A stretch of 64,000 nucleotides of DNA. Source: an uncultured delta proteobacterium (GTDB lineage Bacteria; Myxococcota_A; UBA9160; JAFDET01). Both the position numbers and the translations under genes were made by a program. The DNA lies in the NCBI GenBank assembly GCA_947259215.1, contig CAMYLJ010000001.1:148505-212504 (forward strand), given 5' to 3'. A model generated the notes under the pieces. It was given only the letters and a program-made list of their open reading frames with translations. It searched no databases and was not told the DNA's origin. Numbering within the stretch: position 1 is the stretch's first letter; each line of letters opens with the position of its first letter. This document shows positions 1 to 64,000 of the stretch, one piece after another.

Positions 1-208
1 CGCGATCGGCGCCGGCGACGGCGTCTACTGCGTGGTTCCCGATCGACGTCTCGCCATCGCGCGCGCCGTCGCGAGCGCGGAGCGGGACGACATCGTGGTG
101 CTGGCCGGCAAGGGCCACGAGGACTACCAGATCGTGGGCCACGAGCGGCTGCCCTTCGACGACCGGCTCGAAGCGCGGGTCGCCCTCGAGCGGGAGTGGC
201 CGGCGTGA
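1..208 (+). CDS. murE: UDP-N-acetylmuramoyl-tripeptide synthetase, 3' end
   Basis: This is the C-terminal end of a Mur ligase, cut by the window edge; 68 codons are visible in the frame that starts at base 2. The segment LAGKGHEDYQ is the hallmark of the MurE C-terminal domain. MurE adds the third amino acid, usually meso-diaminopimelate, to UDP-MurNAc-L-Ala-D-Glu in the cytoplasm. The DNPR specificity motif lies upstream of the window, so the amino acid added cannot be read here. The TGA stop overlaps the probable murF start (GTGA, 205-208), which implies translational coupling. Confidence 0.93.
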   Translation, partial: AIGAGDGVYCVVPDRRLAIARAVASAERDDIVVLAGKGHEDYQIVGHERLPFDDRLEARVALEREWPA

Positions 209-1617
209 GCGTGCCCTTCCGCGCCCGCGACGCCTGCACCTGGACCGGCGGAGAGCTGCTGGCCGGGGACGCCGAGGCGCGCTTCGCAGCCGTCTCCATC
301 GACACGCGCACCTGCGCCAAGGGCGCCCTCTTCAGCGCGATTCGCGGTCCGCGCCACGACGCCCACGCCTACCTCGCGCGGGCGCTCGAGGCCGGCGCCG
401 CCGGCCTGCTGGTGGAGCGCGCCCGGGCCGACGCGGTGCCGGCGGGAGCCGACGCCGTGGTGATCGCGGTGGACGACACCACCCGCGCCCTGGGCGCGCT
501 GGCGTCGGGTCACCGCGCGGGTTTCGACGGGCCGCTGATCGCCATCACGGGCAGCAACGGCAAGACCACCACCAAGGAGATGTGCGCCGCGATCCTGGCG
601 CGCCGCGGGCCCTGCCTGCGCAATCGCGGCAACCTGAACAACCAGTTCGGCCTGCCCCTCACCCTGCTCGAGCGGGAGCCAGAGCACCGGACCGTGGTGG
701 TGGAGCTCGGCATGAACCACCGCGGCGAGATCGCGACCCTGGCCGCGATCGCGCGCCCGCAGGTGGGCGTCCTCACCAACGTCGGCACGGCACACATCGA
801 GCACCTGGGTTCCCAGGACGAGATCGCGCGCGAAAAGGGCGACCTGCTGGCCGCGCTGCCGCCGGACGGCGTGGCCGTCGTGAACGCCGACGACGCCCGG
901 GCGGCCGCCCAGGCGGCGCGCCACGCCGGGCGGGTGTTGCGCTTCGGCGCGGCGCCCGCAGCGGAGGTTCGCGCCGAGGACGTCCGGCGGGAGGACGACG
1001 GCTTCGCGTTCCGCCTGGCGACTCCGGCGGGCGCCGTCGACGTGCGCGTCGCGGGGCTCGGGGAGACCGCCGTGCCGAACGCCCTGGCGGCCGTCGCGGC
1101 GGCGCTGGCCGCCGGCGCGAGCCTGGACGACCTGCACGCCGGCCTGGCGGACTACGCGCCCCCCCGCGGGCGCATGCAGCACCGACGCCTGGACGGCGGC
1201 ATCGAGCTGATCGACGACACCTACAACGCCAACCCCCAGTCGCTCGAGGCCGCGCTGAAGAGCCTGGCGCGCCTCAAGGGCCCGGGACGCGCGGTGGCGG
1301 TGCTGGGCGACATGGGAGAGCTCGGGCGCGAGTCCGGGCCCGCCCATCGTGCCGCGGGCGGTCTGGCCGCCGAACTCGCCCTCGACTTCCTGTTCGCCCT
1401 CGGCGACCACGCGGGCGATGTCGCCGAGGGGGCGCGCACGGCCGGCATGGCGGCGGAGCGGGTGCACGTCGCCGCGAGCCACGACGATCTCGGCGAGCGC
1501 CTGCGCGGGCTGCTGGCCGCCGGCGACTGGGTGCTGGTCAAGGGCTCGCGCTCCATGCGCATGGAGCGCGTGGTCGACGCCCTGGCGGGCGCGCCCGCCG
1601 CGGGAGACGCGGCCTGA
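205..1617 (+). CDS. murF: UDP-N-acetylmuramoyl-tripeptide--D-alanyl-D-alanine ligase
   Basis: MurF attaches D-Ala-D-Ala to the UDP-MurNAc tripeptide, the last cytoplasmic step of the pentapeptide. The product is about 470 residues, normal for the family. The P-loop GSNGKTTTKE lies near residues 116-125, followed by the central-domain segments NLNNQFG and ELGMNHRGEI and the C-terminal DDTYNANP and VLVKGSRSMRME. The GTG at 205 is preferred because it overlaps the murE stop by four bases; an in-frame GTG at 196 would add three residues. The stop overlaps the mraY ATG by one base, so this sits inside the dcw operon. Confidence 0.96.
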   Translation: MSVPFRARDACTWTGGELLAGDAEARFAAVSIDTRTCAKGALFSAIRGPRHDAHAYLARALEAGAAGLLVERARADAVPAGADAVVIAVDDTTRALGALASGHRAGFDGPLIAITGSNGKTTTKEMCAAILARRGPCLRNRGNLNNQFGLPLTLLEREPEHRTVVVELGMNHRGEIATLAAIARPQVGVLTNVGTAHIEHLGSQDEIAREKGDLLAALPPDGVAVVNADDARAAAQAARHAGRVLRFGAAPAAEVRAEDVRREDDGFAFRLATPAGAVDVRVAGLGETAVPNALAAVAAALAAGASLDDLHAGLADYAPPRGRMQHRRLDGGIELIDDTYNANPQSLEAALKSLARLKGPGRAVAVLGDMGELGRESGPAHRAAGGLAAELALDFLFALGDHAGDVAEGARTAGMAAERVHVAASHDDLGERLRGLLAAGDWVLVKGSRSMRMERVVDALAGAPAAGDAA

Positions 1618-2690
1618 TGCTCTACCACCTGCTGCATCCGCTGGCCGGTGAGATCGGGGTCTTCAACGTCTTCCGCTACATCACGTTCCGCACCGGCGCG
1701 GCCACGTTGACCGCCCTCTTCCTGGCCTTCGTGCTGGGGCCGCCGCTGATCCGCGCCCTCTCGCGTCTCAACGTCGGGCAGCCGATCCGCGAAATCGGTC
1801 CGGCCCACCAGGCCAAGGCGGGCACGCCCACCATGGGCGGGCTCCTGATCCTGCTGTCCCTGGGCGTGTCGGTCCTGCTGTGGTCGGAGCTCGACAACCG
1901 CTGGATCTGGATCGCGCTCGGCGTGACCGTCGGCTACGGCGTCCTCGGCTTCATCGACGACTACCGCAAGGTCACGCGCGGCAACAGCGCGGGGCTGGCG
2001 GGCCGCTGGAAGCTCGTGTGGCAGTGCCTGATCGCGCTGGTGGTGGCCACGGCCATCTACATGGACCCGAGCTTCGACAAGGAGCTGGCGGTCCCGTTCT
2101 TCAAGGACTTCACGCCGAACCTCGGCCTGCTCTACGTGCCCGTGGCCGCCTTCATCATCGTCGGCGCCAGCAACGCCGTGAACCTGACCGACGGGCTCGA
2201 CGGGCTGGCCATCGGGCCCGTCATGATCGCGGGGGCGACGTTCCTGGTCCTCTCCTACGCCGCCGGACACGCGGGCATCGCCGACTACCTGCTCATCAAG
2301 GGCGTTCCGGGGAGCGGACAGCTCGCGATCTTCTGCGGCGCCCTGGTGGGAGGCGGCCTGGGCTTCCTGTGGTTCAACACCTATCCCGCCCAGCTCTTCA
2401 TGGGGGACGTGGGCGCGCTCGCCCTGGGCGGCGCGCTCGGCACGATCGCGGTGGTGATCCGGCAGGAGATCCTGCTGGCGGTCGTCGGCGGCATCTTCGT
2501 GATCGAGGCCCTCTCGGTCATCATCCAGGTGTTCTGGTTCAAGCTCACCGGCAACCGGGTCTTCCTGATGGCCCCGATCCACCACCACTTCGAGCAGCTC
2601 GGCTGGCCGGAGCAGAAGATCGTGGTCCGCTTCTGGATCATCTCGATCATCCTGGCGCTGGTGGCGCTGTCGTCCCTGAGGCTGCGCTGA
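1617..2690 (+). CDS. mraY: Phospho-N-acetylmuramoyl-pentapeptide transferase
   Basis: MraY is the integral membrane enzyme that moves phospho-MurNAc-pentapeptide to undecaprenyl phosphate, making lipid I. The 357-residue length is typical, with about ten membrane segments. Family signatures are visible: the GTPTMGG motif near residue 71, FIDDYRK near 112, NAVNLTDGLDGLA near 188 carrying the catalytic aspartates, and the C-terminal MAPIHHHFE. The start ATG overlaps the murF stop (TGATG) and the stop overlaps the murD ATG in the same way, so the three genes are translationally coupled. Confidence 0.97.
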   Translation: MLYHLLHPLAGEIGVFNVFRYITFRTGAATLTALFLAFVLGPPLIRALSRLNVGQPIREIGPAHQAKAGTPTMGGLLILLSLGVSVLLWSELDNRWIWIALGVTVGYGVLGFIDDYRKVTRGNSAGLAGRWKLVWQCLIALVVATAIYMDPSFDKELAVPFFKDFTPNLGLLYVPVAAFIIVGASNAVNLTDGLDGLAIGPVMIAGATFLVLSYAAGHAGIADYLLIKGVPGSGQLAIFCGALVGGGLGFLWFNTYPAQLFMGDVGALALGGALGTIAVVIRQEILLAVVGGIFVIEALSVIIQVFWFKLTGNRVFLMAPIHHHFEQLGWPEQKIVVRFWIISIILALVALSSLRLR

Positions 2691-4006
2691 TGCTCGAGCT
2701 GGCGGGACAGAAGGTGCTGGTGCTCGGCCTGGGCCTGTCCGGCCGCAGCGCGGCGGCCTTCTGCGCCGAACGCGGGGCCGCGGTGGTGGCCGCCGACGAG
2801 CGGCCGCCCGAGTCGCTGGGCGCGCTCGACCTGCCGCCCGCCGTGGCCGTGACGTGCGGCGGGCCCTTCCCCGATCCGGCGGACTTCGACCTGGTCGTGC
2901 CGAGCCCGGGAGTGCCGCCCGCCCGCTACGCGGGCCGCGCGCGCCGCGCCTGGGGGGACGTGGAGCTGGCGGCCCGCGCGCTGGCGGTCCCGCTCGTGGC
3001 GGTGACCGGCACCAACGGCAAGTCCACGGTCAGCCTGCTGCTGGAGGCGATGCTGCGCGCCAGCGGCCTGCGCGCCGAGGCGGCCGGCAACCTGGGCCGG
3101 CCGGCACTCGGGCTGGTGGGTCGGCCGCTCGATGCGGCGATCCTCGAGGTGTCCTCGTTCCAGCTCGAGACTACCGAGAGCTTCTGCCCGCGCGTCGCGG
3201 TGATCCTCAACCTGGCGCCGGACCACCTGGACCGTCACGGCAGCTTCGAGGCCTACGTCGAGGCCAAGGCCCGGATCCTGGCCCACCAGACCGGGGCGGA
3301 CGCCGCGGTGCTCAATCGAGACGACCCGGTGGTCTGGGCGCTCCGGGAGCGAGCGCGCGGTCGCGTGTTCGGCTTCGCGCGCTCGGGGCCCCTCGCCCGG
3401 GGCGCGTGGTCCGATGCGGGCGCCGCCTGGGTCCGGGACGAAGGGGACCCGCAGCGCGTCCCGCTCGCAGGAGACTGGCGTGGCGCAGAGCTGGAGAACG
3501 CGCTGGCAGCCTTGACTGCGGTGGTCGCCCTCGGCGGCGACCCGCAGCGCGCGGCCGGCGCGCTGGCCGGCTTCGAGCGGCCGCCGCACCGCTGCGAGGT
3601 CGTGTGCCGCGCGCAGGACGTCACCTGGGTCAACGACTCCAAGGCCACCAACGTCGCTGCCGCGGTCCGCGCCCTCGAGCACTTCGCCGCTCCCGTGATC
3701 TGGATCGCCGGGGGCCGCGACAAGGGCCTCGACTTCGCGCCCCTGGCCGCCGTGGCGAAGGGCCGCGCGCGGGTGGCCCTGCTGCTGGGCGAAGCGGCGC
3801 CGGAGCTCGAGCGCGCGCTCGACGGCCGCGTGGCGTGCGAGCGCACCCGCGATCTCGAGGCCGCGGTGGCGCGCGCCCGCGAGCTCGCGCGGCCGGGAGA
3901 CGTGGTGCTGCTGTCGCCCGCCTGCGCGAGCTTCGACCAGTTCGCGAGCTTCGAGGAGCGCGGCGAGCGCTTCCGCAGCGCCGTGCTGGCAGGGGCACCC
4001 CGATGA
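2690..4006 (+). CDS. murD: UDP-N-acetylmuramoyl-L-alanine--D-glutamate ligase
   Basis: MurD adds D-glutamate to UDP-MurNAc-L-Ala. The 438-residue product has an N-terminal Rossmann-like UDP-binding domain (VLVLGLGLSGRS), the ATP P-loop VTGTNGKSTVS near residues 104-114, the central EVSSFQLE and NLAPDHLDRH motifs, and the C-terminal domain with NDSKATN and IAGGRDKGLDF. Its ATG overlaps the mraY stop by one base and its own stop overlaps the ftsW ATG (ATGA, 4003-4006). No irregularity is visible. Confidence 0.97.
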   Translation: MLELAGQKVLVLGLGLSGRSAAAFCAERGAAVVAADERPPESLGALDLPPAVAVTCGGPFPDPADFDLVVPSPGVPPARYAGRARRAWGDVELAARALAVPLVAVTGTNGKSTVSLLLEAMLRASGLRAEAAGNLGRPALGLVGRPLDAAILEVSSFQLETTESFCPRVAVILNLAPDHLDRHGSFEAYVEAKARILAHQTGADAAVLNRDDPVVWALRERARGRVFGFARSGPLARGAWSDAGAAWVRDEGDPQRVPLAGDWRGAELENALAALTAVVALGGDPQRAAGALAGFERPPHRCEVVCRAQDVTWVNDSKATNVAAAVRALEHFAAPVIWIAGGRDKGLDFAPLAAVAKGRARVALLLGEAAPELERALDGRVACERTRDLEAAVARARELARPGDVVLLSPACASFDQFASFEERGERFRSAVLAGAPR

Positions 4007-5142
4007 CGGGACGTCCGGTCAGCCGCGCCCCGGTCGCCGGTGCCGCACCGGACGCGGCCTTCCTCACCGCCGCGACCCTGCTGGCGGCGTTCGGACTGGT
4101 GGCAATCCACAGCGCCACCTCGCCCTTCGCCGGTTCCGGCTCGCCCATCGCGTCCGACTTCGGACGCCACGCCGTCGCGCTCGTGGCGGGCATCGGACTC
4201 GCCACCCTGCTGGCGCGCCTGCCCCTCGGCGCCTGGCGCGTGCTGGCGCTGCCCGGGTGGCTGGCGGCGTGCGGCCTGCTGGTGGCAACCCTCGTCGCCG
4301 GCACCGAAGTGAACGGCGCGCAGCGCTGGCTCGAGCTGCCGGGCGTCGGCTTCCGCTTCCAGCCCGCGGAGCTCGCCAAGCTGGCGACGGTCGTGGCGGT
4401 GGCGGCGGTCCTGGCGCGCCACGACGGACCGCCCACCTCCCCGAGCCGCCTCTGCGCACCCGCGCTGCTGGCCCTGGTGCCGGCGGGGCTCCTGGCCGCG
4501 CAGCCGGACCTCGGCAACGCCGTGGTGATCCCGCTGCTGGTGGGAGCCATGCTCTTCGTGGCCGGTGCGCCCCTGCGCGCTTTCCTGTGGCCGACGCTGA
4601 TCGGAATCGTCGCGGTCTGCGGCTACGTGGTGACGCGCGCCTACGCCTGGGCGCGCCTCACGGGCTTCGTCGATCCGTGGGCACGCTCCGATGCGGAGGG
4701 CTTCCAGCTCGTGCAGTCCTTCGTGGCGTTCGCACGCGGCGGACTCTTCGGCGTCGGGCTGGGCGACGGCCGCCAGAAGCTCTACTACCTGCCCGAGGTC
4801 CACACCGACTTCATCCTGGCCGTGGTGGCCGAGGAAGTTGGCGCCGTGGGCGTGCTGTGCGTGCTCGGCGCGTTCGGCGCGCTGGCGGTCGCCGGCATCC
4901 GCATCGCTCGCGGCGCGCGCGACCGCTTCGGGCTCTTCCTCGCCTTCGGCGCCACCTTGCTGCTCGCCGTGCCCGCGATCCTGAACGCGGCCGTGGTGAC
5001 CGGGAGCATTCCCACCAAGGGACTTCCCCTCCCCTTCCTCTCCTACGGGCGCACGGCGCTGGTGGCCTCGCTCGCGGCGGTCGGCCTGGTGCTGGCGGTG
5101 GCGCGGCGCAGCGACGCCCGGCCCGCGAGGTTCCGGCGATGA
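4003..5142 (+). CDS. ftsW: Lipid II glycosyltransferase FtsW (SEDS family)
   Basis: FtsW is the septal SEDS peptidoglycan polymerase, an inner-membrane protein of the divisome. The product is 379 residues with about ten hydrophobic segments. SEDS signatures are the NGAQRWL motif near residue 105 with the following FQPAELAK, the AQPDLGNA segment near residue 167, GVGLGDGRQKLYYLPEVHTDFI in the large periplasmic loop, and the C-terminal LPFLSYGRT. Position between murD and murG, with ATGA overlaps on both sides, favours FtsW over RodA. Its partner transpeptidase FtsI would lie upstream of the window. Confidence 0.94.
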   Translation: MTGRPVSRAPVAGAAPDAAFLTAATLLAAFGLVAIHSATSPFAGSGSPIASDFGRHAVALVAGIGLATLLARLPLGAWRVLALPGWLAACGLLVATLVAGTEVNGAQRWLELPGVGFRFQPAELAKLATVVAVAAVLARHDGPPTSPSRLCAPALLALVPAGLLAAQPDLGNAVVIPLLVGAMLFVAGAPLRAFLWPTLIGIVAVCGYVVTRAYAWARLTGFVDPWARSDAEGFQLVQSFVAFARGGLFGVGLGDGRQKLYYLPEVHTDFILAVVAEEVGAVGVLCVLGAFGALAVAGIRIARGARDRFGLFLAFGATLLLAVPAILNAAVVTGSIPTKGLPLPFLSYGRTALVASLAAVGLVLAVARRSDARPARFRR

Positions 5143-6251
5143 GCGGCGGGCGCTTCGTGCTGGCGGGGGGCGGAACCGGGGGCCACGTGACCATGGCCCT
5201 GGCCGTGGGAGAGGCCCTGGCGGCGGGAGGCGCGGAGGTGCTCTTCGTGGGCACCGAGCGCGGCCTCGAACGCCGCCTCGTGCCCGAGGCGGGCTTCGCC
5301 CTGGCGACCCTGCCCGGCGGGCAGGTGATGGGTGCGAGCCTGCCGGGGCGCGCACGCGCGCTCGGGCGGCTGGCCCTCGGCGCGCTGCGCGCGCTCGGCC
5401 TGCTGCGCCGCTTCCGTCCCGACGCCGTGGTTTCGGTGGGGGGCTACGCCGCGGTGCCCGCGGTGCTCGCCGCACGCGCTCGGCGCACGCCGGTCGCACT
5501 GGTGGAGCCGAACGCGATCCCGGGACGCACGAACCGCATCACGGGTCGCTTCGCGCGCCGGGTCTTCCTGGCCTTCGAGGCCGCGCGCGCCGCCTTCCCG
5601 CGCGCCGCGGCCCGGGACGACGTGCGGGTGGTGGGCGTGCCGCTGCGGCGCGCGCTCGTGGCCTCGTTCGCGGGCGCCGGCGAGCGCCGCGAGCCGAAGG
5701 CGCCGCTGCGCCTGCTGGTGGTGGGCGGCAGCCAGGGCGCGCGCCAGCTGAACGACGCGCTGGTCGACGCCCTGCCCCGCCTGGATGCGGGCGCGCTCGA
5801 GATCGAGCATCAGACCGGCGACGCCGACCGCGCGCGGGTGGCCGAGGCCTACGCGCGGGCGGGCGTGCGCGCCGACGTCTTCGCCTTCGACGCCGACCTG
5901 CCCGAGCGCTACCGGCGCGCCGACCTGGCGCTCTGCCGCGCCGGCGCCATCACGGTGGCGGAGCTGGCCCTGGCCGGGCTGCCGGCGCTGCTGGTGCCCT
6001 ACCCGTACGCAGCCGACGACCACCAGACCGCCAACGCCCGCGCGCTGGCCGAGGCGGGCGCCGCCCGCCTGCTGGATCCGGCCCGCTTCGACGGCGCGCT
6101 GCTGGCGGAGCACCTGACGGAGCTGGCGGCGGAGCCGGCCCGACTGCTGGAGATGGGCCGCCGCGCCCGGGGCCTCGCGCGCCCGGATGCGGCGGAGCAG
6201 ATCGCAACCGACGTGCGCGCCTGGGCGCGCACGGGAGAGAAGGGGAGGTAG
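5139..6251 (+). CDS. murG: Undecaprenyldiphospho-muramoylpentapeptide beta-N-acetylglucosaminyltransferase
   Basis: MurG is a GT28 glycosyltransferase that adds GlcNAc to lipid I to make lipid II on the inner membrane face. The 370-residue product has the N-terminal GGGTGGHV loop near residue 10, the GGYAAVPA segment, VEPNAIPGRTNR, and the C-terminal GGSQGAR and RAGAITVAELA donor-site motifs. In many homologues the G-loop is followed by a proline (GGHxxPA); here it reads GGHVTMALA. The start overlaps the ftsW stop (ATGA). A 117 bp gap with no recognisable gene follows before murC. Confidence 0.95.
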   Translation: MSGGRFVLAGGGTGGHVTMALAVGEALAAGGAEVLFVGTERGLERRLVPEAGFALATLPGGQVMGASLPGRARALGRLALGALRALGLLRRFRPDAVVSVGGYAAVPAVLAARARRTPVALVEPNAIPGRTNRITGRFARRVFLAFEAARAAFPRAAARDDVRVVGVPLRRALVASFAGAGERREPKAPLRLLVVGGSQGARQLNDALVDALPRLDAGALEIEHQTGDADRARVAEAYARAGVRADVFAFDADLPERYRRADLALCRAGAITVAELALAGLPALLVPYPYAADDHQTANARALAEAGAARLLDPARFDGALLAEHLTELAAEPARLLEMGRRARGLARPDAAEQIATDVRAWARTGEKGR

Positions 6252-6368
6252 CTCGCATCAGCCCCGGGGCGGCGCCGCGTCGGCGCCGGCCCATCTCAGC
6301 AGCCGCTGCGTCCACAGCCGGCGGCGGCGCGTCCCGCTCCGGGGCCTGATCGAGCTCGCGAAGACGAC

Positions 6369-7757
6369 ATGTACCGGCGAATCCAGCGCGTCCATTTCGT
6401 GGGCATCGGCGGCATCGGCATGTGCGGCATCGCCGAGCTGCTGCACAACCAGGACTACCGGGTCAGCGGCTCGGACCTGCGCGAGGGTCCCGCGCTGGCG
6501 CGCCTGCGCTCGCTCGGGATCCCGGTCCAGGTCGGCCACGACGAGGCGAACGTGGGCGAGGCGGACGTGGTCGTCTACTCGTCCGCGGTCGGCCACGGCA
6601 ACCCGGAGCTGCTGGCGGCCGAGCGCCGCAAGATCCCGGTGATCCGGCGCGCCGAGATGCTGGCCGAGGTGATGCGGCTCAAGGACGGCATCGCGGTGGC
6701 CGGCAGCCACGGCAAGACCACCACCACCTCACTGATCGCCCACGTGCTGAACACAGCTGGGCTCGACCCCACCTCCATCATCGGCGGTCGCGTGCTGGGC
6801 GCCGGGGGCGAGCCCGGCGGCGCGCGCCTCGGCCGCGGCGACCTGCTGGTGGCGGAGGCGGACGAGAGCGACGGCTCGTTCCTGCGGCTCGCGCCGGTGA
6901 TCGCGGTGGTGACCAACATCGACCCCGAGCACCTGGACCACTACGGCGCCTACGCGGCACTCCAGGACGCCTTCGTCGAGTTCTGCAATCGCGTGCCCTT
7001 CTGGGGCGTCTCGGTGCTGTGCCTCGACCATCCGGGCGTGCAGGCCATCCTGCCGCGGATGACCCGGCGCACGATCACGTACGGGCTCGGCACCCAGGCC
7101 GACCTGGCCGCGAGCGAGGTCGCAGCGGACGGCGAGGGGATGCGCTTCCGCACCCACTGGCGCGGGGGGCTGCTGGGCAACGTGCGCCTGCGCCTGCCCG
7201 GGCGCCACAACGTGGCCAACGCCCTCGCCACCCTGGCGGTGGCGCTGGAGCTGGACGTGCCCTTCGCGCGGGCCGCCGAGGGCCTCGAGAGCTTCGTCGG
7301 AATCGAGCGCCGCTTCGAGACCAAGGGCCAGGCACGGGGCGTGCGGGTCGTCGACGACTACGGCCACCATCCGGCGGAGGTGCGCGCCACCCTGGCCGCC
7401 GCGCGCGATCTACACCCGCAGCGGCTGGTGGTCGTGTTCCAGCCGCATCGGTTCACACGTACCCGCGACCTCTTCGACGAGTTCGCGACCGCCTTCAACG
7501 ACGCGGACCTGCTGCTGGTGACCGACATCTACGCAGCGGGCGAGGAGAAGATCCCCGGCATCGACGCCGAGGGCCTGGCGGAGGCCATCGGCGCCCACGG
7601 CCACCGGGAGGTGCGCTTCGTGCGCGACCTGGCCGAGGTGCCCGATGCGCTGGCATCCGAGCTGCGCCCGGGCGATCTGGTCATCACGCTCGGCGCCGGG
7701 AGCATCGCGGGCCTGGGCCCGCGCATCCTGGCGGCGCTGGCGGAGGCGGACGGATGA
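6369..7757 (+). CDS. murC: UDP-N-acetylmuramate--L-alanine ligase
   Basis: MurC starts the stem peptide by adding L-alanine to UDP-MurNAc. The product is 462 residues with the UDP-binding VGIGGIGMCGIAE near residue 12, the P-loop AGSHGKTTTTS near 111-121, the central TNIDPEHLDHYG motif, the VDDYGHHPAE motif near residue 320 and the FQPHRFTRT segment. It follows a 117 bp gap after murG, the longest break within the mur part of the cluster, so an internal promoter is possible. Its stop overlaps the murB ATG by four bases. Confidence 0.97.
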   Translation: MYRRIQRVHFVGIGGIGMCGIAELLHNQDYRVSGSDLREGPALARLRSLGIPVQVGHDEANVGEADVVVYSSAVGHGNPELLAAERRKIPVIRRAEMLAEVMRLKDGIAVAGSHGKTTTTSLIAHVLNTAGLDPTSIIGGRVLGAGGEPGGARLGRGDLLVAEADESDGSFLRLAPVIAVVTNIDPEHLDHYGAYAALQDAFVEFCNRVPFWGVSVLCLDHPGVQAILPRMTRRTITYGLGTQADLAASEVAADGEGMRFRTHWRGGLLGNVRLRLPGRHNVANALATLAVALELDVPFARAAEGLESFVGIERRFETKGQARGVRVVDDYGHHPAEVRATLAAARDLHPQRLVVVFQPHRFTRTRDLFDEFATAFNDADLLLVTDIYAAGEEKIPGIDAEGLAEAIGAHGHREVRFVRDLAEVPDALASELRPGDLVITLGAGSIAGLGPRILAALAEADG

Positions 7758-8671
7758 TCCCGACGCCCGTCCGCCATCGCCTCGAGGACCTGCTGGGCGA
7801 CCGCATCCGCTTCGACGTCCCGATGGCGCGCCACACCTCGCTGCGGGTCGGAGGACCGGCCGACGCCGTCGCCGCACCGGCGGACCGCGCGGAGCTCGGC
7901 GCGCTGCTCGGGCTGGCGCGCGAATGCGAGGTCCCCCATCGCATTCTCGGACGCGGCTTCAACGTGCTGGTGCGCGACGGCGGCCTGGACGGCATCGTGG
8001 TGCAGCTCACCCGCTTCCGGAACCTGGGGGAGCGCCCCGGCGGTCTGCTGCGCGCGGAGTCCGGCGTCTCCCACTCCCAGCTGACGCGTTTCTGCGTCGA
8101 ACGCGGGCTGGCCGGCCTCGAGTTCGGCTCGGGCATCCCGGGAACGATCGGCGGCTGGCTGGCCATGAACGCGGGGATCGGCGTCCGCGAGGCCAAGGAC
8201 GTGGTGCGCGAAGTCGAGGTCATGGCGCCGTCGGGCAGCGGGATCCGGCACCTGGGACGCGACGGCCTGCACTTCGGCTACCGCGCCCTGCGCGGCCTGG
8301 CGCCGGGGTCCGCCATCCTGTCGGGGCTGCTGGCGGTCCGGCCCTCGGACCCCGCGCTGGTGCGCGACGAGGTGGACCGGCTGCTGGCCAAGCGCGCCGG
8401 GAGCCAGCCCCTGGACGTGCCCTCCTGCGGGTCTGTCTTCAAGAATCCGCGCGGCGACTTCGCGGGGCGCCTGATCGAGGCGGCCGGGCTGAAGGGAGCC
8501 CGCGTGGGCGGCGCCGAGATCTCGCGCCGGCACGCGAACTTCATCGTCAACCGCGGCGGCGCCACGGCGCGCGACGTGCTGGCCCTGGTGGAACGCGCCC
8601 GCGAGGCCGTGGAGGCGGCGAGCGGCATCCGGCTCGAGACCGAGGTGCGGATCCTGGGGAGGCCGGCATGA
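7754..8671 (+). CDS. murB: UDP-N-acetylenolpyruvoylglucosamine reductase
   Basis: MurB reduces UDP-GlcNAc-enolpyruvate to UDP-MurNAc with NADPH and FAD. The 305-residue product fits the shorter, type II class. Visible signatures are HTSLRVGGPAD near residue 31 (FAD domain), LGRGFNVLV, the GIPGTIGGWLAMNAG segment, YRALRG, and the C-terminal PSCGSVFKNPRGDFAGRLIE carrying the catalytic Ser in SCGSVFKNP. It is coupled to murC and ftsQ by ATGA overlaps. The usual ddl gene, often found between murB and ftsQ, is absent here. Confidence 0.96.
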   Translation: MIPTPVRHRLEDLLGDRIRFDVPMARHTSLRVGGPADAVAAPADRAELGALLGLARECEVPHRILGRGFNVLVRDGGLDGIVVQLTRFRNLGERPGGLLRAESGVSHSQLTRFCVERGLAGLEFGSGIPGTIGGWLAMNAGIGVREAKDVVREVEVMAPSGSGIRHLGRDGLHFGYRALRGLAPGSAILSGLLAVRPSDPALVRDEVDRLLAKRAGSQPLDVPSCGSVFKNPRGDFAGRLIEAAGLKGARVGGAEISRRHANFIVNRGGATARDVLALVERAREAVEAASGIRLETEVRILGRPA

Positions 8672-9546
8672 GCGAGCGCGCGACCCGCCGCGAGGATCCC
8701 CGGGTGCGCGCCCGCCGCCGGCGGCGCCGCGCCGCCCACACCGCCCTGTGGCTGGCGGTCGGGCTGGCGGCCCTGGTGGCCGGGGCCAGTCGCGGGCCGG
8801 CCGCGACCCGCGAAATCTCCCGCCGACTGCGGAACGAGCCCTTCCTGCTGGAGGCGCTGCAGGTGCTCGGCACCCGGCGCCTGGACGCGCAGGCCGTGGC
8901 GGCCGCCAGCGGGCTGCGCCACGGCACGCCGCTGGTGGACGTGGACCCGGAGCGGGTGGAGGAGCGCGTGGCGGGCCTGCCGAGCGTGGCCTCGGTGCGG
9001 AGCCTGCGGATCCCTCCCGACCGCTTCGTGCTGGACGTAGTGGAGCGGACTCCGCGAGCCGTGCTGGCTGCCGGACCCGCGGCCGGGTTCGTCGTCTGCG
9101 ATCGGGGCGTGGCCTTCGCGCGCGCCCGCCCCGCCGAGCGCGCCGGCCTGCCCTCCCTGCGCACCCAGGCGCGGTTGAAGCCCGGCGAGGCGCATGCGGA
9201 CGTCGCCGCGGCGGTGGATCTGATCGCGGCCCTGACCGCCCACGGCCTGGTCCCGGCGGAGATCGAGCTTCCCGCGCGCGAGCGGAGCGAAGGCCCCCGC
9301 GTGCGGCTGCGCGGGCTGCGCGCCGGGATCGACGTGGGCTGGGAGCCGTGGGACGCCGCGCTGGGACGCCTGGTCCAGCTGCTGGCCACGCGCCCCGAGC
9401 TCGCGCTCGCGGCGCAGGAGATCGATGTGCGCTTCGCCGGCCAGGCGGTCGTGCGAGGCGATGGGGGAACGGTCTCGGGGGAGGCCGAACAAGCGGCGGC
9501 GGCGCGCAGACGCGCGGCGCCGTCCAACGATCCCCGGTCCGGGTGA
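8668..9546 (+). CDS. ftsQ: Cell division protein FtsQ/DivIB
   Basis: FtsQ is a bitopic divisome scaffold that links the FtsBL and FtsWI modules. The 292-residue product has an arginine-rich cytoplasmic N-terminus, one membrane segment near residues 28-45, then a POTRA domain (LEALQVLGTRRLDAQAV onward) and the FtsQ beta domain with the VVERTPRAV motif. Family identity rests on this architecture and on the murB-ftsQ-ftsA order, because FtsQ sequences diverge strongly. It overlaps murB by four bases. The tail of about 30 residues is low in complexity and rich in alanine and arginine. Confidence 0.9.
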   Translation: MSERATRREDPRVRARRRRRRAAHTALWLAVGLAALVAGASRGPAATREISRRLRNEPFLLEALQVLGTRRLDAQAVAAASGLRHGTPLVDVDPERVEERVAGLPSVASVRSLRIPPDRFVLDVVERTPRAVLAAGPAAGFVVCDRGVAFARARPAERAGLPSLRTQARLKPGEAHADVAAAVDLIAALTAHGLVPAEIELPARERSEGPRVRLRGLRAGIDVGWEPWDAALGRLVQLLATRPELALAAQEIDVRFAGQAVVRGDGGTVSGEAEQAAAARRRAAPSNDPRSG

Positions 9547-9567
9547 TCCGGCGGGGAGCACGAGGGG

Positions 9568-10815
9568 GTGAGAGACGTGGCACGCAAGGACGAACTGATC
9601 GTCGGTCTCGACATCGGGACCACCAAGATCTGCGCCATCGTGGCAGACCGCCGCGAGAGCGGCGTGGACATCGTCGGCATCGGGACGCATCCGTCCAAGG
9701 GCCTGCGCAAGGGCGTGGTGGTGGACATCGACGCCACCGTGACGTCCATCAAGCACGCCGTGGAGGAGGCGGAGCTGATGGCCGACTGCGAGATCACCTC
9801 GGTGTACGCCGGGATTGCCGGCAGCCACATCCGGGCCTTCAACTCCCACGGCGTCGTGGCGGTGAAGGACCACGAGGTCTCGGAGAACGACGTGAAGCGC
9901 GTGATCGACGCGGCCAAGGCCGTGGCGATCCCGATGGACCGCGAGGTCATCCACGTGATCCCGCAGGAGTTCATCATCGACGACCAGGACGGGATCCGCG
10001 AGCCCCTGGGCATGAGCGGCGTGCGGCTGGAGGCGAAGATCCACATCGTCACCGCCGCGGTCACGAGCGCCCAGAACATCGTGAAGTGCGCCAACAAGGC
10101 CGGGCTCAACGTGATCGACATCGTGCTCGAGCCGCTGGCCTCGTCCCTGGCCGTGGTGGCGGACGACGAGCGCGACCTCGGAGTGTGCCTGATCGACATC
10201 GGCGGCGGCACCACGGACGTAGCGGTCTTCGCCGACGGCTCGATCAAGCACACCTCGGTGCTGGGCCTGGGCGGCTACCACGTCTCCAACGACATCGCGG
10301 TGGGCCTGCGAACGCCATTCGACGAGGCCGAGCGCATCAAGAAGAAGTTCGGCGTGGCGGCGGCGCGCTACCTGGCGAGCGACGACGTGATCACGGTTCC
10401 GAGCGTCGGCGGCCGTCGTCCGCGGGAGGTCTCGCGCAAGATCCTGTGCGAGATCATCGAGCCGCGCATGGAGGAGATCCTGTGCCTCGCGCGCCAGGAG
10501 CTGGCCAAGGCCGGCCTCGAGGAGCGCATTCCGTCCGGCGTCGTGCTGACCGGCGGCTGCTCGGCCCTGGAGGGCGTAGGCGAGCTGGCAGAGGAGATCT
10601 TCGAGTCGCCGGTGCGGCTCGGAATGCCCATGCACGTGGGCGGCCTCCAGGACGTGGTGCGCAGCCCCATGTACGCGACCGGGGTCGGGCTGGTCCTGCA
10701 CGGCGAGGACCAGGGCCGCGCCCGGGTGCAGAGCCGCTTCCGCATCCGGGACGGCTCGATCTTCCGCCGCGTGAAGCAGCGGATGCGGGAGTGGTTCTAC
10801 GGAGACATGGAGTGA
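9568..10815 (+). CDS. ftsA: Cell division protein FtsA
   Basis: FtsA is the actin-like ATPase that anchors FtsZ filaments to the membrane. The product is about 415 residues with phosphate 1 motif GLDIGTTK, phosphate 2 motif IDIGGGTTD near residue 210, the SHUT-type 1C domain around residues 85-165, and a C-terminal adenosine motif LTGGCSALEGV. The last residues (VKQRMREWFYGDME) form a basic amphipathic membrane-targeting helix. Two GTG starts are possible: 9568 with GGGGAG nine bases upstream, or 9577 with GAGGGGG eight bases upstream, giving 412 residues. The 21 bp gap to ftsQ suggests the same transcript. Confidence 0.96.
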   Translation: MRDVARKDELIVGLDIGTTKICAIVADRRESGVDIVGIGTHPSKGLRKGVVVDIDATVTSIKHAVEEAELMADCEITSVYAGIAGSHIRAFNSHGVVAVKDHEVSENDVKRVIDAAKAVAIPMDREVIHVIPQEFIIDDQDGIREPLGMSGVRLEAKIHIVTAAVTSAQNIVKCANKAGLNVIDIVLEPLASSLAVVADDERDLGVCLIDIGGGTTDVAVFADGSIKHTSVLGLGGYHVSNDIAVGLRTPFDEAERIKKKFGVAAARYLASDDVITVPSVGGRRPREVSRKILCEIIEPRMEEILCLARQELAKAGLEERIPSGVVLTGGCSALEGVGELAEEIFESPVRLGMPMHVGGLQDVVRSPMYATGVGLVLHGEDQGRARVQSRFRIRDGSIFRRVKQRMREWFYGDME

Positions 10816-10877
10816 CCGGGCCGGATCGGAAAAAGCGGCGCTAAAACGGCACAAAAACACAGGAATCGTGTTACCCT

Positions 10878-10912
10878 GCGCTCTCGCGAGCGCATTCTCA
10901 CGGGGGGTGAGA
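10878..10912 (+). promoter_or_regulatory. Tandem hairpins in the ftsZ leader, ribosome site in a loop
   Basis: Two adjacent inverted repeats precede ftsZ. The first, GCGCTC-TCGC-GAGCGC, spans 10878-10893. The second, TCTCAC-GGGGG-GTGAGA, spans 10896-10912 and ends one base before the ATG; its loop and 3' arm contain the purine-rich ribosome binding sequence GGGGGGTGAGAG. Such a structure could modulate ftsZ translation independently of ftsA. The palindromes are read directly; regulation is inference. The 98 bp ftsA-ftsZ gap is also locally A-rich (10830-10862), so a promoter is possible but no clear -35/-10 pair was found. Confidence 0.5.
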
Positions 10913-10913
10913 G

Positions 10914-12224
10914 ATGGCGAGAAGAACGCGAGGTCCCAAGGGACCGGATCGACAAAGCCCGGACGAGACCCTGGAGCCGGTGGATCTGCTCGAGATCGGC
11001 CCGGACGACGACGACGACCTGCTGGAGTTCGAGGACACGTCGCGCAACCAGGCCGTCATCAAGGTGATCGGCGTGGGCGGCGGCGGCGGCAACGCCCTCA
11101 ACACCATGATCCGCTGTGGCCTGGGCGGCGTCGAGTTCGTGGCGGCCAACACCGACGCTCAGGCACTCACGCACAACGAGGCTCCGATCAAGCTCCAGCT
11201 CGGAAACGAGGTGACCCGGGGCCTGGGCTGCGGCGCCGATCCGAGCCGCGGTCAGGCGGCGGCGGTGGAAGACCGCGAGCGCCTGCGCGACCTGCTCACC
11301 GGCTCCGACATGGTGTTCGTGACCGCGGGCATGGGCGGCGGCACGGGCACCGGCGCGGCGCCGGTGGTGGCGGAGGTCGCCCGCGAGGTGGGCGCCCTCA
11401 CGGTGGCGGTGGTCACGAAGCCCTTCGGCTTCGAGGGCAAGGTGCGGGCCAAGCAGGCCGAGCGCGGTCTGGTGGAGCTCCACAGCGTCGTCGACACCCT
11501 GATCACGATCCCCAACAACCGGCTGCTGGCGCTGGCGGGCAAGAACCTGGCCATGCGCGACGCGTTCACGCTGGCGGACGACGTGCTGCTGAACGCCGTG
11601 CGGGGCATCTCGGACCTGATCACCACTCACGGCCTGATCAACCTGGACTTCGCCGACGTGCGGACGATCATGAACGAGATGGGGATGGCGCTGATGGGCA
11701 CCGGCCTCGGTAGCGGCGAGACCCGCGCCGTGGACGCGGCCCAGTCGGCGATCTCGAGCCCGCTGCTCGAGGATCTGTCCATCGAGGGCGCCCGGGGCGT
11801 GCTGATCAACGTCACCGGCGGCGAGGACATGACCCTGTTCGAGGTGAACGAGGCTTCCACCCTGGTGCAGGACGCCGCCCACGAGGAGGCGAACATCATC
11901 TTCGGCGCCGTGGTCGAAGAGAGCATGCCCCCGGGCGAGATCCGCGTGACGGTGATCGCGACCGGGCTCGACGACGGCCACCTGGGCCGGCGCCGGGACC
12001 TCAGCGACCACGACGAGTCGCGGATCGGGCAGGTCCGGCCGCTGCGTCCGGAGCCGATCCAGCCGGACCTGCCGGGGGCGCGCGCGAGCGCACCCCCGGC
12101 TCCGGAGCGCGAGAAGCCGGCGGCCAGCGCCACACCGCGCGTCGGCGGCCAGGACGCCGACTGGGTGTCGCCCTTCGAGGACGAGCTCGACGTCCCGACG
12201 TTCCTGCGTCGCCAGGCCGACTAG
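10914..12224 (+). CDS. ftsZ: Cell division GTPase FtsZ
   Basis: FtsZ polymerises into the Z ring. The product is 436 residues. An unusual N-terminal extension of about 45 residues, basic then strongly acidic (five aspartates in a row followed by LLEFED), precedes the core that begins at [14 protein letters not shown]. The tubulin signature [10 protein letters not shown] lies near residues 141-150 and the T7 loop [11 protein letters not shown] near 245. A Pro/Ala-rich linker follows, and the C-terminal peptide [14 protein letters not shown] matches the FtsA/ZipA-binding tail (consensus DxPxFLR). The ATG at 10914 follows GGGGGGTGAGAG. Confidence 0.98.
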
Positions 12225-12241
12225 AGGGGTCCTCCGCCCTG

Positions 12242-12273
12242 CCCGGCGCGCGTGCGTGGTGGCGCGCGCCGGG
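12242..12273 (+). terminator. GC-rich hairpin after ftsZ
   Basis: CCCGGCGCGCG (12242-12252) and CGCGCGCCGGG (12263-12273) form a perfect 11 bp stem with a 10-base loop, 18 bases after the ftsZ stop. No T-run follows, so it is not a canonical intrinsic terminator, but the place at the end of the dcw cluster suits a transcription end. Its right arm runs into the inverted-repeat element that begins at 12269. Confidence 0.5.
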
Positions 12274-12384
12274 ACGTCGGAGGGTTCCTCCGGCGAGGTC
12301 CTCGTGCGCTGCGGCCTCACGCGTCACGAACAGAGTCCGTCAGCGCGCTGCGGATTTCGCCTGCGGGAGCCTCCGACGTCCCGG
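12269..12384. repeat. Inverted-repeat-bounded element, copy A
   Basis: Perfect 15 bp inverted repeats CCGGGACGTCGGAGG (12269-12283) and its complement (12370-12384) bound a 116 bp segment between ftsZ and the crotonase gene. The interior contains TCCGTCAGCGCGCT (12336-12349), which is found identically in copies B (15173-15186, opposite strand) and C (32635-32648). The inner sequence from the 12283 region to 12370 aligns along most of its length with the reverse complement of copy B. No coding potential is seen. It may be a non-autonomous mobile element or a structured RNA; the right end lies 24 bases before the crotonase start. Confidence 0.75.
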
Positions 12385-12408
12385 CGGTCGGCTGCTAGGA
12401 TGCGCGCC

Positions 12409-13221
12409 ATGACGGGCTCGTTGGTGCGTGTGGAGCGGGACGGGGACATTGCGACTCTCACGTTCTGCGATCCGGAGCGGCTGAACGCGATGACCCGGCC
12501 CATGGGCGAGGCGTTCGCCGAGAAGGTCGGGGAGCTCTGCCGGGAGGATGGGCTGCGCGCCGTGGTGCTCACCGGGGAGGGGCGCGCGTTCTCGGCCGGG
12601 GGCGATCTGGAGTTCATCCGTGCCATGGCGGAGGCCGGGGTGGCCGATCCCGGTGGGCCGACGCGGCGGAGCAACCGGGACGCGATGCGGGCCTTCTACG
12701 GGCTCTTCCTGGCGGTGCGGGACCTCCCCTGCCCGAGCGTGGCGGCCATCAACGGGCCCGCCATCGGGGCCGGCCTGTGCGTGGCCCTGGCCTGTGACCT
12801 GCGGGTGGTGGCGCGGGAAGCCAAGCTGGGGCTCAACTTCAGCCGCCTGGGCATCCATCCCGGCATGGGCGCCACCTGGACCTTGCCGCGCCTGGTCGGC
12901 CCGGCCCACGCCGCCGATCTGCTGCTGACCGGCCGCATCCTCGACGGGCAGGAGGCCGAGCGGATCGGGCTCGTCAATCGCTGCGTGGAGCGGGAGGCCG
13001 TGCTGGAGCACGCGACCGCGCTCGCGCGCGAGGTGGCGGCCGCCGCCCCGGCGGCGGTGCGAGGCACGCGGGAGGCCCTGGCCCGCTCGAGCGGCGCCAG
13101 CCTCGACGACCAGCTGGCGTTCGAGGCCGCGCGTCAGGCCGAGTGCTACGAGACGCACGATCTCCTGGAGGGTCTCTCGGCGGCACGGGAAAAGCGGGCG
13201 CCGCATTTCCGGGACGAGTGA
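12409..13221 (+). CDS. Crotonase (enoyl-CoA hydratase/isomerase) family protein
   Basis: The 270-residue product is a crotonase-fold enzyme acting on acyl-CoA thioesters. The oxyanion-hole segments are visible: AFSAGGDLEF near residue 63 and NGPAIGAGLCVALACD near 116. The two glutamates used by classical enoyl-CoA hydratase are not at their usual places; the matching segment reads FSRLGIHPGMGATW and the second reads HAADLLLTG. The exact reaction (hydratase, isomerase, other) is therefore unassigned. The ATG at 12409 follows AGGA by eight bases; an ATG at 12400 would add three residues. It lies near two acyl-CoA dehydrogenases, which fits fatty-acid or alicyclic acid catabolism. Confidence 0.88.
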   Translation: MTGSLVRVERDGDIATLTFCDPERLNAMTRPMGEAFAEKVGELCREDGLRAVVLTGEGRAFSAGGDLEFIRAMAEAGVADPGGPTRRSNRDAMRAFYGLFLAVRDLPCPSVAAINGPAIGAGLCVALACDLRVVAREAKLGLNFSRLGIHPGMGATWTLPRLVGPAHAADLLLTGRILDGQEAERIGLVNRCVEREAVLEHATALAREVAAAAPAAVRGTREALARSSGASLDDQLAFEAARQAECYETHDLLEGLSAAREKRAPHFRDE

Positions 13222-13290
13222 CCGGCGGCGGCATCCGCGTGTGACACCGATCACGCGTGACGATCCGGGCGGGCGCTACATTAAGGCCCG

Positions 13291-13479
13291 GTGAGGGATT
13301 GGCCGAAGGGGCCCAGGGGGACGGCCTTTCGGGCCGTCCAGGCAATCCGAGACCGTGGGGGGATCAGCTTGGCTCGAGTGATGGCGACCGCGTTCCGCAG
13401 CGCCCTGCGCAGCCACGCCCTGTGGCTACTGGTGGGCTACGTCGGGCTTCTGCTGCTGATGGCGCAGGCCTACGCCTGA
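13291..13479 (+). CDS. Small single-span membrane protein, unknown function
   Basis: A 62-residue reading frame begins with GTG at 13291 and ends in one strong hydrophobic segment (LWLLVGYVGLLLLMAQAYA). No family is recognised. A shorter start, ATG 13381, would give only the 32-residue membrane part. The 5' part also contains a strong nested palindrome: GGATTG (13296-13301) with CAATCC (13343-13348), enclosing GGACGGCC-TTTCG-GGCCGTCC (13319-13339). The upstream part could thus be a structured leader with only the short membrane peptide translated. The gene is convergent with ndk, 16 bp away. Confidence 0.4.
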   Translation: MRDWPKGPRGTAFRAVQAIRDRGGISLARVMATAFRSALRSHALWLLVGYVGLLLLMAQAYA

Positions 13480-13495
13480 ACGGCAGAGGCTGCTC

Positions 13496-13936
13496 TCACA
13501 GGGCCTCGACGGGGCCCTGGATTTCCGTGGCATTGAAGAAGTAGGCGATCTCGACCCGCGCCGTCTCGGGCGCGTCGGATCCATGGACGGCATTGGCCTC
13601 GATGTCCGTGGCGAAGTCCTTGCGGATCGTGCCGGTGTCGGCCTCCTCTGGATTCGTGGCCCCCATCAGCGCCCGGTAGCGCGCGATGGCCTCCTCCCCT
13701 TCCAGCACGCTCACGACCACGGGCCCCGAAGTCATGAACTTCACCAGGGAGTCGTAGAAGGGCCGCTCCTTGTGGACGGCGTAGAACCCCCGCGCCTGAG
13801 GCTCCGTCAACCGGATCTGCTTCAGCGCCAGGATGCGCAGCCCGCTGCCCTCGATGCGCGCCAGGATCTGACCGGCCGCGCCCTTCGAGACCGCATCGGG
13901 CTTGATGATCGAGAGGGTGCGCTCCAGCGCTGCCAT
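13496..13936 (-). CDS. ndk: Nucleoside-diphosphate kinase
   Basis: Ndk transfers the gamma phosphate of ATP to nucleoside diphosphates through a phosphohistidine. The 146-residue product has the expected [12 protein letters not shown] start, the [18 protein letters not shown] segment and the active-site [12 protein letters not shown], whose His is the phosphorylated residue. The ATG at 13936 matches homologues; the frame remains open upstream to 13981 but that part is arginine-rich and unlike the family. The last residues (FFNATEIQ) are also typical. A palindromic repeat (R1) lies 42 bp upstream of the start. Confidence 0.96.
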
Positions 13937-13978
13937 CGTGCGATTCCTCCGCCTGGGGTCTGGCCGCGGGACGGTAGC

Positions 13979-14070
13979 CATTTATCGTGACTTCGCTCGC
14001 CTGCGGCGAGCTGCGCGCGCGGCGACGACCACGAAGGCGGGACCAACCCTTCGGCGCCGGGCTTGCGGCC
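13979..14070 (-). repeat. Dispersed palindromic repeat R1
   Basis: Read on the minus strand, this copy starts GGCCGCAAGCCCGGCGCC and ends GCGAAGTCACGATAAATG. Near the end lies GCTCGCC-GCA-GGCGAGC (13995-14011), a perfect 7 bp stem; in copy R7 the same stem has the loop GAA. It sits between the start of ndk and the end of the quinone reductase gene. No gene is visible in it. Confidence 0.75.
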
Positions 14071-14123
14071 ACAGACGCACGAGTCACGACCCACTCGTCA
14101 GGGCAAGTGCTGCTGGCTGCTCC

Positions 14124-15104
14124 CTAGCGCATCGTGAGGACGAGCTTGCCGAAATGGTCGCTCGCCTGCATGCGGCGGTGCGCATCGGCGACCGCTTGCA
14201 GGGGCAGCACGGCGTCGACGACCGGTGCGATGCGGCCCTCGGCAAGATCCGGGCCGAAGCGCTCGAGGAAGCCGGCGACGATGGCCGCCTTCTCCTCGAC
14301 CGGCCGCGCGCGCAGGGTGGAGCCGATCACATGCTGGCGGCGCACCAGCAGGGCGCCCAGGTTGATCTCGGCCTTGGCGCCTCCCATCAGTCCGATCAGG
14401 ACCAGCCGGCCGCCCGGCGCGAGGCTCTTGAGGTTGCCCTCCAGGTAGGGCGCCCCGATGTGGTCGAGCACCACGTCGACCCCGTGCCCGGAGGTCCAGG
14501 CCTTCACCTCCTGCGAGAAGTCGCCGCTGCGGTAGTTCAGCGCCAGGTCCGCCCCGAGCTCGAAGCAACGTTGGCACTTGGCCTCGCTTCCCGCGGTGAC
14601 GGCGATGCGCCCACCGGCCGCCTTCACCAGCTGGATGGCCGCCGTCCCGATCCCGCTGCCGCCGCCGTGCACCAGCACCGCGCCGCCCTCGGGCAGCGCG
14701 CCCAGCTGGAACACGTTGAGGAAGACGGTGAGGAAGACCTCCGGCACCGCGGCGGCCTGCTCCAGGCTCAGGCGCTCGGGCACCGGCATCGCCGAGCCGG
14801 CGTGCACGACCACTTCTTCCGCGTAGCCGCCCCCCGCCAGCAACGCCATCGCGCGATCACCCGGCGACCAGCCGGAGACCCCCTCCCCGACCTCTGCCAC
14901 CTCTCCGGCGCACTCGAGCCCAAGGATCTCGGAGGCTCCCGGCGGCGGCGGATACATTCCCTGCCGCTGCAACAGATCCGCCCGATTCACCGCCGTCGCC
15001 GCAACCCGGATCCGGATCTCCCCGGGCCCCAACTCCGGGACTGGCGCATCACCGATACGAAGGTGGGTCTCATCCCCAGGCTCATCGACGAGGACTGCAC
15101 GCAT
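14124..15104 (-). CDS. NAD(P)H quinone oxidoreductase, PIG3 family
   Basis: This zinc-free medium-chain reductase of 326 residues resembles the PIG3/QorA branch that reduces quinones with NADPH. It has the GroES-like N-terminal half with NRADLLQRQGMYPPPPG near residue 40 and LGLECAGEVAEVG near 62, followed by the Rossmann half with VHGGGSGIGTAAIQL near residue 144 and VDVVLDHIG. The C-terminal HFGKLVL is typical of PIG3. No zinc-ligand cysteines are present. It stands alone between two repeat elements, with copy B of the inverted-repeat family 28 bp upstream of its start. Natural substrate is not determined by the sequence. Confidence 0.92.
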   Translation of the reverse strand: MRAVLVDEPGDETHLRIGDAPVPELGPGEIRIRVAATAVNRADLLQRQGMYPPPPGASEILGLECAGEVAEVGEGVSGWSPGDRAMALLAGGGYAEEVVVHAGSAMPVPERLSLEQAAAVPEVFLTVFLNVFQLGALPEGGAVLVHGGGSGIGTAAIQLVKAAGGRIAVTAGSEAKCQRCFELGADLALNYRSGDFSQEVKAWTSGHGVDVVLDHIGAPYLEGNLKSLAPGGRLVLIGLMGGAKAEINLGALLVRRQHVIGSTLRARPVEEKAAIVAGFLERFGPDLAEGRIAPVVDAVLPLQAVADAHRRMQASDHFGKLVLTMR

Positions 15105-15132
15105 GCGCGAACGTTACCACCTGAAGCCGGGT

Positions 15133-15258
15133 CGGACGCCGGAGGGGGGAGGTGCCCGCAGGCGTAATCCGCAGCGCGCTGACGGACTCCGGGTGTGGCG
15201 AGTGAGATCGCAGCGCGCGAGGACATCGCCGGAGGGCATCTCCCCCCTCCGGCGTCCG
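15133..15258. repeat. Inverted-repeat-bounded element, copy B
   Basis: CGGACGCCGGAGGGGGGA (15133-15150) and its exact complement (15241-15258) form an 18 bp perfect inverted repeat around a 126 bp unit. It is in the opposite orientation to copy A and shares with it AGCGCGCTGACGGA (15173-15186), the CCCGCAGGCG segment and the GAGGACATCGCCGGAGG region. It fills most of the gap between the quinone reductase start and the acyl-CoA dehydrogenase stop, so no separate promoter is seen there. Confidence 0.8.
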
Positions 15259-15273
15259 GCCCGCGCGACCCCC

Positions 15274-16452
15274 CTACTTCAGGTCCTTCCGCGTATACCC
15301 GAGGATCGTCCGCGCGATGATGAGGTTCTGGATCTGCCCCGTCCCCTCGTAGATGTCCGTGATGCGGCAGTCCCGGAACCACTTCTCCAGCAGGTGATCC
15401 CGCGACACGCCCATCGGCCCGAGGATCTCGATGCAGCCCTGGGTCACCTCGCGCACCGCCGATCCGGCCTTGGCCTTGCAGATCGACGACTCCAGGTTGT
15501 TGGGCTTGCCGTGGTCCGCCAGCCAGGCGGCCCTCAGCACCGTCAGCACGGCGGCCTCGTAGCTGGCCTCGAGCTCCTGGAACTTCTGGGCCACGGCCGA
15601 CTGGTTGGGCATGCCCGGCCCGTAGTCGATGGTCACGTCGGCCTGCTCCAGCTGCTCGCGCGTGAAGTCCAGGGCCGCTTCGGCGATCCCGAGCCCGATC
15701 GCCGCCACCGCCGGCCGGGTCATGTTGAAGGTCTTCATCACGCCCTTGAAGCCGCCCGAGCCCGCCTTGGGAATCTCCTCCTTGCCACCGAGGAGATTCT
15801 CACGCGGGATGCGGCAGTCCGTGAAGACGTAGGCAGCGGTGTCGTCCGCCCGGATCCCGAGCTTCTTCTCCTTGTGGGCGACGACGAAGCCCGGGGTGCC
15901 CTTCTCCACCAGGAACGACTTGATGCCGGCGCGGCCGGCGCTCTTGTCGATGGTGGCCCAGATCACCACGCCCTCGGCGCGGCAGCCCGTGGTGACGAAG
16001 ATCTTCTCTCCGTTGATGACCCACTCGCCCGCGTCTTCGTCGAGGACCGCCGTGGTGGCGACCAGCGACGGGTCCGACCCGCAGCCGGGCTCCGTGATCG
16101 CCATGGCCAGGGTGAGATCGCCCCACTTCTCGTGCTGCGCGGGCGTGCCCGCTGCGCGCAGGGCCGCGTTGCCCAGCCCGCCCGAGCCCCGGCGCATGCG
16201 CACCGAGTAGTCGCCCCAGGTCTGGGCCTGGGAGATGAGCATGCTCAACACGCCCATCCCCGTGTCGTCCTCGGTTCGGCCCCCCAGCACCTTCAGGAGC
16301 GACGGGAAGTCGGCGGCCTCGGGCAGCTCGTCGGGCGGGAACTCGTGCTCGTTCTCGTCGTAGTGCCGCGCGTAGTTGCGGCAGACGAGCGCCTCCTGGC
16401 GCAGGTGGTCGAAGACCTTCTTGTCGTTGTCGCTGAGCTCGAAGTCGATCAT
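15274..16452 (-). CDS. Acyl-CoA dehydrogenase
   Basis: The 392-residue FAD enzyme introduces an alpha,beta double bond in an acyl-CoA. The AITEPGCGSDPS segment near residue 118 and the GEKIFVTTG flavin-contact segment are visible, and the C-terminal IYEGTGQIQNLIIARTILG carries the glutamate that acts as catalytic base in this family. ATG 16452 (IDFELSDND) matches family starts; the frame is open further upstream but that part overlaps the previous gene region. It follows a second acyl-CoA dehydrogenase gene by 32 bp, so the two are probably cotranscribed and may act together. Chain specificity cannot be read. Confidence 0.93.
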   Translation of the reverse strand: MIDFELSDNDKKVFDHLRQEALVCRNYARHYDENEHEFPPDELPEAADFPSLLKVLGGRTEDDTGMGVLSMLISQAQTWGDYSVRMRRGSGGLGNAALRAAGTPAQHEKWGDLTLAMAITEPGCGSDPSLVATTAVLDEDAGEWVINGEKIFVTTGCRAEGVVIWATIDKSAGRAGIKSFLVEKGTPGFVVAHKEKKLGIRADDTAAYVFTDCRIPRENLLGGKEEIPKAGSGGFKGVMKTFNMTRPAVAAIGLGIAEAALDFTREQLEQADVTIDYGPGMPNQSAVAQKFQELEASYEAAVLTVLRAAWLADHGKPNNLESSICKAKAGSAVREVTQGCIEILGPMGVSRDHLLEKWFRDCRITDIYEGTGQIQNLIIARTILGYTRKDLK

Positions 16453-16484
16453 CTGGATTCTCCGAAAAGGGTTGCGACGGACCG

Positions 16485-17591
16485 CTAGACCGCGGCCACG
16501 CCCTCGAGGACGCCCAGGCAGCGCGCGTGGCGGTACCACATCTCCACGGGGTGCTCACGGATGAAGCCGTGGCCGCCGAGCACCTGGATGCCGTTGTCCG
16601 CGATCTTCATCGACTGCTTCGCCGCGTAGGCCCGGGCCAGGTGGGCGGAGCGCGTGGCGTCCAGACCCTGCTCGAGCTGGCTGGCCGCCTTCCACAGCAT
16701 CCAGCGCATGGAGTCGGTCTCGATCGCCATGTCCGACAGCATGAAGGCCACCGCCTGCTTCTGGGCGATCGCCTGGTCGAAGGCGTGGCGGTCCTTGGCG
16801 TAGGGAATGGCGTACTCCATCACGGCCCGCGAGAGACCGGTCATGGCGGCGCACAGGCCCACGCGCCCGTGGTTCACGAGCCGGGCAACGTCGCAGCCGG
16901 CCTCGCCGCCGAGGCGATCCGCCGCTCCGACCTCCACCCGCTCCAGGGTCAGGCTGTGGGTCGGCAGCGCCTTCAGGCCCATCTTCTTCTCCGGCTCGGA
17001 GATCGACAGGCCCTCGGCGTCGCGCGGGACCACGAACGCCTCCACCCGCCCGCTCCCGTTGCTGCCCGCGCGGGCGAGCACCAGGAAGTGGCTGGCGCGG
17101 TCGCCGAACGGGACGAACGACTTCGTGCCCGACAGCACCCAGGCGTCGCCCTTCGACTCCGCCACGGTGCGCGGCGAGAACACGTCGAAGGCCGGCACCG
17201 GCTCGACCAGCGCCACGGACGCCGCGTGGAACGCGTCGCCGCAGAAGAGCGGCAGGTAGGCCTGCCTCTGCTCTTCGCTGCCCTGATCCCGGATGGCGAA
17301 CGCGAACTGCGACGGCGCAGTCGCGGCCAGCGCCAGGGCTGCGTCGCCGTACGCCAGCTCCTCGAGCACGAGCGTGTTGGTGACCGGGGAGCGCTCCTCG
17401 CCACCACCGCCGTAGCTCTCGGGAATCTGCGTGCTGGTCAGGCCCAGCTCCCAGACGCCCTGGAGGAAGTCCTCGGGGACGCGGCTCTCCTCGTCGCACT
17501 CACGCGCCAACGGCCGCACCGCCTCCTGGGCGAAGCCGCGCAGGGTCTCGCGGACGACCTCCTGCTCCTCGCTCGGTCCGAACGAAATCAC
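16485..17591 (-). CDS. Acyl-CoA dehydrogenase, C-terminally short
   Basis: The 368-residue product is an acyl-CoA dehydrogenase homologue: ISFGPSEEQEVVRETLRGFA start, QIPESYGGGG, AAMTGLSRAVMEYAIPYAKDRHAFDQ and VLGGHGFIREHPVEMWYRHA near the end. It stops at VLEGVAAV, just past the place where related enzymes have YEGT and the catalytic glutamate, and so lacks the final 20 or so residues of the FAD-binding helix. The usual TEP segment in the middle domain reads VEPVPAFD, weaker than in its neighbour. It could be a partner subunit of the dehydrogenase downstream. Three bases separate it from the regulator gene. Confidence 0.88.
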   Translation of the reverse strand: MISFGPSEEQEVVRETLRGFAQEAVRPLARECDEESRVPEDFLQGVWELGLTSTQIPESYGGGGEERSPVTNTLVLEELAYGDAALALAATAPSQFAFAIRDQGSEEQRQAYLPLFCGDAFHAASVALVEPVPAFDVFSPRTVAESKGDAWVLSGTKSFVPFGDRASHFLVLARAGSNGSGRVEAFVVPRDAEGLSISEPEKKMGLKALPTHSLTLERVEVGAADRLGGEAGCDVARLVNHGRVGLCAAMTGLSRAVMEYAIPYAKDRHAFDQAIAQKQAVAFMLSDMAIETDSMRWMLWKAASQLEQGLDATRSAHLARAYAAKQSMKIADNGIQVLGGHGFIREHPVEMWYRHARCLGVLEGVAAV

Positions 17592-17594
17592 GGG

Positions 17595-18344
17595 CTACTC
17601 CTTCTGCTTGCGGGACGCCGCGCGCGTGCGCCGCGGCGGCTCGCCGATCTGGTGGAAGAACCAGGCGAGCGACTGCCTGCCGCCCTCCTTCGTCATCAGT
17701 CCGCGCTTCACGGTGTCGCGCGCGTCCACGAGGCCCAGGGCCACGGCGCACCACACCTGGGCATCGGCCGTGTAGCGGACGTCCGCGCCGGGGACGAAGC
17801 CGGCCTCGACCGTGGCTTCGCCGTCCCGCACGCGCACACTCCAGACGCCGCCCCCGTCCCCGGTCAGACGCAGCTCGAAGGTCACGTCGCCGGGGGGCCG
17901 GTCGTCGCGCAGCAGGAAGGGCAGCGACTCCACAATGGACTGGGCCGAGGTGTCGGTGAAGCGGTCGCCGCCCACCTGGCGCGCCTCGACGGCGTAGAAG
18001 ACCCACCAGCGCGCGATGGCGGCCACGATGGGCTCGAGGGTCCGGCCCATCTCGGTGAGGGCGTAGGCCGAGCGCGAGCCCTGCTTGACGGGCTCCACGA
18101 AGCCTTTGTCGCCGAGCTGGCGCAGCCTGTTGGAGAGCACCCGGGGCGCGATCCCGGTGCGCTGGCGCAGCTCCTGGAAGCCCAGGGGCCCCATCAGCAG
18201 GTGGCGCACCAGCACCAGGGTCCAGCGCTCCCCGATCAGATCCAGGGCACGGGCCACGGGGTCGAAGATCCCGCCCGGCTTGCGGATCGAGGCCTGGCCT
18301 GGGCCGACGCCGGAGGCGGCGCTCGAAGCGATTCGTGCGCTCAT
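17595..18344 (-). CDS. HxlR-family regulator fused to an SCP2-like domain
   Basis: The 249-residue product has an HxlR-type winged helix (about residues 25-120, with LDLIGERWTLVLVRHLLMGPLGFQEL and RVLSNRLRQLGDKGFVEP) followed by a sterol-carrier-protein-2-like lipid-binding domain (about 130-225). The SCP2 fold can bind acyl chains, so it may sense an acyl-CoA or related lipid for the two dehydrogenase genes 3 bp downstream. The domain pair is visible; the ligand is inference. The ATG at 18344 is only about two bases from the predicted transcript start, so the mRNA may be nearly leaderless. Confidence 0.88.
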   Translation of the reverse strand: MSARIASSAASGVGPGQASIRKPGGIFDPVARALDLIGERWTLVLVRHLLMGPLGFQELRQRTGIAPRVLSNRLRQLGDKGFVEPVKQGSRSAYALTEMGRTLEPIVAAIARWWVFYAVEARQVGGDRFTDTSAQSIVESLPFLLRDDRPPGDVTFELRLTGDGGGVWSVRVRDGEATVEAGFVPGADVRYTADAQVWCAVALGLVDARDTVKRGLMTKEGGRQSLAWFFHQIGEPPRRTRAASRKQKE

Positions 18345-18352
18345 GAGTTCAG

Positions 18353-18381
18353 TATCTAATGAATACTGATCCCGATGTCAA
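18353..18381 (-). promoter_or_regulatory. Sigma-70-type promoter with overlapping palindrome
   Basis: On the minus strand TTGACA (18381-18376), a 17 bp spacer and TAGATA (18358-18353) form a strong promoter for the HxlR-acyl-CoA dehydrogenase operon. An inverted repeat AGTAT-N7-ATACT (18351-18367) covers the -10 box and would be a natural operator for autoregulation. Boxes are seen directly; regulation is inference. Confidence 0.75.
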
Positions 18382-18429
18382 ATAGTGACTGAGAGTGCAC
18401 TTTCCGGAATATCCCCTGGGGAATCCCGG

Positions 18430-18990
18430 CTAGGGGAAGGAGACCTCCACGTCCCGGCGCTCCTCCTCCGCCGCCCGGAAGAGCTCTCGCGCCTCCAGCC
18501 GCATCAGGTTGGCCATGAACACGTCGGGGATCTGCTCGATCCGCACGTTGAAGACGTTCACGCTGTGGTTGTAGAACTCCCGGCGGTCCGCGATCTGCTC
18601 CTCGATGGCGGAGATGCGCTCCTGCAGCATCTGGAAGGACGTGTCGGCCTTCAGCTCCGGGTAGTTCTCGGCCACGGCAAACAGCCGCCCCAGGGCGCCA
18701 CGCATCTCGGCGTCGGCCTGGGCCTGCTGCTCGGGGCCGGACGCCCGGGCGTAGGCCGAGCGCGCCTCGGTGATGCGGGTCAGCACCTCCTTCTCGTGCT
18801 GCATGTAGCCCTTCACGGTGTTGACCAGCTTCGGCAGCTCGTCGTGGCGCTGCTTCAGCAGCACGTCGATGTTGGCCCAGGCCCGGACCACGGCGTGCTT
18901 CAGGTTGACCAGGCCGTTGTACAGCCCCACCGCGTAGAGGACGGCGCCCACGAAGGTGAACGCGAAGACCGCGAGAATGATCCAGCTCAT
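18430..18990 (-). CDS. lemA: LemA family protein
   Basis: The 186-residue product has one N-terminal membrane segment (residues 3-22), the LemA signature YNGLVNLKHAVVRAWANIDVLLKQRHDELPKLV in pieces near residues 24-57, and long helices ending with a conserved PDVFMANLMRLE. LemA proteins are membrane-anchored helical bundles of unsettled function. It is 4 bp downstream of the GIDE-like gene on the same strand, a pairing seen in several bacteria, so the two are probably cotranscribed and act together at the envelope. Confidence 0.93.
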   Translation of the reverse strand: MSWIILAVFAFTFVGAVLYAVGLYNGLVNLKHAVVRAWANIDVLLKQRHDELPKLVNTVKGYMQHEKEVLTRITEARSAYARASGPEQQAQADAEMRGALGRLFAVAENYPELKADTSFQMLQERISAIEEQIADRREFYNHSVNVFNVRIEQIPDVFMANLMRLEARELFRAAEEERRDVEVSFP

Positions 18991-18994
18991 GTCC

Positions 18995-19942
18995 CTACCC
19001 CCAGAGAATGCCCACGCGGTGCAACAGCCCGCCCAGGCAGAAGAGAGAAAGCACGGCCCCGCCGAAGACGCTCGCCCGGGCCTTCCAAAGGTGTTCCTTC
19101 ACGACGGCCTTCTCGTCGCGATCCGAGATGTAGAAGGGCGTGCCGGAGTGCTCACCCTTTCCCACCACCACGCGGTCGTCGAAGCCCGCGCGCTCCACCT
19201 CGGCGACGATCAAGCGGCGGGCCACGTCCCATTCCTCGGCCGAGACCGACCCGTCGCCGTCGCTGTCGAGATGCGCCATCGCCTCGGGATCCGCCTTCAG
19301 CGCCGCCAGCTTCTCTGCGATGCGCACGCGCCGCTCGTGAACCATGCCGCCCCGCTCCTGGGCGACCCCGAGGACGTAGACGTGCTCGCCGGGGGAGATG
19401 TGCCACTCCGTGAAGCGCAGCTTCTTGCGAAAGACGAAGAAGCTGTGGGTGTCGACCCCGCGCTCCGCGAGGAAGTTCCCCAGCGCGCCCGTGAGGTCCG
19501 GGTTGATCTCGCGGTAGTCCGGCGGCAGCTCGAGCGTGGCCTCGCGCGGGTCCACCGCCACGCGTCCGGTGTCGTCTTCCAGGTAGAAGGGCCAGGCGCT
19601 GGAGCTCCCGGAGTCCACGGTGCGCCAGCTGCGGTGCTTGTTGCCCTGGACCTCTTCCTCGATCTGGTAGCGGTAGTAGACGCAGGCGGCCCCGGTCAGC
19701 GGAGCCGTGAGCTCCGCCTTCTCGACCGCCTGGCCGTACAGCTCCACCCGGCCGAGGGCCATGGAACGGATCCGCGAAGTGGGCGTGTCCTGGATCAGGC
19801 GCATGTGACGCCAGGTGCGGAAGCCCTTGAAGAAGAAGAAGAGCCCGGCCCCGAGCCCGGCCAGCAGGTAGAAGGTGGGCCGGGCGTCACCCTCCAGGAG
19901 GGCCCCCCAGTTGGCGGCCAGCGGCAGCGCGGCGGAAGCCAT
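18995..19942 (-). CDS. GIDE-domain membrane protein with an EF-hand
   Basis: The 315-residue product has an N-terminal membrane segment (about residues 22-40), a domain similar to the GIDE/MULAN family (TGAACVYYRY, VAVDPREA, FTEWHISPGEHVYVLG) and a C-terminal membrane segment. Bacterial members lack the RING finger of eukaryotic MULAN, and none is visible here. Near residue 222 there is a canonical EF-hand loop, DSDGDGSVSAEEW, with acidic residues at positions 1, 3, 5 and 12, which suggests calcium binding. It forms a likely operon with lemA and is divergent from the RNase P RNA gene. Confidence 0.85.
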   Translation of the reverse strand: MASAALPLAANWGALLEGDARPTFYLLAGLGAGLFFFFKGFRTWRHMRLIQDTPTSRIRSMALGRVELYGQAVEKAELTAPLTGAACVYYRYQIEEEVQGNKHRSWRTVDSGSSSAWPFYLEDDTGRVAVDPREATLELPPDYREINPDLTGALGNFLAERGVDTHSFFVFRKKLRFTEWHISPGEHVYVLGVAQERGGMVHERRVRIAEKLAALKADPEAMAHLDSDGDGSVSAEEWDVARRLIVAEVERAGFDDRVVVGKGEHSGTPFYISDRDEKAVVKEHLWKARASVFGGAVLSLFCLGGLLHRVGILWG

Positions 19943-19988
19943 GGCCGAATCATCGGACGCTCGGGAAATGCCCTTGAACCCCGGGCGC

Positions 19989-20017
19989 TTGCCCCGCAGC
20001 GGCCACGGTCATACGCT
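19989..20017 (+). promoter_or_regulatory. Candidate rnpB promoter
   Basis: TTGCCC (19989-19994), a 17 bp spacer and TACGCT (20012-20017) lie just upstream of the predicted RNase P RNA 5' end at about 20024. Spacing is ideal; both boxes deviate from consensus. Confidence 0.5.
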
Positions 20018-20023
20018 TTGGAG

Positions 20024-20470
20024 TGGTCGGAGGTGGACGGAGGATCGCCGGCGGGCAAACACCGCTCGCGGGAGGAAAGTCCGGGCTCCGTTGGGCAGGG
20101 AGGTCGTTAACGACGACCCGGGGCGACCCGAGGGAAAGTGCCGCAGAAACCACACCGCCGATGGCCGTTGATCCCGGGAGGCCCTTGTGAGAGGGGGCGC
20201 CCGGAGGAGGCACAGGCAAGGGTGAAATCGTGGGGTAAGAGCCCACGCGTGACAGCCGGGTGACCGGCGGCGGGGCAAACCCCTCCCGGAGCAAGCTCGA
20301 ATAGGCGCACCGTCGAGGACGGCCCGTCCGATGCGCTCTTCGGAGCGTCGGTGCGCGGGTGAGAGTGCTCGAGCGCCGTGGCAACACGTCGCCTAGACGA
20401 ATGATCCTCGCCGGCCGCGGGGCAACCCGCGGTCGGGACAGAACCCGGCTTACAGTCCACCTCCGGCCAT
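20024..20470 (+). ncRNA. rnpB: RNase P RNA, class A
   Basis: This is the catalytic RNA that matures tRNA 5' ends. The P1 stem is formed by GGAGGTGGAC (20029-20038) with GTCCACCTCC (20455-20464), extended by weaker pairs on both sides. The conserved core blocks are present in order: GAGGAAAGTCCGGGCTCC near 20072, the GGGTGAAA region near 20220, GGTAAGAGCCCAC, CCGGAGCAAG near 20287, GAATAGG, and the 3' GACAGAACCCGGCTTA near 20437. Ends are estimated from P1 pairing and may be off by a few bases. Reading frames on the opposite strand here are spurious. Confidence 0.97.
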
Positions 20471-20488
20471 CCTTAGCAGGGCGATGCC

Positions 20489-20545
20489 CTTCGCTCGCCT
20501 GCGGCTTGCTGCGCGCACGGGCCCGGAGGGCCCGCGCTTGCGGCC
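20489..20545 (-). repeat. Dispersed palindromic repeat R2
   Basis: Read on the minus strand: GGCCGCAAGCGCGGGCCC, TCC loop, GGGCCCGTGCGCGCAGC, then GCAGGCGAGCGAAGG. It matches copy R6 inside dnaE2 most closely. The terminal GTCACGATAAATG block is missing. Lying directly after rnpB, its GC-rich hairpin could help stop transcription. Confidence 0.7.
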
Positions 20546-20628
20546 GCGGACTCGGGAGGCGACGGCGGGCCGGTCGGGGCAAGGGGCGGGCGTTCGGCGG
20601 GTCGGATCGGGTCGGTTAGGTTCGCGAG

Positions 20629-20823
20629 GTGAGCCCTGATCCGCGTACCGCGAGGGAAGACGCCAACAGTCTGCGGCGGGAGCGGCAGGCGCGGTTGCTC
20701 GGGGGCGCGGCGGCGGTGCTGATGGTGGTGCTGTTGGTGGCGACGATCCGGTGGCCGGGGCCGTTCGTGGCGGCGGCGGTGGGGTATGGCGTGTATCGGC
20801 TGGCGGGTGGGCGCGCGTTCTAG
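20629..20823 (+). CDS. Small membrane protein, unknown function
   Basis: A 64-residue frame starting with GTG. The N-terminal 25 residues are charged (PDPRTAREDANSLRRERQ); two short hydrophobic segments follow (residues 24-40 and 44-58), the second ending in a YGVYRLAGG hairpin. No family is recognised. Base composition by codon position looks coding (G/C at third positions). It lies 24 bp upstream of the pyridoxamine-oxidase-like gene and may share its transcript. Confidence 0.5.
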   Translation: MSPDPRTAREDANSLRRERQARLLGGAAAVLMVVLLVATIRWPGPFVAAAVGYGVYRLAGGRAF

Positions 20824-20847
20824 GCGGCCAGCTACCTTCGGTGCGGA

Positions 20848-21303
20848 ATGACGCTTCCGCTGCGCTCCAGTAGCGCCTGGACGGTCGAACGGGTCGAGGG
20901 GTTCCTTCACACGTCGGTAATCCCCGCTCGGCTCGCCTGCCTTGGCGGCGACGGCTTTCCGCTGCTCTGCTCGCTCTGGTACGTGTACCGGGACGGGGTT
21001 CTGTGGTGCGCCACCCACGAGAGCTCGGCGCTGGCGCGCCGGCTGGCGGCGGACGGGCGTTGCGCGTTCGAGGTGGCGCCGAACGAGCCGCCGTACCGCG
21101 GTGTGCGCGGGCAGGCTCGCGCGCAGCTGGACGCCGCGCTCGGGGCCGAGATCCTCGGCGAGCTCCTCGACCGCTACCTCGGGGGTCGCGACTCGCAGCT
21201 CGCCCGTTGGCTGCTGGGACGCTCCGCCGGCGAGCTGGCGATCCGCATCGAGCCCACCTGGGTCTCGTCCTGGGACTACACGGTGCGCATGGGAGCGTCC
21301 TAG
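20848..21303 (+). CDS. Pyridoxamine 5'-phosphate oxidase-like flavin-binding protein
   Basis: The 151-residue product has the split-barrel fold pattern of the PNPOx-like family: ARLACLGGDGFPLLCSLWYVYRDGVLWCATH, then RRLAADGRCAFEVAPNEPPYRGVRG. Members bind FMN or F420 and include many small oxidoreductases. The residues specific for pyridoxine phosphate are not evident, so this is probably a general FMN protein rather than PdxH. The C-terminal PTWVSSWDYTVRM is typical of a subgroup acting as nitroreductase-like or heme-utilisation proteins. Substrate unknown. Confidence 0.8.
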   Translation: MTLPLRSSSAWTVERVEGFLHTSVIPARLACLGGDGFPLLCSLWYVYRDGVLWCATHESSALARRLAADGRCAFEVAPNEPPYRGVRGQARAQLDAALGAEILGELLDRYLGGRDSQLARWLLGRSAGELAIRIEPTWVSSWDYTVRMGAS

Positions 21304-21356
21304 CGCCGCTTGCGTGGCGGATGCACTGAGCCATCCTGCCCCGCGGAGGGAACCCC

Positions 21357-21929
21357 ATGCGTCTCGTCGCCGCCGCCGTCGTCGCACTCCTGGCCGTGTC
21401 CTGCGCCACGCGGAAGGACAGCTACGTGGTGGAGGCCGCCGTGCGCGGGCCCTATCTCGACGCGACCTTCGCCGCGCCGAACGGCAACTGGCAGTACCTG
21501 TTCCCAAAGAGCGAAGCGTGCATGTCGATCCTCAAGCCCGAGGCGCCCGTGGTCTACACGCCCGGCGGGCTCTGGGGCAGCTTCCGCGCACCGGGGAGCG
21601 AAGCCGTGTGCGAGCCCGCCGGTGTGGGCTCGCTGCGGCGGCGGCGGAACTCGTGGCCCCGCCGCGAGGGCGAGATGGCGCCGTCGGCCCACGCCGACTG
21701 GCAGATCATCCACACGGACGCCCAGGTGCACCTGCTGCGCGGCCGCTTCCCGCTGGCGAGCCGGATCGGGATCGGGATGTCCATGGACCTGGTCGCGATG
21801 GTGGCCAACGACTCGACCTGCACCCCGATCGCCGAGGGCCGCTCCTCCCTGATGACCTTCCAGACCTCGGGGACCCGCGTCTTCCAGCTCGGCCGCTGCC
21901 CGATCCAGGCCTTCGCGCAGCCGGTCTAG
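21357..21929 (+). CDS. Hypothetical lipoprotein
   Basis: The 190-residue product begins with a lipoprotein signal (MRLVAAAVVALLAVSC; lipobox AVSC, Cys 16), so it is likely anchored to the inner or outer membrane. The mature part has segments such as NGNWQYLFPKSEACMSIL and TPGGLWGSFRAPGSEAVC and four further cysteines, which could form disulfides. No family is recognised. A good ribosome site GGAGG precedes the ATG by eight bases. Its end overlaps the end of the convergent membrane protein gene by four bases. Confidence 0.75.
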   Translation: MRLVAAAVVALLAVSCATRKDSYVVEAAVRGPYLDATFAAPNGNWQYLFPKSEACMSILKPEAPVVYTPGGLWGSFRAPGSEAVCEPAGVGSLRRRRNSWPRREGEMAPSAHADWQIIHTDAQVHLLRGRFPLASRIGIGMSMDLVAMVANDSTCTPIAEGRSSLMTFQTSGTRVFQLGRCPIQAFAQPV

Positions 21930-22657
21930 CCGGCGCGGGGCGGGGGTGGTGGCGGCACCGGCAGCAGCGGCCGCCCCAGGAACCAGCCCACCGCGTCGGC
22001 CACCAGCACGCCTCCGAGGGCGAGCAGGATGGCGGTGACGATGCGCCGCCCCCAGACCTCGAGGAAGCGGTTCAGCGCGTCGAAGATCGGCTGGCTGCGC
22101 TCCCGCAGCAGGATGCGCAGCAGCGGAACGGCGGCCAACGGGAGCAGGAAGACGGCGTTGTAGAACAGCATCGCCAGCACGCCGCCCGTCACGCTCACAT
22201 CGGCGCGCAGCACCTGGTCGACCGCCGCGAAGTAGGGCACGGCACCGGGCATTCCCACGAGCATGAGACCCGCCCCGAGCGAGAAGGCAGCCGAGGGCGA
22301 GAGGGGTTTCGCGGGCGCCCGCTCCTTCCGCTTCTCTCGAGCGACCGCGAGCTTCCAGCCGAAGGCCAGCAGCACCAGACCGATCACCCCCTGGATCCCG
22401 AGGTCGAGGGCTCCCGGCGGCGTGCTGGCCCAGCGCTGCAGATCGTCCTGGATCCGACCGAGGACCGCATCCAGACCCACGGCCAGGACGATCCCGAACG
22501 GGAAGTAGACGGCGAAGATTCCGCTGAGGAAGGCCACGCAGGAGCGCTCCCCCCCGCGCGCCCCGAGCATCGCCACCATCACGGGGATGCCCAGGGGCAG
22601 CATCGAGGTGCTGTCCACCAGCGCGATCGGGGTGAGGACGAGGAGCAGCTCCGTCAC
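21926..22657 (-). CDS. GAP/LysE-like multi-span membrane protein
   Basis: The 243-residue product has about six membrane segments and resembles the GAP (Sap, sulfolipid-addressing) family, related in fold to LysE exporters: VLTPIALVDSTSMLPLGIPVMVAMLG near the start, then GMPGAVPYFAAVDQVL. The C-terminus is a proline run. GTG 22657 is chosen because it lies eight bases after the stop of the upstream gene and starts just before the first membrane segment; the frame is open further upstream but overlaps the acetyltransferase. It may export a small molecule; the substrate is unknown. Confidence 0.75.
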   Translation of the reverse strand: MTELLLVLTPIALVDSTSMLPLGIPVMVAMLGARGGERSCVAFLSGIFAVYFPFGIVLAVGLDAVLGRIQDDLQRWASTPPGALDLGIQGVIGLVLLAFGWKLAVAREKRKERAPAKPLSPSAAFSLGAGLMLVGMPGAVPYFAAVDQVLRADVSVTGGVLAMLFYNAVFLLPLAAVPLLRILLRERSQPIFDALNRFLEVWGRRIVTAILLALGGVLVADAVGWFLGRPLLPVPPPPPPRAG

Positions 22658-22665
22658 GCCGAGCG

Positions 22666-23733
22666 TCAGGCCTTCCGGGCCACGTCGGCCGCGTAGCAGT
22701 GCAGGCGCGCGCGGCGCGCCGCGTCGTAGCCCTTCCAGCGCGCCTCGGGCAGCGCCGTGTCGGGCACGGCGCGGAAGCCGCTGCGCTCGAAGAAGGCTCC
22801 CACGCGCTCCTGGGTGGTGCAGGCGAAGACGCGCTCCAGTCCGAGCGCGCCCGCCCGTTCCAGGGCGAAGGTCACGAGGTGCCCCCCCACGCCCTCGCCG
22901 AGGAAGCGGGTCAGGGTGTAGAGCGAGGCGATCTCCCCCGTCGCGCCGTCGGGGTGGACGAGGAGCGCCCCGATCCCCGCCAGGAAGCGGTCCTCCACGA
23001 ACGCCCCGAAGGCCCCGCCCAGCACGCGGTCGAGCTCGGACTCGCTGCGCGGCGCCAGGTAGCCCTCTTCCACACCGCGCCGCACCAGATCGAGGGCCGC
23101 GCCGTAGTCGTCGATCCCGAGTCGCCGCACCGCCAGGTAGCGCTCGCGGGTGAAGAGCGTGCCCGATCCGGCGTAGGTGAAGAGCTCGTCGCCGAGTCCT
23201 TCGGCGGAGCAGACGTTGACGGCGGCGACCCCGGTCTCGAGCAGCGCCTCGATGCGCTCGAGCAGCGCCGGGCGCGGGTGTCCGGCCGCCCGCAGGCGCC
23301 GCAGTCCGTCGAGATCGACGAAGGACGCGGGCTCGCCGCCCTCCCCCGCCAGGCCGCCGGCCGGATCCAGCCACACGAACTTCCCGAGGCGCAGCCGCGC
23401 CGCCAGGTCCAGGCAGGCGGCCCCGAAGTCCCCGGACTGCGGAACCAGCGCCAGCGCGTGCCGCACCTGGAGGCCGCGCCAGATGTCGCCTTCCCGAGCC
23501 TCACCGCTCGGCAGGATCTCGAGGCCGAGGTCCCGCGCGAGCGTCGGGTCCTCGGGCAGGAGCAGGACGCGGGTCCCGTTGCCGGCCAGCTCGCGGATCA
23601 CCGCCACCAGCAAATCCGGAACCGCGACGGCCCCCTCCGGCGCCGCCAGGGCCACGGTGCGCCCACGGAACTCCTGCAGGTAGAAGCCCTTCTCGCTGAA
23701 GGGCGCCGGCGAAGGGGTGTCCCGGGTCGGCAT
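22666..23733 (-). CDS. ArgA-like amino-acid N-acetyltransferase
   Basis: The 355-residue product has a C-terminal GNAT domain (about residues 210-345: GIGALLVHPD, EIASLYTLTRFLGEGVGGHLV with the acetyl-CoA loop, FFERSGFRAV) and an N-terminal region whose layout (FSEKGFYLQEFRGRTVALA, then GLGDELFTYAGSGTLFT) parallels the amino-acid-kinase domain of N-acetylglutamate synthase ArgA. The kinase-like half is shortened and lacks recognisable ATP-site glycines, as expected for a regulatory domain. A role in the first step of arginine synthesis is likely but not certain. It is divergent from the SLC13 gene (55 bp). Confidence 0.72.
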   Translation of the reverse strand: MPTRDTPSPAPFSEKGFYLQEFRGRTVALAAPEGAVAVPDLLVAVIRELAGNGTRVLLLPEDPTLARDLGLEILPSGEAREGDIWRGLQVRHALALVPQSGDFGAACLDLAARLRLGKFVWLDPAGGLAGEGGEPASFVDLDGLRRLRAAGHPRPALLERIEALLETGVAAVNVCSAEGLGDELFTYAGSGTLFTRERYLAVRRLGIDDYGAALDLVRRGVEEGYLAPRSESELDRVLGGAFGAFVEDRFLAGIGALLVHPDGATGEIASLYTLTRFLGEGVGGHLVTFALERAGALGLERVFACTTQERVGAFFERSGFRAVPDTALPEARWKGYDAARRARLHCYAADVARKA

Positions 23734-23788
23734 GGCGGCGGAGTGTCGCCCATCTGCCGCGCGGCAGAAATCGCCGGCCGATCGCGGT

Positions 23789-25573
23789 ATGGTGCCCCCT
23801 CCCGTGGACTGGCAAGGCTGGTACACGATCGCCATCGTCGCCGGAACCCTGGCGGCGATGATTCGAGGGGTCGCCGGCCCCGATCTCATCATGATGGCGG
23901 GCCTCTTCGCCCTGGCCGCCGTCGGAATCCTGACGCCCGAAGAGACCTTCTCCGGCTTCGCCAACACCGCGCTGTGGGCCGTGGGGGTGCTCTTCATCGT
24001 CTCCGCCGGCCTGCGCGAAACGGGCTCCCTGGAGCCCATCGTGCGCGCCGTCTTCGGCCGCAATCGGGACGTGCGCGGCGGCATCGCGCGCCTGACCCCA
24101 CCCCTGGCCATCCTGTCGGCGTTCCTCAACAACGCGCCGATCGTGGCCATGATGACCCCGGCGGTGATCGACTGGTCCCGCCGCAGCGGCCTGGCGGCCA
24201 GCAAGTTCCTGATCCCGATCAGCTACGCCACCATCCTCGGCAGCACCGCCACGCTCATCGGGACCAGCGTCAACCTGACCACGGCCGCCCTGCTGCTGCA
24301 GAACGGCATGAAGCCCATGGGCTTCTTCGAGCTGCTGCCCGTCGGGCTCGTGGTGACGGGCGTCGGGCTCGCGTACCTGACCTTGGTCGGTCCGCGACTC
24401 CTTCCCGACCGCAAGGAGGCCGGCGAGGTCCTGGGCGAGCGGCGGCGCGAGTACACCACGGCGATGCAGGTGCTGCCCGAGTGCCCGCTCGTGGGCCGCA
24501 GCGTGGAGGAAGGAGGCCTGCGCGAGCTCGAAGGCCTCTTCCTGGTGGAGATCGACCGCGGCGGGCACATCATCACGCCCATCTCGCCAGATCAGCTCAT
24601 CGAAACCGGCGACCGCCTGGTCTTCGCCGGCGTGGTCTCCACCATCGTCGAGCTCCAGCGCATCCGCGGGCTGGTCCCCGTCACCGAGGAGGAAGAGCCG
24701 GCGGAGCGCGATCGGGGGCGTCGGCTCATCGAGGCGGTGGTCTCGAGCTCGTCCCCGCTGGTCCAGCGCACGATCCGGGACGCGAGCTTTCGCACCACCT
24801 ATGACGCGGCGGTCGTCGCCGTGCACCGCAATGCCGAGCGGGTGCCCGGCAAGATCGGCGAGATCCGGCTCCGGGCCGGCGACACGCTGCTTCTCCAGAC
24901 CAGCCCGGGCTTCCTGCGCGCCCACCGCAACAGCCCGGACTTCTTCCTGGTGAGCGAGGTGGACGGCCACGAGGAGCCCCGCTACGAGAAGGCGTGGATC
25001 TCGGTCGGGATCCTGCTGGCCATGGTGCTGGTGGCCGCCACGGGAATCCTGCCCATCGCCATCGCGGCGCCCCTGGCGGCGGGCGCCATGATCGCGACCC
25101 GCTGCATCACCGGCACCATCGCCCGGCGCAGCGTGGACCTGCCGGTACTGATCGTGATCGGGGCGGGGCTGGGCATCGCCCTGGCGATGGACAAGACGGG
25201 TGCCGCCGGGGCGGTGGCGCACCTGCTGGTCTCCGCGGTGGGCGACCTCGGGCCCATGGCCACCCTGATCGTGGTCTACGCGGTCACGGTCGTGCTGGCC
25301 GAGACCCTCCACCACAACGCCGCCGTGGCCATCATGTTCCCGATCGCGGTCGCCGCCGCGAACGAGGTCGGGGCCGACCCGAGAGGCTTCCTGATGGCGA
25401 TCACCGTCGGCGCGAACCTGGCCTTCGCCAACCCGGTGACGTACCAGACCCACCTGATCGTCTACGGGCCCGGCGGCTACCGATTCACGGACTTCGTGCG
25501 CATCGGCCTGCCGCTGAACGTCCTGTGCGGCGTCACCACGTTGTGGGTGGTGCCGCGGGTCTGGCCCTTCTAG
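23789..25573 (+). CDS. SLC13-family permease with two TrkA-C domains
   Basis: The 594-residue product has the DASS/SLC13 membrane architecture in two halves, with FLNNAPIVAMMTPAVIDW near residue 112 and an ETLHHNAAVAIMFPIA counterpart near residue 505. Between them are two TrkA-C (RCK-C) regulatory domains, about residues 225-295 and 310-390. Such proteins carry sulfate, dicarboxylates or related anions with sodium; the domains may sense nucleotides. The start at 23789 is chosen because upstream codons overlap the divergent acetyltransferase gene and do not resemble the family. Substrate not determinable. Confidence 0.88.
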   Translation: MVPPPVDWQGWYTIAIVAGTLAAMIRGVAGPDLIMMAGLFALAAVGILTPEETFSGFANTALWAVGVLFIVSAGLRETGSLEPIVRAVFGRNRDVRGGIARLTPPLAILSAFLNNAPIVAMMTPAVIDWSRRSGLAASKFLIPISYATILGSTATLIGTSVNLTTAALLLQNGMKPMGFFELLPVGLVVTGVGLAYLTLVGPRLLPDRKEAGEVLGERRREYTTAMQVLPECPLVGRSVEEGGLRELEGLFLVEIDRGGHIITPISPDQLIETGDRLVFAGVVSTIVELQRIRGLVPVTEEEEPAERDRGRRLIEAVVSSSSPLVQRTIRDASFRTTYDAAVVAVHRNAERVPGKIGEIRLRAGDTLLLQTSPGFLRAHRNSPDFFLVSEVDGHEEPRYEKAWISVGILLAMVLVAATGILPIAIAAPLAAGAMIATRCITGTIARRSVDLPVLIVIGAGLGIALAMDKTGAAGAVAHLLVSAVGDLGPMATLIVVYAVTVVLAETLHHNAAVAIMFPIAVAAANEVGADPRGFLMAITVGANLAFANPVTYQTHLIVYGPGGYRFTDFVRIGLPLNVLCGVTTLWVVPRVWPF

Positions 25574-25580
25574 CCGCTGA

Positions 25581-25611
25581 ACTTCGCTCGCCTCCTGCGG
25601 CTCGCTGCGCG
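25581..25611 (-). repeat. Partial palindromic repeat R3
   Basis: On the minus strand this reads GCGCAGCGAGCCGCAGGAGGCGAGCGAAGT, the right-hand part of the R family without the left hairpin. It lies in the 49 bp gap between the convergent SLC13 and RND genes. Confidence 0.5.
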
Positions 25612-25622
25612 TCGGCGACCTC

Positions 25623-28600
25623 CTAGCGGCCGCCCAGCACCGGCTGTGCGCGGCGCCGCGACCAGGCGGCGCGGGCCCGGGCCGGCCCGGCCTTCAGATC
25701 CTCCAGCGCCAGGTAGAGCGACGGCACCACGAAGAGCGTCAGCATGCTGGCCGTCATCAGGCCGAACACGATGGCGGTGGCGAAGGGCGCGAAGACCGGT
25801 GACTTGCCGCCGATTCCGAGCGACATGGGCGCCAGGCCGGCCACGGTGGTCAGGGTGGTGAGCATGATCGGGCGGAAGCGCTTGCGGCTGGCGATCTGGA
25901 CCGCCTCCAGCGACGGCGTCCCCCGCCGCCGCTCCTGGTTCACGAAGTCGATCAGCACCAGGGAGTCGTTCACGACGATCCCCGCCAGCCCGACCAGCGC
26001 GTACAGCACGTACATCGACATGGTGTAGCCGCCGAGCAGGGTGTTCAGCAGCCACATCCCGATCACGACGCCGATGTACGCCAGCCCCACCACGCTCATC
26101 ACCACCAGGGGCTGGGCGTAGGAGCGGAACTGGGCGGCCAGGATCGCGTAGATGGCCAGCAGCGCGACCAGGAAGGCGCGCCCCATGGCGTCGAAGGTCT
26201 CGTCGGTCACCTGGAACTCGCCGCCGAAGATGAGATTGACGCCGGGGTAGCGCGCGCTGGCGTCGGCGAAGCGCGCGCGCATCTCCTCGTTGGCGGACAC
26301 CGAGGTGGCCTGCTCGCCGTCCACCTTGGCGTAGACCACCACCGCGCGCTTGGCGTCGTAGTGATAGAGGCGCTGGAAGCCGCGGACCAGCTCGATCTCG
26401 GCCACGTCGGCGAGCTTCACCAGGTAGCCGCCGGGGGTGCGGAGCTCCAGGTCCAGCAGATCGGCCACGCTGCGCCGCTGGTCGTCCCGGAGCATCACGC
26501 GGATGTCCACGTCCTCGTCCGACTTCGGGTCCTTGAAGGTCGAGGGCACCAGGCCGTCACTCGCCGCCCGCAACGCGCCGCCCACCTCGGCGAAGGTCAG
26601 CCCGTGGATCGAGGCGCGGTGCTCGTCCAACCGGACCCGCAGCTCCCGCGGCCCCAGCGGCACGTTGTCCTCGACGTCCGATACGCCCGGGATCGTGCGC
26701 AGCTCGGCCTTCAGCTCCTCGGCCACGCGCTTGGCGAGGTCGTAGTCCTCGGCCTGCACCCGGATCGCCACCGGGGAGCCGATGGGCGGGCCGTTGCGCG
26801 GCGGTGCCACGAACAGGTTCTCGATGCCCGTGGGATCCGCCTCGGCGGTCTCGAAGACCGACGCCCGCACCAGCTCGAGCACGCGACCCGGGTCGGCCAC
26901 GTTCTGGCGCGTATTGGGAAACTCGACGAAGAAGAGCGCGTAGTTCGGCGCGAAGACCGGGATCATGTCGGCCGTCATGCCCTGGCCGGTGAAGCCCAGG
27001 TAGTCCGTCAGCTCGCCGGAGATCGCCTCCACGCCAGCCTGGAGGCGCTGCGCCACCTCGTCGGTCTGCTCCAGGCCGAAGTCGGGCGGCGTCTCCACCG
27101 TCACGAACAGGTTGTTGAAGTCGCTCGGGAAGAGGTCCACGGGCACGCGTTGGGAGAGCGCCACGGACACGAGCAGGGCCGCGAGGCACACGGCGAGGAA
27201 GGGATAGCGGGACGCCAGCACGGCCGCCTGAGCGCGACCGTAGCGCTCCCGGGCGCGGTCCATGAAGCCGTCCACCGAGGCCCGCAGGCGGTAGCTGACG
27301 CTCCAGAGACCCGTGCTGCCCGCGTGCTCCTCGGCGGCGGCGGACGCCTTGCGCCGGGTACCCCAGTCCAGGTAGTGGGCCGGCAGGATCACCAGCGCCT
27401 CGAGCAGCGAGCCCGCCAGGCACAGGATCACCGTCTTCGGCAGGATCGACATGAACTGGCCCGACGTGCCCTGGATCAGCAGCATGGGCAGGAAGGCGGC
27501 CATGGTGGTGACGATGGCCGCCGTCACCGGCCACATCACCTCCTCGGTGCCTTCGATCACCGCCTGGCGCAGCGGCTTCCCCTCCTCGATGTGGCGGTAG
27601 ATGTTCTCGAGGATGATGATCGCGTCGTCCACCAGCATCCCCGACACCATCACGAAGCCCACCAGGGACAGCGAGTTGATCGTGACGTTGAAGACCGGGA
27701 ACAGGATCACCGCGGTCAGGAACGAGAACGGGACGCCGATGATCGCCAGCAGCGCGTTGCGGAAGCCCACCGTCAGCCACAGGATGAAGATCACGAAGAC
27801 GATGCCGAGCGCCAGGTTGGTGCGCATGATCGAGAGCCGCGCGGCCACGTAGTCCGACTGGTCCCAGACGGCCTTGATCCCGATCCCTGGCGGCACGAAG
27901 GGGCTCTCCTTCTCGACGAAGGCCTTCACCGAGTCCACCAGCTCGATGACGTCGGCGTCCTTCTCCTTGGAGACCCCGAGGACGATCACGGGCTTGCCGT
28001 TCAGGCGCCCGCGGATGCGCCGCTTCTCGAAGTCGGGCCGGATCTCCGCCAGCTCGCCCAGGGTGACGTGGGTCCCGGCCGGATCCTTGCGCACCACCGT
28101 GGCAGCCAGGGATTCCGGGGTCGCGAACTGGCCCGTGCCGCGAACCGTGATCTCCTGGTCCGAGGCGTTGGTGAACGAGCCGCCCGGCACGTTCTGGTTG
28201 TTCTGCGCCACCACCCGGCTGATCTCGGGCAGGGTCAGGTCGTACTGGAGTGCCCGGTCCTTGTCGACGAAGACGCGCAGCTCGCGGTCGCGCTCGCCGC
28301 GCATGATCACCTTGCGCACGCCGGGAACCTGTTCCAGGCGCTTCTCCATCCCGCGCGCCAGCTCACGCAGGGTGAACTCCCCGACTCCGCCCTCATCGGT
28401 GAGCGCCACCATCACCATCGGGTTCACCTCGGAGACGGTGAGCTCGGTCAGGATCGGCTCGTCGGCGTCGTCGGGGAGGTCGCTGACCCGGTCGATGGCC
28501 GCACGCAGGTCGTTGAGGGCGCCCTCGTACGCCAGATCCGACAGGCTCTCGTCCCACTCGACGTCGACCTCGGAGAGACCCGCGCCGGAGAAGCTCGTCA

Positions 28601-28838
28601 GCTCCTTGATGCCGACGATGCTGTCGATCTCGTCTTCCAGCTTGGTGGTCACCAGGCGCTCCACCTCGTCCGCCGAGGCGCCGGTCCAGAGCGTCGTGAT
28701 GACCGCCGTGTTGAACGAGATGTCCGGGTAGACGTCCACCGGAACCCGCCGGGCCACCTGCACGCCCGCAACCATCACGATCACGAAGATCAGGTTGACC
28801 AGGACGACCTGGTTGACCGAGAAGCGCGCCGGGCTCAC
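25623..28838 (-). CDS. RND efflux transporter, permease subunit
   Basis: The 1071-residue product is a full-length HAE1-type RND pump: one N-terminal membrane segment, porter domain starting with RRVPVDVYPDISFNTAVITTLW, the membrane half with GMLVDDAIIILENIYRHIEEG, and a second repeat with the same plan. The paired acidic residues of TM4 that relay protons (VDDAI) are present; the second half ends with GIVVNDSLVLIDFVNQERRRG. It exports hydrophobic compounds from membrane or periplasm. It overlaps the adaptor gene by four bases (ATGA) and is under the TetR gene upstream. Confidence 0.95.
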   Translation of the reverse strand: MSPARFSVNQVVLVNLIFVIVMVAGVQVARRVPVDVYPDISFNTAVITTLWTGASADEVERLVTTKLEDEIDSIVGIKELTSFSGAGLSEVDVEWDESLSDLAYEGALNDLRAAIDRVSDLPDDADEPILTELTVSEVNPMVMVALTDEGGVGEFTLRELARGMEKRLEQVPGVRKVIMRGERDRELRVFVDKDRALQYDLTLPEISRVVAQNNQNVPGGSFTNASDQEITVRGTGQFATPESLAATVVRKDPAGTHVTLGELAEIRPDFEKRRIRGRLNGKPVIVLGVSKEKDADVIELVDSVKAFVEKESPFVPPGIGIKAVWDQSDYVAARLSIMRTNLALGIVFVIFILWLTVGFRNALLAIIGVPFSFLTAVILFPVFNVTINSLSLVGFVMVSGMLVDDAIIILENIYRHIEEGKPLRQAVIEGTEEVMWPVTAAIVTTMAAFLPMLLIQGTSGQFMSILPKTVILCLAGSLLEALVILPAHYLDWGTRRKASAAAEEHAGSTGLWSVSYRLRASVDGFMDRARERYGRAQAAVLASRYPFLAVCLAALLVSVALSQRVPVDLFPSDFNNLFVTVETPPDFGLEQTDEVAQRLQAGVEAISGELTDYLGFTGQGMTADMIPVFAPNYALFFVEFPNTRQNVADPGRVLELVRASVFETAEADPTGIENLFVAPPRNGPPIGSPVAIRVQAEDYDLAKRVAEELKAELRTIPGVSDVEDNVPLGPRELRVRLDEHRASIHGLTFAEVGGALRAASDGLVPSTFKDPKSDEDVDIRVMLRDDQRRSVADLLDLELRTPGGYLVKLADVAEIELVRGFQRLYHYDAKRAVVVYAKVDGEQATSVSANEEMRARFADASARYPGVNLIFGGEFQVTDETFDAMGRAFLVALLAIYAILAAQFRSYAQPLVVMSVVGLAYIGVVIGMWLLNTLLGGYTMSMYVLYALVGLAGIVVNDSLVLIDFVNQERRRGTPSLEAVQIASRKRFRPIMLTTLTTVAGLAPMSLGIGGKSPVFAPFATAIVFGLMTASMLTLFVVPSLYLALEDLKAGPARARAAWSRRRAQPVLGGR

Positions 28839-29992
28839 GAGGCGCCACCCTTCTCGATCGTCACCGGCGCGCCGCTACGGAGCTGGCGCAGGCCCGACAC
28901 GGCGATCTCGTCGCCGGGCTGGAGGCCGCTCACCACCTCGAAGACCCGCGGCCGGAACGGCACCTCGCGCACCTCGACGCGCTGGCGGCGGGCGAACCGC
29001 CCCTCGGGTCCCGCCTCGATCAGCCACACGAAGCGCAGCCCGAACTCGTCCACGGTGGCGTCGCGCGGGATCAGGGTGACCGGGGCCTCGCGGCCCAGCT
29101 CGAGGTCGACCCGGGCCACCATGCCCGGGAGCAGGCGCCCGTCCGGGTTCGCCACCTCGACCTCCACCGGGAACTTCCGGCTCTCGGGATCGGAGGCGGC
29201 CCCCACGCGCAGGATGCGCCCGGGGAAGCGCTCGTTGGGCAGCGCTTCCACCTCGACGTCGACCTCGGAACCCGGACGCACCGCCACCACCTGACGATCC
29301 GACAAGCCCACCGTGATGCGCACCGTCACCAGGTCCAGCAGCTCGCCCAGCAGCTCGCCATCGCGCAGGTACTCGCCCACCTCGACCGGGAAGCTGCGCA
29401 GCACGCCGTCGAAGGGAGCCTCGATCGTCTTCTTGGCCAGCTGGTCCCGGGCCTCCTCACGCCCCGCCCTCGCCTCGCGCACGGATGCCGCCGCGATGCG
29501 CTCGGCGTTCAGCGCCTCGTCGAGCTGGGCCTCGCTGGCCGCTTCCCGCTCGAAGAGGGAGCGCCGGCGCTCGAGGTTGAGCCGCGCCAGCTCGAGCTGG
29601 CTGCGGGTCCGCGCGACGGCCGCCTCGGCCCGCTCGAGGGCCACCTCGGCCAGGATCGGATCGATCCGCGCCAGCAGCTGGCCCTCCTCGACGCGGTCGA
29701 GCTTCTCCGCCCCCACCTCGAGCACCTTGCCGTGGGTCTCGGCGAAGAGTTCCACACCGCGCCGCGGCTCCAGCACGCCGGCCAGTCGCGCCCTGGGCTG
29801 GACGGACTGGGTCGCGACCTGGAGCGTCTCCACCATCGCCGCGGCCGCGCCGGCGGCAGGCGACCGCGCCGGCTCCGGGGCGGTCGCGCACAGCGCGAAG
29901 GCGAGCCCCAGGAGTCCGGCCGCGACCCCCAGCAGGATCCATCGCAGCGAGGGTGCTTGGGTGCGTCCCGTCGAGTCCGCCGTCTCGGTCAC
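28835..29992 (-). CDS. RND efflux periplasmic adaptor subunit
   Basis: The 385-residue product is a membrane fusion protein: an N-terminal membrane anchor (about residues 20-40), the barrel-sandwich half-motif GVLEPRRGVELFAETHGKVLEVG, a coiled-coil hairpin (about 105-165), the second half-motif KKTIEAPFDGVLRS and a beta-barrel. No lipobox cysteine follows the anchor in a proper context. It connects the permease to an outer-membrane channel not encoded in the window. Four-base overlaps with both the TetR gene and the permease gene show one operon. Confidence 0.93.
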   Translation of the reverse strand: MTETADSTGRTQAPSLRWILLGVAAGLLGLAFALCATAPEPARSPAAGAAAAMVETLQVATQSVQPRARLAGVLEPRRGVELFAETHGKVLEVGAEKLDRVEEGQLLARIDPILAEVALERAEAAVARTRSQLELARLNLERRRSLFEREAASEAQLDEALNAERIAAASVREARAGREEARDQLAKKTIEAPFDGVLRSFPVEVGEYLRDGELLGELLDLVTVRITVGLSDRQVVAVRPGSEVDVEVEALPNERFPGRILRVGAASDPESRKFPVEVEVANPDGRLLPGMVARVDLELGREAPVTLIPRDATVDEFGLRFVWLIEAGPEGRFARRQRVEVREVPFRPRVFEVVSGLQPGDEIAVSGLRQLRSGAPVTIEKGGAS

Positions 29993-30633
29993 GCGGAGTC
30001 TCCTCGGGGCGCGCGGAGACCGTCGAGCAGCCCGCGGAACGACGCCCTCAGGGCGTCGGGGTGCGCGTGCTCGGGATCGAACGTAGATCGGTAGAGCGTG
30101 CCGTCGAACACCGCCAGGACCGCAGCCGCGAACCCGTCGGCGTCCACATCGGGCCGGTACGCTCCGGCGGCGATCCCGTCGGCCAGGGCCTGGGTCACCT
30201 CGCGCGAGCGCTCGGGATAGATCCGGGCCCGCAGCGCCTCGAGGAGCCGCTCCCGCCCGCCGGAGGCGTGCCCGGCCACGAGCCCCCAGACCTGCATGTT
30301 GACGGGCATCCGCCTGGTGGCTTCCGGGAGCAGGCGGGCGTAGCGATCCAGCAGCTCTTCGAGCCGGCGCTGGGGCGGCACCCCGGCCAGATCCTCCCAG
30401 GCCGAGTGCGCGTACGACTCGCCCAGGTGGGAGTCGATCAGGCTCTGCAGCAGGAGGTCTTCCTTGCTCTCGAAGTAGCGGTAGAGCGTGCCCTTGGAGA
30501 CCCGCGCCTCGGCGGCGATCTCCTCCATCCGGGCGGCCTCGAAACCGGACCGGGCGCAGATGCTGCGGGCCGCCTCGAGAATGCGGTCGCGTTTCGAATC
30601 GTCCCCAGAGCCGGGGCCGGGTGCGGCAGTCAT
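29989..30633 (-). CDS. TetR-family transcriptional repressor
   Basis: The 214-residue product has the TetR helix-turn-helix near residues 15-60 (RILEAARSICARSGFEAARMEEIAAEARVSKGTLYRYFESKEDL, here split by the usual turn) and a variable ligand-binding C-terminus. It is the first gene of the efflux operon. A perfect palindrome 17 bases upstream of the start is the probable operator, so the repressor likely controls itself and the pump, being released by a pump substrate. The ligand is unknown. Confidence 0.92.
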   Translation of the reverse strand: MTAAPGPGSGDDSKRDRILEAARSICARSGFEAARMEEIAAEARVSKGTLYRYFESKEDLLLQSLIDSHLGESYAHSAWEDLAGVPPQRRLEELLDRYARLLPEATRRMPVNMQVWGLVAGHASGGRERLLEALRARIYPERSREVTQALADGIAAGAYRPDVDADGFAAAVLAVFDGTLYRSTFDPEHAHPDALRASFRGLLDGLRAPRGDSA

Positions 30634-30649
30634 GCTGAGAAGACCGTTA

Positions 30650-30667
30650 GTACTGACCAGTCAGTAC
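30650..30667. promoter_or_regulatory. TetR operator palindrome
   Basis: GTACTGAC-CA-GTCAGTAC is a perfect 18 bp palindrome, 17 bases upstream of the TetR start. Length and symmetry fit a TetR-family dimer site. On the minus strand the sequence TACTAA just inside it could serve as a -10 box. Confidence 0.75.
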
Positions 30668-31155
30668 CGTAGCTCCCTCAGCGACCCCAGCAAGCCCCGG
30701 AGCTCCGTCACCAGAACCCAGGCGGAAGTCACCTCCTATGTGAGGAACCAGGCCCGCTTCCCCCGGGGGATCGAATGTGACGGAGCTGCCTCGGGAAACC
30801 CGCCGAACGGCCGATAGGTGGCCGTGGCAGAAAGCACACGAATCTTGCCGAACGCAACGAAAGGTTGCGGCGAAGAAGAAAAGGCTGGCGTAATCAAGGC
30901 GATTCCCTCAAACTACTGGGCTGCCCGGATGCCCCCCCACAGCGCGCCAGGAGGCACGGCGCAGCGCCTCTCGTCGCATCGGACCGGCCGCGGAGCCTTC
31001 CACCGCGAGCCGCCGTGCAGGCGTTCAGGCGCCAGGAGCCAGCGGATGAACTGGAGCCGGGTCCGGTTCGTAGGCCAGGATGAAACCAGAACTCGCCGAG
31101 CGGTATCCGAATGGAGCGGTACTGCATCGGGGAACAGCGAGAGGAAAGCAGACGG
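30668..31155. other. Gene-free region between the efflux operon and the sigma gene
   Basis: This 488 bp stretch has no convincing gene; open frames in it lack family resemblance. It is less GC-rich than its surroundings near 30830-30930. It contains hairpins ACGGCC-N7-GGCCGT (about 30805-30823) and CGCAAC-GAAAG-GTTGCG (30853-30869), so it may hold a long structured leader or a small RNA upstream of the sigma factor gene. I compared it by eye with the c-di-GMP (GEMM) riboswitch core and it does not match. Confidence 0.5.
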
Positions 31156-32535
31156 GTGAAGGCTGAGGATCGATATCGAGGCGGCCCCGAAGGCCAGACC
31201 TCTCGGCGCAACACGCTGGGTGCGACCCCCGCCGCGGGAAGCGAGGAGTTCGACCCGGGGCGGGAGCGGCGTCCCCTGGAGTCGTACTTCCAGGAGATCG
31301 GCGGCACGCGCACCCTCCGGCGCGAGGAAGAGGTCCTGCTCGCCAAGGAGCTCGAGGCGGCGACCCAGGAGCTGCGCAACGCGCTGTACGCGATCCCCTG
31401 TTCGGCGCGCCACGTGGTGGCGCGCTGGGACGCGCTGCGCGCTCTCTCGCACACGGGGGCCAAGCTCTCGGAGTCGGCGGGAGACGAGGAGACCGGTGAG
31501 ATCGCAGCGCGCGTGGAACGCGCGGTGAAGCGCCTGCGGACCCTGCTCAGCGAGCGAGAGAAGCTCGGCAAGCGCGCGAGCCAGAAGGCCCTCGACCGCG
31601 TGGACGGCCGGATCGCCAAGGAGATGCACGGGGCCCAGCTCTCGCTGGCCGTACTCGCCGAGCTGCGCGAGCGCGCCTTCGAGATTTCTCGCGGCATGCG
31701 CGGCACCCGCAAGGGCACCAAGAAGCTGCTGCTGCTCGAGAAGGAGGCCGGGCTGGCCCGGACGCGGATGGCCGAGCAGGTGGGCGCCGTCCACGACGCC
31801 CACGAGCGCATGACCACGGTCAAGAACCGCTTCATCGAGCACAACCTGAAGCTCGTGGTGGCCATCGCCAAGGACTACCGGAACCTGGGCCTCTCGTTCC
31901 CGGACCTGATCCAGGAAGGAAACCTGGGCCTGATCCGGGCGGTGGAGAAGTTCGACCACCGACGCGGCTTCAAGTTCTCGACCTACGCCGTGTGGTGGAT
32001 CCGCCAGGCGCTGGTGCGCGCGATCCAGAACCACTCGCGCACCATCCGGCTGCCCTCTCACGTGCACGACCGGCTGCAGCGCAGCCAGCGCGTGCGCGCC
32101 GAGCTCACCGGCAAGCTGGGCCGCGACCCGACCCTCCAGGAGCTGGCTCCGGCGCTCGGCACCGAGGCTGAGGCCCTGGAGTCGCTCGACCGGCTGTCGC
32201 GGGAAGCGATCTCGCTGGAGTCGTCGGTGGCGGGCACCGAGAAGCGCCTCGAGGACTTCGTGGCGGACGCGGGCTCCTCCATCCCCGATGGCGGCATCGA
32301 CACCGATCGCATGCGCTCGGGCGTGGGCGCCCTGATCGGCTGCCTGACGCCGCGGGAGCAGCTCATCCTGCGCCTGCGCTACGGCCTGGGCGGCGAGGAG
32401 GAGCACACCCTCGAGCAGATCGGACAGTCGCTCGGCCTCTCGCGCGAGCGAGTCCGCCAGCTCGAGGCGCGGGCCCTGAAGAAGCTGCGCGAGACCCAGC
32501 CGGCGCAGCGCCTGCACCCGATCCTCGAACCCTAG
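31156..32535 (+). CDS. RNA polymerase sigma factor, sigma-70 family
   Basis: The 459-residue product has region 1.2 ([19 protein letters not shown], near residue 36), a long helical non-conserved stretch, region 2 (near 230-290: [39 protein letters not shown]), region 3 and region 4 (near 397-446: [36 protein letters not shown]). Region 1.1 of a housekeeping RpoD is not evident, so it may be a group 2 (RpoS-like) factor, though group 1 cannot be excluded. GTG 31156 follows GAGGAAA by eight bases; ATG 31111 would add 15 residues but lacks a ribosome site. Confidence 0.9.
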
Positions 32536-32569
32536 CTCCGGCGTCGCCCCTGCAGTCACGGGGCGGGGG

Positions 32570-32680
32570 CCGGACGGGGCACTCGCTGCGCTCCTTCGGT
32601 TCGCGCGCAGCGGGGTCACGAGCTTCGAGCGTGTTCCGTCAGCGCGCTCACAGGCGTCGCTCCGCGAGTGCCCCATCCGG
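32570..32680. repeat. Inverted-repeat-bounded element, copy C
   Basis: CCGGACGGGGCACTCGC (32570-32586) and GCGAGTGCCCCATCCGG (32664-32680) are 17 bp inverted arms with one mismatch. The interior carries the same TCCGTCAGCGCGCT 14-mer (32635-32648) as copies A and B at a similar distance from the right arm. It sits between the convergent ends of the sigma gene and uppP. A weak hairpin CGCCCC-N9-GGGGCG at 32545-32565 may serve as the sigma gene terminator. Confidence 0.7.
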
Positions 32681-32790
32681 CCTCGCGACTCGGCAGCAGG
32701 CGCGGGCCTCCGCGAACCACACGCGACATAGCCTCAAGCCCTGACCGGTTAGCGAACGCCACCGGAGGCTGCGGCCGCGGAGCAAGAACC

Positions 32791-33573
32791 TCAGCGCACC
32801 GCCAACCACACCAGAAACGCCGCCCCGACCGGCCAGACGTAGAACGCGAAGCGGTAGAACTGCTGATCGCGCAGCAGACGCACGAAGAGCGCCAGCGCGG
32901 CGAGGCCGGAGACCAGGGCGGCGGCCGACGCTACGCCCATGGCGCGCAGGGCCTCGCTCGAGATGCCGCCCACCTCGGGGACCAGCCGCACGGCGGCGCC
33001 GCCGATGGCCACCACGCCGAGCAGGAAGGAGAACTCCGCGGCGGCGAGGGGCGCGACGCCGAGCGCCAGGGCGGCGGTCACGGTGGCGCCGCTGCGCGAG
33101 ATGCCCGGCACGATGGCCGCCGCCTGGGCGCAGCCGATGGCGAACGCGGCAACCCAGCTCGGCTCCTCGGCATGGGCGCGGGGCAGCGTGCGACGGGTCG
33201 TCCACAGGAAGGCACCGGTCACCAGCAGGGCCGCGCCGGACACGGCCGGCGCGTCGAAGAGCGACTCCAGGAAGTCCCCGGCCAGCAGTACCAGCACCAC
33301 CGCGGGCACGGTGCCGAGTGCGAGCTTGGCGCCGTAACGCCAGGCGTCCGCCTCGCCGCGCAGGGCGCCCGTCGCCAGCGCGCCCACCCGCCGCCGGTAG
33401 AAGACCACGATGGCCAGCAGCGTGGCCACGTGCACCGCCACCTCGAACAGGATGCCCTCGCCCCCGGCACCCAGGAGCTCGGACGCCATCACCAGGTGGC
33501 CGGAGCTCGAGACCGGGAGGAACTCGGTCAGGCCCTGGACGATCCCCAGCAGGAGGGCTTCGAGGTCGTTCAC
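32791..33573 (-). CDS. uppP: Undecaprenyl-diphosphate phosphatase
   Basis: UppP (BacA) removes a phosphate from undecaprenyl diphosphate to recycle the lipid carrier for peptidoglycan. The 260-residue product has about eight membrane segments and both signature motifs, GLTEFLPVSSSGHLV near residue 15 and PGISRSGATVTAAL near residue 155. GTG 33573 overlaps the stop of the RND permease gene (GTGA), so it is translationally coupled to an efflux pump. Overproduction of this enzyme is known to give bacitracin resistance, which could explain the link, but that is inference. Confidence 0.95.
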   Translation of the reverse strand: MNDLEALLLGIVQGLTEFLPVSSSGHLVMASELLGAGGEGILFEVAVHVATLLAIVVFYRRRVGALATGALRGEADAWRYGAKLALGTVPAVVLVLLAGDFLESLFDAPAVSGAALLVTGAFLWTTRRTLPRAHAEEPSWVAAFAIGCAQAAAIVPGISRSGATVTAALALGVAPLAAAEFSFLLGVVAIGGAAVRLVPEVGGISSEALRAMGVASAAALVSGLAALALFVRLLRDQQFYRFAFYVWPVGAAFLVWLAVR

Positions 33574-36500
33574 GCCCGATCGGTCGCCACGGCGGGTTCG
33601 GCCGCCCGCGCCGCGCGGCGCGCCGCCAGGGACTGGCGGAAGCCCTCGACTGCCACGTAGGTGGCCGGCACCACGAAGAAGGTGAGCCCTGTCGAGAAGA
33701 ACATCCCGCCCACCACGGCGATCCCGAGCGACGCGCGCGACTCGCCGCCGGCCCCGAGCCCCAGCGCGATCGGTGTGATGCCGGCAATGGTGGCGAGCGC
33801 CGTCATCAGGATGGGCCGGAAGCGCGTGCGAGCCGCCTCGAAGGTCGCTTCCCCCAGCGCGAGACCGCGATTGCGGAGCTGGTTCGCGAACTCGACGATC
33901 AGGATCGAGTTCTTCGTCACGAGACCCACCAGCATCACGAGCCCGATCTTGCTGTAGATGTTCAAGGTGCCCGGCAGCTCGATCCACTCCCGGTGGTTCA
34001 GCCACTCCACCCCGAAGAGCGCCAGCAGCGCACCGGTGAACGAGAGCGCCACCGCCACCAGGATGGTGAGGGGGTGCACGAAGCTCTCGAACTGCGCGGC
34101 CAGCACCAGGTAGACCACCAGCAGCGCCAGGGCGTAGGCGAAGATCAGCGCGTTGCCGGACTCGAAGAAGCGTTCGGCCTCGCCGGTGAACGCCACGCGA
34201 TAGCCCCCGCCCGGCGGCAGCTCGGCGCGGGCGATGGCCAGGGCCGTGGTCAGGGCCTCGCCCTGGGCCAGGCCCGCGTCGAGCCCCGAGGTGATCGTCA
34301 CCGAACGCAGGCGGTCGTAGTGCGGCAGTGCCCGGGGCGCCACGGTTTCCTGAGCCTGCACCACCGACGCCAGCGGAATCAGGTTGCCGCCGCGGCCGCG
34401 CACGAAGAGGTTGAGCAGATCGCGCGGGTTCGAGCGGGCTTCGCGCCGGAGCTGAGCCATCACGTTGTACGTCTCGCCCTCCAGCTTGAAGGTCGAGATG
34501 TCGAGCCCTCCCAGCAGGATCTGGAGCGTGGTGGCAATGTCGCGGGCCGAGACCCCCAGGTCGCTGGCGCGTTCCCGGTCGATCTGCACCTCGAGCTGGG
34601 GCTTGTTCAAGAACAGGTCGCTGCGCACGTTGGCGAACCCGCCGTGGTCCTTCATGCGCTGGGAGATCGCGTCGGACAGCCGCGCCAGCTCCGCCACGTC
34701 GTCGCCCTGCACCACCATCGACACCGGGTCCGACACGAAGCCGCGCAGCGGCGACGGCTCGATCGCAAAGGCCTTGATGCCCGCGATGTCCCCCACCTCG
34801 TCGCGCACCTCCTTCACGACCCGGCGCAACGAGAGATCCCGCTCCGCGCCGGGCACGAGCTGGTTGATGAGCAGGCCCTGGTTCACCAGGCCCGGCGTGC
34901 CGAGCCCCAGCGCGATGATGGAGAAGACGCGCTTCACATCCGGGCGCCCGAGCACGATGGCCTCGGCCTCGCGCTGGTAGCGGTCCGTGTACTGGACGGT
35001 CGCGCCCTCGGGCGCCTCGGTCCAGACCAGGAAGTAGCCGCGGTCCGCTCGGGGCACGAGCTCCTGGTCGATGGTCTGGTAGAGGATCGCGCCGACGGCC
35101 AGCCAGGCGAGACCAACGCCCATCCAGATCCCCGGGCGCGCCAGCACCGGGCGCAGCGCGCGGGCGTAGCCGTCGGACAGCGCGTCGAAGCCCCGACCCA
35201 GGCGGGCCTTCAGCCCGACCTGCGCCTCCGGGCGCTGGCGCAGCACCCGCGCGCACAGGGCGGGAGAGAGCGTCAGCGCCACGAAGCCCGAGATGCCCAC
35301 CGCCGCCGCCACCGTGACTGCGAACTCGCGGAACAGCTGCCCGGTGGTGTCGGTCAGGAAGGTCAGCGGCAGGAACACCGCCACCGCCGAGACCGTGGCC
35401 GAGACCACCGCGAACGAGATCTCGGCCATGCCCTTGCGCGCGGCCTCGAGGGGCGGCTCGCCCTGCTCCACCCAGCGCGTGATGTTCTCGAGCACGACGA
35501 TCGCGTCGTCCACCACCAGCCCGATCGCCAGGGTCACGCCCATCAGGGTCAGGGTGTTGATCGAGAAGCCCAGGAAGTACAGGAAGGCGAAGGTGCCGAC
35601 GATCGAGATCGGGATCGCCACCGCCGGGATCACGGTGGCGCGGAATGTGCGCAGGAAGACGTAGATCACCAGCACCACCAGCCCGATGGCCTCGAAGATG
35701 GTGCGCGTCACATCCCGGATCGACTCGCGGATGAAGCGCGAGCCGTCGAAGGCCACCTCGAGCTGGATCTCCGGCGGCATCTCGGCGGCCAGGCGCTCGG
35801 TCTCGGCCCGCACCGCGTCGGCCACCGTCAGGGTGTTGGCCTTCGACTGCTTCACGATGCCGAGGCCGATGCCCGGCACGCCGTTGTAGCGGACGAGCTT
35901 GCGTTCGTCCTCGGGTCCCACCTCGACCATCGCCACCTCGCCCAGGCGCACGGGCTGGCCCGCGACCATGGCGAGGATCAGGTTCCGGTAGCCCTCGACG
36001 GTGCGCAGCTCGCCCAGGCTGCGCACCGTGAACTCGAGATCGCTGCTCTCCACCCGCCCGGACGGGATGTCGACGTTCTCGCGGCGCAGCGCGTCGTGGA
36101 CGTCGGCGATGGTCAGGTTCTGTGCAGTCAGGCGATCGTTGTCGATCCAGATGCGCATGGAATAGCGGCGCTCGCCGCCGACGATCACCGTGGCCACGCC
36201 CGGCAGCTTGGCCAGCCGGTCCTTGAGGCGCGTCTCGGCCAGGGAGGTGAGCTCGATCTGGGTGGCGTCGGCGCCGGAGAGCGCGAGCCAGACCACGGCG
36301 TTGGCGTCGGCGTCCCGCTTCGCCACGACCGGCTCCTCTACCTCCCCGGGCAGCCGGTTGCGCACCCGCGCCACCCGGTCGCGCATGTCGTTGGCGGCGG
36401 CCTCGATCTCGCGGTCCAGCTCGAACTCGACGCTGATCTGCGACACCTGCTCGCGGCTGGTGGACGTGACGTGCTTCACGCCCTCGATGCCGATGATGCT

Positions 36501-36707
36501 GTCCTCCAGCACCTGGGTGACGGAGGTCTCCACCACCTCCGGCGCGGCGCCGGGGAAGATGGTGGTCACCGACACGATCGGCGGGTCCACGTCCGGCAGC
36601 TCGCGGTTCGGCAACCGCTGCAGGCACACCACGCCGAAGAGCAGGATCAGGAGCGAGAGGACCGACGCCAGCACGGGCCGGTCGATGCAGACCTGGGAGA
36701 GTCTCAA
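33570..36707 (-). CDS. RND efflux transporter, permease subunit (second pump)
   Basis: The 1045-residue product is a HAE1-type RND permease of the MexF/AcrB-like plan: [19 protein letters not shown], porter domain with [22 protein letters not shown]4 with [21 protein letters not shown] holding the proton-relay aspartates, and the second half with [21 protein letters not shown]. Length is standard. It overlaps the adaptor gene by four bases upstream and uppP by four bases downstream, so three genes form one transcription unit. No outer-membrane channel gene is present nearby. Confidence 0.95.
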
Positions 36708-37831
36708 GAGCCCTCTCCCGAGACCTCCGGCAAGCCGGCCGCGGCGCGCGGCGCGCCCTCCTCCGGGTGCGCGAGACGGGACTCGCGCTCAGCCGCTGCC
36801 CGCACCGCGGAGCCGCGCCGCACCTTGTTGGTGCCGGCGGTCACCACCCGGTCGCCCGGCTCGAGGCCGCGCCGGATCTCGACCACGCCCTCGGAGCGCA
36901 GTCCGGTCTCGACCCCCACGCGCTCCACCGTCTCGTCGTCTCCCACACGCCAGACGAAGGTGCCCTCGCGGTCGAGCGCCAGGGCCGACTCCGGCACCGC
37001 CAAGGCGTCCTGCTTGCGGCCGATCTCGGCCGTGATGCTGAGGAAGAGCCCCGGACGCAGGCGGTGGTCCGGGTTCGGCGCCCAGCCCTTCACCAGCATG
37101 CGCCGGGTCTGGGGATCGACGGTCGGCGCCACGAAGTAGACCTCGCCCCGGAAGACCTCGCCCGGGTACGGCGCCACCGTGAACTCGAACGGGATCCCGA
37201 CCCGGGCCAGGCCGACGGCGATCTCGGGCAGGCTCAGCACCACCTGGAGCCGGTCGATCGAGTCGATCTGGGTGAGCATGTCCTCGGGCTCGATGCGCGC
37301 CCCGGGCGCCACGTAGAGCGCGCCCATCATGCCGTCGAAGGGGGCGCGGATCGTGGTCTTCTCCAGCTCTGCGCGCGCGGCTTCCACCCGGGCGTTCTCG
37401 CGCGCCAGCTCCGCGCGCGCGCGATCGAGCTGGGCGTCCGAGGCGATCTCGCGCTTCGCCAGCTTGCGCGTGCGCTCGAAGGTGGCGCGGCTGAGATCCC
37501 GCTCGGCGATCGCCTCCTGGAGGCGCGCACGCTCCTCATCTCCGCGCAGCTGGAAGAGCACGTCCCCCTGCTTCACGGGCTCGCCTTCCGCGAACTCGAT
37601 GGACTCGAGCACCCCGGACGTGTCCGGCCGCACCTTGACGGTCAGCTCGGCCTCCAGCTGGCCCGTCAGGGCCGCCACGTCGCGCAGCAGCCGGGGCCGG
37701 ATCTCCTGGATCTCGACCACCACGGCTTCGGACTCGAAGCCGCCCGGGCCGGCCTCGCCGTCGGAGCAGCCGCTGGCCGTCGCGGCCGCGACCACCAGCG
37801 CCAGCCCCCCTGCCTGCCAACGCCGCAACAT
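36704..37831 (-). CDS. RND efflux periplasmic adaptor lipoprotein
   Basis: The 375-residue product has a lipoprotein signal with lipobox ASGC (Cys 22) and is probably tethered to the inner membrane by lipid. It shows the adaptor plan: [25 protein letters not shown] lipoyl half-motif, helical hairpin about residues 95-150, the [12 protein letters not shown] half-motif near 158, then beta-barrel and membrane-proximal domains. The C-terminal 35 residues are low-complexity and charged. It is the first gene of the adaptor-permease-uppP operon and is divergent from thrH (96 bp). Confidence 0.93.
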
Positions 37832-37927
37832 CCCGGGAAGCCTAGCTTATGGCCCCCCCGCCAGCCGGCGAGGCGTTGCGCCGGACGCCTGCGCGAGGAT
37901 ACCGTGCGGGGTTTCGAAGGAGCCGCC

Positions 37928-38551
37928 GTGGGAGACGCCGTAACCGTGGCCTGCCTGGACCTGGAGGGGGTGCTGGTGCCCGAGGTCTGGATCAACGTGG
38001 CGGAGCGCACCGGGATCGACGCCCTGCGCCGCACCACCCGCGACGAGCCGGACTACGACGTCCTGATGCGCTACCGGCTCGACATCCTGGCCGAGCACGG
38101 CCTCGGGATCCGCGAGATCCAGGAGGTGATCGGCGGCATGCAGCCGCTGCCCGGAGCGCGGGAGTTCCTCGACTGGCTGCGCGAGCGCCTCTCCGTGATC
38201 ATCCTGTCGGACACCTTCTACGAGTTCGCCGCGCCGCTGATGCGGCAGCTCGCCTGGCCCACCCTCTTCTGCCACCAGCTCGAGATCGACGCCGCCGGCC
38301 GCGTCACCGGCTACCGGCTACGCCAGCAGGACCAGAAGCGGCGCGCCGTCGAGGCGCTGCACCAGCTGAACTTCGCGGTGGTGGCGGCGGGAGACTCGTA
38401 CAACGACACCAGCATGCTGTGCGAGGCAGACGCCGGCATCCTCTTCCGCGCCCCGGACAACGTGATCCGCGAGTTCCCGCAGTTCCCCGTGACGACGACC
38501 TACGACGAGCTGCGTGCGGAGTTCGCGAGCGCGGCGGGCCTCGACGCCTGA
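37928..38551 (+). CDS. thrH: ThrH-type phosphoserine phosphatase/homoserine phosphotransferase
   Basis: The 207-residue product is a HAD-superfamily enzyme matching ThrH, which dephosphorylates phosphoserine and can transfer the phosphate to homoserine. Motif I is [13 protein letters not shown] near residues 9-21 (DxEG, the nucleophilic aspartate first), motif II is ILSDTF and motif III/IV is [14 protein letters not shown]. The length fits ThrH (about 205) rather than SerB. GTG 37928 follows AAGGAG by six bases. Its 3' end overlaps the convergent PhyH gene by about 50 bp. It would act in serine or threonine metabolism. Confidence 0.92.
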
Positions 38552-39342
38552 GCGGCCCAGGGCGGGCCCCCGGCCAGGCGCTCGCGCGGGATCTTGAACA
38601 TCTCGTGGCCGGCGGGCTGGAAGGTCAGCACCAGCGCCCGCCGCGGTTCGTCCGAGCGATTGGGCTCGGAGCCGTGCACGCTGTGGGGGCTGAAGAAGAT
38701 CAGGGTCCCGGCGGGCGCCTCGATCGCTACCTGGTCCGCCAGCTCGAAGTGGTCCGGATGGGTGAAGAGGGGCCCGAGGGTGCCCTCTCCGTCGCGTCCG
38801 GGCAGGATCCCCCGCCGGTGGCTCCCGCGCACGACCCGGAAGCAGCCGTTGGCCGCGCGCGCGTCGTCCAGGCTGACCATCACGTTGGGCAGGCGGTCGA
38901 CGTGATCGCAGGCGTGGTTCCAGTAGGGCGAATCCTGGTGCCAGTCGAAGCCCGAGCCCTCGCGCGGACGCTTCAGGTTGATCTTGTCGGTCCACAGCGA
39001 GACGCGCTCGCAGCCGACGAGGTCGAGCATCGGCTGCACCAGCCGGGGGTCGTCGACCAGCGCGTCGAAGACCGGATCCAGGTGATGGAAGGGCTCGACG
39101 ACCCGCAGGGTGCGGGAGCCCGCGGCGTGCTCGTACTGCACCAGGCTTCCCGCGGCCGGCTGGTAGCGGTTGCCGTCCACCTCGTAGCCGCCCGGCGCGT
39201 CGGCTGCGGCGGATCCGGCCTGGGCCGCCACCCGTTCTGCGGCGCGCCGCAGCTCCGCCAGCTCGGCCGCGGAGAAGACGGACGGGCGCAGGAAGAAGCC
39301 GTCCTCCGCCCAGGCCGTTCGCTCCGACTCGCGTACCCGCAT
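38500..39342 (-). CDS. Phytanoyl-CoA dioxygenase (PhyH) family protein
   Basis: The 280-residue product is a non-heme Fe(II)/2-oxoglutarate dioxygenase. The facial triad is visible as WHQDSPYW (His-x-Asp) and [18 protein letters not shown] (distal His, and the Arg that holds 2-oxoglutarate). The N-terminus is [19 protein letters not shown], typical of PhyH proteins. Substrates vary widely (phytanoyl-CoA, halogenation targets, ectoine), so the reaction is not assigned. The C-terminal 17 residues, from the part overlapping thrH, are not conserved in type. It is divergent from the desaturase gene (252 bp). Confidence 0.87.
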
Positions 39343-39594
39343 CGCGGGCAGGAGTGTCCAGCGCCGAGCCCGCCCCCGCAAGCCGCACGCAAGCTCCCGT
39401 CGACACAGGAGATTCGCGCTGCCTGCCCGCAGGCCCCCAGGGGTTTTTACGCAAGTTTCACAGGCGGGCGCTCGCGGTCTCCGATGTTCTCCGTAGACTC
39501 GCGGCGCTCTGCAACGGCCGCCCGGCGGACCCCGTCCCGATGCAGCGCGAGAGACAGCGATCCGCAGAACCCGCAAGGAGGCGAGAGATCCGCC

Positions 39595-40467
39595 ATGGCC
39601 GAAGCCGTCACGTCCCGCCAGCTGCTGGACGCAGAGAGCTTCTACTCGAAGCTCCCGCACATCCCGCGGATCATCTATTGGGGCATTCACGTGCTGGCCC
39701 TGGGGATCTTCTTCACGAAGCCGACCCCGGCGATCCTGCTGGCCACCGCGGCCACCTTCTGGATCCGCTTGCTGGCGATCACCGGTGGCTACCACCGCTA
39801 CTTCTCCCACAAGACCTACCGCACGAGCCGCGCCTTCCAGTTCGTGCTCGCCCTGCTCGGCACCTCGACGGTGCAGAAGGGCCCCCTGTGGTGGGCCGGC
39901 GTGCACCGCATCCACCACCGCTACAGCGACGTCCCGGGCCGCGATCCGCACTCGCCGCGGGACGGCTTCTGGTGGTCCCACGCGGGCTGGATCGAGTCGC
40001 CGAAGTGGGAGGCGACACCCTTCGACCAGATCCGCGACTTCGCCCGCTACCCCGAGCTGCGCTGGCTCAATCGCTGGCACTTCTTGGCGCCCGTCGCCCT
40101 GTTCGTCGGGATCTGGGCCTGGGGCGGCTGGCCCGCTTTCGTGTGGGCGTTCGCCTTCTCGACGGTGGCCCTCTGGCACAGCACCTACACCATCAACTCG
40201 CTGTCCCACCGCTGGGGCACCCGCCGCTACGACACCGACGACGACAGCCGCAACAACTGGGTGCTGGCACTGCTGACCCTCGGCGAGGGCTGGCACAACA
40301 ACCACCACCGCTACATGGCCAGCTGCCGCCAGGGCTTCTTCTGGTGGGAGGTGGACATCACCTACTACGTGCTGAAGGGCCTCGAGCGGGTGGGACTGGT
40401 CTGGGACCTCCGCGAGCCCCCGGCGGAGCTGCTGGAGTCGAGCGAGGAGCTGCCGAAGGCCGCCTAG
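39595..40467 (+). CDS. Membrane fatty-acyl desaturase, acyl-CoA delta-9 type
   Basis: The 290-residue product is a di-iron integral membrane desaturase. All three histidine boxes are present: HRYFSH near residue 66, HRIHHR near 103, and HNNHH near 234. Four membrane segments flank them, as in stearoyl-CoA desaturases. It inserts a cis double bond in saturated acyl chains and so adjusts membrane fluidity. An AAGGAGG sequence lies 13-20 bases before the ATG, further than ideal. A strong hairpin follows the gene at 40506. Confidence 0.93.
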   Translation: MAEAVTSRQLLDAESFYSKLPHIPRIIYWGIHVLALGIFFTKPTPAILLATAATFWIRLLAITGGYHRYFSHKTYRTSRAFQFVLALLGTSTVQKGPLWWAGVHRIHHRYSDVPGRDPHSPRDGFWWSHAGWIESPKWEATPFDQIRDFARYPELRWLNRWHFLAPVALFVGIWAWGGWPAFVWAFAFSTVALWHSTYTINSLSHRWGTRRYDTDDDSRNNWVLALLTLGEGWHNNHHRYMASCRQGFFWWEVDITYYVLKGLERVGLVWDLREPPAELLESSEELPKAA

Positions 40468-40505
40468 CAGGCCGACCCAATACGAGGTCTTGGGTGGCTT
40501 GCGCC

Positions 40506-40534
40506 GCTGACGGAACCCTTCGGGCTCCGTCAGC
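40506..40534. terminator. Bidirectional hairpin between convergent genes
   Basis: GCTGACGGAACCC-TTC-GGGCTCCGTCAGC folds into a 13-pair arm with one A-C mismatch. It lies 39 bases after the desaturase stop and touches the stop of the convergent kinase gene. Without a T-run it is a likely but not certain bidirectional terminator. Confidence 0.6.
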
Positions 40535-41202
40535 TAGCCGGCCGGGCCCGCTCGCGTCGCGGGCGGGAGACACACGTCGACGCGGTTGCCCTTCTCTCCG
40601 GAGCGCACGTCCACGTGCCCACGCCACGCCTCCACCACGCTGGCCGCCACCTCGAGGGCCAGGGCGCGCCCGCGCGGCCCGATCCTCGGGTCCACCTTCT
40701 CCGCGCGATACGGCTCGCCGCCGTCCTCGATCCGGAAGCGCAGCAGGCCCTCCTCCTCCAGCGCGTCGAGGCGCACCCGGCAACCTTCCGGCGCCGCATC
40801 CCAGGCCGAGAGCACCAGGCTCACGAGCAGCTGGTGGAGCGCCTCGGGGTCGACCTCGACGTCCGGCAGTGCGTCCTCGAGGGTGAGCTCCACCAGCGGC
40901 GGGTAGCCTCCGCCTCGGGCCAGGGAATGCCCGACCGCCTTCAGCACCTCGTCCGGCGCGACCCGTACGGGCCGCGTCTCGGAGCCCGTCAGCAGCGGAC
41001 GCAGATGCGCCAGGGCGGCCCCCGCCTGGCTGCACAGGGTCTGGATGTCCTCGGCGCCGGTGCGCAGCGACCCGGCCGCAGCGTCGCGGCCCACCAGGTA
41101 GGCGGAGAGCCGCGCAGCCGCCAGCAGGTTTCCGATCTCGTGACAGAGCGCGAGAACCAGCTGGACGGGATCGCCGGGCCGGGGACGGAGCCGATCGGAC
41201 AC
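40534..41202 (-). CDS. Histidine-kinase-like protein with degenerate ATP site
   Basis: The 222-residue product has a dimerisation/phosphoacceptor helix with the H-box LCHEIGNLLAAARL near residue 21 and an HATPase-like domain after about residue 105. The N-box, normally with a conserved Asn, reads QLLVSLVLSAWDA; the G1 box is EDGGEPYR and the G2 region GPRGRALALEVAASVV lacks the usual GxGLG. It has no sensor or membrane segment. It may be a pseudokinase or a histidine phosphotransfer-like protein. No response regulator is adjacent; the nearest stand-alone receiver is at 53851. GTG 41202 is used. Confidence 0.7.
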   Translation of the reverse strand: MSDRLRPRPGDPVQLVLALCHEIGNLLAAARLSAYLVGRDAAAGSLRTGAEDIQTLCSQAGAALAHLRPLLTGSETRPVRVAPDEVLKAVGHSLARGGGYPPLVELTLEDALPDVEVDPEALHQLLVSLVLSAWDAAPEGCRVRLDALEEEGLLRFRIEDGGEPYRAEKVDPRIGPRGRALALEVAASVVEAWRGHVDVRSGEKGNRVDVCLPPATRAGPAG

Positions 41203-41252
41203 GCCCCCATGGTACGTTGCGGGGGTTTGCGTGGAAACCAGCAGGGAGAAGC

Positions 41253-42539
41253 TCAGGGGAAGCCCGCGCCGTCCTCCAGCTCCGCGCGGAAGGCGCCGAC
41301 GTCCACCGGGCTGCCGGACGCGCGCGCGCGCTCCGCCGCGAAGCCGAGCAGGTGGCTCTCCAGCGCGACGCGCCCGGAGGCGCGCAGCGCATCCGGACGA
41401 TCGTCGGCAACGGCGCGCACGAAGTGCTCCACGAGCCCGTCGTCGCCACCGAAGTGGCCGAGCTCGGAGCCGCTGCAGCGGATCCGCTCCACGTCGAGCG
41501 ACCCGTGGCGCGTGACCTCGAGCTCCCCGCTCTGGAGCACACCCCGCAGCTCGCCGCGGGTGCCCGCGATGCGGAGGGTGCGCCGCTCGTGGGTCGCGAG
41601 GCCGTGCAGCGCGAAGGTCGCCGCGAGCCCCCCCTCGAGCTCCACCGCCACCAGCTGGCGGTCCGCCACGTCGTTGTCGGCGCGATAGACGCAGCGGCCG
41701 TAGGGACCGGTCTCGAGCGCGCGGCGCCGGGCCGCGCGCGACGGGTCCGGCGACACGTCCGCCCAGGGCCAGAGCGCCGCCGTGCGCTCGTCCGGTCCGA
41801 GGTAGAAGCGCTCCGCATCGTGGATGCACTCGGCCTGGGCCGGGCAGCCGTCGCTGCAGCGCTCGGGAGCGCCCTCGGGTGCGTTCGCCGCGGTGAAGTG
41901 GCCGAGACCGCCGAAGGACGCCACCCGCAGCGCGCGCCGCCCCGCCAGCCACACCAGCAGATCCAGGTCGTGGCAGCTCTTCGCCAGCAGGATCGGAGCC
42001 GCGATCCGCTGGTTGCGGAACTTGCCGCGCACGTAGGAGTGGGTCATGTGCCAGTGGGCGACGTGCTCGCGGAGGTCGAGCAGCACCAACTCGCCGAGCC
42101 GGCCGCTCTCGATCACGTCGTGGGCGCGCTCGTAGAACTCGGAGTGGCGCAGGACGTGTCCGATCTGCAGCAGGCGGCCCGCCCGCTCCGCGGCCTCCAC
42201 CACCCGCACACAGTCGGCGGCCTCCGGCGCGATCGGCTTCTCCAGCAGCAGGTGGTAACCCCGGGCCAGCGCCGCCAGCGCCGGCTCCACGTGCTGGGTG
42301 TCGCCGGTGGCCACGATGGCGGCCGCGGCCAGCCGCGGCGCGTCCAGGAGCGGCCGCCAGTCCTGGAACACCCGCTCTGGCGGAAGCCCGTGCTCGTCGG
42401 CCATGCGGCGACGCTTCGTCGCGTCGGGCTCCGCCACGGCCACGATGCGCAGGCGCTCGGGGTGCGCGCGCGCCCAGGCCCCGTACGTGAGTCGCCCACG
42501 CAGACCGGCACCGACGACGATCGCTTCCACCGGGTTCAC
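41253..42539 (-). CDS. Gfo/Idh/MocA family oxidoreductase
   Basis: The 428-residue product has an N-terminal NAD(P)-binding Rossmann fold (AIVVGAGLRGRLTYG), the EKPI motif near residue 100 and a C-terminal sugar-binding domain. A cysteine-bearing segment (CSDGCPAQAECIHDAERFYLG, about residues 220-240, with three cysteines) is an insertion not usual in small-sugar dehydrogenases. Members oxidise or reduce sugars, inositols and related polyols; the substrate is unknown. It is divergent from the phosphatase gene (28 bp). Confidence 0.88.
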   Translation of the reverse strand: MNPVEAIVVGAGLRGRLTYGAWARAHPERLRIVAVAEPDATKRRRMADEHGLPPERVFQDWRPLLDAPRLAAAAIVATGDTQHVEPALAALARGYHLLLEKPIAPEAADCVRVVEAAERAGRLLQIGHVLRHSEFYERAHDVIESGRLGELVLLDLREHVAHWHMTHSYVRGKFRNQRIAAPILLAKSCHDLDLLVWLAGRRALRVASFGGLGHFTAANAPEGAPERCSDGCPAQAECIHDAERFYLGPDERTAALWPWADVSPDPSRAARRRALETGPYGRCVYRADNDVADRQLVAVELEGGLAATFALHGLATHERRTLRIAGTRGELRGVLQSGELEVTRHGSLDVERIRCSGSELGHFGGDDGLVEHFVRAVADDRPDALRASGRVALESHLLGFAAERARASGSPVDVGAFRAELEDGAGFP

Positions 42540-42567
42540 GGCCCGGTATACTACCGCGCTCCACTCG

Positions 42568-43404
42568 ATGACTTCCGCCGAGACCGCGCTGCGAACCGCG
42601 CGCCTGCTGGGGCGCCACCATCATTCCGTGGGCGCGGTCGCCTGCGTCGCCGAAGGCCCGGCTGCGATCGCCCTCTCGCTCGGCGGCGCGCCCAAGGCGT
42701 ACGACCACACGGATCCCAACGAGGACGCGGTGGGCTTCGCCCTGGGCCCGGCGGGCGCCGTGGTGGTGGCCGGCGACGCCCACAAGGGCGCGACCGCGTC
42801 CGAAGCCGTGGTCGCACACCTGCTCGACGCGTACGCACCCTCCTGGACCGGCGCAACGGCGCCCGACCCGGAGCGCTGGTGCGATATCGCGCGAGCGGCC
42901 GTGTGGGAGGCCCACATCGAGGCGCGCCGCGAGAGCGCACGCCCGGACCGGCAGGCGTCGCGCACGACCCTGACCCTGGCCCTGTGGCGACCCCGCGAGT
43001 CCCTGGTTCTCTGGGCGTCGGTCGGCGACAGCCACTGCTTTCGGGTCGACGCGGGAGAGGCGGAGGACCTGGCGTTCGAAGGCCAGCCGTGCGCGCCGCG
43101 CTACTTCCTCGGGAGCGAGTCGCTCACCCGGGCCGAGCTGGCCGAGCACTCGGCCAGTGGCGCCTTCCAGACGGCGACGGTCCGCAGCGTGGTGCTGGCG
43201 ACCGACGGCCTGTCGGAGGTGGACGTCGGCCTGCCCAATCCCGAGCACGAGGCCTTCGAGTGCGTGCGCGACGCGGCCGCCGCAGCGCCGGAGCTGCGTC
43301 CGCTGGAGGCCACGCGCGCGCTGGCGGAGCGGGCGAACGCCGCGCACCGGCAGAACCCCTCGGGCGACAACATCGCCGTCGCCACGCTCTGGCTGACGAG
43401 CTAG
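42568..43404 (+). CDS. PP2C-like serine/threonine protein phosphatase
   Basis: The 278-residue product resembles the PPM/PP2C family. Metal-site motifs are recognisable: DPNEDAVGF near residue 50, VVAGDAHKG near 67 (usual DGHGG), SVGDSHCFRV near 152, VLATDGLSE near 211 and the final SGDNIAVATL. The metal-binding aspartates are kept, so it is probably active. A partner kinase or anti-sigma factor is not seen in the window. A -10-like TATACT (42547-42552) lies 15 bases upstream of the ATG, with a poor -35. The 3' end overlaps the convergent oxidase gene by four bases. Confidence 0.78.
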   Translation: MTSAETALRTARLLGRHHHSVGAVACVAEGPAAIALSLGGAPKAYDHTDPNEDAVGFALGPAGAVVVAGDAHKGATASEAVVAHLLDAYAPSWTGATAPDPERWCDIARAAVWEAHIEARRESARPDRQASRTTLTLALWRPRESLVLWASVGDSHCFRVDAGEAEDLAFEGQPCAPRYFLGSESLTRAELAEHSASGAFQTATVRSVVLATDGLSEVDVGLPNPEHEAFECVRDAAAAAPELRPLEATRALAERANAAHRQNPSGDNIAVATLWLTS

Positions 43405-44525
43405 AGGCTCCGGAGCAGCGCCGCCACCTGCTCGGCGATGGCGGGCGCCGCGGTCAGCCCGGGAGACTCGATCCCGACCAGGTGGATCCACGCCCCGTCG
43501 GCCTCGAGCACGAAGTCGCGATTGGGCTCGCCCGGCGCCGCCAGTCGCGGCCGCACACCGGCCATGTCCGGGGACAGCCAGGCGGAGCGAAGACCCGGCA
43601 GCCAGCGGCCCGCCGCGTTCGCGAAGGCCTCGGCCTTCGCCGCATCCACGTCGTAGCGCGGCGCGTCCACGTACTCGGCGTCCGGCCCGAAGCGCACGCG
43701 CCCGCCCAGATCCAGGGTGGCGTGCACTCCGAGGGGCCCTCCGGCTGCCGGCAGCGGGTACACCAGCCGCCCGAGAGCCACGGGCGCGCCCGGCGCCAGC
43801 GCGAAGTAGTCGCCCTTGCACGGATGGATGCGCCAGCCGCGGGCTTCGACGTCGACGCCCGCCAGGCGCGCCACGGTGTCCGCCGCCAGGCCCGCCGCGT
43901 TCACCGCCGCCGCGCAGGAGAGCCGGACTTCGCCGCCGTCGGCGTCCCGCACCCGGAGCGCGAGCCCGGCGCCGGATGGCTCCGCCCCCAGCAGCTCCGC
44001 GTGCAGCACCAGGGAGGCACCCGCCGACTCGGCCTCGGCGGCGTACGACGCCGCCAGGGCATGGGCGTCCACGATCCCGCTGCGCGGCGAGTGCAGCGCC
44101 GCCACGGCACGCAGCTGGGGCTCGAGCGCCCGCACCTCGGCGGCGTCGAGCAGCACGAGGTCCGGCGCGCCGCCCGCCCGGGCGTTCGCCAGCAACGACT
44201 CGAGCCCGGCGCGCTCGCTCTCGTCGACGGCCACCACCAGCTTTCCCAGCTCGCGGTGGGGCAGCCGCCAGGCGCGGCAGCGCTCGTACACCAGGTCGCG
44301 CCCGCGGGCGCACAGGCGCGCCTTCCAGGACCCCGGCGGGTAGTAGAGCCCGGCGTGGATCACCTGGCTGTTGCGGCTCGAGGTCTCCCGGGCGATGGCC
44401 TCCCGGCGCTCGAGCACCACCACGGAACGGCCGGCGCGCGCGAGGACCGCGGCGCAGGCCAGGCCCACGATGCCGGCGCCGACCACGGCCACGTCGCAGT
44501 GGGCCGGCGGCGCCGGACGGCTCAT
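43401..44525 (-). CDS. FAD-dependent oxidoreductase, L-2-hydroxyglutarate dehydrogenase type
   Basis: The 374-residue product is a DAO-family flavoprotein with the dinucleotide motif VAVVGAGIVGLACAAVLARAG near residue 12, then ERREAIARETSSRNSQVIHAGLYYPPGS, a segment characteristic of L-2-hydroxyglutarate oxidases (LhgO/L2HGDH). The later RIHPCKGDYFAL and RPRLAAPGE segments agree. It would oxidise L-2-hydroxyglutarate to 2-oxoglutarate and pass electrons to quinone. Its start overlaps the stop of the PfkB kinase gene by four bases on the same strand, so they are cotranscribed. Confidence 0.85.
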   Translation of the reverse strand: MSRPAPPAHCDVAVVGAGIVGLACAAVLARAGRSVVVLERREAIARETSSRNSQVIHAGLYYPPGSWKARLCARGRDLVYERCRAWRLPHRELGKLVVAVDESERAGLESLLANARAGGAPDLVLLDAAEVRALEPQLRAVAALHSPRSGIVDAHALAASYAAEAESAGASLVLHAELLGAEPSGAGLALRVRDADGGEVRLSCAAAVNAAGLAADTVARLAGVDVEARGWRIHPCKGDYFALAPGAPVALGRLVYPLPAAGGPLGVHATLDLGGRVRFGPDAEYVDAPRYDVDAAKAEAFANAAGRWLPGLRSAWLSPDMAGVRPRLAAPGEPNRDFVLEADGAWIHLVGIESPGLTAAPAIAEQVAALLRSL

Positions 44526-45460
44526 TCGAGGGCGCTACCGAACTCGCTCTCGAAGCGAGCGCGGAAGCCGACCGCGTCCAGCTCCAGGCCCTGGGGCCCG
44601 GACACCGCCACCTTGAGGGCGCCGAGCAGGCTTCCAACCCGGCAGGCGTCGACCAGGTCGAGACCGCGGGAGCGGCCGTAGAGCAGGCCGCCGCGGAAGG
44701 CGTCTCCGCAGCCGGTCGGGTCCACCAAATCTTCCGCCTGAACCGCCGGCAGCTCCAGGCGCTCGTCCCCGCGGCGCACCCGGCAGCCCTCGGCGCCCAG
44801 GGTGACGACGATCGCCCCCACGCGCTCCGCGATGGCGTCCTCGTCCCACTCGCTGCGCTCCAGGGTCAGGGACCACTCGTAGTCGTTCACGACGTAGACG
44901 GACGCGCCGTCGATCAGCTCCCGCAGCTCGTCGCGCTCGAACTGGCCGAGGCCCTGCCCCGGGTCCACCACCAGTTCGACGCCCCGCTGCTTCAGCTCCT
45001 GGGCGTACTCCTGCATGGCGCGCTTCCCATTGGGCGAGACGATGGCCAGACCCAGGGAGGCATCGATGTCGGCGATTCGCGCCTCGTGGGCGCGGTCCAT
45101 GGCCCCCGAGTGGAAGGCGGTGATCTGGTTGTCGTCCAGATCCGTGGTGATGAAGGCCTGCGCCATGTACTCGTCCTCGAGCTGGCGCACGTGGTCGCGG
45201 GAGATGCCGTGGCCGTCGAGCCAGTCGGCGTAGGCCCCGAAGTCGCGCCCCACGGTGCCCAACAGCAGCGGGTCGCCGCCGAGCAGGCGCAGGTTGAAGG
45301 CAATGTTGGCGCCACACCCGCCCCAGCTCTTGCGAAGACTGGGCACGTGGAAGGCCACGTTCAGCACGTGCACCTGATCAGGCAGGATGTGGTCCTTGAA
45401 GCGGCCCTGGAAGACCATGATGTGGTCCACGGCGATGGACCCGGTCACGAGAATCGACAT
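44522..45460 (-). CDS. PfkB-family kinase, probable adenosine kinase
   Basis: The 312-residue product is a ribokinase-fold kinase with GGCGANIAFNLRLLGGDPLLLGTVG near residue 46 and the C-terminal anion-hole and catalytic motif DPTGCGDAFRGGLL. The start (VTGSIAVDHIMVFQGRFKDHILPDQVHVLNVAF) resembles a bacterial group annotated as adenosine kinase. Adenosine phosphorylation would clear the product of S-adenosylhomocysteine hydrolysis, and metF, a gene of the same methyl cycle, is the divergent neighbour (89 bp). Substrate assignment is inference from this context and resemblance. Confidence 0.82.
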   Translation of the reverse strand: MSILVTGSIAVDHIMVFQGRFKDHILPDQVHVLNVAFHVPSLRKSWGGCGANIAFNLRLLGGDPLLLGTVGRDFGAYADWLDGHGISRDHVRQLEDEYMAQAFITTDLDDNQITAFHSGAMDRAHEARIADIDASLGLAIVSPNGKRAMQEYAQELKQRGVELVVDPGQGLGQFERDELRELIDGASVYVVNDYEWSLTLERSEWDEDAIAERVGAIVVTLGAEGCRVRRGDERLELPAVQAEDLVDPTGCGDAFRGGLLYGRSRGLDLVDACRVGSLLGALKVAVSGPQGLELDAVGFRARFESEFGSALE

Positions 45461-45549
45461 TGGAACCTCCGGCTCAGCGCGCGCAGTCTGGCGAGGTCGG
45501 CGCCGGGCGTCAATGGGCGGGCCGAGCCGGCCGCCGGTAGAATGGCGGG

Positions 45550-46416
45550 ATGCGCATCGCGAGCTGCTTCGGACGGGCGCGGCCCGTCTTCTCCTTCGAG
45601 TTCTTCCCCCCGCGCAGCGACAAGGGCTTCGAGTCGCTCTTCCGCACGATCGCGGAGCTGAAGCGGCTGGACCCGGACTTCGTGTCGGTGACCTGGGGCG
45701 CCGGGGGCTCGACTCGCCGCAAGACCATCGAGATCACGACGCGCATCCAGCGCGAAGCGGGCCTCACGGCCATGTCGCACCTGACCTGTGTCGGATCCAC
45801 CCGCGACGAGATCGCCGAGATCCTGGACACGCTCCGCGACGCGGGCATCGAGAACGTGCTGCCCCTGCGCGGCGACCCGCCCAAGGACCAGCCCGGCTTC
45901 CGCCCGGTTCCCGGCGGCTTCCGCTACGCCAACGAGCTGCTGGAGTTCATCCACTCGCGCTGGGACTTCTGCACACCGGCCGCCTGCTACCCAGAGACCC
46001 ACACCGAGGCGCCGAGCCCCGAAGTCGATCTCGAGAACCTGGTGCGCAAGGTGGCCGCCGGCGCCGACTTCCTGATCACCCAGCTCTTCTTCGACAACGC
46101 CGACTACTTCGCCTTCCTGGAGCGGGCGCGGACCGCCGGCATCGAGGTCCCGATCGTCCCCGGCATCATGCCCATCACCTCCAGCAGCAACGTCCCGCGC
46201 ATCGCCAAGATGTGCGGCGCGCGGATCCCGGACGAGCTCCAGCGTGCCCTGGATGCGGCCGGAAGCGACCCGACCCAGACCGACGCGGTGGGCGTCGAGT
46301 GGGCCACGCTCCAGTGCCGTGAGCTCCTCGAACGCGACGCGCCGGGAATCCACTTCTACACCCTGAACCGCTCGCCGGCGACCCGCCGCATCTACGAGCA
46401 GCTCTTCCCGCGATGA
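45550..46416 (+). CDS. metF: 5,10-methylenetetrahydrofolate reductase
   Basis: MetF reduces methylene-THF to methyl-THF with FAD, supplying methionine synthesis. The 288-residue product is a standard TIM barrel: FSFEFFPPRSDKGFESL near residue 15 with the catalytic glutamate, VSVTWGAGGSTR near 50, HLTCVGSTRDEI near 78, LRGDPPKDQ near 108 and DFLITQLFFDNADYF near 177. The stop overlaps the purN ATG (ATGA), joining two one-carbon genes in one unit. Confidence 0.96.
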   Translation: MRIASCFGRARPVFSFEFFPPRSDKGFESLFRTIAELKRLDPDFVSVTWGAGGSTRRKTIEITTRIQREAGLTAMSHLTCVGSTRDEIAEILDTLRDAGIENVLPLRGDPPKDQPGFRPVPGGFRYANELLEFIHSRWDFCTPAACYPETHTEAPSPEVDLENLVRKVAAGADFLITQLFFDNADYFAFLERARTAGIEVPIVPGIMPITSSSNVPRIAKMCGARIPDELQRALDAAGSDPTQTDAVGVEWATLQCRELLERDAPGIHFYTLNRSPATRRIYEQLFPR

Positions 46417-47045
46417 GTGAGCCCGCCCTGAGAATCGCGGTTCTGCTCTCGGGGTCTGGAACCAGCCTCGAGAACCTCTTCGAGGGCATCGACGCCGGAG
46501 AGCTGCCGTGTGAGGTGGTCGTCGTGATCGCCTCCAAGGAGAAGGCCGGCGGCCTGGCGCGCGCGCAGCGGCGCGGCGTGCCGGCGGTGGCGGTGCCGCG
46601 CCGGAAGTACCCGGACGTCGGCGCCTTCAACGACGCGCTCCACGGCGTCCTCGACGACTTCGCCGTCGACCTGGTCGCGCTCCTCGGCTTCCTCTCGCCC
46701 TTCGAGACCCGCGGACGCTTCGACGGCAAGGCGCTCAACGTGCACCCGGCCCTGATCCCGGCCTTCTGCGGCCAGGGCTACTACGGACGCCGCGTGCACG
46801 AAGCGGTGCTGGCGTCCGGGGTCAAGCTCACGGGCGCCAGCGTGCACTTCGTGGACGCGGAGTACGACCACGGTCCGATCATCCTCCAGCAGGCCGTCGC
46901 CGTGGAGGATGACGACACGCCGGACAGCCTGGCCGCCCGCGTCCAGGCCGCCGAGCGCCAGCTGGTGCCGGAAGCCATCCGGCTCTTCGCCGAAGGACGC
47001 CTGCAGATCGACGGCCGGCGGGTCCGGATCCTCCCCGAGCGCTAG
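46413..47045 (+). CDS. purN: Phosphoribosylglycinamide formyltransferase
   Basis: PurN formylates GAR with 10-formyl-THF in purine synthesis. The 210-residue product has the phosphate loop LLSGSGTSLENL near residue 11, the active-site NVHPALIPAF near residue 109 (Asn and His) and the SVHFVDAEYDHGPIILQQ segment with the catalytic aspartate. One difference from many homologues is ALIP where SLLP is common. It is coupled to metF by a four-base overlap and ends four bases into the convergent gloA gene. Confidence 0.93.
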   Translation: MSEPALRIAVLLSGSGTSLENLFEGIDAGELPCEVVVVIASKEKAGGLARAQRRGVPAVAVPRRKYPDVGAFNDALHGVLDDFAVDLVALLGFLSPFETRGRFDGKALNVHPALIPAFCGQGYYGRRVHEAVLASGVKLTGASVHFVDAEYDHGPIILQQAVAVEDDDTPDSLAARVQAAERQLVPEAIRLFAEGRLQIDGRRVRILPER

Positions 47046-47425
47046 CCGCGCTGGATCAGCTCGACCTTGTAGCCGTTCGGGTCCTCGACGAAGGCGATGA
47101 CCGTGCTGCCGTGCTGCATGGGGCCGGGCTCGCGGGTGATGGTCACGCCCGCGTCCCGGAGGCGGTCACACGTCGCGTAGATGTCGTCCACGCCGATCGC
47201 CAGGTGGCCGAAGGCGTCGCCCAGCTCGTAGTCACTCCGGCCGTAGTTGTAGGTGAACTCGAGCACGCTGTGGTCCGACTCGTCGCCGTAGCCGACGAAG
47301 GCCAGGGTGAACTCGCCGGCCGGGAAGTCCTTGCGGCGGAGCTCCTTCATGCCGAAGTGGTCGCAGTAGAAGCGGATGGAGGCGTCCAGGTCCTTCACCC
47401 GCAGCATCGTGTGAAGCAGTTGCAT
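47042..47425 (-). CDS. gloA: Lactoylglutathione lyase (glyoxalase I)
   Basis: GloA converts the methylglyoxal-glutathione hemithioacetal to S-lactoylglutathione. The 127-residue, two-module VOC protein starts LLHTMLRVKDLDASIRFYCDHFGM, and has FTYNYGRSDYELGDAFGHLAIGVDD and FVEDPNGYKVELIQ. The metal ligands expected from E. coli GloA (His 5, Glu in EFTYN, His in GHLAI, Glu in KVELI) are all present. It is divergent from the ABM-domain gene by 17 bp. Confidence 0.94.
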   Translation of the reverse strand: MQLLHTMLRVKDLDASIRFYCDHFGMKELRRKDFPAGEFTLAFVGYGDESDHSVLEFTYNYGRSDYELGDAFGHLAIGVDDIYATCDRLRDAGVTITREPGPMQHGSTVIAFVEDPNGYKVELIQRG

Positions 47426-47442
47426 GGAGCTATTCTAGCCCC

Positions 47443-47757
47443 ATGGCCCAATTCATCGCGATGAACCACTTCAAGGTGAACCCGGAGCGCGCGTCGGAGT
47501 TCGAAGAGCACTGGCGCAAGCGCGAAACCTACCTGCACGAGGTGCCCGGCTTCCTGCGCTTCGCCCTGCTGCGAAGCGACGAGCCCGGCGCCTACGTGTC
47601 CCACTCCAGCTGGGCGAGCCGCGAGGCCTTCGAGGCCTGGACCGAGTCCGAGGCCTTCCGCAAGGCCCACGCCCAGGCCCGCACGCCGGAAGGCGTGCTG
47701 GCCGGCCCGCCCCGTCTGGAACGGTGGGAGGCGGTGCTCGAGCAGGAGAACGGATAA
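47443..47757 (+). CDS. ABM-domain monooxygenase, heme-degrading type
   Basis: The 104-residue product is a dimeric alpha-beta barrel (antibiotic biosynthesis monooxygenase) protein. FKVNPERASEFEEHWRKRETYLHEVPGFL, SSWASREAFEAWTESEAFRKAHAQA and the C-terminal RLERWEAVL resemble the IsdG/HmoA heme-degrading branch; the His in FRKAH aligns with the heme-binding His of that branch. No iron-uptake gene is nearby, so the role is tentative. A perfect 10 bp hairpin follows the stop. Confidence 0.75.
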   Translation: MAQFIAMNHFKVNPERASEFEEHWRKRETYLHEVPGFLRFALLRSDEPGAYVSHSSWASREAFEAWTESEAFRKAHAQARTPEGVLAGPPRLERWEAVLEQENG

Positions 47758-47766
47758 AGAGCCCGA

Positions 47767-47797
47767 GCCTCCGGAGTCCAAACGGATCTCCGGAGGC
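47767..47797. terminator. Strong hairpin after the ABM gene
   Basis: GCCTCCGGAG (47767-47776), an 11-base loop and CTCCGGAGGC (47788-47797) form a perfect 10 bp stem nine bases after the ABM gene stop, between convergent genes. No T-run follows. A bidirectional termination role is likely; it may also be an outer part of repeat R4. Confidence 0.6.
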
Positions 47798-47804
47798 CGA
47801 CGCC

Positions 47805-47894
47805 CAGCAAGCCCGGCGCCTCCACGCGCGAACGGGCCCGAACGCGCGACGGCGGGCGCGCAGCGAGCCAACGGCGAGCGGAGTCACGATAAAT
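47805..47894 (+). repeat. Dispersed palindromic repeat R4
   Basis: The copy runs from CAGCAAGCCCGGCGCC to GGCGAGCGGAGTCACGATAAATG. It continues for ten more bases (AGAGCCTCCG) identical to those after copy R5. It lies between the convergent ABM and S8 peptidase genes, not within a gene. Confidence 0.75.
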
Positions 47895-47936
47895 GAGAGC
47901 CTCCGCCCCCGCGCGGGGCACCGGAGACCCGACGCC

Positions 47937-49387
47937 CTACGGCGCCCCGCAGTCCCGCCCGAGCAACCCCAACGCCTCGCACAACGGCGCCACGCGCGGC
48001 GTCGCCGAACCGTCCCGCCGCGCCGCGCGGAAGAGCGCCGTGCGCGCAGCGAGCGGATCGCCGCCCGCGCCCACCAGCACCGCCAAGGCGCCCGTCACGT
48101 GCGCAGCCGCCAGGCTGCTGCCGTCCGCGAAGGCGAAGGAGCCGGGCGGGTGGGTCGAGACGATCTCGACGCCGGGCGCGGCGATCTCCGCCGAGGGCCC
48201 GCGGTTGCTGCGGGGGTCGGGGCGCCCGGCCCGGTCGTGGCCCGCGACCCCGACCACCGACGGATAGGCGGCCGGGTAGCGGGCCTCGGCGCTGCCCTCG
48301 TTGCCCGCGGCCGCCACCACCACGACGCCGAGCTCGTCGAGACGCCGGAGCGCCCGTTCGAGCAACGCGTTCGGCGGACCCACCAACGACAGGTTCACCA
48401 GCGACGCCTGTTCCTCCCAGGCGAGGTCGAGGCCCTGGAGCGTGTGGTAGAGCTGGCAGGTATCGCTCGCGCTGGCGCCGCGCGGGGTGCAGACCGGGAC
48501 CGCGACGACGTCGGCTCCCGGCGCGACGCCCGCGATCCCCACGCCGTTGCCCTCGCTGGCGGCGATCACGCCCGCCATCAGGCTGCCGTGGGCGGCGGGC
48601 ACCGTGGGCGGACCCTCGGCCAGGGGGCGCACCCGCACCCGCGTGAGATCCGGATGGGACGTCTCCGGGGCGGAGTCGAGGAGCGCCACCCGCGCGCCGG
48701 CTCCGTCGCCGATCGCACGGGCGTCGGAGACGCCCAGGGCGTCGAGTCCGTGCTGGTACCCAGGGCTGCCAGGCCGAGGGGCGGCATCACCAGGTTCGAG
48801 CCGTTGCGCTCGAGCCTGCCTGCCACCACGTAGCGGACGTCCACGTCGACGAATTCGCCGTCTCCCAGGTCCGGAAGCCTCATGACTCCGAACAGATAAT
48901 CCACACCCCCGGACGAATACTCAAGCAGCTCCAGCAGGTCGGAATCGAGGCCCGTCGGGATGTCGCGGTAGCTGCCGTCGGGATCGACGAGGCTGAAGAC
49001 CAGCAGCGGCGCCAGGAGATCCCGCCCGGTGACGTTGTGGACCGTCCAGGTGGAGTCGGCGATGAAGGGCCTCGCGAGCCTCGGCGTGCGGGGATTCTGG
49101 TGGACGGTGCCGAGGTTCTGCTCGATCTGGATCGGCAGGGTGCGGGCGATGTTGCCGGCCTCGATCCAGTCGTCGCCCGGGAGGGCGCTGAAGACGGGGC
49201 CAAGGCCCAGGGCAGCGGCGTCGGCCGGGTCGAAGCCGAAGCCCCCAGAACCCTCGAAGTAGAGCGGGTTGATGTCCGCCAGCCCGAGAGCACGGGCACC
49301 CAGCGCGGCGACGAGGAGCAGCGCCAGCGCGAGCAGCGGCGCACGCAAGCCCAGCGCCGGCAAGGGAACACGACGTCTCACGCGCAT
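47937..49387 (-). pseudogene. S8 (subtilisin-like) serine peptidase, split by a frameshift
   Basis: Two frames together make one secreted peptidase. Frame 1 starts at 49387 with a signal peptide (residues 1-28) and a beta-rich N-terminal domain, ending near VMPPLGLAALG. The catalytic domain continues in another frame from about 48765 (YQHGLDALGVSDA) to 47937 and has the full triad: Asp in VALLDSAPETSHPDL, His in AAHGSLMAGV, Ser in DGSSLAAAHVTG, plus the oxyanion Asn in AAAGNEG. One missing base near 48757-48765 (CTGGGTACC on the minus strand) would restore a single frame of about 483 residues. It may be a recent pseudogene, an assembly error or, less likely, programmed frameshifting. Confidence 0.8.
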
Positions 49388-49435
49388 GAGTGGTGTCGGG
49401 GGGGGTGCAAAGTCGCATTGCCGGGTGTTTTCCGG

Positions 49436-49466
49436 TTGACGAGGTGGCGAATAAAAGACGAAAATC
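49436..49466 (+). promoter_or_regulatory. imuA promoter with candidate SOS operator
   Basis: TTGACG (49436-49441) and GAAAAT (49460-49465) form a promoter with an 18 bp spacer, ending nine bases before the imuA ATG. Overlapping it is GGCGAATAAAAGACGAAAAT (49446-49465), which matches the site before dnaE2 at 19 of 20 positions. It contains the direct repeat CGAA-N7-CGAA (49448-49451, 49459-49462). It also lies upstream of the divergent S8 peptidase. Confidence 0.75.
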
Positions 49467-49474
49467 GAATCCCC

Positions 49475-50179
49475 ATGCCCCCCGTCCCTCGAACCACCGC
49501 CGCGGTGCGGGCGGAGGCGCTCCTGCGCGAGCTCCCCCAGCTGCGCCGCGGACACGTGCCCCGGGAGGCGCCGGGACGCTGGCCCAGCGGGCTGGCCTCC
49601 CTCGACCGCCTGCTCGGGGGCGGCTTTCCGCGCGGCCGCCTGTCGGAGATCACGGGGCCCGCCTCGTCGGGCCGCACCTCCCTGGCCCTGGCCCTGCTGG
49701 CCGCCACCACGGACGCAGGCGAGTACGCGGCCGTGGTGGACGCCATCGACGCCTTCGACCCGGCCTCGGCCGCCGCGGCCCGGGTGGACCTGGAGCGCAC
49801 CCTCTGGGTCCGCGCCCGCGATTGCCGCGAGGGACTGCTCGCGGCTCACGTGATCTTGAAGGGAGGGGGGTTCGGGCTGGTGCTGCTGGACCTGTCGTTC
49901 TCGAGCGCGAGCAGCGGCGCCGGAAGCCATGCTGCCTGCGCCTCGTGGTTGCGACTGGCGCGTGCAGCGACGGCCAGTCAGACGGCTGTGGTGGTGGTTT
50001 CCGATGCGCGGGTGGCGGGGGGGCAGGCGGATGTGGTGCTGGAGCTGAGGGCCGGGCGGCCGCAGTTCTCGGGCAGGCCGCCGCTGCTCGAGGGCCTGGA
50101 GTCGCAAGCGACTGCGGTGCGCAACCGCAGCGGTCCCATCGGCGGCAGTACGGCGCTGCGCTTCCAGCTTCCGCCGTGA
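49475..50179 (+). CDS. imuA: ImuA-like RecA-fold protein
   Basis: The 234-residue product belongs to the RecA-like ImuA group that works with ImuB and DnaE2 in mutagenic translesion synthesis. It starts RAEALLRELPQLRRGHVPREAPGRWPSGLASLDRLLGGGFPRGRLSEI in the usual order, then a P-loop GPASSGRTSLA near residues 69-79, in which the Walker A lysine is replaced by arginine. VVDAIDAFDPASA corresponds to the following helix. Only three bases separate it from imuB, so imuAB is an operon. The shared operator with dnaE2 supports a joint regulon. Confidence 0.85.
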   Translation: MPPVPRTTAAVRAEALLRELPQLRRGHVPREAPGRWPSGLASLDRLLGGGFPRGRLSEITGPASSGRTSLALALLAATTDAGEYAAVVDAIDAFDPASAAAARVDLERTLWVRARDCREGLLAAHVILKGGGFGLVLLDLSFSSASSGAGSHAACASWLRLARAATASQTAVVVVSDARVAGGQADVVLELRAGRPQFSGRPPLLEGLESQATAVRNRSGPIGGSTALRFQLPP

Positions 50180-50182
50180 GCC

Positions 50183-51697
50183 ATGCGTGTCGCTTGCCTG
50201 CGCGTCGCCGATCTCGCCCTGGTCGCCGAGCTGCGCGCCCACCCCGAGCTCGCCGGCCAGCCCCTGGCCATCGCGGCGGGGGCGGGGCCGCGGGCGGAGC
50301 TCGTGGCCGTGTCACCCGAAGCGCAGCGCGTCGGCCTGCGTCCGGGGACGACCGTCGTGCACGGGCGCGCCGCCTGCGCGGATCTCGCGGTGCGCGTGGC
50401 CTCGCCGGCCCTCGAGCGGGCGGCGCGGGAAGCCCTGGTGGACGCGGCCCTGTCGGCCTCGCCCCGGGCCGTGCCGGCGTCGCCCGGGACGGGCGCCTGG
50501 AAGTCGGAGGCGTGCGTCTTTCTGGACGCCTCGGGCGTCGACACGCTCTTCCACTCCGAGTCGGGCTTCGCCGGCGCCCTGTGCGAACGCGCCCGGCGCC
50601 TGGGGCTGCCGGCGGCGGCGGCGGTGGCCGGCTCGCGCGAGGTGGCCCAGCTCGCCGTCCGCAGCCTCGGCGAGCCCGGTGCCGTGCGCGTCATCCCGCC
50701 CGGCGCCGAGGCCGCCTTCCTCGCCCCCCTGCCCTTGGACCTGCTCGACCCCGACGACCGGCTGGCGCAGGCCCTGCTGCGCTTCGGCGTGCGGCGCCTG
50801 GGCCAGCTGGCCGCACTCCCGCGGCGTGCCCTGGCCGCGCGCCTGGGCAGCGAGGCCGTGCGCCTGGCGACCCTGGCGCAGGGCGAGGGCAGCCCCCTCG
50901 CCCTGCCCGTCCCCGTCACCACTCGCATCGAGGAGGCGCTGGATCTGGAGCACGCCATCGATCGCCTCGAGCCCCTCGGCTTCGTGCTGCGCGGCGTGCT
51001 CTCGCGGCTGGCGACGCGGCTCGCCGTGCGCGGCCTGGCCTGCGGCGACCTGGAGCTCTGCCTCGACCTGGACGGCGGAGGCCGCGACGCCCGGCGCGTG
51101 GGCGTCGCAGCCCCCACCGACGACGCGCGGGTCCTGCTGCGCCTCGTCGGCCTGGCGCTCGAATCCCACCCTCCCGGCGCAGCCGTGGAGGCCCTGGCCG
51201 TCGCCTGCGAGGGGCGCCCCGTGCGCCGGGACCAGCTCGACCTCTTCCGCCCTGCCGGACCCGCACCCGCGGTCCTGGGCCGGACCCTGGCCGAGCTCGA
51301 ATCCCTGTGCGGCGAGGGCCGCGTGGGTGCTCCCGCGCCCCTGGACGACCACCGCCCGGACGCCTTCGAGGTCCGCCCCTTCGCGGCCGGGGCGCGCGCC
51401 CCCGGAGGCGTCCGCTCCCCGCGGAGGCACGCGCTCGCCGTGCGGGTACTGCGCCCCCCGGCGCCCGCCCACGTGCAGCTGGATGCGGCGGGACGCCCCA
51501 CCCGGGTGGAGAGCGCCGCAGCGCGGGGAGACGTGGTGGCCGCGGCCGGGCCGTGGCGCACGAGCGGCGGCTGGTGGTCGCGCGAACGCCGCTTCGCCCT
51601 GGACCACTACGACGTGCAGACCGAGGACGGCAACGTCGTGCGCCTGCGCCACGACGCACTGGCCCGACGCTGGAGCATCGACGCCGTCTACGACTGA
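50183..51697 (+). CDS. imuB: ImuB, inactive Y-family polymerase subunit
   Basis: The 504-residue product is a Y-family polymerase homologue that lacks the catalytic acidic residues: the first motif reads RVACLRVADLALV, with no DxD, and the SLDE motif is absent (FLDASGVDTLF instead). This is the known state of ImuB, which serves as a hub bridging ImuA, DnaE2 and the sliding clamp. A clamp-binding motif QLDLF is present near residues 350-354. The C-terminal tail (about 150 residues) is the protein-protein interaction region. It follows imuA by three bases. Confidence 0.9.
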   Translation: MRVACLRVADLALVAELRAHPELAGQPLAIAAGAGPRAELVAVSPEAQRVGLRPGTTVVHGRAACADLAVRVASPALERAAREALVDAALSASPRAVPASPGTGAWKSEACVFLDASGVDTLFHSESGFAGALCERARRLGLPAAAAVAGSREVAQLAVRSLGEPGAVRVIPPGAEAAFLAPLPLDLLDPDDRLAQALLRFGVRRLGQLAALPRRALAARLGSEAVRLATLAQGEGSPLALPVPVTTRIEEALDLEHAIDRLEPLGFVLRGVLSRLATRLAVRGLACGDLELCLDLDGGGRDARRVGVAAPTDDARVLLRLVGLALESHPPGAAVEALAVACEGRPVRRDQLDLFRPAGPAPAVLGRTLAELESLCGEGRVGAPAPLDDHRPDAFEVRPFAAGARAPGGVRSPRRHALAVRVLRPPAPAHVQLDAAGRPTRVESAAARGDVVAAAGPWRTSGGWWSRERRFALDHYDVQTEDGNVVRLRHDALARRWSIDAVYD

Positions 51698-51769
51698 TCG
51701 CCGCCCGCGAAACTTGACCGTGTCGATTCGCACCGCTACCAACAGCGGGCGCCAGCTCTCGGGAGAACC

Positions 51770-52408
51770 ATGACACCTCGACGCCAGCCGCGTAGCAACG
51801 ACTCACGCATCCAGTTCCTCCGCGGCTTCCTGAAGAGCCCGAAGCAGGTGGGCTCGATCGTGCCCAGCTCGCGCTTCCTCGAGCGGCGCGTGGTGCGCTC
51901 GGCGGGCATCGGCCAGGCGCGAACCGTCGTCGAGCTCGGGCCCGGCACCGGCGGCACCACCCGCGCCCTGCTCGCAGCGCTGCCCCGCGACGGACGCCTG
52001 CTCGCCATCGAGATCAACCCGCGCTTCGCGAGCCTGCTCCGCAACCAGATCCGCGATCCGCGCCTCGTCGTGCACTGCGGCTCGGCGGCGGAGATCCAGC
52101 CGGCGCTGGCCGCCCACGCGCTGCCCGCGCCGGAGGTGGTGCTCTCCGGCATTCCCTTCTCGACCATGCCCCGCGCGCTCGGCACGGCGATCCTGCGCTC
52201 GGCCCACGACGCTCTGGCCCCGGGCGGACGCTTCGTCGCCTACCAGCTGCGCGACCGGGTCGAGCTGCTGGGGCGTGCGGTCTTCGGGCCCGCCGCCCGC
52301 CAGACCGAGCTGCTGAACGTCCCGCCGATGCGGGTCTACCGTTGGGACAAGCCGAGCGTCGGCGCCACCCCCCGCGACGACGCCGGACTCAGTCCTCGCC
52401 GCGCTTGA
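51770..52408 (+). CDS. SAM-dependent methyltransferase, phospholipid N-methyltransferase-like
   Basis: The 212-residue product is a class I methyltransferase. The start FLRGFLKSPKQVGSIVPSSRFLERRV resembles the Rhodobacter-type phospholipid N-methyltransferase PmtA, followed by the SAM-binding VVELGPGTGGTTRALL and the acidic LAIEINPRFASLL. The later GIPFSTMPR motif corresponds to the substrate-binding N/GxPF segment of the KsgA/PmtA group. It could methylate phosphatidylethanolamine. It is 72 bp after imuB and overlaps the dinB end by 20 bp. Confidence 0.78.
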   Translation: MTPRRQPRSNDSRIQFLRGFLKSPKQVGSIVPSSRFLERRVVRSAGIGQARTVVELGPGTGGTTRALLAALPRDGRLLAIEINPRFASLLRNQIRDPRLVVHCGSAAEIQPALAAHALPAPEVVLSGIPFSTMPRALGTAILRSAHDALAPGGRFVAYQLRDRVELLGRAVFGPAARQTELLNVPPMRVYRWDKPSVGATPRDDAGLSPRRA

Positions 52409-53615
52409 TCTGCAGGGAGAGGGCCGCCCGCTCGGCGTCGCCCTCTTCCGCACGCACCACGGCGCGCGGTCCGAAGCGGTCCGCCAGCTCGTCGAGTGCG
52501 CGATTGAGGCGACTCCGGCGCCGCGTCTCCGCAGGAGGCTCGAAGAGCCCGAGCTGCCCGGCGTCGGCGCGCACCAGGTTGGTGGCGCCCACCCCGAGCA
52601 GCCGGACCGGCTGCGCCAGGGCGGCCCGCGCGAGCAGGCTGCGGGCGGCCTCGCCGAAGGTCGCGCCGTCGTCGCTCGGCTCCGGCAGGGTCAGCTGCCG
52701 GGTGAGCAGCGGGTAGCCCCGCGCCCCCGGGCTGCGGCGCCGTCCGAGCTTCAGCTTCAACACCACGGTGCGCGCGCGCAGGCCGTCGCGGCGGAGGCGA
52801 CGCGCCACGCTCTCGGCGTGCACCCGCGCGGTGGCGGCGAGCCGCTCGGCATCGCCGACGTCCTCGGCGAAGGTGTTCTCCTCGCTGTAGGAGACCGGCT
52901 CGCGCCAGGGCTCCACCTCCCGCAGGTCCTCGCCGCGCGAGAGGCTCGCGACCGCGGCGCCCCAGTCGCCGAGCAGCTCCCACAGGCGCGCCGGCTCGGC
53001 GGCCGCCAGGTCCGCCAGGGTCTCGAAGCCCGCGGCGGCCAGGCGCGCCTGGGCCACGGGCCCAACGCCCCACACGCGACCGACCGGGAGCGGCGCCAGG
53101 AAGGCGCGCACCTCGTGGTTGCGCACCTCGAGCAGGCCGTCGGGCTTGGCCAGGTCGCTCGCGATCTTCGCGACCATCTTCACGGGCGCGATCCCAACGG
53201 AGACGGCCAACCGGGTCTCCTCCCGCACGGCGGCCCGCAGGGCGTGGCCCACCTCCGCCGGCGGCCCGAGCAGCCGCTGGCTCCCCGTGAGGTCGAGGAA
53301 TGCCTCGTCGAGGGAGAGCCCCTCCACGGCCGGCGTGAAGCGCCGGAAGACGGCGAAGATCCGCTTCGACTCGCGGGCGTACTTCTGCATGTCGCCGCGC
53401 ACGAAGACGGCGCCGGGGCAGCGCCGACGCGCCTCCACGCTGGGCATGGCGGAGTGGATCCCGAAGCGGCGCGCCTCGTAGCTCGCGGCGGCCACCACGC
53501 CGCGATCGGAGCTGCCCCCCACCACCACGGGACGTCCCCGCAGCTCGGGGCGATCCCGCTGCTCGATGGACGCGTAGAACGCGTCCATGTCGGCGTGCAG
53601 GATCGTGCGTGCCAC
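52389..53615 (-). CDS. dinB: DNA polymerase IV (Y-family)
   Basis: The 408-residue product is a translesion polymerase with the active-site motifs ILHADMDAFYASIEQ near residue 5 and EGLSLDEAFLDLTGS near residue 100 (Asp, Asp and Glu all present), the steric YEARRFGIHSAM segment, helix-hairpin-helix and little-finger domains. A clamp-binding motif QLGLF lies near residues 354-358, before a 50-residue tail. No copy of the imuA/dnaE2 operator is seen upstream of its GTG start, so its control may differ. Repeat R5 lies just upstream. Confidence 0.94.
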   Translation of the reverse strand: MARTILHADMDAFYASIEQRDRPELRGRPVVVGGSSDRGVVAAASYEARRFGIHSAMPSVEARRRCPGAVFVRGDMQKYARESKRIFAVFRRFTPAVEGLSLDEAFLDLTGSQRLLGPPAEVGHALRAAVREETRLAVSVGIAPVKMVAKIASDLAKPDGLLEVRNHEVRAFLAPLPVGRVWGVGPVAQARLAAAGFETLADLAAAEPARLWELLGDWGAAVASLSRGEDLREVEPWREPVSYSEENTFAEDVGDAERLAATARVHAESVARRLRRDGLRARTVVLKLKLGRRRSPGARGYPLLTRQLTLPEPSDDGATFGEAARSLLARAALAQPVRLLGVGATNLVRADAGQLGLFEPPAETRRRSRLNRALDELADRFGPRAVVRAEEGDAERAALSLQIKRGED

Positions 53616-53641
53616 GAAGGGAGCGTAGCCCGGGAGCGCCC

Positions 53642-53803
53642 GCGGCCCCGCAAGCCCGGCGCCCCGGAGCTCGAACTAGCCCTGAGGCAGAACGCCGGGC
53701 GCGCAGCGGTCTCAGCGACAGCGCCAAGCAAGCTGGGAAGCCGGCCACCGGGTCGGCTTCCGATCCGTTCTCTTCCCGCAGGCGAGCGGAGTCACGATAA
53801 ATG
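53642..53803 (+). repeat. Dispersed palindromic repeat R5 (long form)
   Basis: This copy has the first stem CCCGGCG (53655-53661) with CGCCGGG (53693-53699), the middle block AGCGGTCTCAGCGACAGCG, a second stem GGAAGCCG/CGGCTTCC, and the terminal GGCGAGCGGAGTCACGATAA. It shares the long middle block with R8. It lies between dinB and the receiver gene. Confidence 0.8.
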
Positions 53804-53850
53804 AGAGCCTCCGCGCCACGCGAACCCGCGGAGTCCGCGGCCCGCGGCGT

Positions 53851-54228
53851 TCAGCGGCCGCCCAATGCCTGTCGCACGGCGTCGACCAGCGCGTCCGGCG
53901 AGAAGGGCTTGGCCAGGAAGACACCGGCGTACTCGCGGAGCAGTGCGCGCAGCGGCGGATCGAGCTCCGCGCCGCTGGTGAGGACGACGCCCAGGTCGGG
54001 CTTCCGGGCCAGCAGTGCGCGCAAGGCCTCGGCCCCGCCGCCGGGAGGGACGGTGCCGTCCAGCACGACCGCCCCGAAGCGGTCGGGCTCCTTCTCCAGG
54101 GCGGCCGCGGCGGCGTCGCCGTCGCCCACGGCCACGCTCTCGAAGCCCGCCCGCCCCAGCACCCGTGCGATCAGGCGCTGGAGGGTCGCCTCGTCGTCCA
54201 CGACGAGGATCGTGGAGGCCTGGGGCAT
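53851..54228 (-). CDS. Stand-alone response regulator receiver
   Basis: The 125-residue product is a single CheY-like receiver domain. ILVVDDEATLQ carries the acidic pocket, VVLDGTVPPGGG the phosphoacceptor Asp near residue 54, LTSG the switch Thr/Ser and LAKPFSPD the conserved Lys. There is no output domain, so it must signal by protein contact. ATG 54228 matches the fold start. It is divergent from dnaE2 (62 bp) and shares the spacer with the candidate SOS operator; a link to damage tolerance is therefore possible but unproven. Confidence 0.9.
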   Translation of the reverse strand: MPQASTILVVDDEATLQRLIARVLGRAGFESVAVGDGDAAAAALEKEPDRFGAVVLDGTVPPGGGAEALRALLARKPDLGVVLTSGAELDPPLRALLREYAGVFLAKPFSPDALVDAVRQALGGR

Positions 54229-54253
54229 CGGTCGAGGATACCCGGAAGAGAGC

Positions 54254-54282
54254 TTGACCCGAGGCGAATAAAAAACGAAAAT
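54254..54282 (+). promoter_or_regulatory. dnaE2 promoter with candidate SOS operator
   Basis: TTGACC (54254-54259), a 17 bp spacer and GAAAAT (54277-54282) lie eight bases upstream of the dnaE2 ATG. GGCGAATAAAAAACGAAAAT (54263-54282) overlaps it and differs from the imuA site at one base. The direct repeat CGAA-N7-CGAA (54265-54268, 54276-54279) has an 11 bp period, like the GTTC-N7-GTTC LexA box of alphaproteobacteria but with different half-sites. Confidence 0.75.
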
Positions 54283-54290
54283 CACAGCCC

Positions 54291-57200
54291 ATGGCGTCCC
54301 CCCCGGCGCGGCCGGCTCCCCTGCGGAGCCGGACCCCTGCTGTGTCCGCGCGCGCCCTGGCGCGCGACTACGTGGAGCTGCGCTGTCGCAGCGCCTTCTC
54401 CTTCCTGTCCGGCGCCTCCAATCCGGAGGATCTGGTCGAGCGCGCCGCCGAGCTCGACCACCCGGCCCTGGCGCTGGCCGACCGCGACGGCCTCTACGGC
54501 GCGCCCCGCTTCTACCAGGCGGCGCGCACAGCCGGCCTGCACCCGATCGTCGGCGCCGAGCTCCAGATCGAAGACGGCCCGGAGCTGCTGCTGCTGGTCC
54601 CCTCCCCGAGCGCCTACCGAAGCCTCTCCCGCCTCTGCACGCTGGCACACCACCACAACCCCAAACGCGCGAAGTGGAACAACTCCGCGCAACGTCAACC
54701 CACCCGAGCCTCCGCGCCCCGCACGAACCACCCGAGCCAAGAAGCCCCGCAAGCGCGGGCCCTCCGGGCCCGGGCGCGCAGCGAGGCGCAGCCGAGCGGA
54801 GTCACGATAAGTTCTGCCCCGCACATCACCTGGTCCCAAGCGGAAGAACACGGAACCGAGCTTCTGGCCTTGGTCCGCGGCGACGGCGCGTTGACCCCCG
54901 CCGGGCTCGATCACGCCCGCGTGATCTTCGGCGATCGCCTGTGGCTCGACGTCTCCCGACATCTCGAACGCCGCGGCGAGATGGGTGCGCGCTGGGCGGT
55001 GGCCCTGGCGGAGGCGCGCGGCGTGCCGGTGGTGGCCACGGGCGACGTGCGCTTCGCCCGCCGCGAGGGCCGGCGGCTCCTCGACGCCTTTGCGTGCCTG
55101 CGCGAGAAGCGGACCCTCGACCACGCGGGCCGCACACTGCTCCCCAACGGCGAGCGCGGGCTCCGGGCGCGGGAGGAGATGGCCGCGCGCTTCGCCGACC
55201 GGCCGGCGTGGATCCGCGCCTCGCGCACCATCGCCGAGCGCTGCGCCTTCAGCCTGGACGACCTGGGCTACCGCTTCCCGGACTTCCCGACGCCCGCCGG
55301 CGAGACCCAGCAGGGCCTGCTGCGCCGGCTCACCTTCGAGGGAGCGCAGCGCCGCTACGGGACTCCCCTGCCCGCGCGCGCGCGCGCGCAGATCGAGCAC
55401 GAGCTGGCGGTGATCGGGAAGCTCACGCTGGCGGGCTACTTCCTGATCGTCTGGGACGTGGCCCGCTACGCTCGCGACGAGGGCATCCTGTGCCAGGGCC
55501 GCGGCTCCGCCGCCAACAGCGCCGTCTGCTACGCGCTCGGCATCACTGCCGTGGATCCGGTGGGAATGGAGCTGCTCTTCGAGCGCTTCCTGTCCGAGGA
55601 GCGCGGCGAGTGGCCGGACATCGACCTCGACCTGCCCTCCGGCGATCCGCGCGAGCAGGTGATCCAGTACGTCTACGAACGCTACGGACCGCACGGTGCG
55701 GGGATGACCGCCACGGTCATCAGCTACCGCACGCGCTCGGCCGTGCGCGAGATGGGCAAGGTCCTCGGTCTGTCCGAGGACCAGGTGGACAAGCTCGCCA
55801 AGCTCCTGGCGAGCTGGGAGTACGACGACCAGCGCGATGCCCTGGCCCCGATCCTGCGCAAGGCGGGCGTGGACCCGGAGGCGCCGCGCATCCGCACGCT
55901 TCTCGGGCTGGTGCGGCAGGTGCGCGGGCTGCCGCGCCACCTGGGCCAGCACACCGGGGGACTCGTCATCGCCGCCGGCCGGCTCGACGAGGTGGTGCCC
56001 CTGGAGCCCGCCCGCATGCCCGACCGCACCATCGTGCAGTGGGACAAGGACGACTGCGCCGACCTCGGGATCATCAAGATCGACCTGCTCGGCCTGGGCA
56101 TGCTCCAGGCCCTGGAGGAGACGATCCCGTTGATCCGCAAGCACGAGGGGGTGAACGTGGACCTCGCCCACCTGCCCCCCGACGACCCCGCCACCTACGC
56201 CATGATCCGGCGCGCCGACACGGTGGGGGTGTTCCAGATCGAGAGCCGCGCCCAGATGGCGACCCTGCCGCGCCTGAAGCCCCGCTGCTTCTACGACCTG
56301 GTGGTGGAGATCGCGATCATCCGCCCGGGCCCGATCGTCGGGCAGATGGTGCACCCGTACCTGAACCGCCGCGCCGGGCGCGAGCCGGTGAGCTACCCGC
56401 ACCCCTCCCTCGAGCCGGTGCTCGCGCGCACCCTCGGCGTGCCGCTCTTCCAGGAGCAGCTCCTGCGCATCGCCATGATCGCGGCGGGCTTCAGCGGCGG
56501 CGAGGCCGAAGAGCTGCGCCGGGCCATGGGCTTCAAGCGCTCCGTGGAGCGCATGGATCGCATCGAGGCGCGGCTGCGCGCGGGCATGCGCGCGAACGGA
56601 TTGTCACCCCAGGCCGAGGAGGACATCGTGCGCGGCATCCAGTCGTTCGCCCTCTACGGCTTCCCGGAGTCCCACTCGGCCAGCTTCGCGCTGATCGCCT
56701 ACGCCTCGGCCTACCTGAAGGCGCACCACCCGGAAGCCTTCCTGGTGGGCCTCCTCAACGCCCAGCCCATGGGCTTCTACAGTCCCGCCACCCTGGTACA
56801 GGACGCCCAGCACCACCACGTCGAAGTCCGACCCATCGACGTCACGCACTCGCAGTGGCAATGCACCCTCGAATCCCTTGCCGCACCCGAAGCCAACACG
56901 CCTCCGGACCCCGAGGCCGCAAGCCCGGCGCCCCGGAGCCCGAACGAGCCACGGGGTAGGACGCCGGGCGCGCAGCTCGCCGAAGGCGAGCGGAGTCACG
57001 ATAAATGCCGTCCCGCCGTCCGCCTCGGTTTACGCTACGTCGGAGGCCTTACCGCCGAAACCGGCACCCGCATCGCCAGCGAGCGCGCCCGCACCCCCTT
57101 CCGAGACCTCGCAGACTTCGCGAAGCGCACGGCCCCCAAGAGCGACGAGCTGGCCGCGCTCGCGGAGCTGGGGGCGCTCGGGGAAATCGATCCGCAAGCA

Positions 57201-57722
57201 CGGGAACGGCGGGCGGCGTTGTGGCAGGTGGCGGCGCTGGAGCGCGACCCGAAGTCGCTCTTCGCCGGCGTGCGCCCCGTGCGCTCGCCCTCGCCACTCG
57301 CCGAGATGACGGCCCAGGAGGAGACCCTGACCGACTACCGGGTGGCGGGGCTCACCACGGGGCCGCACATGCTGAGCCACCTGCGCGCGGGGCTGCGGGC
57401 GCGCGGGCTGCTCTCGGCGGCGGAGGTGCGCGCGGCGCCGGACGGGAGCTTCGTGCGCACGGCGGGCTTCGTGATCGTGCGCCAGCGTCCCGGCTCCGCC
57501 CGCGGCTTCTGCTTCCTCACCCTGGAGGACGAGACCGGCACCAGCAACGCCGTCCTGACTCCTCGCCAGTTCCAGCGCTTCCGCGCACCGCTCCACACGG
57601 CCGCCATCGTCGAGCTCGCCGGCCCGGTGCAGAACGTGGACGACGTGGTCCACGTCCGCGTCCGCGAGCTCGCGCCGCTGGTCCCCAAGACGGGCCTGCC
57701 GCGCAGCCACGACTACCGCTGA
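54291..57722 (+). CDS. dnaE2: Error-prone DNA polymerase DnaE2 (ImuC) with two repeat insertions
   Basis: This C-family polymerase performs mutagenic translesion synthesis with ImuAB. It has a PHP domain (start YVELRCRSAFSFLSGAS), the palm with WPDIDLDLPSG near residues 441-451 holding catalytic aspartates, GRGSAANSAVCYALGIT, EIAIIRPGPI and the GFPESHSASFALIAY fingers, and a C-terminal OB fold. At 1143 residues it is longer than usual (about 1050-1090). The excess lies at two linkers: about residues 122-180 in PHP and 866-910 after WQCTLES, where repeats R6 and R7 are read in frame. The inserted peptides are Arg/Pro/Ala-rich and probably unstructured. No motif is broken, so it may be active. 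Confidence 0.93.
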   Translation: MASPPARPAPLRSRTPAVSARALARDYVELRCRSAFSFLSGASNPEDLVERAAELDHPALALADRDGLYGAPRFYQAARTAGLHPIVGAELQIEDGPELLLLVPSPSAYRSLSRLCTLAHHHNPKRAKWNNSAQRQPTRASAPRTNHPSQEAPQARALRARARSEAQPSGVTISSAPHITWSQAEEHGTELLALVRGDGALTPAGLDHARVIFGDRLWLDVSRHLERRGEMGARWAVALAEARGVPVVATGDVRFARREGRRLLDAFACLREKRTLDHAGRTLLPNGERGLRAREEMAARFADRPAWIRASRTIAERCAFSLDDLGYRFPDFPTPAGETQQGLLRRLTFEGAQRRYGTPLPARARAQIEHELAVIGKLTLAGYFLIVWDVARYARDEGILCQGRGSAANSAVCYALGITAVDPVGMELLFERFLSEERGEWPDIDLDLPSGDPREQVIQYVYERYGPHGAGMTATVISYRTRSAVREMGKVLGLSEDQVDKLAKLLASWEYDDQRDALAPILRKAGVDPEAPRIRTLLGLVRQVRGLPRHLGQHTGGLVIAAGRLDEVVPLEPARMPDRTIVQWDKDDCADLGIIKIDLLGLGMLQALEETIPLIRKHEGVNVDLAHLPPDDPATYAMIRRADTVGVFQIESRAQMATLPRLKPRCFYDLVVEIAIIRPGPIVGQMVHPYLNRRAGREPVSYPHPSLEPVLARTLGVPLFQEQLLRIAMIAAGFSGGEAEELRRAMGFKRSVERMDRIEARLRAGMRANGLSPQAEEDIVRGIQSFALYGFPESHSASFALIAYASAYLKAHHPEAFLVGLLNAQPMGFYSPATLVQDAQHHHVEVRPIDVTHSQWQCTLESLAAPEANTPPDPEAASPAPRSPNEPRGRTPGAQLAEGERSHDKCRPAVRLGLRYVGGLTAETGTRIASERARTPFRDLADFAKRTAPKSDELAALAELGALGEIDPQARERRAALWQVAALERDPKSLFAGVRPVRSPSPLAEMTAQEETLTDYRVAGLTTGPHMLSHLRAGLRARGLLSAAEVRAAPDGSFVRTAGFVIVRQRPGSARGFCFLTLEDETGTSNAVLTPRQFQRFRAPLHTAAIVELAGPVQNVDDVVHVRVRELAPLVPKTGLPRSHDYR
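54744..54811 (+). repeat. Palindromic repeat R6 inside dnaE2
   Basis: The copy reads GCCCCGCAAGCGCGGGCCC, loop TCC, GGGCCCGGGCGCGCAGC, then GCCGAGCGGAGTCACGATAA. In dnaE2 its last part is translated PSGVTIS. It matches R2 after rnpB most closely. It is preceded by GAGCCTCCGCGCCCC (54709-54723), the same bases that follow R5. Confidence 0.85.
56915..57007 (+). repeat. Palindromic repeat R7 inside dnaE2
   Basis: The copy has stem CCCGGCG (56924-56930) with CGCCGGG (56962-56968), then GCTCGCC-GAA-GGCGAGC (56975-56991) and the end GGAGTCACGATAAATG. It is translated GERSHDK at its end, a different frame from R6. In the third frame the same bases would give a TAA stop. Confidence 0.85.
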
Positions 57723-57770
57723 GCCAACTCCGGCATCAGCGCCTCCGCGTCGGCGAACCTACCGGAAGCT

Positions 57771-57926
57771 GCGGCCCCGCAAGCCCTGCGCCCCGAATCC
57801 CGAACGTGCCCCGAGGCACGACGCAGGGCGCGCAGCGGTCTCAGCGACAGCGCCAAGCAAGCTGGGAAGCCGGCTTCAGCCGGCTTCCGATCCTTGCTCT
57901 TCGCGCAGCCGAGCGGAGTCACGCTA
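57771..57926 (+). repeat. Dispersed palindromic repeat R8 (long form)
   Basis: The stem is CCCTGCG (57784-57790) with CGCAGGG (57822-57828): compared with R5 and R7 both partners of one pair changed, G-C to T-A. The second stem is GGAAGCCGGCT-TC-AGCCGGCTTCC. The end reads GAGCGGAGTCACGCTAG. It lies after dnaE2 and supplies the stop codon of the convergent small membrane gene (57924-57926). Confidence 0.85.
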
Positions 57927-58244
57927 GTTGGTGGCGCTCTGCGACGCCGAGGTCCGATCCACGAACTGGCCGATGGTGCGATATGAGCTCACCAACAGCC
58001 CCAGCGAGAACATGAAGGCGAGGAAGCCGATGGGAACCAGCAGCGCCCAGCGCTCCTCGTGCCAGAACCGGAGGCAGTGTCCGAGGAACCAGGACGACAG
58101 GGCCAGGTAGAGCGCGGTCGCACCGACCCAACCCACCTTGTCGCGGGTGGGGCCGGGCTTCAGGACCACCGCCAGGATCCAGCCAGGGACGAGGATCGCC
58201 GCTCCCACCAACGCGACCAGGTTGAACGGGCTCAAGTCGCTCAT
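57924..58244 (-). CDS. Small three-span membrane protein, unknown function
   Basis: The 106-residue product has three hydrophobic segments (about residues 8-27, 39-57 and 66-86) and short polar ends. No family is recognised. Its ATG overlaps the transketolase stop by four bases on the same strand, so it is the distal gene of a transketolase operon. Its stop codon TAG lies within the end of repeat R8, so the repeat insertion may have set the present C-terminus. Confidence 0.65.
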   Translation of the reverse strand: MSDLSPFNLVALVGAAILVPGWILAVVLKPGPTRDKVGWVGATALYLALSSWFLGHCLRFWHEERWALLVPIGFLAFMFSLGLLVSSYRTIGQFVDRTSASQSATN

Positions 58245-60274
58245 GACGCTCGCAACTCCTCGAGATGCCGCCGCACGCCCTCCGCGAGCTGGTCGGGAGT
58301 GAAACCGAACTCCTCGGCCAGGGCACCGAGGGGCGCCGAGGCGCCGAAGCGGTCGATGCCGTAGACGAGGCCGCGATCGCCCACCAGGCCGCGCAGGCTC
58401 TGGCCCCGCGCCGCCTCGACCGCCACCACCGGCGCGTCACCCGCGCGCAGGAGCCCGTCGCGATACGCCCGCGGCTGGGACTCGAAGAGCTCCAGGCACG
58501 GCAGCGAGACGACCCGCGCGCCCACGCCCTGGGTCGCCAGCTTGTCGGCCGCCTCGCACGCCAGGGACACCTCCGAGCCGGTCGCCGCCAGCACCACGTC
58601 CGGTGCGCCCGCGGGCTCGCGCAGCCGGTAGCCGCCGCGCCACACGTCCGCCACCCCGACTCCGGTCGGGCGCTCCAGGGCGGGAACGCCGTGCCGAGTC
58701 AACGCCAGCAGCCCGGGCCCCTCGGCCCGCTCCAGCAGCCAGGCCCAGGCGGCGGCGGTCTCGACACCGTCGGCGGGGCGCCAGACCGCCAGGTTGGGAA
58801 TCGCCCGCAGCGAGTCCAGCTGCTCGATCGGTTGGTGGGTCGGGCCGTCCTCGCCCAGGAAGATCGAGTCGTGGGTGAATACGAAGATCGAGCGCACGCC
58901 CATCAGGGCGGCCAGCCGGATCGCCGGCCGCATGTAGTCGCTGAAGATCAGGAACGTGCCCGCGTAGGGCAGGAAGGTTCCATCCAGGGCGATCCCGTTG
59001 GTGATGGCGCCCATGGCGTGCTCGCGCACGCCGTAGTGGATGTTGCTGCCGGCGAAGGGGTCCGGACCCGCGCCCACGTCGCCGCTCGCGTCGATGCGGG
59101 TGTTGTTCGAACCCGCCAGGTCGGCCGAGCCGCCCACCAGGTACGGCACCGCCTCGTAGAGGCGCTGGATCACCTTGCCCGAGAGCTTGCGCGTGGCGTC
59201 CGAGACGTCTTCGAGGCCCTCGGCCAGCCGCGGCGCCAGATCCGCGGGGACCTCGCGCGCGCGGGCGCGATCCCAGGCCGCGGCGGTCTCGGGCTCGCTG
59301 GCGCGCCAGCCCGCCAGCGCCGTGTCGCGCTCCGCGCGCTGGCCGCGCTTGGCGGCGCTGCGCTCGGCGAAGTACGCCCGCACGGCGTCGGGGATGTGGA
59401 AGCTCGGCTCGAGCGGCCAGCCCAGGGCCCGCTTGGTGGCCTCCACCTCCTCGGCACCGAGGGGGGCGCCGTGGGACGCCGAGGTGTTGGCCTTGCCGGG
59501 GCTGCCGTACGCAATCGTCGTTCGACACACGACGAGCGACGGCCGCTCGTCCTCAGCCACCGCCTCGGACAGCGCCTTGTGGATTCCCTCGGCGTCGAGG
59601 CCGTCCACGGTCTGCACGTGCCAGCGCTGGGCTTCGAAGCGGGCGACCACGTCCTCGCTGAAGGTAATGTCGGTGGCGCCGTCGATCGTGATGCGGTTGT
59701 CGTCGTAGAGGTAGACGAGGTTGCCGAGCCCCAGGTGTCCGGCCAGGGAGCCCGCCTCGGCGGAGATCCCCTCCATCAGGTCGCCGTCGCTCACGATCGC
59801 GAACACGCGGTGGTCGCCGGGGCCGCCCGCACCGCCGAAGTGCGCACGGGTCATGCGCGCGGCCAGCGCCATCCCCACCCCGTGCGCGAACCCCTGCCCG
59901 AGCGGGCCGGTCGTCATCTCCACGCCGGGGGTGTGCCCGTACTCCGGATGGCCTGCCGTGCGGGATCCCAGCTGGCGGAAGTGGACGAGCTCCTCCAGCG
60001 GGAGATCGAACCCGTACAGGTGGAGCAGCGAGTAGAGCAGCATCGACGCGTGCCCCGCCGACAGCACGAAGCGGTCGCGAAGCGGCCAGGCCGGGTCGCT
60101 CGGATCGAAGCGCAGGTGCCGATCCCACAGCTCGAAGGCCGGCAGCGCCAGGCCCATGGGCGCCCCGGGGTGACCGGACTTCGCCTGCTCGACGGCATCC
60201 ACCGCTAGGAAGCGAATGGTGTTCACCACCTCGTCGCGGAGCTGCGGACGCATCACCGGCTCGGAACCGCTCAT
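58241..60274 (-). CDS. tkt: Transketolase
   Basis: Transketolase is a thiamine-diphosphate enzyme that moves two-carbon units between sugar phosphates in the pentose-phosphate or Calvin cycle. The 677-residue product starts with DAVEQAKSGHPGAPMGLA near residue 27, has the ThDP motif SDGDLMEGISAEAGSLAGHLGLGNLVYLYDDNRI in parts near 160-195, RSIFVFTHDSIFLGEDGPTHQPIEQL near 465 and the C-terminal PLGALAEEFGFTPDQLAEGV. All domains are complete. A GGGGGGAG ribosome site precedes the ATG. Confidence 0.97.
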   Translation of the reverse strand: MSGSEPVMRPQLRDEVVNTIRFLAVDAVEQAKSGHPGAPMGLALPAFELWDRHLRFDPSDPAWPLRDRFVLSAGHASMLLYSLLHLYGFDLPLEELVHFRQLGSRTAGHPEYGHTPGVEMTTGPLGQGFAHGVGMALAARMTRAHFGGAGGPGDHRVFAIVSDGDLMEGISAEAGSLAGHLGLGNLVYLYDDNRITIDGATDITFSEDVVARFEAQRWHVQTVDGLDAEGIHKALSEAVAEDERPSLVVCRTTIAYGSPGKANTSASHGAPLGAEEVEATKRALGWPLEPSFHIPDAVRAYFAERSAAKRGQRAERDTALAGWRASEPETAAAWDRARAREVPADLAPRLAEGLEDVSDATRKLSGKVIQRLYEAVPYLVGGSADLAGSNNTRIDASGDVGAGPDPFAGSNIHYGVREHAMGAITNGIALDGTFLPYAGTFLIFSDYMRPAIRLAALMGVRSIFVFTHDSIFLGEDGPTHQPIEQLDSLRAIPNLAVWRPADGVETAAAWAWLLERAEGPGLLALTRHGVPALERPTGVGVADVWRGGYRLREPAGAPDVVLAATGSEVSLACEAADKLATQGVGARVVSLPCLELFESQPRAYRDGLLRAGDAPVVAVEAARGQSLRGLVGDRGLVYGIDRFGASAPLGALAEEFGFTPDQLAEGVRRHLEELRAS

Positions 60275-60382
60275 TTCTCCCCCCTGCCAGTCCTTATTTA
60301 CCAGAACTGGGGCGCGGGTGGACCCCGCTTTCCGGAGCCTTTTGCGGGCGACGACTTACCGGGACTCCCTGCATGCGACGCC

Positions 60383-61486
60383 TCACCCCGAGACGTAGAG
60401 GGGCACCGCGTCGCCAGCGAGGGTCCGGTCCGCCTGGCCCAGGAGCCTCAGGTGCTCCAGGTGGGCGTAGGTCTCGCTCTCCGCCATGGAGCCCCAGCTC
60501 CGTTGGGAGAAGAGCTCCCGGGCGAACTCGGCGGTGCTGGCAGGCCGGCCGAACGCCCGCGAGATGGCCTTCACCTTCTCCAGACGTTCGTCGTGGTGGC
60601 GCTTGATCGCGGCGCAGCGGCCCGCCAGGTCGTCGAAGGGATGACCGTGGGCCGGGAGCACGAGATCCACGCCCTGGATCTCCGCCACCCGGTCGAGGGA
60701 GTAGAAGAACGACGCCAGGGGATCCCTGGAGGAGGAGAGGCCGGAAATATGGGGCGTGATGGACGGCAGCACGTGATCGCCCGCGAGCAGCAGGCCGATC
60801 TCCGGATCGTGCAGGCAGATGTGGTCGCCGGTGTGCCCCGGGGTGTGCTGGACGAACATCTCGCGCCCGGCGAGGCGCAGCTCGTCGCCGTGCTCCACCA
60901 CGTGGCTGATCGTGGGGAGCCAGCTCTTGCCGAGCCAGCTCATGAGCCGCCACTGCAGCCGCCGCTTCCACGGGGGCCGCGGGCGCTCGCCGCCCCAGGG
61001 TGTCTTGCCGCCCCAGGGCACGGGCGGGGGCGCGGGATCCACGTCCCCGGGAGGCGGCGCCTCGTCGGGGTCGGCGGCCTGCCCAGCGCGCCGCTGGGCC
61101 TCCAGGTCGTCCACCGACACCTCGGGCGGCGCGCTCGCCTGGACCGGCCCGAAGGAGAAGCGGTGGTGCGCCACCACCCGCGACCCGGCCTCCTTCTGGA
61201 AGCGCGCGGCGCCCCCGAAGTGATCCGGGTGCGAGTGGGTCACCACCACGGTGTGGATGTCCTTCACCTTCAGGCTCGCGCGGGCCAGCCGGTCCTGGAT
61301 CGCGCGCCAGGTCGCCGGCCCGGGAAGCCCGGGGTCCACCACGGCCGCGCCCTCGTCGTCGAGCAGCGCGTACATGTTCACGTGACCGAGCCCGGGCAGC
61401 CGGATGGGAAGCTCCATCCGCAGGATGTTCGGCGCGAGCTCGACGACGTCGTCGCGGGCGGGTTCCTGCTCCTGTCGCCGGGCCAT
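60383..61486 (-). CDS. Metallo-beta-lactamase-fold hydrolase
   Basis: The 367-residue product has the MBL metal motif THSHPDHFGG near residue 87, HTPGHTGDHICL near 226 (third His), the bridging Asp in LLLAGDHVL and the last His in LPAHGHPF. The C-terminal winged-helix part (about residues 295-350) is of the LACTB2/RNase-Z-like type. Between the first two halves there is an insertion of about 60 residues, rich in proline, with the near-duplicate PWGGKTPWGGE. The substrate (thioester, nucleic acid or other) is not decided by the sequence. Confidence 0.85.
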   Translation of the reverse strand: MARRQEQEPARDDVVELAPNILRMELPIRLPGLGHVNMYALLDDEGAAVVDPGLPGPATWRAIQDRLARASLKVKDIHTVVVTHSHPDHFGGAARFQKEAGSRVVAHHRFSFGPVQASAPPEVSVDDLEAQRRAGQAADPDEAPPPGDVDPAPPPVPWGGKTPWGGERPRPPWKRRLQWRLMSWLGKSWLPTISHVVEHGDELRLAGREMFVQHTPGHTGDHICLHDPEIGLLLAGDHVLPSITPHISGLSSSRDPLASFFYSLDRVAEIQGVDLVLPAHGHPFDDLAGRCAAIKRHHDERLEKVKAISRAFGRPASTAEFARELFSQRSWGSMAESETYAHLEHLRLLGQADRTLAGDAVPLYVSG

Positions 61487-61540
61487 GGGAGCCGGGACGA
61501 TACCGCCTCCGGGCAGCGGCTGCCGGAACGGCGTGGAGGT

Positions 61541-61616
61541 TGGTCGGGGCGGTGGGATTCGAACCCACGACGCGGAACCCCCAAAGTTCCGGCTCTGGCC
61601 GCTGAGCTACGCCCCG
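61541..61616 (-). tRNA. tRNA-Pro (anticodon UGG), CCA encoded
   Basis: On the minus strand the acceptor stem CGGGGCG pairs with CGCCCCG, followed by discriminator A and an encoded CCA. The anticodon arm is GGAAC-TTTGGGG-GTTCC, giving anticodon TGG. The T arm is GTGGG-TTCGAAT-CCCAC. A C1-G72 pair is typical of bacterial tRNA-Pro. The 5' ten bases overlap the end of the upstream lipoprotein gene, whose stop TAG is formed by tRNA positions 8-10. Confidence 0.97.
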
Positions 61617-62998
61617 CCGGAACCGAGGCTATCAGACGCGGGCGGAGGGGGCGATGCGGGGTCCAGCTTGGGAACCCGCTTCTTCCACTGCTCGTAGGCG
61701 TCTTCCAGGAGCTCGGAGCGCAGGCGGTCCAGGTCGGCCAACCGATCCTGGGCCCGCAGCAGCCGATTGCGCTCCTCTTCGACGTGGGCGTAGTAGATCC
61801 GCCGGGCTTCGCGGTAGTCCGATCCCCGGACCTTGCCCTCGAAGTCTCCGTCCTCGTCCTTGCGTTCCGCGAGGATCCGGTCGTAGCGCCGCTGGAAGTA
61901 GCGCAGGTTGGCGTCGAGCTGGACGAAGCGGCCGTCGGTCAACAGCTCTCGCGCACGGCGAGTCGTTCCGCTCTTGAACCATCCCTCGAGCACGAGCATC
62001 CGGAACTTGCTGTCGTAGAGCTCGTTCTCCTGGTGGACCGACATGGTCCGCACCAGGTTGCCGGGCGAAGACGGGAGCCAGCCCTCCTCGACGAGGTTCT
62101 TCCAGGCCAGCTCGTCCCCGTAGAGCTTGTCGAAGTCCTCGATCGGATACTCGTTGGTCAGGAACGCGAGATCGACGAAGGTGTTGGCGGGCACGGCCAC
62201 GTTGAACAGCTGGCGCAGCTTGATGGCCCGCACCGACTTCGGCTTCCAGATCCCCGCCGCCGCCAGCGCGTTGTGGAGCGTGTGGACGCAGTTGTCCGAG
62301 TAGCCGCTCCACTGGTAGTTCTGGCCTACCTGATACTCGTCGTTCAGCGCGTTCAGGTAGTCCATGGTCCGCTTCATCATCGGCTCGCTCATCGGGACCC
62401 GGGCGCAGAAGACCGAGCGGCCGAAGCGCAGGGCGAAGTCCGTCCCCATGGAGTCGTCCGTCACGAACGCCTCGATGGACTGAGGGCCCGCCTCCCCTTC
62501 CGGCACGGGATGGATCTGGATTCCCTCGAACATGCCGATCTCGAGGGCCCGCTTCGCGGTGGCATCGAAGTGGGCCTGATCCAGGGTCTCGTAGGTCGCG
62601 AGGTCCCCGTCGTAGAAGAGCGACTTGCCGGGCGTGGCCACCCAGTTCACGTTCTTGAACCACTTGTTCACGCTCACGCCCGCGCCATGCTCGAACGAGC
62701 GGCGGTCGGTCTCGTTGCGCGTGCAGGGGCGCAGGCGCGGGTAGCCCGCGGTCTCGTCGCGGCAGGCGCCCTTCAGGTACATCACCGCGTGACCGGGGAT
62801 CCCGCCCAGCGGCTTGTCGAGCGGCCGATACTGGCTGACCGCGCAGAGCTCCACGTAGTGGGGCACGAGCTCTTCGTAGAGCCGGTCCGGCCGCAGGGTC
62901 AAGACGACCACGTCCTCGGGATCCCGGAAGAGCTGGCCGATGGCGGCGCAGCCCGGCAGGAACGCCGCCAGCAGACAGGTCGCGGCCACACGTCGCAT
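61607..62998 (-). CDS. Hypothetical lipoprotein, DUF4105-like amidase pattern
   Basis: The 463-residue product has a lipoprotein signal (MRRVAATCLLAAFLPGC; lipobox LPGC) and a large mature domain. GGIPGHAVMYLKGAC and YSDNCVHTLHNALAAAG resemble the His and NC segments of DUF4105-type papain-like envelope proteins, but the match is loose. A long charged helical C-terminus follows (about residues 370-440). The ATG overlaps the deacetylase stop (TGATG). Its stop codon lies inside tRNA-Pro, so the transcript must be cut in the coding end to free the tRNA. Confidence 0.7.
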   Translation of the reverse strand: MRRVAATCLLAAFLPGCAAIGQLFRDPEDVVVLTLRPDRLYEELVPHYVELCAVSQYRPLDKPLGGIPGHAVMYLKGACRDETAGYPRLRPCTRNETDRRSFEHGAGVSVNKWFKNVNWVATPGKSLFYDGDLATYETLDQAHFDATAKRALEIGMFEGIQIHPVPEGEAGPQSIEAFVTDDSMGTDFALRFGRSVFCARVPMSEPMMKRTMDYLNALNDEYQVGQNYQWSGYSDNCVHTLHNALAAAGIWKPKSVRAIKLRQLFNVAVPANTFVDLAFLTNEYPIEDFDKLYGDELAWKNLVEEGWLPSSPGNLVRTMSVHQENELYDSKFRMLVLEGWFKSGTTRRARELLTDGRFVQLDANLRYFQRRYDRILAERKDEDGDFEGKVRGSDYREARRIYYAHVEEERNRLLRAQDRLADLDRLRSELLEDAYEQWKKRVPKLDPASPPPPASDSLGSGGA

Positions 62999-63723
62999 CA
63001 CGGGGCTTCCTCCTCGGGAGCAGCGAGCGCCATCAGCTCGGTCAGGGGAACGACCCGGTAGCCGCGCCGGTCCAGCTCCGGCAGCAGCTCGTCTAGCGCC
63101 TTCGCCGTGCGTCGCCCGCGCGCGCCCCCGTCGTGAAGGATGATGACCCCGCCGGCCTTCGCCCGCCACAGGATGAAGCGCCGGGTCAGGCCGACGGACG
63201 TCTGCTGCGCGTCGAACGGGTAGATGGAGCCCAGCGCGGCGCGGTAGCCGTGGCGCTCCAGCACCTCGAGCATCTCGTCGTCGTACCAGCCGGAGCCCGG
63301 ACGAAACCAGGGAATCGATCCGAAGGGCGCCAGCACGGCGTGGGCCTGCCGGAGCGCGGACTCGAAGTCCTCGTCGTCGAGCTCGATCTGGGGACGATCG
63401 CGGACCCCGTGGTTGGCGATCTCGTGTCCGGCGTCCGTCACGGCCTGGACGAGCGCCTCGTTGCCCGCCACCCGATCGGCGATCAGGAAGAACGTGGCGC
63501 GCACGTCGTGGCGCGCCAGGACCTCGAGGATGGCAGGCGTCGCCTCCGGGTCCGGGCCGTCGTCGAGGGTGAGGGCCAGCACCGGCTCGGGTGTGTCCAC
63601 GGAGTAGAGCACCCGGGGGTCGCGCCCGACGAGCAGGTCCGCGGTGTACCAGGCGGAGCAGCCGAAGCCAGCGCCGGCGACGAGGAGCAGCGCCGGCGGC
63701 GTAAGGCGTCCCGCGACGCTCAC
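62998..63723 (-). CDS. Polysaccharide deacetylase (NodB-type)
   Basis: The 241-residue product has an N-terminal membrane or signal segment (about residues 8-25) and a NodB homology domain. Motif 1 is LTLDDGPDPEATP, motif 3 is WFRPGSGWYDDEML and motif 5 is VIILHDGG. Motif 2, usually HSxxH with two zinc-binding histidines, reads NHGVRDRP, so the second His is replaced. It may bind metal differently or be a less active branch. GTG 63723 overlaps the upstream esterase stop (GTGA) and its own stop overlaps the lipoprotein ATG. Likely an exported peptidoglycan or polysaccharide deacetylase. Confidence 0.88.
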   Translation of the reverse strand: MSVAGRLTPPALLLVAGAGFGCSAWYTADLLVGRDPRVLYSVDTPEPVLALTLDDGPDPEATPAILEVLARHDVRATFFLIADRVAGNEALVQAVTDAGHEIANHGVRDRPQIELDDEDFESALRQAHAVLAPFGSIPWFRPGSGWYDDEMLEVLERHGYRAALGSIYPFDAQQTSVGLTRRFILWRAKAGGVIILHDGGARGRRTAKALDELLPELDRRGYRVVPLTELMALAAPEEEAP

Positions 63724-64000
63724 ACCAGCTGGATCGGGGAGACCACCTTGCTGGCCAGCCACTCGACCAGGTCGCGCAGCGACTCGGGGCGGATCTCGTG
63801 ACCCATGGGGTACTCCCGGTAGGTGAGCGACACGTCGAAGGGCAGCAGCGCGTCGCGGGACTCCTGGGCGCGCTCGATCGGGATCATGGGATCCTCGCTG
63901 CCGTGGCAGACGAAGACGGGGAAGCCCGTGTGCGCGTCGAGCCGGGGAATGCCCTTCACCAGCGGTCCGGGCAGCCAGGAGGAGAGCGCGGCCAGGCCCG
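63720..64000 (-). CDS. Carboxylesterase/phospholipase family hydrolase, 5' end outside window
   Basis: The visible C-terminal 92 residues belong to an alpha/beta hydrolase of the small carboxylesterase (EstB/APT) family. GLAALSSWLPG is the segment after the nucleophile, VFVCHGSEDPMIP contains the catalytic Asp and YPMGHEI the catalytic His. The nucleophile Ser (GFSQG type) lies beyond the window end. It is the first visible gene of an operon with the deacetylase, the lipoprotein and tRNA-Pro, joined by short overlaps. Confidence 0.85.
   Translation of the reverse strand, partial: GLAALSSWLPGPLVKGIPRLDAHTGFPVFVCHGSEDPMIPIERAQESRDALLPFDVSLTYREYPMGHEIRPESLRDLVEWLASKVVSPIQLV

Follow-up and report, generated by a model that had tools for sequence, protein, structure and literature searches.

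In-frame copies of a dispersed hairpin repeat in two loops of DnaE2, an error-prone DNA polymerase, in an uncultured member of the Myxococcota

Results

Two dnaE2 loops contain copies of a dispersed repeat

The dnaE2 gene of an uncultured delta proteobacterium (genome G000) contains two segments, R6 and R7, that belong to a family of short hairpin repeats. The most probable reading, to which we assign a probability of about 0.86, is that both are copies of a non-autonomous dispersed hairpin DNA repeat that is tolerated in frame in two DnaE2 loops as disordered extensions. The repeat is structured, dispersed and amplified by lineage, and it is nearly missing from genes except where it lies in frame in loops or linkers. 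The analysis started from a window of 64,000 nucleotides on contig C1 of this genome, and unless a contig is named all positions refer to the window.

The gene (54291-57722, forward strand) is open throughout and encodes 1143 amino acids. Its product was identified as DnaE2 by a profile search (NF004225; score 1251 bits, cut-off 939) and has the PHP, NTPase, finger, HhH and OB domains, with OB falling just below the Pfam cut-off. The catalytic aspartates D443 and D445 (PDIDLD) and D598 (KIDLLGL) are invariant in 34 homologues and are spared by the inserts.

The first insert, about 48 amino acids long (residues ~126-175; 54666-54815, forward strand), lies in a PHP-domain loop between NPK and SAPHITW; its boundaries were taken from the protein alignment, with an uncertainty of a few codons. 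Within it R6 (54742-54821, forward strand; G000:C1:203246-203325; covariance model 78.8 bits, E 9e-22) has the order CCGCAAGC-hairpin 1-GGGCGCGCAGC-hairpin 2-GAGTCACGATAA and is read in frame as ..ARSEAQPSGVTIS... The stretch directly 5' of R6, from GAGCCTCCGCGCCCCGC to GAGCC (54703-54741, forward strand), also matched DNA beside other genomic copies when compared by BLAST with the own genome. Given that these matches start at query positions 54-57 (window ~54703-54706; for example C21:65045-65141 and C4:50908-51006) and thus 5' of R6, the first insert is a longer composite in which a neighbouring stretch of repeat came along. The second insert, of about 43 amino acids (residues ~863-905; 56877-57005, forward strand), was placed by alignment and AlphaFold in a beta-hairpin turn between strands 859-861 and 909-911. 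It contains R7 (56912-57015, forward strand; C1:205416-205519; 77.4 bits, E 3e-21), which has a long hairpin 1 and is read in frame as ..GAQLAEGERSHDK...

A preliminary description made from the window alone had assigned R6 and R7 to one dispersed family, and the covariance model agreed, with edges that lie within some 10 bases of those given there; the insert lengths of roughly 55 and 45 residues given earlier were close to the aligned ones. Its reading of the frames was also correct. In R6 (..SEAQPSGVTIS..) the first base of the motif GAGCGGAGTCACGATAA falls on codon position 3, and in R7 (..AEGERSHDK..) it falls on position 1; the remaining third frame stops at TAA.

Both inserts are predicted to be disordered and to lie in loops separating intact domains. 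In the AlphaFold model, which was built with 34 sequences (pTM 0.66), pLDDT was below 50 at residues 126-152, 161-174 and 865-903, which correspond to the two inserts, and the flanks were ordered.

Up to 49 DnaE2 sequences from the same order were aligned, and the view of both segments as insertions was borne out. At site 1 (NPK^..^TW) no relative covering the site had a comparable insert; these relatives read NAPK-GEARASW and otherwise showed just short, unrelated length differences. At site 2 (CTLE^..^AVRLGLR) most relatives had a short loop, and this was also true of the sister genus G001. The tail GAGCGNAGTCACGATAA occurred 18 times in the own genome and was found in none of 60 relatives. 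Given that the TCACGATAA-tailed subfamily, to which R6 and R7 belong, is thus private to this genome among 61, the two insertions are recent on its branch.

The polymerase has a third variable site near query residue 469, where the DnaE2s of family f7 (G016, G022 and G009; loci L264, L265 and L266) carry a different insert after FxRYG. The one in G016 is a tandem repeat of the GNIGAKPS type near the catalytic PDIDLD region.

Sequence and structure of the repeat family

Across the order the core of the repeat is CCGCAAGC-[hairpin 1]-GCGCGCAGC-[hairpin 2: GAGCC GAA GGCGAG]-CGAAGTC, followed by a lineage-specific tail, here TCACGATAA. Hairpin 1 is a GC stem-loop whose length varies among the aligned copies. 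Hairpin 2 occurs as GAGCC GAA GGCGAG, GAGGC GAA GCCGAG or CTCGCC GAA GGCGAG and is followed by GRAGTCACGATAAATG, and in some copies an extra stem beyond GCAGCGGTCTCAGCGACAGCG produces a long variant. Examples of the long variant with GCAGCGGTCTCAGCGACAGCG are the window copies at 53648-53811 and 57775-57938 and locus L118; in dnaX (L169) a copy of this kind is translated in frame. This variant is common to the taxonomic family of the window and to G060 of another family and is therefore probably old.

The core GCSAGCGGAGTCACGMTAA was found six times in the window with at most three mismatches, where 0.09 were expected from shuffled sequences, and 30 times genome-wide with at most two mismatches, compared with none for a reversed control. 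Over 22 aligned copies, 97.8% of the cells in the two hairpins were paired and 32 double-sided changes were seen; the covariation score was 0.248 compared with 0.066 for shuffled alignments, and 0/500 shuffles reached the observed score. The element, with its two covarying hairpins, spans about 60-105 nt. G-U pairs are almost missing from the hairpins, which suits a DNA palindrome no less well than an RNA. At the copies no Rfam family matched, HEARO/IscB-type guide RNA (RF02033) included, either at the gathering cut-off or at E up to 1, and the only Rfam matches in the window were RNase P and one tRNA. MITEs are recognised by terminal inverted repeats together with a target-site duplication, and on the first of these two features the consensus shows two internal hairpins instead.

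Location of copies in the genome

The covariance model, built from 22 copies, gave 87 matches in the own genome, 78 of them at E <1e-5, and we estimate about 80 copies. Placement of the 85 classified copies, for which genes were called with a codon-usage model trained on dnaE2 and on the transketolase-like and DinB-like ORFs of the window, left 78 intergenic, five in genes and two at gene ends. With a coding fraction of 0.89 in the window, chance alone would place about 76 of the 85 inside genes (binomial ~4e-66). Spacers between convergent genes held 38/74 intergenic copies, whereas 5/27 of the window spacers measuring 60 nt or more are convergent. The genome-wide search, which the preliminary description had proposed, thus bore out the dispersed family, with most copies between genes and a few inside them, and in the window itself the other copies were intergenic, as had been claimed, according to the gene-model classification.

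Two of these window copies, both of the long variant and on the forward strand, flank dnaE2: one lies 5' of the gene (53648-53811; C1:202152-202315) and has GGTCTCAGCGACAGCG and a third stem, and the other lies immediately 3' (57775-57938; C1:206279-206442). Further intergenic copies detected by the covariance model were at 47800-47903 (forward strand; C1:196304-196407) and 13971-14073 (reverse strand; C1:162475-162577). A partial intergenic copy (20489-20541, reverse strand; C1:168993-169045) lies 21 nt 3' of the RNase P RNA gene (20029-20468), to which it is antisense. A degenerate sequence at 25581-25638 (reverse strand) is a weak candidate (covariance model, E 0.0065).

The copies also cluster regionally. 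There were 15 on C1, the contig of the window, where 3.5 were expected, and nine on C4 where 2.8 were expected, and clustering was seen on C30 as well; the 335-kb contig C8 had a single copy.

Copies inside other genes

R6 and R7 make up two of the five in-gene copies of the genome. The other three are in dnaX (read ..EGERSHAM..), in a gene for an MltD-like LysM lytic transglycosylase (read ..GAQLAEGERSHDK.., in the same frame as R7) and, as a weak antisense copy, in pabB/trpE. In relatives 12/90 placed copies were in genes, at seven loci. The genes concerned included those for enoyl-CoA hydratase (G048), Ap4A phosphorylase (two), an AAA ATPase (two) and dnaE2; in an acyl-CoA ligase the copy lies between the ATP-grasp and CoA-binding domains, in CinA three tandem 48-nt copies lie between the MoCF and KH domains, and a molybdopterin oxidoreductase-like protein has one antisense copy. 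An in-frame copy in hemF of G002 was found separately from the seven loci. Curated domains flank or span the element in the MltD-like protein, dnaX, pabB/trpE, hemF, cinA, enoyl-CoA hydratase, Ap4A phosphorylase and acyl-CoA ligase, and across the in-gene cases in relatives all three sense frames are used.

In-gene tandem arrays of two or three copies that keep the frame and give repeated peptides such as AASRRRAESDGKAGGR were seen at L236 (CinA, 2400-2582), L225 and L202. The copies at aroQ and at a gene for a thiamine enzyme (L131 and L158) were rejected as insertions as they are located at gene ends.

Spread among relatives and recurrence at loop 2 of DnaE2

The repeat core was present in 39/61 sampled genomes (own genome included), mostly from the same order, and in a handful of less closely related genomes of the phylum; the named records with the repeat are mostly Myxococcota and 'Deltaproteobacteria' MAGs. 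In G033, G048 and G031, which belong to three other families, the same repeat occupies loop 2 (site 2) of DnaE2 in frame, and the frames differ among the orthologues, as illustrated by the peptides LAEGERSSG and PAEGERSPE in G033 and AASPRRAESN and SEAQPSEVG in G048. The four carriers, own genome included, are scattered on the DnaE2 tree and four changes are needed to account for them. Among the fetched loci the tail of the G033 insert, GTTCAGRAAGCCCTGC, was otherwise found at only one further locus, also in G033.

Unrelated palindromes fill the same loop in two other genomes. In G002, from the own family of the window, loop 2 is made of a 132-nt self-complementary repeat that is unrelated to the R6/R7 family and homologous (E 4e-11) to two intergenic palindromes of the window at 12236-12417 and 15128-15263. 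The latter are near-perfect palindromes of ~135-180 nt with fold energies of -134 and -117 kcal/mol, and both belong to a second family of dispersed repeats. These long palindromes share with the R6/R7 repeat a dispersed distribution, self-complementarity and an in-frame occurrence at loop 2 of DnaE2, but their sequence is unrelated to it and each forms one palindrome of ~130-180 nt. Loop 2 of G035 is filled by a palindrome of 288 nt that has relatives in G027.

Loop 2 of DnaE2 is thus a recurrent landing site for palindromic repeats, in six genomes and with at least two unrelated families. It was repeat-made in 6/11 repeat-rich genomes (four with the R6/R7 family and two with other palindromes) and in 0/38 others (Fisher's Exact Test, p = 3e-5), where repeat-rich means at least ~30 copies and the count was taken from draft genomes after the pattern had been noticed.

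Candidate movers

Neither of the two enzyme families considered as movers was retained, as the presence of the Y1/RAYT (IS200) transposase (PF01797) and of reverse transcriptase (PF00078) does not track the copy number of the repeat. PF01797 was absent from five relatives with 37-68 copies, a negative that is weakened by the incompleteness of the genomes, and at none of the three own PF01797 loci did the repeat lie beside the gene. Given that no autonomous partner was found in this way, mobility itself is something that we infer. PF01797 genes are strongly expanded in G029, G015 and G006 (30, 11 and 11 matches, respectively), in which the repeat is rare or absent, and these expansions may be drivers of other repeat families.

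Discussion

The events behind this pattern would be as follows. The repeat multiplies inside each genome, probably by the copying of a hairpin element through some cellular or transposon enzyme, and the surviving copies are almost always intergenic, above all between convergent genes. Two copies entered loops of dnaE2 in frame and are read in whichever frame stayed open, so that the inserts would represent selfish or neutral DNA that the protein carries as disordered loop extensions. The insert-bearing DnaE2 is probably made and working, and the recurrence at loop 2 may mean that this part of the protein accepts insertions unusually readily, in a polymerase that would be dispensable and stress-induced. 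The preliminary description had argued that the protein tolerates the element rather than needing one peptide, and this view is upheld by the varying frames among orthologues, the unrelated palindromes in two genomes and the predicted disorder.

Tolerance alone may however be incomplete, given that two insertions in one gene of ~5000 together with the repeated occupation of loop 2 exceed what blind tolerance would give (Poisson ~1e-7 to 5e-4, with in-gene copy numbers assumed). A minority possibility is that repeats truly prefer loop 2 as a target, or that selection favours insertions there for the change they make to the polymerase, for example towards a mutator. It is similarly conceivable, at about the same low odds, that the beta-hairpin loop after WxCTLE is a genuine evolutionary hotspot at which unrelated palindromes are fixed repeatedly and by preference within this order, either because a change in the loop is neutral to beneficial (tuning of mutation rate) or because the gene is targeted. 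The excess of repeat-made loops in repeat-rich genomes and the share of dnaE2 among the own in-gene copies agree with a preferred target or selection, as does the recurrence of REPs in dnaE2, uvrA, recB and polA of unrelated bacteria (PMC3733652). The inserts have, on the other hand, no peptide, frame or length in common, leave the catalytic residues untouched and are predicted to be disordered; much the same pattern would arise if the loop were very permissive and the gene dispensable, and the statistics are partly post hoc.

A single ancient insertion in an ancestral loop 2, followed by many losses and by updating through gene conversion in a few carriers, is improbable. On the DnaE2 tree the four carriers, each from a different family, do branch close to the root of their respective families, as such a history would have it, but parsimony requires four gains or at least six losses, the tails are genome-specific (TCACGATAA only in G000 and GTTCAGRAAGCCCTGC only in G033 among the fetched loci), and in the sister genus within the own family loop 2 lacks an insert in G001 and holds another palindrome in G002. 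Still less probable is removal of the element before or during translation, as a small self-splicing RNA or by ribosome bypass, leaving a protein free of inserts: a compact, covarying two-hairpin element inside conserved genes would suit this, but Rfam ribozyme and intron families give no match, no intron-type conserved core is seen, and all in-gene cases encountered have lengths that preserve the frame, although the search was biased towards them. That the inserts form a domain or binding peptide specific to DnaE2 and resemble the repeat by chance is already contradicted, for although they are open and in frame in the own genome and the LAEGERS frame recurs in R7, the MltD-like protein and the DnaE2 of G033, the same DNA occurs ~80 times and mostly between genes, R6 and R7 are read in different frames, and most DnaE2s lack the insert, which is predicted to be disordered.

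We return to a tolerated dispersed repeat, for which known systems offer close comparisons. REPs are 20-40 bp single stem-loops tagged by GTAG or CGTC that are mostly intergenic, between convergent genes or genes in the same direction, and Di Nocera et al. (2013) described REPs of the GTAG/CGTC superfamilies in frame inside genes, explicitly including the error-prone DnaE2 (PMC3733652). Many of the REP-bearing genes serve replication and repair, and repair genes were argued to be over-represented, with speculation on altered function; recB of two Xanthomonas species had different REPs at about the same site (PMC3733652). The R6/R7 repeat is likewise palindromic, high in copy number, intergenic in 78/85 cases and preferentially found in convergent spacers. 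It differs from REPs in that the consensus has no GTAG or CGTC tag on either strand, in its two covarying hairpins over ~60-105 nt and in having no linked RAYT. It occurs in an order of the Myxococcota, the string 'myxococc' is absent from the text of PMC3733652, and a literature search on REPs in myxobacteria found nothing relevant.

The second comparison is with the palindromic elements of Rickettsia (RPE; Ogata et al. 2000). These are dispersed, form in-frame fusions with many conserved proteins at positions exposed to solvent, and have also been reported within the RNase P RNA gene (PMC2229807). Proteins with Rickettsia elements include DNA polymerase III alpha (DnaE), and possible hotspots are taken by different RPE groups (PMC2229807; PMC3767692, which treats RPE-4/6/7). 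The R6/R7 repeat is similar in being found in frame in conserved protein genes at exposed positions, and the parallel drawn earlier with these elements holds as an analogy. RPEs, however, are specific to Rickettsia, measure 100-150 bp, have long stem-loops and terminal inverted repeats, and usually share their site between orthologues, unlike the R6/R7 repeat, which is mainly intergenic and whose DnaE2 copies belong to genome-specific subfamilies. Given the different phylum and a comparison made by description, the repeat can be said to work like an RPE, not to be one. Wolbachia palindromic elements and Methanocaldococcus coding palindromes, as they appear in the reference list of PMC2229807, are palindromic repeats with coding potential, and by that description the R6/R7 repeat is alike in its coding potential.

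The preliminary description knew of no such case for DnaE2, which has to be corrected: both REPs in DnaE2 (PMC3733652) and Rickettsia elements in the replicative DnaE (PMC3767692) have been published, and in-frame insertion in DnaE2 is therefore not unprecedented. What is new is the repeat family, its wide occurrence in the order and the repeated filling of one DnaE2 loop by unrelated repeats.

Most known protein-fused repeats that are read in frame come from Rickettsia and Wolbachia, with scattered examples among REPs, and the R6/R7 family adds dozens of copies in many uncultured Myxococcota. Gene callers and domain models applied to these genomes will come across 'extra' peptides that are translated repeats. 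The filling of one polymerase loop in six genomes makes it testable whether genes for repair and mutagenesis, above all dnaE2, tolerate such elements, are targeted by them or are selected for carrying them.
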